From: Oscillospiraceae bacterium
Lineage (GTDB): Bacteria; Bacillota; Clostridia; Oscillospirales; Oscillospiraceae
Assembly (NCBI GenBank): GCA_015067525.1
Contig: SVMH01000017.1
Location: 1 to 38,981 of the forward strand
Length of the DNA: 38,981 nucleotides
Reading direction: 5' to 3'
Position 1 is the stretch's first letter, and each line of letters opens with the position of its first letter. The position numbers and the translations under genes are program-made. Under the pieces are notes generated by a model. It saw nothing but the letters and a program-made list of their open reading frames with translations, was not told the origin of the DNA and searched no databases. Shown here in pieces: positions 1 through 38,981 of this stretch.

Positions 1-86
1 TTCCAGGGACGATTGGAACGTCTGTGGGAATGGGAAACCTTGATACCGAAGGTTACGCCCTTGTCGCAGAATTCGCACTTAGCCAT
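1..86 (-). CDS. rpmB: 50S ribosomal protein L28, 5' part only (runs off the window)
   Basis: The reverse strand encodes 28 codons beginning MAKCEFCDKGVTFG and continuing with VSHSHRRSNRPW before the window ends. This is the N-terminus of bacterial ribosomal protein L28, a component of the large ribosomal subunit. The Cys4-x-x-Cys7 pair marks the zinc-binding (C+) form of the protein common in Clostridia. A strong ribosome-binding site (AGGAGGTG, reverse complement of 93-100) lies just upstream, and a TTGCAT-17-TATCAT promoter is at 143-171. The gene is divergent from hprK. The rest of the protein, including any second cysteine pair, lies outside the window. Confidence 0.93.
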   Translation of the reverse strand, partial: MAKCEFCDKGVTFGIKVSHSHRRSNRPW

Positions 87-142
87 CCGTTGCACCTCCT
101 TGCTGTGACTAACTTTAACGCTTGCATTCACAAGCATTTGAT

Positions 143-171
143 ATGATACCAGAAGCGAACACAAAATGCAA
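143..171 (-). promoter_or_regulatory. sigma-A-type promoter for rpmB
   Basis: On the minus strand, TTGCAT (166-171) and TATCAT (143-148) are separated by exactly 17 bases, about 57 bases upstream of the rpmB start. The -10 matches 5 of 6 consensus positions and the -35 matches 4 of 6. This is a prediction from sequence only. Confidence 0.6.
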
Positions 172-273
172 GCATTATTTGACAAAAATCTGAAAAAATT
201 TCTGCCGTCCTGAATTGACCGCCGATGCCCGCGGAAACAGGGGAGAGGGATAAGATTTTCGCGCCCTTTTCTG

Positions 274-302
274 TTGCGAAAAGTCAGTAATTATTATATA
301 AT
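274..302 (+). promoter_or_regulatory. sigma-A-type promoter for the hprK-dnaE operon
   Basis: TTGCGA (274-279), a 17-base spacer and a perfect TATAAT (297-302) lie in an AT-rich patch about 60 bases before the hprK start. It probably drives the whole hprK-glcK-murB-rapZ-yvcK-whiA-dnaE run, because I see no terminator until 9991. Confidence 0.6.
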
Positions 303-360
303 ATGAAAGAATATACTGGCAGGAAATCTGCCTTCGTACAACTTGCAGGAGGAGTGCACG

Positions 361-1320
361 ATGGAAAAAGTGAAAAGAACGCCTGCCAAGCTGCATAAGC
401 TGGTGGAGAGCTTTGGCTTTGAGATTATCAATAAGGGCCGCGACTACGACACGAGAGAGATCACGATTCCCGATGTGAACCGCCCTGCGCTGCAGCTGGT
501 GGGCTTTTACGATTACTTTGAGCCCCGCCGTCTGCAGATCTTCGGCAAGGCAGAAATGATGTTCCTGCGGGCCATGGAGCCCGAAAAGCGCATCGAGGTG
601 TTTGAAAATTTCCTGCGCTGCGAGATCCCGGCGCTGATCATCTCCCGTAATATGGAAGTGTTTCCGGAGCTGCTGGAACTGGTGGAAAAGCATGGCCGCA
701 CGCTGCTGCGCACGCCGCTGCAGACGGTGGAAGTGAGCAGCAACATCATTGACTACCTCAACCGCGCTCTGGCACCTCAGATCGTGCGCCACGGCGTGCT
801 GATGAATATCTACGGTCAGGGCGTGCTGATGCTGGGTGATTCCGGTATCGGTAAGAGTGAGACAGCCATTGAGCTCCTCAAGCGCGGCCACCGTCTGGTT
901 GCCGATGACGCGGTGGAGATCCGTCAGGTATCCAACCAGCTTTTCGGCACGGCACCGGAGATCATCCGTCACTATGTGGAGATCCGCGGCGTGGGCATCA
1001 TCGAGGTGCAGAAGCTTTTCGGTATGGGCGCTGTGCAGTTTGAAACGGAGATCGATCTGGTGATCCAGCTGGAGCCTTGGGTGGAGGGCAAGTTCTACGA
1101 TCGCCTCGGTCTGGGCGACGATACCTACACCATGTTGGGCGTTTCGCTGCCGTATCTGACCATCCCTGTGCGCCCCGGCCGTAACCTGGCCGGTATCGTG
1201 GAGATCGCTACCATGAAGAACCGCCAGATGAAGTACGGCGAGAATTCCGCCGTGGACTTTATTGAGCAGTTTGACCGCCGCGTGGACGCTATGGTGAGTC
1301 AGTCGAGGAACAACGGATGA
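361..1320 (+). CDS. hprK: HPr kinase/phosphorylase
   Basis: This is the bifunctional enzyme that phosphorylates and dephosphorylates HPr on its regulatory serine, the central signal of carbon catabolite control in Firmicutes. The 319-residue product has the family length. It carries the Walker A loop GDSGIGKS at residues 159-166 and the HprK signature EIRGVGIIEV beginning near residue 207. I chose ATG 361 because AGGAGGAG (347-354) sits at ideal spacing; a TTG at 343 lies inside that ribosome-binding site. The stop overlaps the next gene's start (ATGA), so translation with the ROK kinase is probably coupled. HprK acts in the cytoplasm as a hexamer in characterised species. Confidence 0.96.
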   Translation: MEKVKRTPAKLHKLVESFGFEIINKGRDYDTREITIPDVNRPALQLVGFYDYFEPRRLQIFGKAEMMFLRAMEPEKRIEVFENFLRCEIPALIISRNMEVFPELLELVEKHGRTLLRTPLQTVEVSSNIIDYLNRALAPQIVRHGVLMNIYGQGVLMLGDSGIGKSETAIELLKRGHRLVADDAVEIRQVSNQLFGTAPEIIRHYVEIRGVGIIEVQKLFGMGAVQFETEIDLVIQLEPWVEGKFYDRLGLGDDTYTMLGVSLPYLTIPVRPGRNLAGIVEIATMKNRQMKYGENSAVDFIEQFDRRVDAMVSQSRNNG

Positions 1321-2282
1321 AGTATATCGGCATCGATGTAGGAGGCACCAATCTGAAAGCCGGATTGGTAGACGAAAACGGCACCATACTTGCCACGACC
1401 AAAATGAAGATCGCCGCCATCAGCGACCAGGAAGAACTGGCCGCAACTATGGCTGAGATGACACGCCAGCTGGCGCAGATGACCGGAACTGCCATAGAGG
1501 AGATCGCCTCTGTGGGTGTCGGCGTACCCGGCACGGTGGAGATCCGCTCCGGTATGCTGCTTTACAGCTGCAATCTGACGCTGCGCAACGTGCCGCTGCG
1601 CCGCCTGTTCCATAAGCACCTGCGCATGCCGTTATACATTGAGAATGACGCCAACTGTGCGGCTCTGGCAGAGTACTACGTGGGCGCCGGACAGGGCAGT
1701 AAGCGCTTTGTCATGGTGACGTTGGGTACCGGCATCGGCGGCGGCATCGTCCATAACGGCAAGATCTTCCACGGCTCCAACGGTATGGCCGGTGAAGTGG
1801 GTCATATGTCGATCGCGTACGGCGGACACCCCTGTCCCTGCGGCCGGAAGGGCTGCTGGGAGCAGTATGCTTCCGCCAGCGCCCTCAAGCGTTTGACGCG
1901 CGAGGCCATGGACCGCGCGCCTGAGAGCATACTTGCGCAGGTAGTGGCAGAAAATAACGGCAGTGTCAGCGGACAGTCCGCCTTCATTGCGGCGCGCCGC
2001 GGCGACAGTGTGGGGCAGCAGGTGTGTGATACGTATATCCGGTATCTTTCCGCCGGTATTATCAATCTGGTGAATATTTTCCAGCCTGACACGCTGGCCA
2101 TCGGCGGCGGTGTCAGCAATGAAACGGATGAGCAGCTGCTGATCCCCGTACAGCGGCAGGTGGCGCAGGAGTCCATTCCCTGCAGCCGCGACAAGCGGAC
2201 GCGCATCGCCAAGGCGCAGCTGGGCAACGATGCCGGCATCATCGGCGCCGCGCTGCTGGGAAAGAAAAAGCGTTCTATTTGA
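1317..2282 (+). CDS. glcK: ROK-family glucokinase
   Basis: The 321-residue protein has the N-terminal phosphate-binding loop IGIDVGGTNLKAG of ROK sugar kinases. It also has the family zinc site, with ligands His163, Cys173, Cys175 and Cys180 (motif CPCGRKGC). In Firmicutes this subfamily phosphorylates glucose to glucose-6-phosphate. Exact substrate specificity cannot be read from sequence, and N-acetylated hexosamines are an alternative given the cell-wall neighbours. The start overlaps the hprK stop by four bases. Its position directly after the HPr kinase joins sugar phosphorylation to catabolite-control signalling in one transcript. Confidence 0.9.
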   Translation: MKYIGIDVGGTNLKAGLVDENGTILATTKMKIAAISDQEELAATMAEMTRQLAQMTGTAIEEIASVGVGVPGTVEIRSGMLLYSCNLTLRNVPLRRLFHKHLRMPLYIENDANCAALAEYYVGAGQGSKRFVMVTLGTGIGGGIVHNGKIFHGSNGMAGEVGHMSIAYGGHPCPCGRKGCWEQYASASALKRLTREAMDRAPESILAQVVAENNGSVSGQSAFIAARRGDSVGQQVCDTYIRYLSAGIINLVNIFQPDTLAIGGGVSNETDEQLLIPVQRQVAQESIPCSRDKRTRIAKAQLGNDAGIIGAALLGKKKRSI

Positions 2283-2297
2283 TTTGGAGGAACAAAT

Positions 2298-3206
2298 ATG
2301 TTCTGGTATGAAACATTTGATGAGATCATGGCCCACGAACTGCCTGCGGTGCAGGTGGAAAAGGATGTGCCGCTTTGCCGGCATACGTCCTTCCGTATCG
2401 GCGGCCCTGCCCGCCGTATGGCATTTCCCACCTCGACAGCGGAGCTGGCAGGCACCATGGACGCCGCCGCGCGCTGCGGCGTGCAGCCCTTCGTGCTGGG
2501 TAAGGGAACCAATCTGCTGATGGCGGATGAAGGTCTGGATACGCTGGTCATTAAGACGGAGAACATGAACGCCATCCGCCAGCTGGACGAGTTGACGCTG
2601 GAGGCTGACGCCGGTGTGTCGCTGGCCCGCTTTGCGGTGTTTGCCCAGCAGGCGGGTCTGGCAGGTATGGAGTTTGCCCACGGCATCCCGGGAAGTCTGG
2701 GTGGCGCCATGTACATGAACGCCGGCGCCTACGGCGGCGAGATGAAGGATATCGTCGCGGAAGTGACAGCTCTTTTCCCCGGCGGTGTGCGTACGCTGAC
2801 GGTGGAGGAGGCGGAACTGGGCTATCGCAGCAGTGCTTTTGCCAGAAACGGCGCTATTGTGCTGTCTGTGAAAGTCCGCCTGCACAAGGATGAGCCTGCC
2901 GCCATCCGCGCTCGGATGGATGAGCTGATGGCCCGCCGCAAGAAGACTCAGCCGCTGGAATATCCCAGCGCCGGCAGCACCTTTAAGCGCCCTGTGGGCA
3001 ACTTTGCCGGCACGCTGATCGAGCAGACCGGGCTGAAGGGACTGACAGTGGGCGGCGCGCAGGTGTCTGAAAAACACGCCGGCTTTGTCATCAATGTGGG
3101 CGGTGCGACTGCTGCCGACGTGATGGCGCTGATCGAAGAGGTACAAAAGCGGGTGCTGGAAGCTTCCGGTGTACAGTTGGAGCCGGAGGTCCGCATTATC
3201 CGCTAA
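2298..3206 (+). CDS. murB: UDP-N-acetylenolpyruvoylglucosamine reductase
   Basis: MurB is the FAD enzyme that makes UDP-N-acetylmuramic acid, the second committed step of peptidoglycan precursor synthesis, using NADPH. The 302-residue protein has the type II (Gram-positive) layout. It contains HTSFRIGG near the N-terminus, the FAD-binding stretch GIPGSLGGAMYMNAGAYGGE, YRSSAF, and SAGSTFKRP with Ser227 as the expected proton donor. The C-terminal EPEVRII supplies the catalytic glutamate. ATG 2298 follows GGAGG (2286-2290). Its place between glcK and rapZ is typical of the Firmicutes hprK/yvcK neighbourhood. Confidence 0.96.
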   Translation: MFWYETFDEIMAHELPAVQVEKDVPLCRHTSFRIGGPARRMAFPTSTAELAGTMDAAARCGVQPFVLGKGTNLLMADEGLDTLVIKTENMNAIRQLDELTLEADAGVSLARFAVFAQQAGLAGMEFAHGIPGSLGGAMYMNAGAYGGEMKDIVAEVTALFPGGVRTLTVEEAELGYRSSAFARNGAIVLSVKVRLHKDEPAAIRARMDELMARRKKTQPLEYPSAGSTFKRPVGNFAGTLIEQTGLKGLTVGGAQVSEKHAGFVINVGGATAADVMALIEEVQKRVLEASGVQLEPEVRIIR

Positions 3207-3218
3207 AGGAGCGTTTTT

Positions 3219-4076
3219 ATGGAGATTCTGATCATATCCGGTCTTTCCGGCGGCGGCAAGAGTAAAGCTGCCTCGTTTCTGGAGGATATCGGTTACTATA
3301 TCGTAGACAATCTGCCGGCGGAGATGATGGTCAAGTTTGCCGACTTCTGCGCTGCATCCAGCGGCCGCTACGACCGCGTGGCGCTGGTGTATGACGTGCG
3401 TGCCGGCGAGCCTTTTGACCTGCTGGTGGACACGCTGGAGCGTCTGAAGACCACCGGCGTCAACTGCCGGATGCTGTTTCTGGAGGCATCCACCAACACC
3501 ATCATCAACCGCTATAAGGAGACCCGCCGCATCCATCCGCTGGCGTCGCAGGGACTGAATATCGAGCAGGCCATCGCCAAAGAGCGCGAGCTGATGCAGC
3601 CTGTGCGTGATCACGCCGACTTTGTTCTGGACTCCAGCTCGTTCTCCACTGCCAAGCTGCGCAGCGAGATGCTGAACCTGTTTGGTGACCAGAAGGACCG
3701 GATGGGTCTGAATGTGAACGTGCTGTCTTTTGGCTTCAAGCACGGCATTCCCATCGAGGCCGATCTGGTGTTCGACGTGCGATTCATGCCCAATCCCTAC
3801 TATGTGGCAGAGCTGAAGAATAAGACCGGTCTGGACGCGGAAGTCCGCGATTTTGTGCTGAGTTTTCAGCAGACCCATGGTTTTCTGGAACAACTGAAAG
3901 AGATGCTGAAATTCCTGCTGCCCCTTTACAAGGAAGAGGGCAAGACGGTGCTGGTGATCGCCATCGGCTGTACCGGCGGACATCACCGCTCGGTGGCTGT
4001 GGCCCACGAGATATCGGAATTTATCGTTGCAGAGGGCTATCCCGTTACGGAGAATCACAGAGACATTTCCCGCTAA
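3219..4076 (+). CDS. rapZ: RapZ/YvcJ-type nucleotide-binding protein
   Basis: This 285-residue P-loop protein has Walker A GLSGGGKS at residues 8-15 and the conserved C-terminal block CTGGHHRSVAVAHE. The family hydrolyses nucleotides in Bacillus (YvcJ). In E. coli (RapZ) it is an RNA-binding adaptor that controls glucosamine-6-phosphate synthase through small RNAs. The role in Clostridia is not established, and no partner small RNA is visible here. The gene is preceded by AAAGGAG just after the murB stop and followed 11 bases later by yvcK, the standard Firmicutes order. Confidence 0.93.
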   Translation: MEILIISGLSGGGKSKAASFLEDIGYYIVDNLPAEMMVKFADFCAASSGRYDRVALVYDVRAGEPFDLLVDTLERLKTTGVNCRMLFLEASTNTIINRYKETRRIHPLASQGLNIEQAIAKERELMQPVRDHADFVLDSSSFSTAKLRSEMLNLFGDQKDRMGLNVNVLSFGFKHGIPIEADLVFDVRFMPNPYYVAELKNKTGLDAEVRDFVLSFQQTHGFLEQLKEMLKFLLPLYKEEGKTVLVIAIGCTGGHHRSVAVAHEISEFIVAEGYPVTENHRDISR

Positions 4077-4087
4077 GGAGGCGGCAC

Positions 4088-5131
4088 ATGGAGCGTTATA
4101 TCTATCAGGTGGCGCCGGAACAGGGTGCGAAAGTTGTCGCCATCGGCGGCGGAACAGGCCTTTCCACTATGCTGCGCGGCCTGAAACTCTATACCAAAAA
4201 TCTGACGGCCATTGTCACGGTGGCCGATGACGGCGGTGGCAGCGGCGTGCTGCGTCAGGAGATGGGCATGCCGCCTCCCGGCGATATCCGCCACTGCATG
4301 GAGGCGCTGGCCAATGTAGAGCCGCTGATGGGCCAGCTGCTGCAGTATCGCTTCAAAGAGGGCGGACTGACAGGCCAGAGCTTCGGCAATCTGATCCTGG
4401 CTGCCCTTAACGGCATCATGCCCACCTTTGATCAAGCAGTGGAGGCCATGAGTCAGGTGCTGGCCATCACGGGCCGCATTTTGCCGGTGACAACGGAAAA
4501 TGTACTGTTGGAAGCAGAGTTTGAAAACGGAGCCACCGTGTTGGGCGAGAGCCACATCTGCCTTGCCAAGAAAGAGCAGGACTGCCGCATCCGCCGTGTG
4601 CGGCTGCTGCCGGAGAATCCTCCTGCGCTGCAGGCCGCCATCACCGCCATCGAGGAGGCGGAGATGATCATCTTTGCACCCGGCAGCCTTTATACCAGCA
4701 TCATTCCTAACCTGCTGGTGGACGGCATTGTGGATGCGGTGCGCCGCAGCGATGCGCTGAAGGTGTACGCCTGCAACATCATGACCGAGGCAGGGGAGAC
4801 GGAGGGCTATACGGTCTCCGACCATATCCGGGCGCTGTTCCGTCACTCTTACGCCGGCCTTTTCAACCTGTGCCTGACCAATTCCGCCAGCATCCCGCAG
4901 GCTGTGCTGCAGCGCTATCATCGCGAGGGCGCGTCGGTCACTTTCTGCGATAAGGAGGCCTGCGAAGCGTTGGGCGTGGAGATCGTCACCCGTCCGGTGG
5001 CCACGGTGGAAAACGGCTGCGTGCGGCACAATCCGGGGCATCTGGCCCGGGAGCTGATGAACCTGCACGCCGAGCGCACCATCCGCATTGCGGATAGGAG
5101 CCAGGCGCCGCGTTATCAGAGAGAACGCTAA
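4088..5131 (+). CDS. yvcK: Gluconeogenesis factor, YvcK/CofD-like
   Basis: The 347-residue protein starts with the nucleotide-sugar-binding loop VVAIGGGTGLST. It contains the family hallmark ADDGGGSGVLRQ followed by PPPGDIRHC. YvcK proteins bind UDP-sugars and are needed for growth on gluconeogenic carbon sources and for normal peptidoglycan assembly in Bacillus and relatives. The fold resembles CofD, but the context (rapZ upstream, whiA downstream) argues for YvcK rather than F420 synthesis. ATG 4088 follows TAAGGAGG. Confidence 0.94.
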   Translation: MERYIYQVAPEQGAKVVAIGGGTGLSTMLRGLKLYTKNLTAIVTVADDGGGSGVLRQEMGMPPPGDIRHCMEALANVEPLMGQLLQYRFKEGGLTGQSFGNLILAALNGIMPTFDQAVEAMSQVLAITGRILPVTTENVLLEAEFENGATVLGESHICLAKKEQDCRIRRVRLLPENPPALQAAITAIEEAEMIIFAPGSLYTSIIPNLLVDGIVDAVRRSDALKVYACNIMTEAGETEGYTVSDHIRALFRHSYAGLFNLCLTNSASIPQAVLQRYHREGASVTFCDKEACEALGVEIVTRPVATVENGCVRHNPGHLARELMNLHAERTIRIADRSQAPRYQRER

Positions 5132-5143
5132 AGGAGGTATGGC

Positions 5144-6055
5144 ATGCACTCGTTTGCCTATAAAGTGAAAAGTGAATTGTGCCGCCCACATGTGCAGCGC
5201 GCCTGCTGCGCGCGGGCGGAGGCATACGGCGTGCTGCTGTACTGCAACACATTCAACATGCAGGAGGTCCGTATCATTACGGAAAACCCGGAATTCGCAT
5301 CCCGCTTGCCGCGGCTTTTCAAGCGCGCCTTTGACCTGCGGTTTGACCGCTTGCCCGACGAGGATGAGCACCGCGGCAAGCTGGTGTTCCAGATCACGCA
5401 GCCGGAGAAGCTGGAGAAGATCGTCAACCAGCTGGGGTATGACATGCGGCAGAATCTGGTGCTGCACGTAAACTTCGGAATTTTGGAGGACGAATGCTGC
5501 CGCACTTCGTTTCTGCGCGGCGCGTTTCTTGCCGGCGGCAGTGTGACCGATCCGGAAAAGCGCTACCATCTGGAACTGACCACCTCTCATGTACAGGCCA
5601 GCCGCGAGATGTCGGCGCTGCTGACGGAGATGGGCTTTCTGCCCCGTAACGTGATGCGCGGCGGCAACAGCGTGACTTATTTTAAGCAGTGCGAGCATAT
5701 TGAAGACCTGCTGACCACCATCGGCGCACCGGCAGCCGCGGTGGAGATGATGACCACCAAACTGGAAAAAGAGCTGGTCAACAACGCCAACCGCGCCATG
5801 AACTGCGATATGGCCAACGTGAATAAGACGCTGGATGCAGCGCAGGAGCAGTGCGATGCCATTGAGATCCTGCGTGATGCCGGCAAGCTGGACCTTCTGC
5901 CCAAGCAGATCAAGGAAACGGCTCTGCTGCGTCTGCAGCATCCGGAGCTGTCGCTGGGACAGCTGGCGGAGCGCTGTATGCCGCCGGTGACAAAATCTTG
6001 TATCAACCACAGAATGAGAAAAATCATGGAGATTGCGAGGGATTTGGATGAATAA
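5144..6055 (+). CDS. whiA: DNA-binding protein WhiA
   Basis: The 303-residue protein has the WhiA architecture: an N-terminal region beginning SFAYKVKSELC, a LAGLIDADG-endonuclease-derived middle (FLRGAFLAGGSV near residues 120-130), and a C-terminal helix-turn-helix ending in PPVTKSCINHRMRKI. WhiA regulates sporulation septation in Streptomyces and affects cell division and chromosome organisation in Bacillus. I would expect a cell-division role here. A strong AAGGAGGT ribosome-binding site precedes ATG 5144. The last eight bases overlap the next gene. Confidence 0.95.
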   Translation: MHSFAYKVKSELCRPHVQRACCARAEAYGVLLYCNTFNMQEVRIITENPEFASRLPRLFKRAFDLRFDRLPDEDEHRGKLVFQITQPEKLEKIVNQLGYDMRQNLVLHVNFGILEDECCRTSFLRGAFLAGGSVTDPEKRYHLELTTSHVQASREMSALLTEMGFLPRNVMRGGNSVTYFKQCEHIEDLLTTIGAPAAAVEMMTTKLEKELVNNANRAMNCDMANVNKTLDAAQEQCDAIEILRDAGKLDLLPKQIKETALLRLQHPELSLGQLAERCMPPVTKSCINHRMRKIMEIARDLDE

Positions 6056-6497
6056 ACTGGAACGCTGCCGTAAGGCAATGGAATACCATAACCGCGGTTT
6101 CAACTGCGGTCAGAGCGTGCTGGAGGCTTTCCGCGACCTGACCGGTCTGACAGAGGAGCAGGGCCGCGGTATTGCCACCGGCCTCGGCGGAGGATTCCGC
6201 AGCGGTGACATCTGCGGCGCCGCCAGCGGCGCTGTGCTGGTGCTGGGCATGCTGCATCCCCACAACACCGAGGATATGGCCCAGAAATCTGTTACCGCTA
6301 AAATCGTGAAGGAGTTTGTACGCCGTTTTACCGCACAGTTTCAGGACAAGCTGGACTGCCGTGATCTGCTGAGCGCCAAGGGCCTGCAGGGCACGCCGGA
6401 GGTGGCGGAGCTGGGTGCTTCCAAGCACTGCGAAACGCTGATCATCTCCGCAGTCGCCATTTTGTACGATTATCTGGAAGAGCTGAACAAGGAGTAA
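6048..6497 (+). CDS. C_GCAxxG_C_C family putative redox-active protein
   Basis: This 149-residue protein has spaced cysteines in conserved surroundings: FNCGQSV near the N-terminus, GDICGAASGAVL in the middle, KLDCRDLL, and KHCETLI near the C-terminus. That matches the C_GCAxxG_C_C family, small proteins of anaerobes proposed to be redox-active or to bind a metal cluster. Their biochemical role is not established. I prefer ATG 6048, preceded by GAGGG, over an in-frame upstream start at 6033. It overlaps whiA by eight bases and ends five bases before dnaE, so it is co-translated with replication and division genes. Confidence 0.85.
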   Translation: MNKLERCRKAMEYHNRGFNCGQSVLEAFRDLTGLTEEQGRGIATGLGGGFRSGDICGAASGAVLVLGMLHPHNTEDMAQKSVTAKIVKEFVRRFTAQFQDKLDCRDLLSAKGLQGTPEVAELGASKHCETLIISAVAILYDYLEELNKE

Positions 6498-6501
6498 CAC
6501 C

Positions 6502-9500
6502 ATGTCCTTTGCGCATCTGCACGTCCATACGGAATACAGTCTTCTGGACGGCGCGTGCCGCATCCGGGATCTTGCCAAGCGGGTCAAGGAACTGGGCCAG
6601 ACGGCGGTAGCCATCACCGATCACGGCGCCATGTACGGTGTGATCGACTTTTACCGTGCCTGCAAAGCCGAGGGGATCCACCCCGTCATTGGCTGCGAGG
6701 TCTATGTAGCCGCCCGTGGCCGCAAGGATAAGATCCACGAGTTTGATGCCGAGTCGCGCCATCTGGTACTGCTGTGTCAGAATGAAACAGGTTACCGCAA
6801 CCTGTCCTATATGGTCAGCCAGGCCTATGTGGAGGGCTTTTACATCAAGCCCCGCATCGACCTGGAGCTTTTGCGCGCCCATTCCGAAGGCTTGATCGGC
6901 CTTTCTGCCTGCCTTGCCGGCGAGATCCCCAAGCGCATCATGAACGGCAACTATGAAGGTGCTAAGGAATACGCCCTGATGATGCAGGATATTCTGGGTG
7001 CGGGCAATTTCTACCTTGAACTGCAGGATCACGGCATCCGCGAGCAGCAGGAGGTCAACCGCGCACTTCTGCGCCTGCATCAGGAGACCGGCATCCCGCT
7101 GGTGGCCACCAACGACGCTCATTATCTGCGCCGCGAGGATGCCGAGAGCCACGATGTGCTGCTTTGCATCCAGACCGGTAAGACGGTGGACGACGCCAAC
7201 CGCATGCGCTATGAGCCGCAGAACTTCTACCTGCGCTCCACGGAGGAGATGGAGGCACTGTTCTCCGGCTATCCCGACGCCGTTGAAAATACCCAGCGCA
7301 TTGCCGACCGATGCCACTTTGATTTTACCTTCGGCAAGTATCACCTGCCGGAATTCAAGCTGCCTCCCGGCTACGATTCGCCCACGTACCTGCGCAAGCT
7401 GTGTGAAGAGGGTTTCTTGGAGCGTTACGGTACGGACAAGGAGCACTACCGTGCCCAGCTGGAATATGAGATGGATATGATCGGTAAAATGGGATTTACC
7501 GACTATTTCCTCATCGTCTCCGACTTTGTCCGCTATGCCAAGAGCGTTGGCATTCCTGTGGGTCCCGGCCGCGGCAGCGCCGCAGGCAGCATGGTGTCCT
7601 ACTGCCTGCATATTACGGACATTGACCCCATGGACTACAGCCTCTATTTTGAGCGCTTTCTGAACCCCGAGCGCGTGTCCATGCCCGATATCGATATGGA
7701 CTTTGGCGATACGCGCCGCGGGGAAGTGGTGGACTATGTCCGCCGCAAGTATGGCGACGACCATGTGGCGCAGATCGTCACCTTCGGTACCATGGCCGCC
7801 CGCGGCGCCATCCGCGACGTAGGCCGCGTGCTGAATATCCCCTATGCCGAGGTGGACACCGTGGCCAAACTGGTGCCCGCCACGCTGCATATCACGCTGG
7901 ATGACGCACTGCGTCTGAGTAAGCAGCTCTCCGACCTCTACGAGGCGGACGAAAAGGTGCGTCGGCTCATCGATATGGCCCGCGCCGTGGAGGGCATGCC
8001 CCGCCATGCATCCACCCATGCCGCCGGCGTGGTCATTACCAAGCGGCCTGTCTACGAATATGTCCCGCTGGCCCGCAACGACGAATCCATCGTCTGCCAG
8101 TATACGATGGTGACGCTGGAAGAACTAGGCCTTTTGAAGATGGACTTTTTGGGTCTGCGCAACCTGACGGTGCTGGACGACGCGGTGAAAATGGTGCAGA
8201 AAACGCAGCCGGATTTCACGCTGGACGGCATCCCCATGGACGATGAGGAGACCTTCGCCATGCTGACGCAGGGCCGCACCTCCGGCGTGTTCCAGATGGA
8301 ATCCACCGGCATGACCGGCGTGTGTCTGGGCCTGAAACCCCACAATATTGAAGATATCACGGCCATTATCGCCCTGTACCGTCCCGGCCCCATGGAGTCG
8401 ATCCCGCGCTTCATCGCCTGCAAACATGACCCTAAGCTGATCACCTATAAGCACCCGTCTCTGGAGCCCATTCTGTCCGTGACCTACGGCTGCATCGTCT
8501 ATCAGGAACAGGTCATTGAGATCTTCCGCAAACTGGGCGGCTACAGCCTTGGCCAGGCCGATATGGTGCGCCGCGCCATCTCCAAAAAGAAGGCCAAGGA
8601 GATCGAAAAGGAGCGCAAAACCTTCGTCTACGGTGACAAGGAAAGAGGCATTACAGGCTGCATTGCCAACGGGATTCCCGAGGCCACGGCACAGGGCATC
8701 TACGACGAGATCTACGATTTTGCCAACTACGCCTTCAACAAGGCTCACGCCGTCAGCTACGCGGTGGTAGCCTATCAGACTGCCTATTTTAAGTGCCACT
8801 ATACCCGGGAATATATGGCGGCGCTGCTGACCAGCGTGCTGGATAACTCCGACAAGGTGGCCGAGTATATCGCCGAGTGCAAGGAGTGCAAGATCGCGCT
8901 CCTGCCGCCGGATGTGAATGCATCCTATGATCGCTTCACGGTGGAAGAAGGCGGTATTCGCTTCGGTCTCGTGGCCATCAAGAATATAGGCCGCGGCTTT
9001 ATCCAGTCTCTGGTACGTGAGCGGCAGCTGAACGGGCCGTTCGCGTCCTTCCAGGACTTTTGCGAGCGAATGTTCGACTGCAGCGACATGAATAAGCGCG
9101 CAGTGGAGAACCTCATTCGCAGCGGTGCCTTTGACTGTCTGGGCGCCCGCCGCTCTCAGCTGATGGCGGTATATGAAAAGGTGCTTGACTCCATCGCCGC
9201 CAGCCGCCGCCAGAACGTGGAGGGGCAGCTGGACTTCTTCGGCATGTCCATGACGTCTGCCGGTACCAGCCACTCCCGCATTGACCTTCCGGATATTCCG
9301 GAATATACCGCCACCGAGCGGATGTTCATGGAGAAGGAGACCACCGGCCTCTATCTCTCCGGCCACCCTATGAGCGATTACCGCGACGCAGCGCGCCGCG
9401 CCGGCGCCGCACCTATCCACGCCGTGCTGGAGGATTTTGCCGCCGAGGACGGCCCCAAGCGCTTTGCTGACGGCCAGAATATCACGATTGCCGGTGTGGT

Positions 9501-9981
9501 CACCTCCAGCAAGACCCGAACCACCAAGAATAATACCCTTATGGCCTATGTGATGGTGGAAGATGAGCTGGCCAGCATGGAGCTTTTGTGCTTCAACCGC
9601 GTCATCGAGCAGTGCGGCAGCTATATGCAGGTCAACACGCCCGTTCTGGTGAAGGGCCGCCTGTCCGTGCGGGATGAAAAGCCGCCCCAGATCATGTGCG
9701 ACTCCATCTATCCGATCTATCAGGATGTGCCTGCCGAGAAGCCCAAGACGGCAAAGCCTGCGGGCAGGGGAGAGGCCACCATCTATCTCCGCATCCCAAG
9801 TGTGGACAGCGACGCCTTCCGCCACATCAAACTAGTGATGACCATGTTTGAGGGCGAGACCCCTGTCAAGATCCGTGTAGCGGATACGGGCAAGCTGCTG
9901 GGTGCCAAATGTCTCAACCATCCGGCCTTCATCGAGGAGTGTCAGGACTGGCTGGGCGATGAGAATGTTGTGGTAAGATGA
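6502..9981 (+). CDS. dnaE: DNA polymerase III alpha subunit
   Basis: This is a C-family replicative polymerase of 1159 residues, the DnaE1 size. The N-terminal PHP domain begins HLHVHTEYSLLDG and keeps the metal-ligand pattern of active PHP domains (HxH, D, TDH, GCE, RH, SAC, NDAH). The polymerase core has catalytic aspartates D396 and D398 (PDIDMDF) and D548 (KMDFLG). QLDFF at residues 909-913 is an internal beta-clamp-binding motif. An OB fold follows from about residue 994 (ITIAGVV). ATG 6502 follows AAGGAG. Clostridia normally also have PolC, which is not in this window, so this DnaE may share replication duties. A strong bidirectional terminator follows at 9991. Confidence 0.97.
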   Translation: MSFAHLHVHTEYSLLDGACRIRDLAKRVKELGQTAVAITDHGAMYGVIDFYRACKAEGIHPVIGCEVYVAARGRKDKIHEFDAESRHLVLLCQNETGYRNLSYMVSQAYVEGFYIKPRIDLELLRAHSEGLIGLSACLAGEIPKRIMNGNYEGAKEYALMMQDILGAGNFYLELQDHGIREQQEVNRALLRLHQETGIPLVATNDAHYLRREDAESHDVLLCIQTGKTVDDANRMRYEPQNFYLRSTEEMEALFSGYPDAVENTQRIADRCHFDFTFGKYHLPEFKLPPGYDSPTYLRKLCEEGFLERYGTDKEHYRAQLEYEMDMIGKMGFTDYFLIVSDFVRYAKSVGIPVGPGRGSAAGSMVSYCLHITDIDPMDYSLYFERFLNPERVSMPDIDMDFGDTRRGEVVDYVRRKYGDDHVAQIVTFGTMAARGAIRDVGRVLNIPYAEVDTVAKLVPATLHITLDDALRLSKQLSDLYEADEKVRRLIDMARAVEGMPRHASTHAAGVVITKRPVYEYVPLARNDESIVCQYTMVTLEELGLLKMDFLGLRNLTVLDDAVKMVQKTQPDFTLDGIPMDDEETFAMLTQGRTSGVFQMESTGMTGVCLGLKPHNIEDITAIIALYRPGPMESIPRFIACKHDPKLITYKHPSLEPILSVTYGCIVYQEQVIEIFRKLGGYSLGQADMVRRAISKKKAKEIEKERKTFVYGDKERGITGCIANGIPEATAQGIYDEIYDFANYAFNKAHAVSYAVVAYQTAYFKCHYTREYMAALLTSVLDNSDKVAEYIAECKECKIALLPPDVNASYDRFTVEEGGIRFGLVAIKNIGRGFIQSLVRERQLNGPFASFQDFCERMFDCSDMNKRAVENLIRSGAFDCLGARRSQLMAVYEKVLDSIAASRRQNVEGQLDFFGMSMTSAGTSHSRIDLPDIPEYTATERMFMEKETTGLYLSGHPMSDYRDAARRAGAAPIHAVLEDFAAEDGPKRFADGQNITIAGVVTSSKTRTTKNNTLMAYVMVEDELASMELLCFNRVIEQCGSYMQVNTPVLVKGRLSVRDEKPPQIMCDSIYPIYQDVPAEKPKTAKPAGRGEATIYLRIPSVDSDAFRHIKLVMTMFEGETPVKIRVADTGKLLGAKCLNHPAFIEECQDWLGDENVVVR

Positions 9982-9990
9982 AATAATAGA

Positions 9991-10020
9991 AAAAGGACGC
10001 TGCATACGCAGCGTCCTTTT
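9991..10020. terminator. Bidirectional intrinsic terminator between convergent genes
   Basis: A perfect 13-bp inverted repeat (AAAAGGACGCTGC ... GCAGCGTCCTTTT) with a four-base loop sits between the dnaE stop (9981) and the convergent stop at 10022. A run of T follows the stem on both strands, so it should terminate transcription from both sides. Confidence 0.92.
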
Positions 10021-10021
10021 C

Positions 10022-10855
10022 TCACTTGCACGCGCAGTAGTTGCGGGTGGAGACATAGTCCTTGGGCATTTCCACTGTGTTGGGCGGGAAGAATTCGCTG
10101 ACAGGGAAGGCCACCGAGCGGAAGAGACCGCAGGGATCCTGCTGGTCATCGGTGCAGCACTCTGTCTGGGGGATGCAGTAGTCGTAGACAGGAATGAGCA
10201 GCTGCGTATCACGCTCCAGACGCACCAGAGTGAACTGGCCCAGCGTCACATAATAGCGGCGCGAGCCGCAGTCGTTGAGTACCAGCGGCTGCGAGAAGCA
10301 CTGGGTAATATACCCGGGAAGCTCGGCAAGACAGCACTCGCAGCCGCAGCTGCAGTTTTCCGCCATGCGTGTATCCAGCACGATGGGATCCACCGCTTCC
10401 ACCACCGCAGTGGGGAGATTGGTGCTTACCCGGCCGGGGATATCCAGATCGTCCATCACCGTGTCCGAGGTGAAGATCTTGGCGCTGCCTTCGCTACCAA
10501 AGAGGATGCAGCGCTTGTCGAACACGCACAGACCCTCCGCCTCGGCGCAGCGGGGCGTACCGGCGGCCACCTGCAGCGTGACGCGGTAGAAAAAGCGCAT
10601 ATCGATGGAGTAGAAGCCGCGGTTAAAGGTGACCGGCTCCACATCGGTATAGACGTAGAGAAGCTCCGCCGTGCCGCCGCGGATCATCTGGCAGCCGCTG
10701 AGGATCTCCTGCGCGGCGGTGGTGGGGTAGAAGCGCAGATCTTCGATGCAGTCCTTGTCGCGGCAGCTGTCGAAGATCTTACGGGTATGGATGCAGACGG
10801 ACTCACGGACGCTGCTCAGATCGCAGACCGGGCCCGGCATTCCGTTTTCAGCCAT
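10022..10855 (-). CDS. Cysteine-rich conserved clostridial hypothetical protein
   Basis: The 277-residue protein has 21 cysteines, including a CSCGCECC cluster in the C-terminal half and SCRDKDCIEDLR near the N-terminus. I recall the second pattern from uncharacterised proteins of Clostridia, but I cannot name a domain with an assigned function. There is no signal peptide and no membrane segment. The start is preceded by a strong AGGAGGT. A sigma-K-like promoter is visible at 10899-10927, which together with the cysteine content suggests a spore-coat or other late mother-cell protein. That role is inference. A metal-binding cytoplasmic protein is the alternative. Confidence 0.75.
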   Translation of the reverse strand: MAENGMPGPVCDLSSVRESVCIHTRKIFDSCRDKDCIEDLRFYPTTAAQEILSGCQMIRGGTAELLYVYTDVEPVTFNRGFYSIDMRFFYRVTLQVAAGTPRCAEAEGLCVFDKRCILFGSEGSAKIFTSDTVMDDLDIPGRVSTNLPTAVVEAVDPIVLDTRMAENCSCGCECCLAELPGYITQCFSQPLVLNDCGSRRYYVTLGQFTLVRLERDTQLLIPVYDYCIPQTECCTDDQQDPCGLFRSVAFPVSEFFPPNTVEMPKDYVSTRNYCACK

Positions 10856-10898
10856 GAAATTACCTCCTGATAAGTAGTGAAAGATGGCTCTTTCATTC

Positions 10899-10927
10899 CA
10901 ATGTATGCCTTGGGCTTCCGTCAGGTG
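10899..10927 (-). promoter_or_regulatory. Candidate sigma-K-type promoter for the cysteine-rich gene
   Basis: On the minus strand, CACC (10924-10927) is separated by 16 bases from CATACATTG (10899-10907). The Bacillus sigma-K consensus is mACm, 16-17 bases, CATAnnnTA, so only the last base of the -10 differs. CATACATT also equals the sigma-E -10 consensus, but no sigma-E -35 is found at the right distance. No sigma-A promoter is evident in this 119-base gap. Confidence 0.4.
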
Positions 10928-10959
10928 AAAAAAGGACGGCAGTCGCTGCTGCCGTCCTT
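10928..10959 (-). terminator. Intrinsic terminator of the DUF3048 lipoprotein gene
   Basis: An 11-bp inverted repeat (AAGGACGGCAG / CTGCCGTCCTT, 10932-10942 and 10949-10959) has a six-base loop. On the minus strand it is followed by six T, just downstream of the stop at 10975. Confidence 0.85.
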
Positions 10960-10974
10960 AAATCGTATGTGTTT

Positions 10975-12021
10975 TCAGGAAATGGTGACCTTGGCATTGG
11001 TGCCCACCACGCACACATAGCTCTTGCCGATGCCGAGGGAGAAGTGGGTGCCGTCGGGCAGGGTGTAGGTGAAGGGATCCTCCATGGTCTCCTTATGCCA
11101 GGTGATCTCCGTAGCCTTGCCGCCGCAGATGTAGGTGCCGGTGCCGCTGCCCTGTACGTCGATGATCATGTGGCCGGAAGAGTCACCGCTGTTGCGCACG
11201 CTGGTACGCAGGATCAGCAGGTTGGTGACGCCTACCTGCTCGTTGGTGTTGCCGTCGATATAGGGCTTCTTATACTGGCCGATCATATACAGCTTGGTTT
11301 CGGGGTCGTATTTGAAGGTGCCGGTCTTATAGCTGGAAAACCGTACGGAAATATCCGTTGCGTTGGTGTCACTGTAGGGGGTGCCGTCCTCCACATAGGT
11401 GAAGGGATAGGAAAAATCCTCGCTGTGTTCGCGCTGCCAGTTGTGCTCGGTGAGATAGGCTTCCAGTTTCTCACCGCTGGTCATCAGGGTATGTTCCCAT
11501 GCCATGGTCTTGCGGCGCTCCTTGTCGCGCCAGAAGCAGGCAAAGTCACCCTCGTCAATATCGTCCATCTTCAGCTTGCGGATCATCTGCATGGCTTCGG
11601 TGCTGCCGCCGGCATGGACGTAGATGGCTTCCATACCCAGTACCGTCTCCACAAAGTAGGGACGGGCGCTGCGGGTGGAACCGATGGTGCCGACGCCGCT
11701 GACATCCTGGAAAAAGCCCACCATGCGGGTAATGCCGCCTTCCACATTGTACTCAAAAATGATATCGGCATCGGACACGCCGTGCTGCGGCATGGCCAGA
11801 TGAATGTTGTTGAGCATGCTGGCGATGGGGCGGTAATTGACGCGGTCGGGGTTGGCCATAGGCTCACCGGTCAGGGGATTTCTGACAGTGGTATCCTCAG
11901 TCTGCTCCGGAAGCTGGATGACAACCTGATCGGGCAGCAGATCCGGATTTTCCCAGCGCTTGCAGCCGGTGCAGGACAGCACCAAAAGAGCTGCCAGAAT
12001 CAGACAAATTGTTTTCTTCAT
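10975..12021 (-). CDS. DUF3048 (YerB-like) lipoprotein
   Basis: The start at 12021 gives MKKTICLILAALLVLSCTGC, a lipoprotein signal peptide with lipobox LSCTGC and lipidated Cys20. The mature part, to 348 residues, has the DUF3048 features NPLTGEP near residue 45, ASMLNNIHLAMPQHGVSDAD, GIGSTRSARPYF-like GTIGSTRSARPYF, and a C-terminal region ending in WHKETMEDPF...YVCVVGTNAKV. The family (Bacillus YerB) has no firmly assigned function. It should sit on the outer face of the membrane. An in-frame upstream extension to 12291 has no ribosome-binding site and would destroy the signal peptide, so I reject it. Its promoter is at 12054-12082 and it is divergent from the DUF4364 gene. Confidence 0.88.
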   Translation of the reverse strand: MKKTICLILAALLVLSCTGCKRWENPDLLPDQVVIQLPEQTEDTTVRNPLTGEPMANPDRVNYRPIASMLNNIHLAMPQHGVSDADIIFEYNVEGGITRMVGFFQDVSGVGTIGSTRSARPYFVETVLGMEAIYVHAGGSTEAMQMIRKLKMDDIDEGDFACFWRDKERRKTMAWEHTLMTSGEKLEAYLTEHNWQREHSEDFSYPFTYVEDGTPYSDTNATDISVRFSSYKTGTFKYDPETKLYMIGQYKKPYIDGNTNEQVGVTNLLILRTSVRNSGDSSGHMIIDVQGSGTGTYICGGKATEITWHKETMEDPFTYTLPDGTHFSLGIGKSYVCVVGTNAKVTIS

Positions 12022-12053
12022 TTCCTCGTCTCCTTTTACAAAGATCGACACAC

Positions 12054-12082
12054 AGCATACCAGATATTTGCAGCGAATGCAA
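12054..12082 (-). promoter_or_regulatory. sigma-A-type promoter for the DUF3048 lipoprotein
   Basis: On the minus strand, TTGCAT (12077-12082) and TATGCT (12054-12059) are separated by 17 bases, about 33 bases upstream of the start codon. The TTGCAT -35 with a 17-base spacer is the same design as the rpmB promoter. Confidence 0.55.
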
Positions 12083-12112
12083 TCACGCCCACAGAAAATT
12101 TCCGTTTTGCCC

Positions 12113-12141
12113 TGTACAAAAAGGGAATTTTTCCTTATAAT
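12113..12141 (+). promoter_or_regulatory. sigma-A-type promoter for the DUF4364 gene
   Basis: TGTACA (12113-12118), a 17-base spacer and a perfect TATAAT (12136-12141) lie 25 bases upstream of ATG 12167. It is divergent from the lipoprotein promoter, with about 30 bases between the two -35 elements. Confidence 0.6.
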
Positions 12142-12166
12142 AGAGGTGAAAAGAGGTGATCGCGGA

Positions 12167-12685
12167 ATGAGTGTCGGTTTTATCCGTGACAAACTGGAGA
12201 TCAAGTTTTTGATTTTGTATATTGTGTCCCGCTTGTCGGAGGCCATCCCCCTGGCCGAGCTGCAGGAACTGACCATGTGCGATGACGGCATTGATTATTT
12301 CGATTTTGCCGAGTGTCTGTCGGATCTGGTCAGCACGGAGCATCTGCGTCTGGAGGAAGAGCGCTATTCCATCACGCCCAAGGGCCTGCGCAACAGCGAG
12401 ATCTGCGAGTCCAGTCTGCCGTACTCTGTGCGCATCCGCGCAGACAAGAATATCGCAGACTATCACAAGATGCTACTGCGCCGCAATCAGGTGCAAAGCC
12501 GCGTGGTGGAGCGTGAAAACGGCAGCTACACCGTGATGCTGTACCTGCGTGACGATGTGGACGAGATCATGGAACTGGAGCTCGTGGTGGCTACCGAGGA
12601 AATGGCCAGAGATCTGGCAGAGCGTTTCAAAAAGAACCCCGAGCAGATCTACAGCGGACTTCTCTCCGCCCTGTACGGTCAGTAA
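12167..12685 (+). CDS. DUF4364 family protein
   Basis: The 172-residue cytoplasmic protein begins MSVGFIRDKLEIKFLILYIV and matches the DUF4364 pattern. A winged-helix-like N-terminal half (LAELQELTMCDDGIDYFDFAECLSDL, then a YSITPKG wing) is followed by an alpha/beta C-terminal half. The N-terminal half resembles PadR/MarR-type DNA-binding domains, so a transcriptional regulator is plausible, but no target is known. AGAGGTG is the ribosome-binding site of the chosen start. Upstream in-frame codons to 11960 cross the promoter and are rejected. It is a single-gene unit followed by a terminator. Confidence 0.85.
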   Translation: MSVGFIRDKLEIKFLILYIVSRLSEAIPLAELQELTMCDDGIDYFDFAECLSDLVSTEHLRLEEERYSITPKGLRNSEICESSLPYSVRIRADKNIADYHKMLLRRNQVQSRVVERENGSYTVMLYLRDDVDEIMELELVVATEEMARDLAERFKKNPEQIYSGLLSALYGQ

Positions 12686-12708
12686 AGAAGTAAATCAAAC
12701 AGGCAAAG

Positions 12709-12740
12709 GCTCTTCGCGTTACGACGCGGAGAGCTTTTTT
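12709..12740 (+). terminator. Intrinsic terminator after the DUF4364 gene
   Basis: An 11-bp stem (GCTCTTCGCGT with ACGCGGAGAGC, one G-T pair) with a TACG loop is followed by six T. Confidence 0.9.
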
Positions 12741-12769
12741 GCATACAGAGGGACAAGGCGTCATATGGT
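12741..12769 (+). promoter_or_regulatory. Candidate sigma-E promoter of the spoIIIA operon
   Basis: GCATACA (12741-12747), a 14-base spacer and CATATGGT (12762-12769) resemble the Bacillus sigma-E consensus (kmATATT, 13-15 bases, CATACAnT), with 5 of 7 and 6 of 8 matches. The site starts right after the previous terminator and 31 bases before spoIIIAA, the operon that is sigma-E-controlled in Bacillus. Confidence 0.5.
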
Positions 12770-12799
12770 TTACTATCACTTTTCGGAGGTAGATACACC

Positions 12800-13723
12800 A
12801 TGGACGAGAGATACGCTGTCGAACGGTATGAGCAGGCAGCGGCGATTTTGCCTGTGCGCTGGCAGCGTGCGGCCATGCACCTGCCGGACTGGCAGAAAGC
12901 GCAGGCGGAAGAACTTCGCCTGCGGGTAGGCCAGCCGATGACGGTACTGCTGCCGGAGGGGGAGATCTTCGTGCAGCAGGAACAGCCGCGCACCGCGGTA
13001 GCGCAGGCAGATCTGGAGCAGCTGTGCGACATTGTGACCGGCTATTCCCGCTACGCAGTGGGTGATACCCTCAGCCACGGGTACTTGACGGCAACGGGCG
13101 GGTTTCGCGTAGGACTGTGCGGCAGCGCAGTAATGCACAGCGGCCACATGACCAATCTGCGGGATTTTTCCTCTGCCACCATCCGCATCAGCCGCGAACG
13201 CATCGGCCTTGCGGAGAAGGTTCTGCCGCAGCTGATGACGGAGGGAACATTTTCCGGCACGCTGATCTATTCACCGCCCGGACTGGGAAAAACGACCCTG
13301 CTGCGGGATATGATCCGCCTGCTGTCCGATGGCAGCGGGCAAATACCGGCCCGACGCGTGGCCGTGGCAGACGAGCGCGGCGAGATCGCCGTCATGCATC
13401 AGGGCAGGGCACAAATGGCGGTCGGCTGCCACACCGATGTGCTGGACGGCTGTCCTAAGGCGCTGGCGATTCCCATTTTGCTGCGCAGCGCCAATCCCCA
13501 GATCATCGCCGTGGACGAGATCACGCAGCCGGAGGACTTGCAGGCCATGGCCCACGCCGCCAACTGCGGTGCATCGCTGCTGGCCACCATCCATGCCGGC
13601 AGCAGAGAAGAACTGGAGCAAAAGCCGCTTTTTGCCAAGCTGCTGGAGATGAAGGTATTTTCCGCCGCGGTGGCCATTCGCTGTGAAAACGGTGTGCGCA
13701 GCTATGAGGTGCATGCGCTGTGA
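12800..13723 (+). CDS. spoIIIAA: Stage III sporulation protein AA (secretion-type ATPase)
   Basis: The 307-residue protein has Walker A PPGLGKTT at residues 159-166, followed by RRVAVADERGEIA, the arrangement of SpoIIIAA. This is the AAA-type ATPase thought to power the SpoIIIA-SpoIIQ channel that connects mother cell and forespore. It should act in the mother cell at the forespore membrane. GGAGGT at 12785-12790 supports ATG 12800. It is the first of eight contiguous spoIIIA genes and overlaps the next by four bases. Confidence 0.95.
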   Translation: MDERYAVERYEQAAAILPVRWQRAAMHLPDWQKAQAEELRLRVGQPMTVLLPEGEIFVQQEQPRTAVAQADLEQLCDIVTGYSRYAVGDTLSHGYLTATGGFRVGLCGSAVMHSGHMTNLRDFSSATIRISRERIGLAEKVLPQLMTEGTFSGTLIYSPPGLGKTTLLRDMIRLLSDGSGQIPARRVAVADERGEIAVMHQGRAQMAVGCHTDVLDGCPKALAIPILLRSANPQIIAVDEITQPEDLQAMAHAANCGASLLATIHAGSREELEQKPLFAKLLEMKVFSAAVAIRCENGVRSYEVHAL

Positions 13724-14205
13724 CCGGAAAAATAGCAGGGGCGTGTCTGCTGATGCTGTCCGGCACGCTGATCTGCAGAAGCTGGATCTCGGAAAAGCGC
13801 CGCGACATCCGTCTGACAGAGGCATTTGCCGCTGCGCTGGAACAGATGGAGGGCGAGATCCGCTGGAAGAACCTTCCAATGCCCAGAATTCTGCAGGGGC
13901 TGCAGAAAAACGCGCGGTGCGGCGAATTTTTTCAGTTTGTCTGCGGCGAAATGCGTCAAGGTTCGGATCTATATGATGCGTGGCAGAAGGCTTGCGGTAC
14001 CGTGCCGGTCAAGGCGGCAGAAGACCTTTTGCGCCGTGTGGAGCTGTGCGGTGATGCGCAGCAGATCATGGGTTCCTTGCATTTGGCAGCAGACGAAGCG
14101 CATCGTCTTGCCGCCGCCATGACACAAAGGCAGCGACAGAATGAACGGCTTTGCATGGCTCTTGGCGGCTGCCTCACAGCCATGCTGGTGATCGTTTTGA
14201 TTTGA
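13720..14205 (+). CDS. spoIIIAB: Stage III sporulation protein AB
   Basis: The 161-residue protein starts at a GTG that overlaps the spoIIIAA stop (GTGA). It has a short hydrophobic N-terminus, a long helical middle with ALEQMEGEIRW and LLRRVELCGD, and a C-terminal membrane helix ending LTAMLVIVLI. This is the SpoIIIAB pattern, distantly like type II secretion F proteins. It is presumed to be the membrane platform partner of the SpoIIIAA ATPase. Confidence 0.9.
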   Translation: MTGKIAGACLLMLSGTLICRSWISEKRRDIRLTEAFAAALEQMEGEIRWKNLPMPRILQGLQKNARCGEFFQFVCGEMRQGSDLYDAWQKACGTVPVKAAEDLLRRVELCGDAQQIMGSLHLAADEAHRLAAAMTQRQRQNERLCMALGGCLTAMLVIVLI

Positions 14206-14214
14206 GGATAGAAG

Positions 14215-14409
14215 ATGGATGTAGATCTGATTTTTAAAATAGCGGCCATCGGGATCTTGGTGGCGGTACTCAATCAGGTGCTGGTGCGCAGCGGCAGGGA
14301 AGAACAGGCTATGATGACCACGCTGGCGGGACTCGTGGTGGTGCTGATGATGCTGGTGCGGCAGATCAGCGACCTGTTTGATCTGATCAAGACGCTGTTT
14401 TCTTTGTGA
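14215..14409 (+). CDS. spoIIIAC: Stage III sporulation protein AC
   Basis: This 64-residue, almost wholly hydrophobic protein has two membrane helices around a conserved central turn (LVRSGREEQAMMTTLAGL). Size and position identify SpoIIIAC, a small membrane subunit of the forespore channel. Its stop shares one base with the spoIIIAD start. Confidence 0.92.
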   Translation: MDVDLIFKIAAIGILVAVLNQVLVRSGREEQAMMTTLAGLVVVLMMLVRQISDLFDLIKTLFSL

Positions 14410-14795
14410 TGGAACAGATCGTAAAGGTGGCGGCGCTTTGCCTGATCGGTGGCATATTGGGCGCAGTGCTCAAAAAAACAGGAGCTGAGCAGGCGGCGAT
14501 GATCTCGCTGGCGCTGACGATTGTTGTGGGTGCCGTGCTGCTGCAGCTCCTCGACGATATTCTTTCGTTCGTACAGCAGCTGATGGAACTGGGCGGTCTG
14601 CTTCCGCAGCTGTTCCGTCCGCTGTTCAAAACAGTAGCCATTGCGCTTGTCAGCCGCGTCGGCTGCGAGTTGTGCCGCGACGCTGATTCTGCGTCGGCCG
14701 CATCACTGATTGAGATCTGCGGCGCATTTGGCGCTGTTCTGGCGGCGCTGCCGCTGTTTGAAACGGTATGGGACATGCTGCAGGGAATGCTATGA
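14409..14795 (+). CDS. spoIIIAD: Stage III sporulation protein AD
   Basis: The 128-residue membrane protein starts MEQIVKVAALCLIGGILGAVLKK. It repeats the small-subunit motif KKTGAEQAAMISLALT seen in SpoIIIAC, then adds further hydrophobic helices. I chose ATG 14409, which shares one base with the spoIIIAC stop; a GTG at 14406 is one codon longer. It is part of the membrane portion of the SpoIIIA complex. Confidence 0.9.
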   Translation: MEQIVKVAALCLIGGILGAVLKKTGAEQAAMISLALTIVVGAVLLQLLDDILSFVQQLMELGGLLPQLFRPLFKTVAIALVSRVGCELCRDADSASAASLIEICGAFGAVLAALPLFETVWDMLQGML

Positions 14796-15877
14796 GGAGA
14801 TTACAACCGATCGCTTGGGTCTTGTGCCTGATACTGATTTGCCCGGTCAACGCTTTTGCCTTACCGGAAGAAGTGGAGGATGCCCTGTCGCCGGAAGCCC
14901 GGGAACTTTTGGAATCCACCGGTCAGAGCGAGGAGGGAGTTCCTGATTTGGCAGAGGGATTGGTCAACCTCTGGAACACGTTGTGCGGGCAAATTGGTAC
15001 TCTTTTTCGCAGGAACATTGGCGGAGCAGTAACGCTGCTGGGTATCGTGCTGCTCTGCTCGCTGGCTGAGGACTGCTGCAAAGCAGGGGACGGCAGCCGC
15101 GTCCTGCCGGTGGTGCCGGCAGCGGGTGCGGCGGCCATCACCATGACGGCTGTGGGGGACCTGCAGTCCATGATGGGCGTCGGCGTAGATGCCATAGAAC
15201 AGCTGGCTGTTTTCTCCAAGGCGCTGCTGCCTACGCTGATGGCGGCTGTGGCCGCGGGCGGCGGCGCGGTTTCTGCCGGCATGCGCCATGTAGCGGCAGT
15301 TTTTGTAACGGATGTGCTGATCACCCTGATCCGCCAACTGCTGCTGCCGCTGGTTTACGTCTATGCAGCCGCATCGGCTGCAGCCGCCTTTGTGGCGGGT
15401 AAGCGGCTGGGGAGCATTGCCAAGGCCATCCGCAAAGGGATTGGCTGGCTTTTGAGCGGAATATTGGTGCTCTACACGGGCTATCTGACGCTTGCCGGTG
15501 CGGCCGCATCCTCCGCTGACCGGCTGGCGCTGCAGGTGACCAAGACCGCCATGGGCGCGCTGCCGGTAGTTGGCAGCATCATTTCGCAGGCCGCCGACAC
15601 AGTGGTAAGCGGTGCGTCGCTGCTGAAAAGCACCGTTGGCATAGCAGGTACGCTGGCGGTTTTGGCCATGTGCCTCATGCCGGTTCTTGACTTGGCGATA
15701 CAGTATCTCTTGTATAAAGTCACGGCCTTCCTCTCCGGCACGTTGGGCTCGGAGGAACTGGTGGAGCTGATCGACAATCTGGGCGGTGCATTCGGCCTCA
15801 TTCTGGGTATGACAGGCGCCTGCGCCACGCTGCTGCTGATCTCCACGATAACTTCAATCATGGTGGTGACAGGATGA
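14792..15877 (+). CDS. spoIIIAE: Stage III sporulation protein AE
   Basis: The 361-residue protein has an N-terminal signal peptide (MRRLQPIAWVLCLILICPVNAFA) followed by several hydrophobic segments, the layout of SpoIIIAE, the largest membrane subunit of the channel. ATG 14792 overlaps the spoIIIAD stop (ATGA) and gives a clean signal sequence, so it is preferred over 14768. The mature N-terminus is acidic (LPEEVEDALSPEAREL). Confidence 0.92.
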   Translation: MRRLQPIAWVLCLILICPVNAFALPEEVEDALSPEARELLESTGQSEEGVPDLAEGLVNLWNTLCGQIGTLFRRNIGGAVTLLGIVLLCSLAEDCCKAGDGSRVLPVVPAAGAAAITMTAVGDLQSMMGVGVDAIEQLAVFSKALLPTLMAAVAAGGGAVSAGMRHVAAVFVTDVLITLIRQLLLPLVYVYAAASAAAAFVAGKRLGSIAKAIRKGIGWLLSGILVLYTGYLTLAGAAASSADRLALQVTKTAMGALPVVGSIISQAADTVVSGASLLKSTVGIAGTLAVLAMCLMPVLDLAIQYLLYKVTAFLSGTLGSEELVELIDNLGGAFGLILGMTGACATLLLISTITSIMVVTG

Positions 15878-16347
15878 TCGAAACTCTGAAAGACTGGCTG
15901 CGGGGCCTGATCGCCGCCGCGATCTGTCTTGCCGTACTGGACGCATTGATTCCCAAAGGGGCTGTCAAAGGCATCGGAAAAGTGACAGCCGGACTTGTCC
16001 TGTTTCTGGTGATGCTGCAGCCCTGGATGCAGCTGGACGCAGCGGAACTGGAACTGAAATTTGACACCTATCGCTGCCGGATCGACGAACAGATCCAGGC
16101 ATATCAGGAAGACTATCGCGGCCAGATGGAAGCACTCATAAAGGCGGAAACGGGCGCATATATATCGGAAACAGCAGCCGCTATGGGTGTGCCGTGCTGT
16201 GCGGAAGTGGAAACGGTGCCGATCGACGGTGTGCCGGTACCTGCAAGTGTCACGCTGGATACAGCCTATCATGAAGCATTGTCTGTCTGGCTGACACAGG
16301 AGATCGGCATCGCGCCGCAGCAGCAGTACTGGGAGGTGGAGCCATGA
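15874..16347 (+). CDS. spoIIIAF: Stage III sporulation protein AF
   Basis: The 157-residue protein has two N-terminal membrane helices (LIAAAICLAVLDALIPKG, then KVTAGLVLFLVMLQPW) and a soluble C-terminal domain, as in SpoIIIAF. Its start overlaps the spoIIIAE stop and its stop overlaps the spoIIIAG start, both as ATGA. In Bacillus the C-terminal domain has a ring-building fold and faces the intermembrane space. Confidence 0.9.
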   Translation: MIETLKDWLRGLIAAAICLAVLDALIPKGAVKGIGKVTAGLVLFLVMLQPWMQLDAAELELKFDTYRCRIDEQIQAYQEDYRGQMEALIKAETGAYISETAAAMGVPCCAEVETVPIDGVPVPASVTLDTAYHEALSVWLTQEIGIAPQQQYWEVEP

Positions 16348-16853
16348 TCTGGCAGATAAAGGGCGAAAAGCTGACGCTGCTTTGGCAGAAATATCGCTTT
16401 GTACTGCTGATATTGCTGGCAGGCCTGCTGCTGATGCTGCTGCCGGGCGGCACCGGAGATACCGAAAAAGACATCGACACGCTGCAGGCAGGCTTTTCGC
16501 TGGAAGATACGGAGCGGCGCATGGAAGATATTCTCTCACGCATCGAAGGCACCGGAAGACTGCAGCTGATGCTGACGCTGAAAGCGGGCTCACAGCTGCA
16601 TCTGGCGGAGGACACCGACCAGACTGTGACGCAGGACGAAATGCAGACTCAAAAAGAAACGGTAACGCTCAACCGCGGAAGCGGCCAACAGGACGTGGTC
16701 GTCACGCAGGAGGTCTATCCGCTCTATCAGGGTGCTTTGGTGGTCTGTCAGGGTGCGGATCAGGCGGCGGTACGATTGGCTGTTACGGAAGCCGTATCCG
16801 CACTGACAGGATTGAGCAGTGACAAAATCAAAGTGGTGAAATGGAATTCATAA
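16344..16853 (+). CDS. spoIIIAG: Stage III sporulation protein AG
   Basis: The 169-residue protein has one membrane helix (about residues 18-36) and a soluble domain beginning near GRLQLMLTL that resembles the ring-building motif of SpoIIIAG. In Bacillus that protein forms a large ring in the channel between mother cell and forespore. It overlaps spoIIIAF by four bases. Confidence 0.9.
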   Translation: MIWQIKGEKLTLLWQKYRFVLLILLAGLLLMLLPGGTGDTEKDIDTLQAGFSLEDTERRMEDILSRIEGTGRLQLMLTLKAGSQLHLAEDTDQTVTQDEMQTQKETVTLNRGSGQQDVVVTQEVYPLYQGALVVCQGADQAAVRLAVTEAVSALTGLSSDKIKVVKWNS

Positions 16854-16867
16854 TGGGGAGGAACGGA

Positions 16868-17389
16868 ATGAAGCAGATTTGGAAGAAGAGGGCTGTGGCG
16901 GCAGCGGTACTGGTGTTTGTGGGGGCGGCAGTTTATCTGAACTGGCGCTATAGCGACCATGTCAGCGACGCGTCCAAGGTATTGGGACAGTCCACACTGG
17001 TCAATGCTCAGCAGGACGGTGCAGCCCAGACCGGCACGGATGATTACTTTGCCACGGCGCGCCTGAGCCGCAAACAGGCGCGTGACAGTGCCATCAGCAT
17101 GCTGCAGGAGGCGGAGGCTGATGAAAATGCCGAGCAGAGCGTGCTGAACGAGGCGTCGGAGACGCTGCAGGTACTGGCTGCCTACACAGTAGCCGAAGCA
17201 CAGATCGAAAGTCTGGTCACCGCCAAAGGCTACGCCGACTGCGTGACATTCATGGGCGCAGACAGCGTCAGCGTAGTGGTTTCGGATGCGGACGGTCTCG
17301 ACGCCACGGATGTGGCGCGGATCAAAGACATCGTCATCAACGAGACCAGCTATACCGCCGAGCAGATCAAGATCATGGAGGCAAATTAA
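16868..17389 (+). CDS. spoIIIAH: Stage III sporulation protein AH
   Basis: The 173-residue protein has one N-terminal membrane helix (VAAAVLVFVGAAVYLNW) and a C-terminal YscJ/FliF-like ring-building domain. The latter is helical (ARDSAISMLQEAE), then has a beta strand pair (SVSVVVSDADGL) and KIMEAN at the end. SpoIIIAH spans the mother-cell face and binds SpoIIQ from the forespore in Bacillus; clostridial SpoIIQ is not in this window. I chose ATG 16868 because GGGGAGG (16855-16861) is ideally spaced. Upstream ATGs at 16841 and 16853 overlap spoIIIAG and lack a ribosome-binding site. Confidence 0.93.
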   Translation: MKQIWKKRAVAAAVLVFVGAAVYLNWRYSDHVSDASKVLGQSTLVNAQQDGAAQTGTDDYFATARLSRKQARDSAISMLQEAEADENAEQSVLNEASETLQVLAAYTVAEAQIESLVTAKGYADCVTFMGADSVSVVVSDADGLDATDVARIKDIVINETSYTAEQIKIMEAN

Positions 17390-17392
17390 TAG

Positions 17393-17430
17393 TTGTATTT
17401 TCCTGACGGAAATGTTATACTAACTATAAT
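17393..17430 (+). promoter_or_regulatory. Overlapping sigma-A-type promoters for asp23-nusB
   Basis: Two registers are visible. TTGTAT (17393-17398), 17 bases, TATACT (17416-17421) is one. CTGACG (17403-17408), 16 bases, a perfect TATAAT (17425-17430) is the other. Either would free the housekeeping genes downstream from the sporulation-controlled spoIIIA transcript. Confidence 0.55.
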
Positions 17431-17468
17431 TGCAATACAAATGATATGAGTTAGGAGACTTTCCGACT

Positions 17469-17828
17469 ATGAGCGATAATAAAGATTACATGATCCATCA
17501 CGAGGATATGGGCACCATCCAGATCTCCGAGGATGTGGTTGCCACCATTGCCACCACCACGACGCTGGAAGTGGACGGCGTGGGCGGCCTGATGAACGCC
17601 AACATGGCAGACTATCTGGGCGGCAAGAAGCTCAGTGCAAAGGGCGTGCGCGTGGAGTTGGTGGACGGCGCCATTCTGGTGCACCTGTTCATCATGATCC
17701 GCTACGGCAGCTCCGTGGCAGAAGTGGCCGGCAAAGTGCAGAGCGGCGTGTATGCGGCGCTGAAGGACATGACCGGTTTCGAGGTCAAGGCTGTCAACGT
17801 CCATGTGGGCGGCATCTGCTTTGAATAA
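17469..17828 (+). CDS. Asp23/Gls24 family envelope stress protein (YqhY-like)
   Basis: The 119-residue protein has the Asp23 pattern: ISEDVVATIATTTTLEVDGVGGL, a variable loop, then GVRVELVDGAILVHLFIMIRYG and a C-terminal VKAVNVHVGGICF. Members are abundant small proteins linked to the cell envelope. The copy between spoIIIAH and nusB corresponds by position to Bacillus YqhY, which has been linked to fatty-acid synthesis control, although accBC are absent here. TAGGAG precedes the start. Confidence 0.92.
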   Translation: MSDNKDYMIHHEDMGTIQISEDVVATIATTTTLEVDGVGGLMNANMADYLGGKKLSAKGVRVELVDGAILVHLFIMIRYGSSVAEVAGKVQSGVYAALKDMTGFEVKAVNVHVGGICFE

Positions 17829-17867
17829 GCATTTATCGATTCGAGAGAGAAAAGGACGATAAAAGTT

Positions 17868-18314
17868 ATGACACGCAACACAGCAAGAGAGATCGCCACC
17901 CATCTGGCTTATGAACTGAGCTTTACCGATTTGTCTGTTGAGGCATTTCTGGATGCACGGCTGTCTGAAGAGAACTTTGAAGCTTTGGCTCTGGAATGCG
18001 AGATCTACACCGATCTTCCCAATGCCAAGCAGGTGCAGTATATCCGCCGTCTGGTTTCCGGCGTGGCAGAGCATGCCGCCGAGCTGGACACTTACATTGA
18101 GCAGTACGCACAGGGCTGGCGTTTTGAGCGTATTTCTCTGGTAGCCTCCGCCATCATGCGCGTGGCTATGTACGAGATCCTCTACATGCCCGACATCCCC
18201 AACGGCGTTGCCATCAACGAAGCGGTGGAGATCGCCAAGAAATACGAGTCCCCTGAGGTGGTCCGTTTTATGAACGGCATTCTGGGCAGTTTCCTGCGCG
18301 GGGAAGTGAAGTAA
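17868..18314 (+). CDS. nusB: Transcription antitermination factor NusB
   Basis: The 148-residue all-helical protein carries the NusB landmarks REIATHLAYELSF near the N-terminus, and RISLVASAIMRVAMYEILYMPDIPNGVAINEAVEIAKKY with a short FMNGILGSF tail. NusB binds boxA RNA with NusE (S10) to promote antitermination of ribosomal RNA transcription. AAAGGAC lies upstream. A 10-bp hairpin follows before xseA. Confidence 0.94.
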   Translation: MTRNTAREIATHLAYELSFTDLSVEAFLDARLSEENFEALALECEIYTDLPNAKQVQYIRRLVSGVAEHAAELDTYIEQYAQGWRFERISLVASAIMRVAMYEILYMPDIPNGVAINEAVEIAKKYESPEVVRFMNGILGSFLRGEVK

Positions 18315-18324
18315 TATCGATCAG

Positions 18325-18351
18325 CAGGCAGAGCAGCAGCTCTGCCTGTTT
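18325..18351 (+). terminator. Hairpin with short T run between nusB and xseA
   Basis: A perfect 10-bp inverted repeat (CAGGCAGAGC / GCTCTGCCTG) with an AGCA loop is followed by only three T. It is either a weak or partial terminator or an RNA-stability hairpin within the nusB-xseA-xseB-ispA transcript. Confidence 0.5.
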
Positions 18352-18372
18352 GTCCATAAGGAGTTGCATACT

Positions 18373-19578
18373 ATGGCCGAGCAGCGAGTCTACGAGGTCT
18401 CCGAAGTCAATCAATACATTAAGAATATTCTCGAAGGCGTGCCGGAACTGGGCGATATTCTGATCCGGGGTGAGCTGTCCAACTATAAGATCTATCCCTC
18501 GGGTCACCATTACTTCACGCTGAAGGACGCGCAGGGCGCTTTGCGCGGCGTTATGTTCAAGGGCTCTGCCATGAAGCTGAAGTTCCGTCCGGAAAATGGC
18601 ATGAAGGTCATTGCCGCAGGACGCATCAGCGTCTTTCCCCGTGACGGCGCCTATCAGCTCTACTGTACAAGCCTTTCGGCCGACGGCGTGGGCGACCTGT
18701 ATGTGGCTTTTGAGCAGCTGAAGGAAAAGCTCTATCAGGAGGGACTTTTTGATCCCGAGCACAAAAAGCCGCTGCCGTCCTATCCGCAGCGCATCGCCAT
18801 CATCACCAGCAGCGCCGGCGCCGCAGTGCACGATATGATCCGCATTCTGCGCCGCCGCTATCCCATTGCCAAGGTACTGCTGCTGCCGGTACGTGTGCAG
18901 GGTGTGGAGGCCCCGCCGGAGATCGTGGGTGCCATCCGCTACGCCAACCGCTGGCAGCTGGCTGATGTGATCATCACCGGCCGCGGCGGCGGTTCCATTG
19001 AGGACCTGTGGGCCTTTAACGATGAGCGCGTGGCCCGCGCCATCTACGCATCCGAGATCCCGGTGATCTCCGCTGTGGGCCATGAGCCGGATGTGACCAT
19101 CTCGGATTTTGTGGCGGATCGCCGCGCATCAACGCCGTCCAACGCGGCGGAGATCGCGGTACCCGATATGACGGAGCTGCTGCGTGGTCTGCAGGCGGCC
19201 GATAACCGTCTGATCCAATCGGAGCTGAACCTGCTGGAGCGGGAAAACCAGCGTCTGACAAGCCTTGCCGGAAAGCGGGCGCTGACCGACCCAACCGCCT
19301 TTTTGCAGGACAAAAAGATGTATCTGGACTATATCCAGCAGAAACTGGGCGGTGCTGCCCGACAGACGCTGGAAGCTGACAGCCGCCGCTTTGCACAGCT
19401 GACGGCTAAGCTGGATGCCATGAGTCCGCTGAAGGTTCTTGGCCGCGGCTATGCCATGGTCCAGAGCGAAGACGGCACGGTGCTGCGCAGCGCACAGCAG
19501 GTAAGTATAGGAGATCAGGTGCATGTGCATTTGGGCGAGGGTACGCTGCACTGCACAGTGAACGATAAAGGGGAATGA
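18373..19578 (+). CDS. xseA: Exodeoxyribonuclease VII large subunit
   Basis: The 401-residue protein has an N-terminal OB fold (YEVSEVNQYIKNIL ... GELSNYKIYPSGHHYFTLKD) and the XseA nuclease core. That core includes RIAIITSSAGAAVHD, ITGRGGGSIEDLWAFNDE and ISAVGHEPDVTISDFVADRRASTPSNAAE. With XseB it degrades single-stranded DNA in both directions. ATG 18373 is nine bases after AAGGAG; a TTG at 18364 is rejected. The stop overlaps the possible upstream start of xseB. Confidence 0.95.
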   Translation: MAEQRVYEVSEVNQYIKNILEGVPELGDILIRGELSNYKIYPSGHHYFTLKDAQGALRGVMFKGSAMKLKFRPENGMKVIAAGRISVFPRDGAYQLYCTSLSADGVGDLYVAFEQLKEKLYQEGLFDPEHKKPLPSYPQRIAIITSSAGAAVHDMIRILRRRYPIAKVLLLPVRVQGVEAPPEIVGAIRYANRWQLADVIITGRGGGSIEDLWAFNDERVARAIYASEIPVISAVGHEPDVTISDFVADRRASTPSNAAEIAVPDMTELLRGLQAADNRLIQSELNLLERENQRLTSLAGKRALTDPTAFLQDKKMYLDYIQQKLGGAARQTLEADSRRFAQLTAKLDAMSPLKVLGRGYAMVQSEDGTVLRSAQQVSIGDQVHVHLGEGTLHCTVNDKGE

Positions 19579-19580
19579 GC

Positions 19581-19808
19581 ATGAAAGAGATGACGTTTGA
19601 GCAGAAAATGGCCCGTCTGGAAGAGATCGTGGCCAAACTGGAAAAGGGCGACGTCCAGCTGGGTGATTCTCTGGCCCTGTTTGAAGAAGGCACTCGTTTG
19701 GTAGCCGCCTGCCGCACGGAGCTGGACAAGGCAGAACAGCAGGTGGTCAAGCTGATGAAAGGTGCGGACGGCGCCCCCGTGGAAAGCGAATTTGCAAGCG
19801 AGGAGTAA
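19581..19808 (+). CDS. xseB: Exodeoxyribonuclease VII small subunit
   Basis: The 75-residue helical protein starts MKEMTFEQKMARLEEIVAKLEKG and has LGDSLALFEEGTRLV, typical of XseB. It binds the coiled-coil region of XseA. I prefer ATG 19581 because AAAGGGG (19567-19573) is seven bases upstream. An ATG at 19575, which overlaps the xseA stop, would add two residues. Confidence 0.92.
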   Translation: MKEMTFEQKMARLEEIVAKLEKGDVQLGDSLALFEEGTRLVAACRTELDKAEQQVVKLMKGADGAPVESEFASEE

Positions 19809-19811
19809 GGT

Positions 19812-20681
19812 ATGGATTATCAGACCCGTTACGCCGCATATCACGCGGCCATTGAAGCATATCTGGCCGGACTTTTCACCCAGGACAAACCCTACGGCAA
19901 GCTGTTTGAATCCATGCGCTACAGCATTCTGGCCGGCGGCAAGCGCATCCGCCCTGTGCTGACGCTGGAATTTGCCCGTCTGGGCGGCATCGACTGGCAT
20001 TTGGCCCTGCCTTATGCCTGCGCGCTGGAGCTGGTACATAATTATTCCCTCATCCACGATGATCTTCCCTGTATGGATGACGATGACCTGCGCCGCGGCA
20101 AACCCACCAACCACAAAGTTTTCGGCGAAACCATGGCCGTACTGGCAGGCGACGCCCTGCAGCCCGAGGCATTTCGCCTGATCGCGCAAGCGCCCGAACT
20201 GAGCGCCCAGAGCCGTATTGAGGCTGTGGAGGTGCTGGCTAAGGCCGCCGGTGCTGACGGTATGGTGGGCGGTCAGGTACTGGACACGGTATGCAACGTG
20301 CAGGACGAGGAAAACCTGACGCTGCTGCATCGGCTCAAGACCGGTGCCATGATCGCAGGCGCCGTCGAATTGGGCTGCGTGGCGGCAGAGATGGATGCCC
20401 AAAAACGGGCACAGGCGGTGGAGTACGCCGCGCAGCTGGGTCTTGCCTTCCAGATCCGCGACGATATGCTGGATGTGGTCGGCGACGAAGAAGTGTTCGG
20501 CAAGCCCATCGGTTCGGACAGGGAAGAAGGGAAAGTCACCTTCGTCGACCTGAGAGGACTGGACGGCTGTGCCCGTCTGGTGGACGAATGTACCGCCCGT
20601 GCCAAGGCAGCCATCGCCGATTGGCCGGAGCACGAATTCCTCTTTGAACTGGCTGACCAGATGGTAGGCCGCACCGTATAA
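19812..20681 (+). CDS. ispA: Geranyl/farnesyl diphosphate synthase
   Basis: This 289-residue trans-isoprenyl diphosphate synthase condenses isopentenyl diphosphate with allylic diphosphates to give C10/C15 products for the quinone and undecaprenyl pathways. It has GGKRIRP near residue 42, the first aspartate-rich motif DDLPCMD at residues 83-89, and the second motif DDMLD at residues 217-221 followed by GKPIGSDREEGK. The short-chain class is assigned from overall similarity; exact chain length is inference. GAGGAG lies upstream. A strong terminator follows, separating it from the OLE RNA and from dxs, which makes its early precursors. Confidence 0.94.
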   Translation: MDYQTRYAAYHAAIEAYLAGLFTQDKPYGKLFESMRYSILAGGKRIRPVLTLEFARLGGIDWHLALPYACALELVHNYSLIHDDLPCMDDDDLRRGKPTNHKVFGETMAVLAGDALQPEAFRLIAQAPELSAQSRIEAVEVLAKAAGADGMVGGQVLDTVCNVQDEENLTLLHRLKTGAMIAGAVELGCVAAEMDAQKRAQAVEYAAQLGLAFQIRDDMLDVVGDEEVFGKPIGSDREEGKVTFVDLRGLDGCARLVDECTARAKAAIADWPEHEFLFELADQMVGRTV

Positions 20682-20688
20682 AACCATA

Positions 20689-20721
20689 ACACCCGCTCTC
20701 GAACGGAGCGGGTGTTTCTTT
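20689..20721 (+). terminator. Intrinsic terminator after ispA
   Basis: A perfect 10-bp stem (ACACCCGCTC / GAGCGGGTGT, 20689-20698 and 20706-20715) with a seven-base loop is followed by a T-rich tail (TTTCTTT). It closes the asp23-ispA unit. Confidence 0.9.
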
Positions 20722-20766
20722 ACAATCAGTTTACACGGTATATACAGAATATGTTGCATATACCAG

Positions 20767-20795
20767 TTGAAAATTCAAAAGAAGTGTGCTATGAT
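20767..20795 (+). promoter_or_regulatory. sigma-A-type promoter for the OLE RNA
   Basis: TTGAAA (20767-20772) and TATGAT (20790-20795) are separated by exactly 17 bases, and each hexamer matches 5 of 6 consensus positions. The expected start point, seven or eight bases downstream, falls at about 20802-20803, the first base of the RNA's closing helix. Confidence 0.72.
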
Positions 20796-20802
20796 AGTCA
20801 TC

Positions 20803-21456
20803 ACTGAACAGCGGCGCAGTATCCTAGTCAGATCTGCCGTCTCCTAAGAAGGGCCTAAAAATCCTTTAAAGGGCACAACTGTGAAGCCACTGGTGCTTGC
20901 TTCTTACGCCCAGTTTGGGGTGGGTGCTGGTGGTAGGTGCGGACTTGTCCGTGCCTGCGGCTGTAGGGCGCTCTCCAATGGCATGGAGAATCCGACCCTG
21001 CTCCCGTGGAGACCTGCTGTTGTGGATGGGCGTACTCCCAACGTGGTAACCGACCCGTCTACGAAGCAGATTGAGAACCTGCAATGCGGTGCTACCCGGT
21101 CTTCGAGCCGTGAACGCTGTGTGCAGAGTAGCCTGCTTTGCGTGGGTATGGCGAATAGGAGAGCTGATGCACGAGAGCCCCGGCCAGGGCAGCAGTGCTA
21201 TTTCCTTGAAACCATGCCTGCAAAAGAAGCTAAGAGACGGTTTGACTGCAGTGGAAATCACCTAGGCTGTCCTATTTCACATGGGGCGCCGGGGGGATTG
21301 CAGTACGGACTAAGTGGCAGTCGGGTACCATGACCAGGCAACATCATGGCATTGCATCGAAGGGGAAACCGCCTGATCGGCGACGAGAGGTGTGCAGTGG
21401 GGAAATCCAACCAGACCTAAGCCGTAAGATTAACTCCCGGAGCTGCCCTGTTCAGT
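20803..21456 (+). ncRNA. ole: OLE (ornate, large, extremophilic) RNA
   Basis: An approximately 654-base non-coding region lies between ispA and the oapA-dxs genes, the genomic position where OLE RNA is found in other Firmicutes. Its ends pair: ACTGAACAG (20803-20811) with CTGTTCAGT (21448-21456). I can see internal hairpins at 20935-20956 (10 bp), 20972-20989 (TCTCCA/TGGAGA) and 21328-21349 (CCATGA/TCATGG). Two GAAA tetraloop hairpins lie near the 3' end (21363-21370 and 21399-21408). Length, position, the neighbouring oapA gene and the 3' GNRA hairpins fit OLE, a membrane-associated RNA that works with OapA, OapB and OapC in stress and magnesium responses. Open frames across it do not resemble proteins. 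The call rests on context and visible structure, not a covariance-model search. Confidence 0.85.
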
Positions 21457-21484
21457 TATTTTTTTATTAAAGGAATGATTTCAC

Positions 21485-22030
21485 TTGAGTGACAGGGAAA
21501 AAAGCAAGAAGAAAAACAGTCACTGGCCGCTGAAGGTCTTTTTGATCTCCGTGGCGCTGTCCGCTGTGCTGAGCTTTTTTTCATCCACCGCTCTGTCCGG
21601 TGCCGGTATCTGGATCGCAGCCTTTGTTCTTGTGGCGTTCATCGGTCTGGGTATCATTTTTGATATGGTGGGCGTGGCCGTGACGGCTGCCGACCCCCGT
21701 CCGTTCCATTCCATGGCGGCCCACAAGGAAAAGGGCGGCCGTGAGGCGGTGCGGCTTTTGAGCAAGGCCAACGAGGTCAGCTCTTTCTGCAACGACGTGG
21801 TGGGCGATATCTGCGGTATCGTCAGCGGCTCCACCGCCGCCGTCATTGTCACGCAGCTGCAGCAGGGTCTGAATACCACCTCCGTTCTGGTCTCCATTGG
21901 CGTCACTGCGCTGATTTCCGGCGCCACCATCGGCGGTAAGGCCCTTGGCAAGAAAGTGGCCATCCATGACAGCACCAGTGTCGTGTACCGCGTGGCCCGT
22001 GTGATGCACACGCTCCATCTTTTCCGCTGA
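21485..22030 (+). CDS. oapA: OLE-associated protein A (membrane protein)
   Basis: The 181-residue protein has a basic N-terminus (REKSKKKN), two hydrophobic segments at about residues 17-37 and 40-67, and further hydrophobic stretches at about 110-125 and 133-148. Between them lies a polar loop with the DxxxD motif DVVGD at residues 104-108. That topology, the motif and the position directly after the large RNA identify OapA, the membrane partner that anchors OLE RNA. The only workable start is TTG 21485, 10 bases after AAAGGA; the nearby ATG at 21475 runs into a stop after five codons. The stop overlaps an ATG that could start dxs. I see no terminator between the RNA and this gene. Confidence 0.88.
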   Translation: MSDREKSKKKNSHWPLKVFLISVALSAVLSFFSSTALSGAGIWIAAFVLVAFIGLGIIFDMVGVAVTAADPRPFHSMAAHKEKGGREAVRLLSKANEVSSFCNDVVGDICGIVSGSTAAVIVTQLQQGLNTTSVLVSIGVTALISGATIGGKALGKKVAIHDSTSVVYRVARVMHTLHLFR

Positions 22031-22044
22031 TGGGAGATGATCTT

Positions 22045-23898
22045 TTGATTCTCGAACGTATCTACGATCCGAAAGATGTAAAGGATCTCAACGACGAAGA
22101 AGCCCGCGTTCTCTGCGGCGAACTGCGCGAATTTCTGCTGGGCCAGGTCTCCCGGACCGGCGGTCATCTTGCGTCCAATTTAGGTGTTGTTGAACTGACG
22201 GTGGCCATCCACCGCGTGTTTGACACTGCCCGCGACAGACTGGTGTTTGACGTGGGTCACCAGTGCTATGTCCACAAGGCTCTGACCGGCCGGCGTGCTA
22301 TGTTTGACACGCTGCGCCAGTTTCAGGGCCTTTCCGGCTTTCCGAAGCCTTATGAGAGTGAACACGACGCTTTTATCGCAGGACATGCCTCCAACTCTGT
22401 GTCTGTGGCGCTGGGTATGGCCCGTGCCCGCACGCAGCAGAAGGAGGACTACCATGTTCTGGCTCTGACCGGCGACGGCGCGCTGACCGGCGGTCTCAGC
22501 TTTGAAGGCCTGAACGATGCCGGTGCATCCCGTGAGCCGCTGATCGTGATCCTCAACGACAACGGCATGTCTATCGATGCCAACGTAGGCGGCATGTCCA
22601 GCCATCTGTCCCATTTGCGCACCAAGCCCGGCTACAATGCGCTGAAAAAGCGTTACCGTCAGGCATTGACCCACTCCAACGTGGGTACGCGCTTCTATAA
22701 CGCCAGCCGCGATGTGAAGCAGTTTTTGAAAAAGTCGCTGCTGCCGGAGAGCACCATGTTTGAGGACATGGGCTTCCACTATATGGGTCCCGTGGACGGC
22801 CACGATGTGGAGGAACTGACCAACGTGCTGCAGTGGGCCAAGGAGCAGCGCTCTCCCGTGCTGGTTCACGTGAATACCGTCAAGGGCAAGGGCTATTCCT
22901 TTGCCGAACAGGAGCCTAATCGCTTCCACGGCGTCTCGCCCTTTGATGTGCAGACCGGTAAGCCGCTCAAGTCCGGCGGTGCCAGCTATTCCTCTGTATT
23001 CGGTGAAGCGCTGACGGAGCTTGCCGCGGAAGATGAGCGCATCTGCGCCATTTCCGCAGCTATGGTGGACGGTACCGGCCTGACACCCTTTGCCAAGGCG
23101 TTCCCCGACCGATTCTTTGACGTGGGTATTTCCGAAGGTCACGCCGTAGCAATGGCCGCAGGCATAGCCAAGCAGGGAAGCATCCCCGTGTTTGCCGTGT
23201 ATTCCAGTTTCTTGCAGCGCGGTTTTGACATGCTGCTGCATGACGTGGCCCTGAGCGGTCTGCATGTGGTGCTGGCTGTTGACCGCGCCGGCCTTGTTGG
23301 TGCCGACGGTGAGACCCACCACGGCTGTTTTGACCCCAATTATCTCGCGCAGATCCCCGGTATGACGGTGCTGTGTCCTGCAAGCTTTGCTGAGCTGCGC
23401 AGTATGCTGCGCAAGGCTGTACTGGAGATCGACGGCCCCGTGGCAATCCGCTATCCCCGCGGCGGGGAAGAAGCGTATCACGACTGCTGCGGCGGCGAAG
23501 CAATGACTACGCTGCATGAAGGCAGCGAGTGTACCATTGTTTCTTATGGCACGCTGATCAATGAAGCACTGAAAGCTGCTGACATTCTGCAGGAAAAGGG
23601 AATCAGCGCGTCTGTTGTGAAGCTCAACCGCATTGCGCCCTTGACCGGCGACGACCTAAAGCCTTTGCATGGCGGCAGTACACTGTTGGTACTGGAGGAC
23701 TGCGTGGAGGCCGGCTGTGTCGGCCAGCGTCTGGCTGCACTGCTGCTGCAGTCGGGTATTGCACCCAAACGGTTGATTTTGAAGAATTCCGGCAGTGCAT
23801 TTGTGCAGCAGGGCAGTGTACCCCAGCTGTATCATGCGCTGGGACTGGATGGTGAAGGCGTGGCCGCCACGCTGGAGGAGGTGCTCCGTGGCTTCTAA
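22045..23898 (+). CDS. dxs: 1-deoxy-D-xylulose-5-phosphate synthase
   Basis: Dxs makes DXP from pyruvate and glyceraldehyde-3-phosphate, the first step of the MEP isoprenoid pathway, using thiamine diphosphate. The N-terminal domain has DVGHQCYVHK and the cofactor motif GDGALTGG at residues 143-150 with NDN at 171-173. The second half has DRAGLVGADGETHHGCFD and AIRYPRGG. I chose TTG 22045, giving MILERIYDP, because GGGAG at 22032-22036 precedes it and the length (617) fits. ATG 22030, overlapping the oapA stop, is the alternative and gives 622 residues. The pathway link to ispA flanks the OLE RNA on both sides. Confidence 0.94.
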   Translation: MILERIYDPKDVKDLNDEEARVLCGELREFLLGQVSRTGGHLASNLGVVELTVAIHRVFDTARDRLVFDVGHQCYVHKALTGRRAMFDTLRQFQGLSGFPKPYESEHDAFIAGHASNSVSVALGMARARTQQKEDYHVLALTGDGALTGGLSFEGLNDAGASREPLIVILNDNGMSIDANVGGMSSHLSHLRTKPGYNALKKRYRQALTHSNVGTRFYNASRDVKQFLKKSLLPESTMFEDMGFHYMGPVDGHDVEELTNVLQWAKEQRSPVLVHVNTVKGKGYSFAEQEPNRFHGVSPFDVQTGKPLKSGGASYSSVFGEALTELAAEDERICAISAAMVDGTGLTPFAKAFPDRFFDVGISEGHAVAMAAGIAKQGSIPVFAVYSSFLQRGFDMLLHDVALSGLHVVLAVDRAGLVGADGETHHGCFDPNYLAQIPGMTVLCPASFAELRSMLRKAVLEIDGPVAIRYPRGGEEAYHDCCGGEAMTTLHEGSECTIVSYGTLINEALKAADILQEKGISASVVKLNRIAPLTGDDLKPLHGGSTLLVLEDCVEAGCVGQRLAALLLQSGIAPKRLILKNSGSAFVQQGSVPQLYHALGLDGEGVAATLEEVLRGF

Positions 23899-24691
23899 AA
23901 CAAGATTGGATGTGCTGCTGGTGGAGCGCGGCTTCATGGAAAGCCGCCAGAAGGCACAGGCTGTCATCATGAGCGGCAATGTGTTTGTTGCAGGACAGCG
24001 GGTGGACAAGCCCGGCACCGCCGTTCCCAACGAAGCGGCCATTGAAGTGCGCGGTCACGTGCTGCGTTATGTGAGCCGCGGCGGTTTGAAGCTGGAGAAG
24101 GCTATGAAATCCTTCCCGCTGACGCTGGAAGGGAAGATCTGCGCCGATATCGGCGCTTCTACCGGCGGCTTTACCGACTGTATGCTGCAAAACGGCGCCG
24201 TAAAGGTGTATTCCGTGGACGTTGGTTACGGCCAGCTGGACTGGAAGCTGCGCAACGATGCGCGTGTGGTGTGCATGGAGCGCACCAATGCCCGCTATCT
24301 GACCCACGAGGAGATCCCTGACGAGTTGGATTTTGCCTCCATCGACGTTTCCTTCATTTCTTTGAAGTTGATTTTCCCCGCGCTGCACGGCCTTTTAAAA
24401 GACGGCGGTGAGATCGCATGTCTCATCAAGCCGCAGTTTGAAGCCGGCCGGGAAAAGGTGGGGAAGAAGGGTGTGGTCCGTGACCCCGCCGTGCATCTGG
24501 AGGTACTGGAAAACTTCCTTATCCATGCAAAGGAAAGTGGCTTTACAGTGGTTGATGTTACTTATTCTCCCATCCGTGGACCCGAGGGAAATATCGAATA
24601 TCTCGGCTATCTGCGCAAAGAAGATGCACCCAACGGAACCTTTGACCTTGCTGCTATTGTGGAAGCTTCCCATAGCGAGCTGAAAGACTGA
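23888..24691 (+). CDS. tlyA: TlyA-family rRNA 2'-O-methyltransferase (hemolysin A family)
   Basis: The 267-residue protein has an N-terminal S4 RNA-binding domain (KTRLDVLLVERGFMESRQKAQ) and an FtsJ-like methyltransferase domain with SAM motif DIGASTGGFTD at residues 87-97. SIDVSFIS and IKPQFE follow. TlyA methylates cytidines of ribosomal RNA in Mycobacterium; the activity here is inferred. I chose GTG 23888, immediately after GGAGGAGGTG (23874-23883). It overlaps the dxs end by 11 bases. Longer in-frame extensions into dxs lack family similarity. Confidence 0.92.
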   Translation: MASKTRLDVLLVERGFMESRQKAQAVIMSGNVFVAGQRVDKPGTAVPNEAAIEVRGHVLRYVSRGGLKLEKAMKSFPLTLEGKICADIGASTGGFTDCMLQNGAVKVYSVDVGYGQLDWKLRNDARVVCMERTNARYLTHEEIPDELDFASIDVSFISLKLIFPALHGLLKDGGEIACLIKPQFEAGREKVGKKGVVRDPAVHLEVLENFLIHAKESGFTVVDVTYSPIRGPEGNIEYLGYLRKEDAPNGTFDLAAIVEASHSELKD

Positions 24692-24701
24692 GGTGGAATA
24701 C

Positions 24702-25565
24702 ATGAAGAAAGTGATCCTTTGCCCGAATCCTTACAGAGATAACGATTTGGCAGTGGCAAAACAGTCTAAAGAGTTGCTGGAAGAGGTAGGGTTTGAAACC
24801 GTCGTCTGCCTTCCATTCCAGCGTGAGGGATATGACGAGCTGGGCATGCCCATCCGTCCGCTGCAGCAGGAGATCAAGTCTGCCGATCTTCTGCTGGCCT
24901 TCGGCGGCGACGGCACGATCCTGCATCTGGCCCGCACGGTAGCACTGAACAATGTGCCGGTGCTGGGTATCAATCTGGGCAGCCTTGGCTTCATGTCCGA
25001 GCTGGAACCCGAGGAGCTGGACCGTCTGAAGGATCTGGCCAGCTGGGACTTTACGGTGGAGTCCCGTATGATGCTGGATGTAACGGTGATCCGCGACGGG
25101 CGTTCCGTATACAACAACATCGCCTTAAACGATGCTGTTATTTCCAAAGGCTCTATCGCCCGCGTGGTGCGGCTGGAGATCTTTACGGAAGAAGGCTTCC
25201 TGACCCGCGTGGGCGGTGACGGTGTTATCGTCAGCACGCCCACCGGCTCCACCGGCTACTCCATGGCGGCCGGCGGCTCCATCGTGGAGCCCACAGCCCA
25301 GAATCTGCTGCTGACGCCGATCTGCCCCCATTCCATGCGTTCTACGGCGTATGTACTCTCTCCCGACCATGTGATCACGGTGGAAGCAGCCGATGCCAAC
25401 CGAAAGTTTGTTTATCTGTCGGTAGACGGCGGCAAAGCATTCTCGCTGAAAAACGGCGATAAGGTACGTGTCAGCAAATCCAGACACACTACCAAGCTGG
25501 TGCGTCTTTCTAAAAAGAGTTTCTGCGAAATTCTGGACAAAAAATTCGGTACGGGAGGTAACTGA
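24702..25565 (+). CDS. nadK: NAD kinase
   Basis: NAD kinase phosphorylates NAD to NADP with ATP or polyphosphate. The 287-residue protein has the GGDGT motif at residues 68-72, LGINLGSLGFMSE, an ND pair at residues 143-144 in the position of the family NE/ND motif, and TPTGSTGYSMAAGG. ATG 24702 is preceded by GAGGTGG. A GTG at 24693 lies within that ribosome-binding site and is rejected. It is tightly spaced with tlyA and argR, a common Firmicutes arrangement. Confidence 0.95.
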   Translation: MKKVILCPNPYRDNDLAVAKQSKELLEEVGFETVVCLPFQREGYDELGMPIRPLQQEIKSADLLLAFGGDGTILHLARTVALNNVPVLGINLGSLGFMSELEPEELDRLKDLASWDFTVESRMMLDVTVIRDGRSVYNNIALNDAVISKGSIARVVRLEIFTEEGFLTRVGGDGVIVSTPTGSTGYSMAAGGSIVEPTAQNLLLTPICPHSMRSTAYVLSPDHVITVEAADANRKFVYLSVDGGKAFSLKNGDKVRVSKSRHTTKLVRLSKKSFCEILDKKFGTGGN

Positions 25566-25567
25566 GG

Positions 25568-26020
25568 ATGAAAAACGACCGTCAGAACCATCTGCTGCAG
25601 ATCATTACGGAAGAGAGCATCGAGACCCAGGAGCAGCTTCTCGAACGTCTGCGTGCGCGCGGCATCAAGAGCACACAGGCCACCATCTCCCGTGACATCA
25701 AGGAGCTGCACCTTATCAAGGAGCCCGCAGGTCAGGGCCGGTATCGCTATGCCGTATCTGCCCACCGCACGAAGCTGAATTTCGCTGACAGACTGCGCAC
25801 CATTTTCCGTGAAAGTCTGCTCAGCGCCGAATACGCCCAGAACATTGTGGTCATCAAAACCATGCCCGGTCTTGCCCAGGGCGCTGCTTCTGCGCTGGAC
25901 GGCATGAACATTACGGACATGGTCGGCTCTCTGGCCGGTGATGACACGGTGATGATCGTCATGCGCGACACGGAAAGCGCAGCCACTTTTACCGCTGAAA
26001 TGAGAGAAATGCTGCGCTGA
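25568..26020 (+). CDS. argR: Arginine repressor ArgR/AhrC
   Basis: The 150-residue protein has the N-terminal winged-helix domain (ETQEQLLERLRARGIKSTQATISRDIKEL) and a C-terminal oligomerisation and arginine-binding domain with GSLAGDDTVMIVMRD. ArgR hexamers repress arginine synthesis when arginine is bound. It sits between nadK and recN, as in many Firmicutes. GGGAGG precedes the start. No ARG box upstream of this operon stood out by eye. Confidence 0.96.
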   Translation: MKNDRQNHLLQIITEESIETQEQLLERLRARGIKSTQATISRDIKELHLIKEPAGQGRYRYAVSAHRTKLNFADRLRTIFRESLLSAEYAQNIVVIKTMPGLAQGAASALDGMNITDMVGSLAGDDTVMIVMRDTESAATFTAEMREMLR

Positions 26021-26045
26021 TGCGCGGCGTTCGGAGGGATTCCAT

Positions 26046-27719
26046 ATGCTGCAGCTGCTGCACATCGAGAATATTGCCATTATCGAGCGTGCCGACATCA
26101 CCTTTGAGGCGGGTTTTAATGCCCTGACAGGTGAGACCGGCGCCGGCAAGTCCATTGTCATTGACTCCATGAGTGCGGTGCTGGGCCAGCGCGCCTCCCG
26201 TGAGCTGATCCGCACCGGCGCCGGCAAGGCCTTTGTCAGCGCCTGCTTTACCGACATTTCTCCTGCCCTGATGGAGGAACTCGGCATCGAACCGGACGAG
26301 GAACTGCTGCTGCAGCGCGAGATCCACGCCGACGGAAAGAATGTCTGTCGTGTAAACGGAAGACCCTTTACAGTGACACAGTTGCGAGCATTAGGCAATC
26401 GCCTGCTGAACATCCACGGCCAACATGACGGTCAGCAGTTGCTGGACGAAGAACAGCATCTGATGTACCTCGATGCTTTTGGCCGTATGGACGGTCTTCT
26501 GGAGCAGTACCGCGCCGCATACGAGGATCTGCAGTCCGTCACCCGTCAAATCCGTTCTTTGCAGATGGACGAGGCGGAGAAGGCGCGCCGCATGGACACA
26601 CTGCGCTATCAGATCGACGAGTTGGAGCGCGCCCGGCTGCAGAGCGGGGAAGAGGACGAGCTGATGAGCCGCCGAAACTTCCTGCGCAACAGCGAAAAGT
26701 TCATCTCCGCCGTGGAAGGTGCCCATTTCAGCCTGAACGGCGATGACGGCAGCTACGGTGCTCTGTCTCTGGTACGGCAGGCGCAGGATTTCCTTGCCCC
26801 GATCCGCATGCTGGATGACACCTACGCCCAGCTGTACGCCCGATTTGATCAGCTGTACAGCGAACTTTATGACCTTGCCGAGACCATCAGCGACCAGCGG
26901 GATTCCTTCGATTTTTCCCCCAACGAACTGGACGATGTAGAGAGTCGTCTGGATCAGCTGTACCGGCTGAAGAAGAAATATGGCCCCACAGTAGAGGATA
27001 TGATCGCCTATCTGGAGCGCTGCCGCGGCGAGCTGGAGCAGATCGAGTACGCCGGCGATACGCTTCTGCAGCTGGAAAAACAGCAGCAGAAGGCGCGAAA
27101 GGCAGCGCAGGCCGCGGCACAGGCGCTGTCTGACGCGCGAAAAGCGGCATCGGCCGAACTGGAAAAGCAGATCCTGCGTGAATTGCAGCAGCTGGATATG
27201 GGCAAGATCCGCTTCAGCGTCGCCTTTGAGGCGCAGGAGCTTGCCGAAAACGGCATGGACAGCGTGCGATTCCTGATGTCTGCCAATCTGGGCGAAGAAC
27301 TGCGGCCGATCCATAAAATTGCCTCGGGCGGTGAGTTGGCGCGCATCATGCTGGCCATGAAGAACGTTCTCTCCGAGCAGGATCAGGTGGGCACCATGGT
27401 CTTTGACGAGGTGGACACTGGCGTTTCCGGCCGTGCCGCGCAGAAGGTAGCCGAAAAGATGGCCCGCATCTCCCGCAAAAAGCAGGTGCTGTGCGTGACC
27501 CATCTGCCGCAGCTGGCCGCCATGGCGGATACCCATTTCTCGGTGGAGAAGGGGGAAGCCAACGGCCGTACCTATACCAAAGTACTGCAGCTTGACCGGC
27601 AGCAGCGCCGCGAGGAACTGGCCCGGCTGACAGGCGGCGCCCATGTGTCGGAAGTGATGCTTTCCGGCGCCGAAGAGTTGCTGCTGGGTGCCGAAACGTT
27701 CAAGAAAAGCCTGATTTGA
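26046..27719 (+). CDS. recN: DNA repair protein RecN
   Basis: The 557-residue SMC-like ATPase has Walker A GETGAGKS at residues 29-36, a long coiled-coil-rich middle (about 150-380), the ABC signature ASGGELARIM from residue 426, and Walker B VFDEVDTGVSG with D454-E455. RecN gathers double-strand break ends for recombination repair. It is the last gene of the oapA-recN run. CGGAGG precedes ATG 26046. Confidence 0.95.
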   Translation: MLQLLHIENIAIIERADITFEAGFNALTGETGAGKSIVIDSMSAVLGQRASRELIRTGAGKAFVSACFTDISPALMEELGIEPDEELLLQREIHADGKNVCRVNGRPFTVTQLRALGNRLLNIHGQHDGQQLLDEEQHLMYLDAFGRMDGLLEQYRAAYEDLQSVTRQIRSLQMDEAEKARRMDTLRYQIDELERARLQSGEEDELMSRRNFLRNSEKFISAVEGAHFSLNGDDGSYGALSLVRQAQDFLAPIRMLDDTYAQLYARFDQLYSELYDLAETISDQRDSFDFSPNELDDVESRLDQLYRLKKKYGPTVEDMIAYLERCRGELEQIEYAGDTLLQLEKQQQKARKAAQAAAQALSDARKAASAELEKQILRELQQLDMGKIRFSVAFEAQELAENGMDSVRFLMSANLGEELRPIHKIASGGELARIMLAMKNVLSEQDQVGTMVFDEVDTGVSGRAAQKVAEKMARISRKKQVLCVTHLPQLAAMADTHFSVEKGEANGRTYTKVLQLDRQQRREELARLTGGAHVSEVMLSGAEELLLGAETFKKSLI

Positions 27720-27723
27720 ACAG

Positions 27724-27752
27724 TTGACAAACGGTAAAATTACCGATATAAT
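27724..27752 (+). promoter_or_regulatory. Consensus sigma-A promoter for the tyrS T-box leader
   Basis: A perfect TTGACA (27724-27729), exactly 17 bases, and a perfect TATAAT (27747-27752) lie just after the recN stop. Confidence 0.92.
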
Positions 27753-27758
27753 TGACGC

Positions 27759-28048
27759 CGTTGAGAATTGGATACTGCAAGAGCTGTGAAGGGAAGAAGT
27801 AACCTGCTGACGGACTGCAAAGAGAAGCCCTGTTTGGTGGAAAGGGCAGAGGACGCAGTTGGTGAATACATCCCGGAGCTTACCTCCCGAACGCGCAAGT
27901 GAGTAGGGAAGAGTCGGGACCGCCCGTTACAGCGGTAGGGTATATACGTACCCGATGAGGCCGCAGACCGCGAGGCTGCGGCGAACAAGAGGTGGTACCG
28001 CGATATAATACATCGCCCTCTGTCATGTGACAGGGGGCGTTTTCTTTT
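27759..28048 (+). promoter_or_regulatory. Tyrosine T-box riboswitch leader
   Basis: This leader is about 290 bases long. It contains a T-box sequence AAGAGGTGGTACCGCG (27987-28002), an intrinsic terminator (28014-28048), and a specifier TAC (27867-27869) in a GAATACATC context in the 5' part. TAC is a tyrosine codon, which matches the downstream tyrS. Uncharged tRNA-Tyr should pair with the specifier and T-box, stabilise the antiterminator and allow tyrS transcription. Confidence 0.93.
28014..28048 (+). terminator. T-box attenuator terminator
   Basis: The stem CGCCCTCTGTCA / TGACAGGGGGCG is followed by TTTTCTTTT. It competes with the T-box antiterminator immediately upstream. Confidence 0.9.
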
Positions 28049-28094
28049 GCTTTCTGTCAAAAACGAAAACAAACATGGAAAGGAACGAACAACA

Positions 28095-29321
28095 ATGGGT
28101 ATCTATGAAGAACTGGTAGCACGCGGCCTGATCGCACAGGTGACCAACGAAGAGGAAATCCGCGAAATGGTCAACAACGGCAAGGCCACTTTCTACATCG
28201 GCTTTGACTGCACCGCTGACTCTCTGCACGTGGGCCATTTCATGGCTCTGTGCCTGATGAAGCGCCTGCAGATGGCCGGCAACAAGCCTATCGCCCTCAT
28301 CGGTGACGGCACCACCATGATCGGCGACCCCTCCGGCCGTACCGATATGCGCCAGATGCTGACCGAGGAGACCATCCAGTACAACGCTGAGTGTTTCAAG
28401 AAGCAGATGGAAAAGTTCATCGACTTCTCCGATGGCAAGGCTTTGATGCTGCGCAACTCTGCATGGCTGAAGCCTCTGAACTACATTGAGATGCTGCGTG
28501 AAGTGGGTGCCTGCTTCTCCGTGAATAACATGCTGCGCGCCGAGTGCTACAAGCAGCGCATGGAAAAGGGTCTGAGCTTCCTGGAGTTCAACTACATGAT
28601 CATGCAGAGCTACGACTTCTACTACATGTTCCAGCACTACGGCTGCAACATGCAGTTCGGCGGCAACGATCAGTGGTCCAACATGCTGGGCGGTACCGAG
28701 CTGATCCGCCGTAAGCTGGGCAAGGACGCCCACGCCATGACCATCACGCTGCTCCTGAACTCCGAGGGCAAGAAGATGGGTAAGACCGCTTCCGGCGCCG
28801 TGTGGCTGGATCCCAACAAGACCAGCCCCTTCGAGTTCTTCCAGTACTGGCGCAATGTGGATGACGCCGACGTTCTCAAGTGCATCCGCATGCTGACCTT
28901 CCTGCCTCTGGAGGAGATCGAGAAGATGGACAAGTGGGAAGGCGCCCAGCTCAACGAGGCTAAGGCTATTCTGGCTTACGAACTGACCGCGCTGGTTCAC
29001 GGCAAGGAAGAGGCCGAGAAGGCCAAGGCTGCGTCCCTGGCTCTGTTTGCCGGCGGCGGCAATACGGCTGACATGCCCACCACTGAACTGACCAATGATG
29101 ATCTGGGCGGCGCCCAGATCGGTATTATTCCTCTGCTGGTCAAGTGTGGCCTGTGTGCCAGTAACGGCGAGGCTCGCCGTCTCATCCAGCAGGGCGGTAT
29201 CGTGGTCAACGATCAGAAGGTCACCACCATCGATGCTTCCTTTGGCCTGGAGCAGTTCACCGGCGAGGGTCTGGTGATCCGCAAGGGTAAGAAGGTGTTC
29301 CATCGCGCTGTTCTGGTGTGA
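28095..29321 (+). CDS. tyrS: Tyrosine--tRNA ligase
   Basis: The 408-residue class I synthetase charges tRNA-Tyr. The HIGH-type motif is HVGHF (from residue 45), the tyrosine pocket includes FGGNDQWSNM, and the KMSKS-type loop is KMGKT at residues 227-231. A C-terminal S4-like RNA-binding domain (GLCASNGEARRLIQQGGIVVND) completes the usual length. ATG 28095 follows AAAGGAA. The in-frame extension to 28047 overlaps the leader and is rejected. It is controlled by the T-box upstream and ends at a strong terminator. Confidence 0.97.
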   Translation: MGIYEELVARGLIAQVTNEEEIREMVNNGKATFYIGFDCTADSLHVGHFMALCLMKRLQMAGNKPIALIGDGTTMIGDPSGRTDMRQMLTEETIQYNAECFKKQMEKFIDFSDGKALMLRNSAWLKPLNYIEMLREVGACFSVNNMLRAECYKQRMEKGLSFLEFNYMIMQSYDFYYMFQHYGCNMQFGGNDQWSNMLGGTELIRRKLGKDAHAMTITLLLNSEGKKMGKTASGAVWLDPNKTSPFEFFQYWRNVDDADVLKCIRMLTFLPLEEIEKMDKWEGAQLNEAKAILAYELTALVHGKEEAEKAKAASLALFAGGGNTADMPTTELTNDDLGGAQIGIIPLLVKCGLCASNGEARRLIQQGGIVVNDQKVTTIDASFGLEQFTGEGLVIRKGKKVFHRAVLV

Positions 29322-29334
29322 TCCGCTAAAAGAT

Positions 29335-29369
29335 AAAAAAGCTGCGGCAAATCCTGCCGCAGCTTTTTT
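29335..29369 (+). terminator. Intrinsic terminator after tyrS
   Basis: A perfect 15-bp inverted repeat (AAAAAAGCTGCGGCA / TGCCGCAGCTTTTTT) with a five-base loop ends in six T. Confidence 0.93.
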
Positions 29370-29383
29370 CTTCCCAAAAACAG

Positions 29384-29412
29384 TTGAATTCCGTTACATC
29401 TTATACTATAAT
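29384..29412 (+). promoter_or_regulatory. sigma-A-type promoter for queA-tgt
   Basis: TTGAAT (29384-29389), 17 bases and a perfect TATAAT (29407-29412) lie upstream. The leader contains a small hairpin GCAGTC-ATAG-GACTGC (29425-29440), but I see no preQ1 aptamer features in it. Confidence 0.75.
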
Positions 29413-29464
29413 ACCTCTTTGCGAGCAGTCATAGGACTGCAAAACGGCAATGTAGGATGAGTAC

Positions 29465-30490
29465 ATGAGAACAAAAGATTTTTACTTTGACCTGCCGGAA
29501 GAGCTGATCGCGCAGACGCCCATCGCTCAGCGCGATGCTTCCCGGCTGCTGGTTCTGAATAAAGAAAACGGTGCGTGGGAGCACAAGCATTTCTTCGATC
29601 TGCCCGGCTATCTTCGCGCAGGCGATTGCCTGATTTTGAATAATTCCCGCGTTCTGCCGGCCCGGCTTCTGGGTCGTCGCCTGCCGGGCGGTGGTGCCTG
29701 CGAGGTGCTGCTGCTGATCGACCGAGGAGAAAACACCTGGGAGTGCCTGGTGCGTCCCGGTAAGAAGATGCGCGTGGGTGCCAGGGTGTCTTTTGGCGAC
29801 GGTGAGTTGATTGGCGAGGTGGTGGAAGAGCTGCCCGGCGGCAACCGGCTGGTGAAGTTCAGCTATGAGGGCATCTTCCTGGAGGTGCTGGACCGTCTCG
29901 GCAAGATGCCGCTGCCGCCCTACATCAAGGCGGAACTGCAGGACCGCGAGCGCTACCAGACTGTCTATTCAAAGGTCAACGGCTCGGCTGCGGCCCCCAC
30001 GGCAGGATTGCACTTTACGCCCGAACTCCTGACACAGCTCAAGGAAATGGGCGTGAACATCGGTTACGTGACGCTGCACGTGGGTCTTGGTACCTTCCGC
30101 CCGGTAAAGGAAGACGAGATCACCGACCACGAGATGCACAGCGAGTACTGCGTGATCCCGCAGGAGACGGCAGATCTCATTAATGAGACCAAGTGTAATG
30201 GCGGCCGCGTGGTCTGCGTGGGTACCACATCCTGCCGCACCATCGAATCGTGGGCAGGGGAGGACGGTACCATGCGCGCCAGCGCCGGCTGGACCAACAT
30301 CTTCATCTATCCCGGCTACCGCTTCAAGGTACTCGATGCGCTGGTCACCAATTTCCATTTGCCGGAGTCCACGCTGATCATGCTGGTCTCCGCACTGGCA
30401 GGCCGTGAGCAGACGCTGGCCGCCTACGAAGAAGCCGTGAAGGAACGCTATCGCTTCTTTTCCTTCGGCGACGCCATGTTTATCCATTAA
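29465..30490 (+). CDS. queA: tRNA preQ1(34) S-adenosylmethionine ribosyltransferase-isomerase
   Basis: QueA transfers the ribosyl group of SAM to preQ1 in tRNA position 34, giving epoxyqueuosine. The 341-residue protein starts [19 protein letters not shown] and has RDASRLLVL, the [10 protein letters not shown] block, [22 protein letters not shown] and the C-terminal [15 protein letters not shown]. All are family landmarks. The ribosome-binding site AGGATG is weak. It is directly followed by tgt, which acts one step earlier, so the two form a queuosine pair. Epoxyqueuosine reductase (QueG/QueH) is not in the window. Confidence 0.96.
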
Positions 30491-30501
30491 AGGAGCAAGA
30501 G

Positions 30502-31635
30502 ATGTTTAAAGTAATCAAAAAAGAGGGAAGAGCCCGCCGCGGCGAATTTCAGTGCGCCCATGGCGGCGTGGTGCAGACCCCTGTCTTTATGAATGTTGGC
30601 ACGCAGGGTGCCATTAAGGGCGGCGTGGACGCTTTTGACCTGAAGGATCTGGGCTGCCAGATCGAGCTGTCCAACACCTATCATCTGCACCTGCGTCCCG
30701 GTGACGATGTAGTGCGCCAAATGGGCGGCCTGCACAGGTTTATGCGCTGGGACGGCCCCATTCTCACCGACAGCGGCGGATTCCAGGTGTTCTCTCTGTC
30801 AGGTCTGCGCAAGATCAAAGAGGAGGGTGTGACCTTCGCATCTCATCTGGACGGCCACAAGATCTTCATGGGTCCGGAAGAGAGCATGCAGATCCAGTCC
30901 AATCTGGGCAGCGATATCGCTATGGCCTTTGACGAGTGCGTGGAGAACCCCGCTACCTACGAATACGCCAAAGCTTCCTGTGAGCGCACGCTGCGCTGGC
31001 TGCAGCGCTGTAAGGTAGAGCATGACCGGCTCAACACGCTGCCGGATACGGTCAATCCCCGGCAGATGCTCTTTGGCATCAATCAGGGTGCAACTTTTGC
31101 AGACCTCCGCGTGTGGCACATGAAGGAGATTGCCAAGATCGACTGTGACGGCTTCGCCATCGGCGGATTGGCAGTGGGCGAGCCCACCGAGGTCATGTAC
31201 GAGATGATCGACGCTGTGGAACCCCACATGCCCGAGGATAAGCCCCGCTATCTCATGGGTGTGGGTACGCCCAGCAATATCATCGAAGCGGTGGCCCGCG
31301 GCGTGGACTTCTTTGACTGTGTTATGCCGGCCCGCAATGCCCGCCACGGCAAGCTTTTCACCTGGCAGGGTGCCATGAATATCAAGAATGCCAAGTACAA
31401 GCTGGACGAGCAGCCCATCGACCCCGAGTGTGACTGCCCTGTGTGCCGCAAGTTCAGCCGCGCTTACATCCGCCATTTGTTTACGGCAGAGGAGATGCTG
31501 GGCATGCGGCTGGCTGTCATGCACAACCTGTATTTTTACAACAAGCTGGCTCAGCGCATCCGTGACGCTATTGATGCTGACGAATTCGAAAATTTCCGTA
31601 AAGAATACAGTGAAAAGCTGGCGCGCCGCATATAA
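30502..31635 (+). CDS. tgt: tRNA-guanine transglycosylase
   Basis: Tgt exchanges guanine-34 for preQ1 in tRNAs with GUN anticodons. The 377-residue protein has LTDSGGFQVFSL near residue 90 and GGLAVGEP. DCVMPARNARHG provides the expected nucleophile Asp272. The zinc site is CDCPVC...H (Cys310, Cys312, Cys315, His341). ATG 30502 follows AAAGGAGC. It is co-transcribed with queA. Confidence 0.97.
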   Translation: MFKVIKKEGRARRGEFQCAHGGVVQTPVFMNVGTQGAIKGGVDAFDLKDLGCQIELSNTYHLHLRPGDDVVRQMGGLHRFMRWDGPILTDSGGFQVFSLSGLRKIKEEGVTFASHLDGHKIFMGPEESMQIQSNLGSDIAMAFDECVENPATYEYAKASCERTLRWLQRCKVEHDRLNTLPDTVNPRQMLFGINQGATFADLRVWHMKEIAKIDCDGFAIGGLAVGEPTEVMYEMIDAVEPHMPEDKPRYLMGVGTPSNIIEAVARGVDFFDCVMPARNARHGKLFTWQGAMNIKNAKYKLDEQPIDPECDCPVCRKFSRAYIRHLFTAEEMLGMRLAVMHNLYFYNKLAQRIRDAIDADEFENFRKEYSEKLARRI

Positions 31636-31648
31636 TCCTCAGAAAACT

Positions 31649-31677
31649 ACTTGCCAAAATCGGCGAAGTTTTGTATA
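31649..31677 (+). promoter_or_regulatory. sigma-A-type promoter for yajC
   Basis: TTGCCA (31649-31654), 17 bases and a perfect TATAAT (31672-31677) lie upstream of yajC, after the tgt stop. Confidence 0.75.
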
Positions 31678-31712
31678 ATACGTAAGACAAATTGTAAAAA
31701 GGAGTTTTTCCC

Positions 31713-32132
31713 ATGTTTAACCTGTTTGAAATCGCATTTGCTGAGAGCGGCAATGCTGCTCCTGCCGGTGGCCTGTTCGGTTCTCCCATCATCATGATCG
31801 TTCTGATGGTTGCCATCTTCTACTTCATGCTGATCCGTCCCGAGAACAAGCGCAAGAAGGAAGCCGAGCAGATGCGCAATAGCCTGAAGAAGGGCGATTG
31901 GCTGACCACCATCGGCGGCCTGTACGGCAAGGTCGTTGCCATCACCGACCGCACCGTCGTTCTGGAGACCAGCGAGGACCGCGTCCGCGTGGAGTTCCTG
32001 AAGTCCGCTATCGGCAGCGTCGGTACTCTGGACGAGCAGGAAGCTGCTGCCCAGCGCAAGCCCAAGGCTAAGAAGGAAGAGAAGGTCGAAGAGCCTGCTA
32101 TCGAAGAGCCCAAGGCTGCTGACGAAGAATAA
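31713..32132 (+). CDS. yajC: Preprotein translocase subunit YajC
   Basis: The 139-residue protein has a short N-terminus, one membrane helix (about residues 25-43, IIMIVLMVAIFYFMLIRP), the conserved RPENKRKKEAEQMRNSLKKGDWLTTIGGLYG segment split across that helix end, and a long acidic/basic tail. YajC binds the SecDF complex at the Sec translocon. SecDF genes are not adjacent here. AAAAGGAG precedes the start. A hairpin follows directly. Confidence 0.95.
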   Translation: MFNLFEIAFAESGNAAPAGGLFGSPIIMIVLMVAIFYFMLIRPENKRKKEAEQMRNSLKKGDWLTTIGGLYGKVVAITDRTVVLETSEDRVRVEFLKSAIGSVGTLDEQEAAAQRKPKAKKEEKVEEPAIEEPKAADEE

Positions 32133-32146
32133 TTCCTGAATAAGAT

Positions 32147-32197
32147 AACCTCCTGCGAATATGCTTTCTGTAAGAAGCTGTTCGGAGGAGGTTTTTT
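32147..32197 (+). terminator. Terminator-like hairpin containing the next gene's ribosome-binding site
   Basis: AACCTCCTGCGAA (32147-32159) pairs with TTCGGAGGAGGTT (32181-32193) with one mismatch, and six T follow (32192-32197). The 3' arm contains GGAGGAGG (32184-32191), the ribosome-binding site of the gene at 32198. The structure can therefore both end yajC transcripts and hide the start of the following gene. Confidence 0.8.
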
Positions 32198-32611
32198 ATG
32201 TCCGTTTTGAAAGACTTTGCAGCAAAGCGCTTTTGGCTCTGCGCTGCGCTGACAGCTGCCGTGGCTCTGCTGGTCCTTGCGCTGGGAGCGTGGCTGACGG
32301 TGATCGGCTTTGTCCCGCCCGATCGCATACAGCCGTTCGTCTGCGTTGTCTGGGCAATTGCCGGAGTGTGCGCAGGGATCTGTGCTGCTGCGCAGAAGGA
32401 AAAACGGCTGCTGCACGCCTTACTGACCATCGGAACTGTCATGGCGATCTTCTGCTGCACCGGCTTGACTGCACCGGCAGGGCAGGGGACAGAAGGCGTA
32501 TGGTGGATCTATGTCGTTGCGGCCTTAGCAGGTACGGTGCTGGGTGTCCTCCTGCCGTGCAAGAGAAAGCGCCGCAGCAAAACGCGCAGCACCACCGTCA
32601 AAAAGCGGTAA
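32198..32611 (+). CDS. TIGR04086 family membrane protein (YrzE-like)
   Basis: The 137-residue protein has four predicted membrane helices (roughly residues 13-37, 45-65, 70-90 and 100-118) and a very basic tail (KRKRRSKTRSTTVKKR). That layout and the position after yajC match the TIGR04086 family of small Firmicutes membrane proteins, which has no known function. The start lies six bases after GGAGGAGG inside the preceding hairpin. Confidence 0.8.
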   Translation: MSVLKDFAAKRFWLCAALTAAVALLVLALGAWLTVIGFVPPDRIQPFVCVVWAIAGVCAGICAAAQKEKRLLHALLTIGTVMAIFCCTGLTAPAGQGTEGVWWIYVVAALAGTVLGVLLPCKRKRRSKTRSTTVKKR

Positions 32612-32979
32612 ACGGCAGATTGGCATGGTGAAATTCACGAAAATGAAATTTCGGACAAATTAGGCTTGACGAAGAGGGTGATTTGTGCTCATTGGGAAAA
32701 GTTGGGAAACTTTTCAATATCTAGTAACCGGCTTCACAAAAGGAAACTATATCTTGCTCCCATAAGCTGTGCCAACGGGAGCTATTTGTGCCGGTAAACA
32801 TGGTTGACATAATGTTGTTTACATAATAATTTGACATAATCGACAAAAATAATTATTTTCGCGGAAAACCCTTGCGGAAAACAAAATTTTGCCATATATT
32901 AAATAGCGCACCACATCGACATAATGATGGATTCTAAATTCCGTGCTCGGCTCATAGGATTGCTTGAGGTGAGTAGCGA
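32612..32979 (+). other. 368-base AT-rich intergenic region with direct repeats and hairpins
   Basis: I find no gene here. Visible elements are a hairpin GAAAAGTT-GGGA-AACTTTTC (32696-32715) and a GCTCCC/GGGAGC inverted repeat near 32756-32782. Three TTKACATAAT direct repeats lie at 32804-32813, 32818-32827 and 32831-32840, with a partial fourth copy at 32918-32925. There is a perfect palindrome AAAATAATTATTTT (32846-32859) and a GCGGAAAAC repeat (32861-32869, 32874-32882). CATATATT at 32893-32900 resembles a sigma-E -10 (one mismatch), but no matching -35 is present. TTGCGG-17-TATATT (32872-32900) is a weak sigma-A alternative for spoIIM. The base composition is clearly more AT-rich than the flanks. 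Confidence 0.6.
32804..32840 (+). repeat. Three TTKACATAAT direct repeats upstream of spoIIM
   Basis: TTGACATAAT, TTTACATAAT and TTGACATAAT start at 32804, 32818 and 32831, spaced 14 and 13 bases apart. A further GACATAAT occurs at 32918. They could be protein-binding sites or nested promoter elements, because each contains a TTGACA-like hexamer. Confidence 0.75.
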
Positions 32980-33609
32980 ATGAAGGTCGATCGGATGGTC
33001 CGGCCCCCGAAGACGTGGGATGCACTTCGGACAAGAGTGTTGATGGTGTGCTTTTTCTTTGTGCTTGGCATGCTGCTGGGCCGTGTGATACACGGCACGG
33101 TAAGCCAGGCCGACCATCTGCGGCTGCAGGAATACATGCTGCAGTATGCCCGCCTGTCCGGTCAAACGGAAGATCCGGCTGCGTCGATCCTCTCGGTGCT
33201 GTGGGCGTATCTGCGCTATCCGCTGCTGATTTTCCTGTCTGGGTTTACCGCCTTGGGAATTGTACTGATTCCGACGGTATGGCTTGTCCAAGGGTGCACC
33301 ATGGCTTTTTCGGCGGCCTGCTTTGCGTCCGCACTTGGCCGCAGCGGTGTACTGCTGGCGCTGGCTGCGTTCGGTGTACGAAGCCTGTTTGTTTTTCCGT
33401 GCAGTCTGTTACTGTCTGCATGGTCCTTGGATGGCCCGCTGCGCTGCATCCATGTGCGCGGTGAGAACCACAGGAAGAAGAAACCTTTGTATCAACCCAA
33501 TCATTATTTGCGTTTTGCCGTTTGTTTAGCGGTGCTGCTGATCGGTGTTATAGCAGAATTGACTGTCGTGCCGAAGCTTTTACAACTGGTACTGGCCGGT
33601 ATTTCATGA
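32980..33609 (+). CDS. spoIIM: Stage II sporulation protein M
   Basis: The 209-residue protein has five hydrophobic helices (about residues 20-40, 80-105, 108-130, 133-155 and 182-205) and the SpoIIM/DUF95 layout. SpoIIM is part of the SpoIIDMP machine that thins septal peptidoglycan during engulfment of the forespore. The gene lies directly before xerD, a common clostridial order. GAGGTGA precedes ATG 32980. Similarity is to the weakly conserved DUF95 group, so assignment rests on topology and context as well. Confidence 0.82.
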   Translation: MKVDRMVRPPKTWDALRTRVLMVCFFFVLGMLLGRVIHGTVSQADHLRLQEYMLQYARLSGQTEDPAASILSVLWAYLRYPLLIFLSGFTALGIVLIPTVWLVQGCTMAFSAACFASALGRSGVLLALAAFGVRSLFVFPCSLLLSAWSLDGPLRCIHVRGENHRKKKPLYQPNHYLRFAVCLAVLLIGVIAELTVVPKLLQLVLAGIS

Positions 33610-33626
33610 GAAAGGAGTGAGCGAAA

Positions 33627-34511
33627 ATGACAGACTATGTAAACGCATACCAAACTTATCTGGCGGATGAAAAGCATGTTTCTGCCAATACGCTCAGCTC
33701 CTATGTCCGTGACATCACCCAGTTCCAGACCTGGCTGCTGCACAAGGGGGCCCCGGATCTGCGCAAGGTGAAGAAGGAGACCATCAGCGAATACCTGCAG
33801 TACCTGACGCAGATCGGCAAGTCGCCCGCCACGGTGACACGCTGCACCGCATCGGTAAAGTCTTTCTACACCTACATGATGCAGGCCGGCCACGTGAAGG
33901 CCAATCCCGCCAAGGCGGTGGCCGCTGTGAAGGTGGATCGCAAGATGCCTGAGATCCTGACCAGCAAGGAAGTGGAGCTGTTTTTGGAGCAGCCCAAGTG
34001 CGTGGACGAAAAGGGTTATCGCGACCATGCCATGCTGGAGCTGCTGTATGCCACCGGCATCCGCGTTTCTGAGCTGATCGGCCTGAACATAAGTGACGTA
34101 AACCTGACCATCGGCTTCATCCGCTGCCGCGGCAAGGAGAAAGAGCGTATCATTCCGCTGTATCAGGCCGCTATCAAGGCGCTGCAGGACTACATGCACG
34201 ATATTCGCCCCCGCATCGTCTCTGATGAGGAGGAAGAGGCGCTCTTCGTCAACATGAGCGGTGAACGTATGAGCCGTCAGGGCTTCTGGAAGATCATCAA
34301 GTACTATCAGGAGAAGGCGGAGATCGAAAAGGACATTACACCCCATACGCTGCGCCATTCCTTCGCCGTGCACCTGCTGCAGAACGGTGCGGATCTGCGT
34401 TCCATTCAGGAAATGCTGGGCCATGCCGATATTTCCTCCACCCAGATCTACACCCACATCATCAAAAAGCAGCTCAACGACGTCTATCACAAAGCGCACC
34501 CCCGTGCATAA
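33627..34511 (+). CDS. xerD: Site-specific tyrosine recombinase XerD
   Basis: The 294-residue protein has an N-terminal SAM-like DNA-binding domain (SANTLSSYVRDITQF) and a tyrosine recombinase catalytic domain. All the main active-site residues are visible: Arg146 (ATGIRVSE), His240 and Arg243 (HTLRH), His266 (GHADI) and Tyr275 (QIYTHI). XerD resolves chromosome dimers at dif with XerC. Neither XerC nor a dif site is visible here, so a clostridial single-recombinase system is possible. AAAGGAG precedes the start. A terminator follows. Confidence 0.94.
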   Translation: MTDYVNAYQTYLADEKHVSANTLSSYVRDITQFQTWLLHKGAPDLRKVKKETISEYLQYLTQIGKSPATVTRCTASVKSFYTYMMQAGHVKANPAKAVAAVKVDRKMPEILTSKEVELFLEQPKCVDEKGYRDHAMLELLYATGIRVSELIGLNISDVNLTIGFIRCRGKEKERIIPLYQAAIKALQDYMHDIRPRIVSDEEEEALFVNMSGERMSRQGFWKIIKYYQEKAEIEKDITPHTLRHSFAVHLLQNGADLRSIQEMLGHADISSTQIYTHIIKKQLNDVYHKAHPRA

Positions 34512-34518
34512 GAGAATG

Positions 34519-34552
34519 ACTGCCGACCGAAATACCCGGTCGGCAGTTTTTT
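34519..34552 (+). terminator. Intrinsic terminator after xerD
   Basis: A perfect 11-bp stem (ACTGCCGACCG / CGGTCGGCAGT) with a seven-base loop is followed by six T. Confidence 0.93.
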
Positions 34553-34553
34553 G

Positions 34554-34582
34554 TTGCTATCTACCCGAACATTTGTTATAAT
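34554..34582 (+). promoter_or_regulatory. sigma-A-type promoter for ruvCAB
   Basis: TTGCTA (34554-34559), 17 bases and a perfect TATAAT (34577-34582) lie 29 bases before the ruvC start. I see no convincing LexA box in the short leader. Confidence 0.75.
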
Positions 34583-34611
34583 TACTTAGATTAGTTGGTG
34601 GAGGAGGGCCT

Positions 34612-35124
34612 ATGCGTATCTTGGGAATTGACCCCGGCGTTGCCACAGTGGGTTTCGGCGTGATCGAGTCGGACCGCGGCACGCAGCAGATGGTCCAGTA
34701 CGGCGCCATCACAACAGCGGCCGGATTACCTCTAGCGACCCGTCTGGTGCAGATCGCCGCCGATCTCGAGCAGCTGATCACGCAGTTTAAGCCGGATGAG
34801 ATCGCCATCGAAGAGCTGTTCTTCAGCAAGAATATCACCACCGGTATTGCGGTGGCCCATGCCCGCGGCGTGATTTTGTACACAGCCGAGAAACTGCAGG
34901 TGCCCATCTATGAGTACACGCCCATGCAGGTCAAACAGGCAGTCGTGGGCTACGGATTGGCAGAAAAGCATCAGGTCATGGATATGACCCGCCGCCTTTT
35001 GAAACTAAAGGCGATCCCCAAGCCGGACGATGCAGCTGACGCACTGGCCATCGCCATCTGCCACGCCAGAAGTGCCACCAGCCTGCTGCGCCGGCACACG
35101 CCGGATGTGAAAGAGACTGTATAA
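34612..35124 (+). CDS. ruvC: Crossover junction endodeoxyribonuclease RuvC
   Basis: RuvC resolves Holliday junctions in the RuvABC complex. The 170-residue protein has the four acidic active-site residues expected from E. coli: Asp7 (GIDPG), Glu67 (IEELFF), Asp140 and Asp143 (DDAADALA). GGAGGAGG is four to five bases before ATG 34612. It is first in a ruvC-ruvA-ruvB-glmM run. Bacillus uses RecU instead, so ruvC fits a clostridial rather than a bacillar genome. Confidence 0.96.
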   Translation: MRILGIDPGVATVGFGVIESDRGTQQMVQYGAITTAAGLPLATRLVQIAADLEQLITQFKPDEIAIEELFFSKNITTGIAVAHARGVILYTAEKLQVPIYEYTPMQVKQAVVGYGLAEKHQVMDMTRRLLKLKAIPKPDDAADALAIAICHARSATSLLRRHTPDVKETV

Positions 35125-35136
35125 GGAGCAAACGCT

Positions 35137-35736
35137 ATGTTTTACTATCTCAACGGAGTCATCGCCGAGATCGGGCCCGGTCTGGCTGTGGTCGACTGCG
35201 GCGGTGTAGGTTACGCCTGTGCCACCACCAATTATACGCTTGCACAGCTGAAAAAAGGGGAGAGGGCCAAGCTTTACACCTATCTCCATGTGCGCGAAGA
35301 GATCTTCGAGATCTACGGCTTTGCCAGTCAGGGCGAGCTGAACAGCTTCAAGATGCTGATCGGTGTTTCCGGCGTAGGCCCCAAGGCGGCGCTGGCCATC
35401 CTTTCCTCCGTTTCGCCCGATCAGCTGGCACTGGCCATCGTCACAGGCGACGAGAAAACCCTGACGGCGGCGCCCGGCATCGGCAAGAAGATCGCCCAGC
35501 GCATTATTCTGGAACTGAAGGATAAGCTGAGCAAGGATCCCGGCAGCTTCGCTTCCGACAGCGGCGCTTCTGTGACGATCCCCGTGCGGAACGACAAGTC
35601 CGGCGAGGCTGCGGCGGCATTGGCCGTGTTGGGCTATACCTCGCAGGATATCGCTGTTGCTTTAAAGGGCATCGATATGGACGCCCTGCCGCTGGAGGAG
35701 ATCATCCGTCAGGCGCTGAAACGAATGGTACGATAA
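35137..35736 (+). CDS. ruvA: Holliday junction branch migration protein RuvA
   Basis: The 199-residue protein has the N-terminal OB-fold (MFYYLNGVIAEIGPGLAVVDCGGVGY), two helix-hairpin-helix motifs (LIGVSGVGPKAALAIL and APGIGKKIAQRIILELKDK) and a small C-terminal RuvB-binding domain. It binds the four-way junction as a tetramer and loads RuvB. AAGGAGC precedes the start. Confidence 0.96.
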   Translation: MFYYLNGVIAEIGPGLAVVDCGGVGYACATTNYTLAQLKKGERAKLYTYLHVREEIFEIYGFASQGELNSFKMLIGVSGVGPKAALAILSSVSPDQLALAIVTGDEKTLTAAPGIGKKIAQRIILELKDKLSKDPGSFASDSGASVTIPVRNDKSGEAAAALAVLGYTSQDIAVALKGIDMDALPLEEIIRQALKRMVR

Positions 35737-35748
35737 GGAGCGATTTAC

Positions 35749-36789
35749 GTGAGTATCGACTTTGGAACCGACATCTACGAAGAGCCTATCGTGGCAAAAA
35801 CCTTCCTGTCCGAAGACGCGGCGGAGGTGTCTTTGCGTCCCCGTACGCTGAAGGAATACATCGGCCAGAGCAAGGCCAAAGATAACCTCTCCATCTTTAT
35901 TGAGGCTGCCCGCCGCCGCACGGAGTCCCTGGATCATGTGCTGCTGCACGGCCCTCCCGGCTTGGGCAAAACGACGCTGGCTGGCATCATCGCCGCCGAA
36001 ATGGGCGTTAATATCCGCATTACCTCCGGCCCCGCCATCGAAAAGCCGGGCGATCTGGCCGCCTTGCTGACCAATCTCAGTGAAAACGACATTCTGTTTG
36101 TCGATGAGATCCATCGCCTGAACCGCTCAGTGGAGGAGATCCTGTATCCCGCCATGGAGGATTACGCCATCGATATTATCATTGGCAAGGGACCTTCCGC
36201 CAATTCCATCCGGCTGGATCTGCCGCGCTTTACGCTGATCGGCGCCACCACCCGCGCAGGCTCTCTGTCCGCGCCGCTGCGCGACCGTTTCGGCGTTACG
36301 CTGCGTCTGGAGCTGTATTCCCCCGAGGAGCTGGCGCAGATCGTGACACGCAGTGCCGGTATTTTGAATGTTCCCATTGAGGAAGAGGGCGCTATGGAGA
36401 TCGCGCGCCGTTCCCGCGGCACGCCCCGTATCGCCAACCGCATGCTGCGCCGCGTACGCGACTTCGCGCAAGTCCGCGCTGACGGCGTGATCAGCCGCGC
36501 TGTGGCCGATCAGGCGCTGCGCGCACTGGAGATCGACTATCTGGGTCTTGACCCCGTAGACCGCCGTATGCTGCGCGCCATCATCGAAAACTACGGCGGC
36601 GGCCCGGTGGGTCTGGAGACGCTGGCTGCCACCATCGGTGAAGAATCTGTCACGCTGGAAGACGTATATGAGCCGTATCTGATGCAGATTGGCTTCCTGA
36701 CCCGTACGCCCCGCGGCCGCTGCGTAACGCGCAAGGCATACGAGCATCTGCATCTGGACTATATGGGACAGGAACAGCTGGAGCTGTGA
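35749..36789 (+). CDS. ruvB: Holliday junction branch migration helicase RuvB
   Basis: The 346-residue AAA+ motor has Walker [10 protein letters not shown] at residues 68-76, Walker B VDEIHR with D119-E120, sensor 1 GATTRAG, and arginine-rich RGTPRIANR. The C-terminal winged helix ends [13 protein letters not shown]. It drives branch migration with RuvA. The start is a GTG nine bases after AAGGAG. It is followed 19 bases later by glmM. Confidence 0.96.
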
Positions 36790-36808
36790 GGAAAGAAAGG
36801 AGACTTTT

Positions 36809-38164
36809 ATGGGTAAACTGTTTGGCACGGATGGCATCCGCGGTGTAGTTGGTAAGAATCTGACGGTAGATCTGGCTTTTCGGGTAGGCCAGTCTGTAGC
36901 CACCGTTCTGCAGGAGGAGACCGGCAAGCGTCCTACCATTCTGATCGGCAAGGACACCCGCATTTCCTCTGATATGCTGGAGTGTGCACTGATCGCCGGC
37001 ATCTGCTCTGTAGGCGGCAATGTGCTGCCTTTGGGTGTGATCCCCACGCCCGGCGTTGCGTATCTGACGGTGCTGGAGAAGGCCGATGCAGGCATCGTGA
37101 TCTCTGCATCCCACAATCCCTACGAGCATAACGGCATCAAGGTCTTTAACTGTCAGGGCTATAAGCTCCCCGACGAGACAGAGCAGCGTGTGGAAGATCT
37201 GATTTTGAACAACGCCGAAATGAACATCAAAACCGGCGGAGAGATCGGCAGATGCCTTCGCGGCATGGAGATGCTCAAACAGGCGTATATACATCACCTG
37301 CGTTCTACAGTCTCCTGCGAACTGGGCGGTCTGCGTGTTCTGGTGGACTGCGCCAACGGCGCCGCCAGCGCCACAGCGCCGGAGCTGTTTACCGCACTGC
37401 CTCTGCAGGCGGATTTCATCAACATGGATCCCGACGGCATCAACATCAACGAGAAGTGCGGCTCCACCCATTTGGACATTCTGGCCAAATCTGTGGTGGC
37501 AGGGGAGTACGATCTGGGCATCGCCTTTGACGGTGACGCCGACCGCTGCCTGCTGGTGGATGAGCTGGGCAACACCATCGACGGCGATAAGGTCATGGCT
37601 GTGTGCGGCCTAATGCTGCGCGAGCAGGGTTTGCTGACCGGCAACACCATCGTGGCCACCGTCATGTCCAATCTGGGCCTGCATGAGTTCTGCCGTAATA
37701 ACGGCATCGAGCTGGTCTGCACCGCTGTCGGTGACCGCCATGTGCTGGAAAAGATGGTGGAGTGCGACTACGCCATCGGCGGTGAGCAGTCCGGCCACAC
37801 CATCTTCCGCGCCTACGCTACCACTGGTGACGGCCAGCTGACGGCGCTGCAGTTCCTGCAGGTATTTGTACAGTCCGGCAAAAAGGCCTCCGAGTTGGTG
37901 TCCTGTTGCCCCCAATACCCTCAGGAACTGATCAACGTAGCAGTGGACCACACGCCCGGCGTGAAAGAACGCATCATGGCGGACGAATCTGTATGGGCTA
38001 TGGTGCGCGAAAAGGAAGCGCTGCTCAATGGCGAGGGCCGCATTTTGCTGCGTCCTTCCGGCACCGAAGCACTGATCCGCGTGATGGTTGAGGCCAAAAC
38101 CACCGAAATTGCGCTGCAGGTGGCAAATGATTTGGCTGATTATATAAAAAAGCTGTCGAAATAA
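36809..38164 (+). CDS. glmM: Phosphoglucosamine mutase
   Basis: GlmM converts glucosamine-6-phosphate to glucosamine-1-phosphate, the route to UDP-GlcNAc for peptidoglycan. The 451-residue protein begins MGKLFGTDGIRG. It has the active-site phosphoserine loop SASHNP (Ser101), the metal-binding loop DGDADR at residues 241-246, the sugar-binding GGEQSGH and the phosphate-binding RPSGTE near the C-terminus. AAAGGAG precedes the start. It lies at the end of the ruv run. Neither glmS nor its ribozyme is present in this window. Confidence 0.97.
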   Translation: MGKLFGTDGIRGVVGKNLTVDLAFRVGQSVATVLQEETGKRPTILIGKDTRISSDMLECALIAGICSVGGNVLPLGVIPTPGVAYLTVLEKADAGIVISASHNPYEHNGIKVFNCQGYKLPDETEQRVEDLILNNAEMNIKTGGEIGRCLRGMEMLKQAYIHHLRSTVSCELGGLRVLVDCANGAASATAPELFTALPLQADFINMDPDGININEKCGSTHLDILAKSVVAGEYDLGIAFDGDADRCLLVDELGNTIDGDKVMAVCGLMLREQGLLTGNTIVATVMSNLGLHEFCRNNGIELVCTAVGDRHVLEKMVECDYAIGGEQSGHTIFRAYATTGDGQLTALQFLQVFVQSGKKASELVSCCPQYPQELINVAVDHTPGVKERIMADESVWAMVREKEALLNGEGRILLRPSGTEALIRVMVEAKTTEIALQVANDLADYIKKLSK

Positions 38165-38194
38165 GAACGCATTTAACAAATTTTTAAGGATTAC

Positions 38195-38224
38195 TTGACA
38201 AATTATTTAGGCAATAGGTATAAT
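38195..38224 (+). promoter_or_regulatory. Consensus sigma-A promoter for sigH
   Basis: A perfect TTGACA (38195-38200) and a perfect TATAAT (38219-38224) are 18 bases apart. The ATG of the sigma factor begins at 38230, five bases after the -10 element, where transcription itself should start. Confidence 0.85.
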
Positions 38225-38229
38225 GATAT

Positions 38230-38853
38230 ATGGCTAACGGTAACGAGGCAAAGTACACAGAGTTGGAGTCGATGACAGACGAGCAGCTGTGTCTTCTCGC
38301 GGGCGAGGGCAATCGCTATGCAGAGGAGATCCTGGTGGCTCGCCATCACCGTCTGGTCCGTTCCTGCGCCCGTCCGTATTTTCTGGCAGGGGGCGATAAT
38401 GAAGATCTTCTGCAGGAAGGCATGTTCGGCTTGCTCAAAGCGATCCGCGAATATGACCAGACCCGCGAAGCATCCTTCCAGACCTTTGCCGGAACCTGTA
38501 TCCGCCACCGCCTATACTCTGTGCTCAAAGCCGCATCCAGTGGTAAGCACGTTCCCCTGAACCAATCGGTCCCCTTGAATCCCTCCTTCTTTGACGCCAA
38601 CCCCGCCTTTGCACAGGTCGATCCTGAAGTATTGCTGATTGACAGAGAAAAAGCTGCCAGTCTTCTGCAAAGTACCCGCAAGCAGTTGTCCGAATTCGAG
38701 GTAAAGATTTTAGGGTATTATCTGGATGGTCTCACTTGCCGTGAGATCGCAGAAACTGTTGGCAAGTCCCCCAAATCGGTGGACAATGCCGTGCAGCGTA
38801 TCCGCCGCAAAGTGGCGCGATACCTTTCCGCAGGCGATATCAGCATCGGCTGA
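38230..38853 (+). CDS. sigH: RNA polymerase sigma factor, SigH (Spo0H) family
   Basis: The 207-residue sigma-70-family protein has region 2 (LVRSCARPYFLAGGDNEDLLQEGMFGLLKAIREYD) and a linker resembling SigH (KHVPLNQSVPLNPSFFD). Region 4 (LDGLTCREIAETVGKSPKSVDNAVQRIRRKVARYL) ends GDISIG, like the end of Bacillus SigH. SigH directs early sporulation and stationary-phase genes. The start ATG 38230 coincides with the predicted transcription start, so the mRNA may be leaderless. ATG 38272 (MTDEQLC) is the alternative; it has a GGAG only three bases upstream. Confidence 0.9.
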   Translation: MANGNEAKYTELESMTDEQLCLLAGEGNRYAEEILVARHHRLVRSCARPYFLAGGDNEDLLQEGMFGLLKAIREYDQTREASFQTFAGTCIRHRLYSVLKAASSGKHVPLNQSVPLNPSFFDANPAFAQVDPEVLLIDREKAASLLQSTRKQLSEFEVKILGYYLDGLTCREIAETVGKSPKSVDNAVQRIRRKVARYLSAGDISIG

Positions 38854-38887
38854 ACGCATATATTTTTCTCAAAGAGAGGGTAAAATC

Positions 38888-38981
38888 ATGTACGAAGACA
38901 AGACTTTAGTTTGCAACGAGTGCGGCCAGGAGTTCGTTTTCTCCGCCGGTGAGCAGGAGTTCTACGCTGCCCGCGGCTTCC
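38888..38981 (+). CDS. Zinc-ribbon domain protein, 5' part only (runs off the window)
   Basis: Thirty-one codons are visible, beginning MYEDKTLVCNECGQEFVFSA and continuing GEQEFYAARGF. This is the zinc-ribbon pattern of small proteins of unknown function in Clostridia: a CxxC knuckle, then F-F-x-x-GEQEFY. GAGAGGG precedes the start. It follows sigH by 34 bases without a visible terminator, so it may share the sigH transcript. Confidence 0.85.
   Translation, partial: MYEDKTLVCNECGQEFVFSAGEQEFYAARGF

Follow-up and report, generated by a model that had tools for sequence, protein, structure and literature searches.

Gene neighbourhood of the locus

The window, by which we mean the whole stretch of 38,981 nucleotides analysed here (contig SVMH01000017.1 of an Oscillospiraceae bacterium), carries an OLE RNA between ispA and oapA-dxs. 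Upstream of the RNA lie nusB, xseA, xseB and ispA, and downstream oapA, dxs, tlyA, a NAD kinase gene, argR and recN. The position between ispA and oapA-dxs had been recognized in the first-pass annotation, which was made from the letters and their open reading frames, and it is upheld by profile matches of the neighbours: ispA (19812..20681, + strand) encodes a farnesyl diphosphate synthase (NF045485, 314.6 bits) and dxs (22030..23898, +) matches TIGR00204 with 648.1 bits. Between ispA and the RNA an inverted repeat with an 11-pair stem (20688..20716, +) is followed by a short T-rich tract and is the probable terminator of the upstream operon. The stem was reported on the - strand (20716-20688); on the + strand the same stem precedes TTTCTTT, which was unscored as a terminator.

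The oapA gene (21485..22030, +) begins with TTG and encodes 181 amino acids. The CNNM match of the protein reaches 25.7 bits, just below Pfam's 28.4, and its identity to 47 other OLE-adjacent proteins is 38-77%, the profile made from these 48 rows recovering orthologues as well. As a predicted small membrane protein with a CNNM-like region encoded beside OLE, it is assigned to OapA. The MpfA/CorC Mg2+ transporters have a CNNM-type membrane domain as OapA does, but are all-protein systems.

The closest named relatives of this OapA, in a list from which the window's own record is possibly excluded, belong to MAGs of Oscillospiraceae, Ruminococcaceae and Clostridia, one of them from goat colon. 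Matches to SpoIIIAA to SpoIIIAG are found at 12800-16853; six of the seven are under the NCBIfam cut-offs and only SpoIIIAC is over. By its lineage the host would be a clostridium of the gut type, from a group that forms spores, in line with both earlier guesses.

The sole other Rfam match over the gathering score in the window is a T-box leader (RF00230, 27777-28023, 109.5 bits). It stands immediately before a gene for a tRNA synthetase of class I, Tyr/Trp type (28047-29321). Two long open frames gave no match at E 0.001, one of 277 amino acids at 10022-10855 (-) against Pfam, and one of 396 amino acids at 10969-12159 (+) against NCBIfam.

A complete OLE RNA

OLE is among the largest structured bacterial RNAs of unknown biochemical function and acts at the cell membrane; its role in cold, alcohol and magnesium tolerance is known from Halalkalibacterium halodurans. 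Scanning the whole window against Rfam gave a match to RF01071 at 20795-21465 (+) with 410.3 bits (E 2.6e-117, gathering score 50 bits). The match covers model positions 1-616 of 616 and is not cut off, so that the naming of this region as OLE RNA in the first-pass annotation is confirmed by the covariance model. The same kind of search found one copy in the window's genome and none in 14 control genomes. Together with the ends of the terminal helix and the promoter spacing described below, the match gives a predicted mature extent of 20803..21456 (+).

The OLE strand folds more stably than 20 out of 20 dinucleotide shuffles (z -2.8), in agreement with the many local hairpins noted before. The pair of GAAA tetraloops reported toward the 3' end is not supported: GAAA occurs at 21365 and at 21402, both times in unpaired stretches of the Rfam structure. 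The first-pass annotation saw no plausible protein; mechanical open reading frames inside the region are found at 20881-21333 (+, 150 amino acids), 20866-21261 (-, 131 amino acids) and 21071-21265 (+, 64 amino acids).

Two sequences that form dimer contacts in the published OLE structure, as given in the text of PMC12286853, are present. The P4 loop region CCUAAAAAUCC (20854..20864, +) is invariant in a 22-row alignment and corresponds to the A-rich P4 loop, and the GGCC palindrome of the P9 loop (21182..21185, +) has the form described there for a kissing-loop contact. These are predicted contacts in the window's RNA. In having both of them, as well as the J6/7 strand, the window resembles the OLE dimer of Clostridium acetobutylicum solved by cryo-EM (PMC12286853), but it has an extra hairpin in J5/6; here the window's sequence was compared with the published description. 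OLE of H. halodurans is matched in model length, in the conserved core, in oapA directly downstream and in the presence of a bS21 gene (77.3 bits in the window's genome).

It could be argued that the window holds a decaying copy, as many other clades score higher than its 410 bits, with a maximum of 583, and 21 of the 159 Rfam structure pairs, counted on the covariance alignment (42 marks), are non-standard. We regard this as hardly credible, for the RNA is full length, its helices covary, the invariant positions are kept, oapA is intact and the promoter-like site is conserved. From the match in sequence and structure to RF01071, the synteny with oapA, the covarying terminal helix, the conserved dimer-contact sequences and the conserved promoter-like site, we conclude that an entire OLE RNA gene is present here and is under selection.

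Terminal helix and promoter-like site

The Rfam structure leaves both ends of OLE unpaired. In the window 20803..20815 (+) pairs with 21445..21456 (+) in a terminal helix of 12 pairs with one bulged C (duplex -19.3 kcal/mol), which is followed by a T-rich tract at 21457-21466. Complementary ends had been seen before, and the limits given then, 20803-21456, coincide with the two strands of this helix. That the two strands covary across relatives was found by scoring the pairs beyond the inner three, and comparing the 5' arm and 3' arm of the same locus with re-pairings between loci. With their own arms the loci score 16.79, while 200 re-pairings gave 8.99 (sd 0.44, maximum 10.33). For this test 152 loci were examined, consisting of OLE loci and OapA neighbourhoods with the window's stretch entered twice; 22 were without anchors, and 112 of 120 distinct loci were used. 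The eight left out comprise one with a short upstream region, five judged to have a wrong 3' anchor, and two (L045 and L053) with the inner three bases off the allowed list. The text of PMC12265935 uses the names P1 and P2 for helices of this domain, and the terminal helix is probably P1 of that work.

A promoter-like site lies at 20767..20795 (+) and consists of TTGAAA, 17 bases and TATGAT with TGn in front. It ends 7 bases before the terminal helix. In the window alone such a site is not significant by itself (one found, 0.6 expected in shuffles), but among the 112 distinct loci 107 have one at most 70 bases upstream of the conserved core, compared with 16.9 (sd 3.6) in dinucleotide shuffles. 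Across loci a TTG-box together with a -10-like hexamer was counted as a promoter-like site. The spacer is 17 bases in 97 of the 107 sites, and TGn is found in 89. Counted to the base at which the pairing of the terminal helix begins, the -10 hexamer ends 5-8 bases upstream in 81 of 107 loci, and 5-8 bases past the -10 hexamer is the usual region for the start of transcription. The length of the 5' arm correlates positively with the -10 distance (Spearman 0.62), where the p-value should not be taken at face value as the loci are related. Loci from other families have the site too (27 out of 30), but at 12-44 bases from the helix; three of the 30 apparently have a wrong 3' anchor.

A promoter of its own is not a new feature of OLE and was dropped as such. 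According to the passages of PMC9723947 on transcription, ole of H. halodurans is part of a large operon and is in addition served by a promoter of its own; processing presumably yields an RNA of ~630 nt. In the OLE literature passages covered, which come mostly from outside the subscription journals, we met no mention of the spacing between promoter and terminal helix. The new part is therefore the tight and conserved spacing predicted from these sequences, and not the promoter itself. A promoter placed at the terminal helix would give OLE a precise predicted 5' end.

On this basis RNA polymerase would use the extended -10 promoter and begin the transcript at A20803 or close to it, and the 5' end of the RNA would wait for its partner strand and close the terminal helix with 21445-21456. 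Some transcripts may stop in the T-rich tract; the rest would be read into oapA-dxs and then be trimmed. From what has been published for OLE of H. halodurans and for two OLE RNAs of Clostridium, we would expect the RNA to dimerise, to be held at the membrane by OapA, and to help in the stress response and in Mg2+ handling.

We also considered that the terminal helix and the T-tract form a family-wide terminator. This was rejected, since no more than 15 of 60 family loci (the window is one of them) have a T-rich tract behind the helix, and a strict scan, which skips stems without five T of six, detects a hairpin with a T-tract before oapA in just 3 of 60.

The scarcity of terminators between the helix and oapA (these 3 of 60) is also what one would expect if OLE worked chiefly in cis, with oapA-dxs under the control of a long leader and not of a free RNA. 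The promoter-like site at the 5' end and the start of oapA 28 bases past the helix would fit such a leader. Nevertheless we consider it improbable, as both the dimer contacts and the J6/7 strand have been kept, and in one genome (G029) ~2.5 kb with a lipoprotein-like frame separates OLE from oapA. Moreover, a membrane particle and, for H. halodurans, a detectable RNA of about 630 nt are described in passages of PMC12265935 and PMC9723947.

A hairpin in place of the J5/6 linker

Compared with the Rfam model, the OLE RNA of the window carries 21 additional bases between P5 and P6, where they split UU|AA in two. The result is an extra hairpin in J5/6 (20933..20958, +), which is also formed in the minimum-energy fold. 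Neither this hairpin nor the promoter-like site had been remarked on in the first-pass annotation. The UUAA linker, which k-turn 1a uses, is absent from the window's RNA and the hairpin stands in its place. As the window matches OLE far over the cut-off without it, the UUAA linker is not a defining feature of the OLE class.

J5/6 was surveyed in a set of 181, made up of loci and window stretches; 32 could not be parsed, and the 149 parsed ones represent 127 distinct sequences. They were divided by linker span into a short (at most 32 bases, n=55) and a long class (at least 44 bases, n=72), because classes by hairpin length mislabelled some UUAA loci. With the same test applied to both, UAA followed by two purines is kept ahead of P6 by 53 of the 55 short linkers, and just 2 of the 72 long linkers contain such a string anywhere. 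UUAA alone occurs in 47 of the short and 2 of the long ones, and in neither of these two within the last 16 bases before P6. The span of the long linkers ranges from 44 to more than 140 bases. Two loci, L064 (genome G111) and L117, have insertions of more than 100 bases, and that of L064 apparently contains more than one stem.

The stem of the hairpin covaries. Over 67 of the 69 hairpins of usual length (67 of the 72 long-linker loci) own pairs count 6.85 out of a maximum of 9, compared with 4.78 (sd 0.15, highest 5.33) in 1000 re-pairings; an earlier count with a greedy frame gave 4.43 and 3.00, the highest of 500 re-pairings being 3.46. The best stem is also better than in dinucleotide shuffles (7.36 versus 5.40 over 69 hairpins). 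On its 3' side the hairpin fits the pattern YU-G[CU]-R in 70 of 72 long loci, a pattern that was written after viewing the sequences.

The lineage with the hairpin is mostly labelled Oscillospiraceae. Long linkers make up 42 of the 63 classified loci in the family draw and 40 of the 64 classified named loci (80 fetched). In other families all 21 distinct classified loci (22 parsed of 30) have the short linker. A tree of 98 rows, for which the remainder of the RNA was used, requires three changes of the hairpin trait, at least two of them on well supported branches.

In the published work we found no such hairpin: neither "hairpin" nor "insertion" occurs in the main text of PMC11332333 and "insertion" does not occur in the text of PMC12286853 (figures apart in both), and the passages of PMC9723947 on hairpins or insertions describe none in J5/6. 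Departures from the consensus that are specific for a lineage are known from OLE variants 1 and 2 of the TANB77 and RF39 clades, which are gut bacteria too (main text of PMC11332333). Those variants shorten or lose P7-P9, whereas the window matches the whole Rfam model and gains the J5/6 hairpin.

Kink turns and OapC

Which kink OapC binds is an unsettled question, and the J5/6 hairpin bears on it. In PMC9723947 the kink bound by OapC is made of J4a/5, J5/6 and the left side of P6, whereas in PMC12286853 it is formed by J4a/5 and J6/7. PMC12054373 names these two k-turn 1a and k-turn 1b, and treats them as mutually exclusive while holding both to be relevant. The 5' strand common to both models, J4a/5 (20874..20886, +), reads CACAACUGUGAAG in the alignment of the window and not the commoner form that ends in UCGAUGAAG. 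The partner strand of k-turn 1b, J6/7 (21006..21013, +), was located by alignment and motif parsing and reads GUGGAGAC. This strand is kept in both linker classes, being GNGGAGAY in 48 of 55 short-linker and 67 of 72 long-linker loci.

A kink turn requires sheared G-A pairs. With the AA before P6 gone in the hairpin class, these pairs would be without their usual partner in J5/6, and since the hairpin leaves no UUAA strand for k-turn 1a, OapC, where present, would most likely be offered only k-turn 1b. The RNA of the window's lineage would thus present to OapC, where there is one, the kink of J4a/5 with J6/7 alone. Taken together, a selected OLE gene whose transcription starts at the terminal helix and which offers OapC only k-turn 1b is the model we favour, with a probability of about three in four.

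More far-reaching is the proposal that a large, mostly Oscillospiraceae-labelled lineage has lost k-turn 1a to the hairpin and uses 1b alone, while some of its members come to dispense with OapC. We put this forward tentatively, at somewhat less than even odds. If true, OLE would function without the need for switching between kinks. A lineage that has the 1b strand but not the usual 1a strand represents a natural experiment in many related species, and judging from the aligned sequences the hairpin lineage could serve as a natural test of k-turn 1a against 1b, one resting on two or three evolutionary changes.

The OapC part of this proposal was approached by counting L7Ae-family genes, where a second gene was taken as OapC beside YlxQ. 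A second gene is present in 18 of 21 short-linker genomes and in 12 of 42 hairpin genomes, where counts stand for identity and kinship is uncorrected. When only genomes of at least 90 completeness are used, the numbers are 13 of 15 and 11 of 26, kinship again being uncorrected. In total 63 of 71 OLE genomes were classified, and G227 and G245 were taken as zero since they were not among the positives. The four congeners of the window's organism, all of the hairpin class, have two L7Ae-family genes each, and in the near-complete congener G125 an OapC-type gene precedes rpsL-rpsG-fusA. The retention of OapC in the window's genus speaks against a simple loss.

In the window's own assembly, which is 85% complete, no OapC-type gene was found; its one L7Ae-family gene, under the Pfam cut-off, is in the place of YlxQ after nusA-ylxR. 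For OapB we looked for KOW proteins, with a KOW model uncalibrated for OapB, and found no extra one over the cut-off in the window's genome or in G125. The window's genome has one match (an open frame of 194 amino acids, NusG-sized) and G125 has two (L24 by its neighbours, and one of NusG size). OLE of H. halodurans has OapA, OapB, OapC and bS21 as partners; the window's RNA differs from it in the J5/6 hairpin, and OapB and OapC were not found in the 85%-complete assembly.

The same data can be read in a more ordinary way, with the hairpin as a neutral spacer and k-turn 1a formed from other nucleotides, e.g. purines flanking the hairpin. We give this reading a good deal of weight but rather doubt it. 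The wide variation in the length of the linker resembles a tolerated insertion. Also, the J4a/5 motif CGAUGAA, found in 49 of 54 short-linker loci, is kept in 15 of 69 hairpin loci, and two L7Ae-family genes are still found in those 12 of 42 genomes with the hairpin, which include all four congeners. A neutral spacer does not, however, account well for the near absence from long linkers of the UAA string that almost all short linkers hold before P6, for the weaker constraint on J4a/5 alongside the hairpin, or for the lower frequency of a second L7Ae gene with it, uncorrected for kinship as that comparison is. The change in J4a/5 fits a relaxed constraint in the aligned loci, but it follows kinship and is not independent of it; a comparison of hairpin and J4a/5 motif over independent pairs has just two to three pairs and no power. 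We therefore prefer k-turn 1b as the kink offered by the window's RNA.

Distribution of OLE, OapA and CorC_HlyC

Among the 250 genomes drawn from the family 71 have OLE, and among the 398 drawn from the phylum 284 have it; PMC11332333 reports in its main text 2,822 Bacillota genomes with OLE, including uncultured gut clades. Given these numbers OLE in a mesophilic gut clostridium is ordinary, and its occurrence outside extreme habitats is already known and not new.

OapA is present in 72 of the 250 genomes of the family draw, namely in all 71 OLE genomes and in G185, when the tables are compared by eye. OLE and OapA are on one contig in 70 of the 71 genomes; the exception is G203, where the OLE match is at the end of a contig. 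In G185, a genome that is 70% complete, OapA is encoded at G185:C133:8385-8936 with no detected OLE.

The CorC_HlyC domain served as the marker for MpfA. Of the 71 genomes with OLE 15 contain it, compared with 166 of the 179 that have no OLE (Fisher 3.6e-29, kinship uncorrected), and 13 genomes of the family draw have neither CorC_HlyC nor OLE. In a test stratified by genus, with 12 mixed genera, the exclusion is still seen (z -3.54, p 4.1e-4). It was repeated without genus g32, because the OLE-less member of this genus, G185, has OapA and may be a case of missed OLE, and gave z -3.48 (p 5.0e-4). Even within a single genus, OLE-OapA and CorC_HlyC thus tend to be mutually exclusive, which repeats and sharpens the published anticorrelation of OLE and MpfA. 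No CorC_HlyC domain was found in the window's genome, and one was found in G125.

In G184, G234 and G203 the OLE matches are short or split; they were set aside as candidates for new variants, as all three are located at contig ends. The one in G203 (G203:C173:4418-4731) spans model positions 1-616 with only 314 bases and has oapA on another contig; either a deletion or a fault in the assembly may account for it. Two genomes that belong to the same genus have ~2.3-2.5 kb between OLE and oapA (G029:C28, L043 1810 onward, and G234:C11), and in the former the insertion of ~2.5 kb includes a frame that starts like a lipoprotein.
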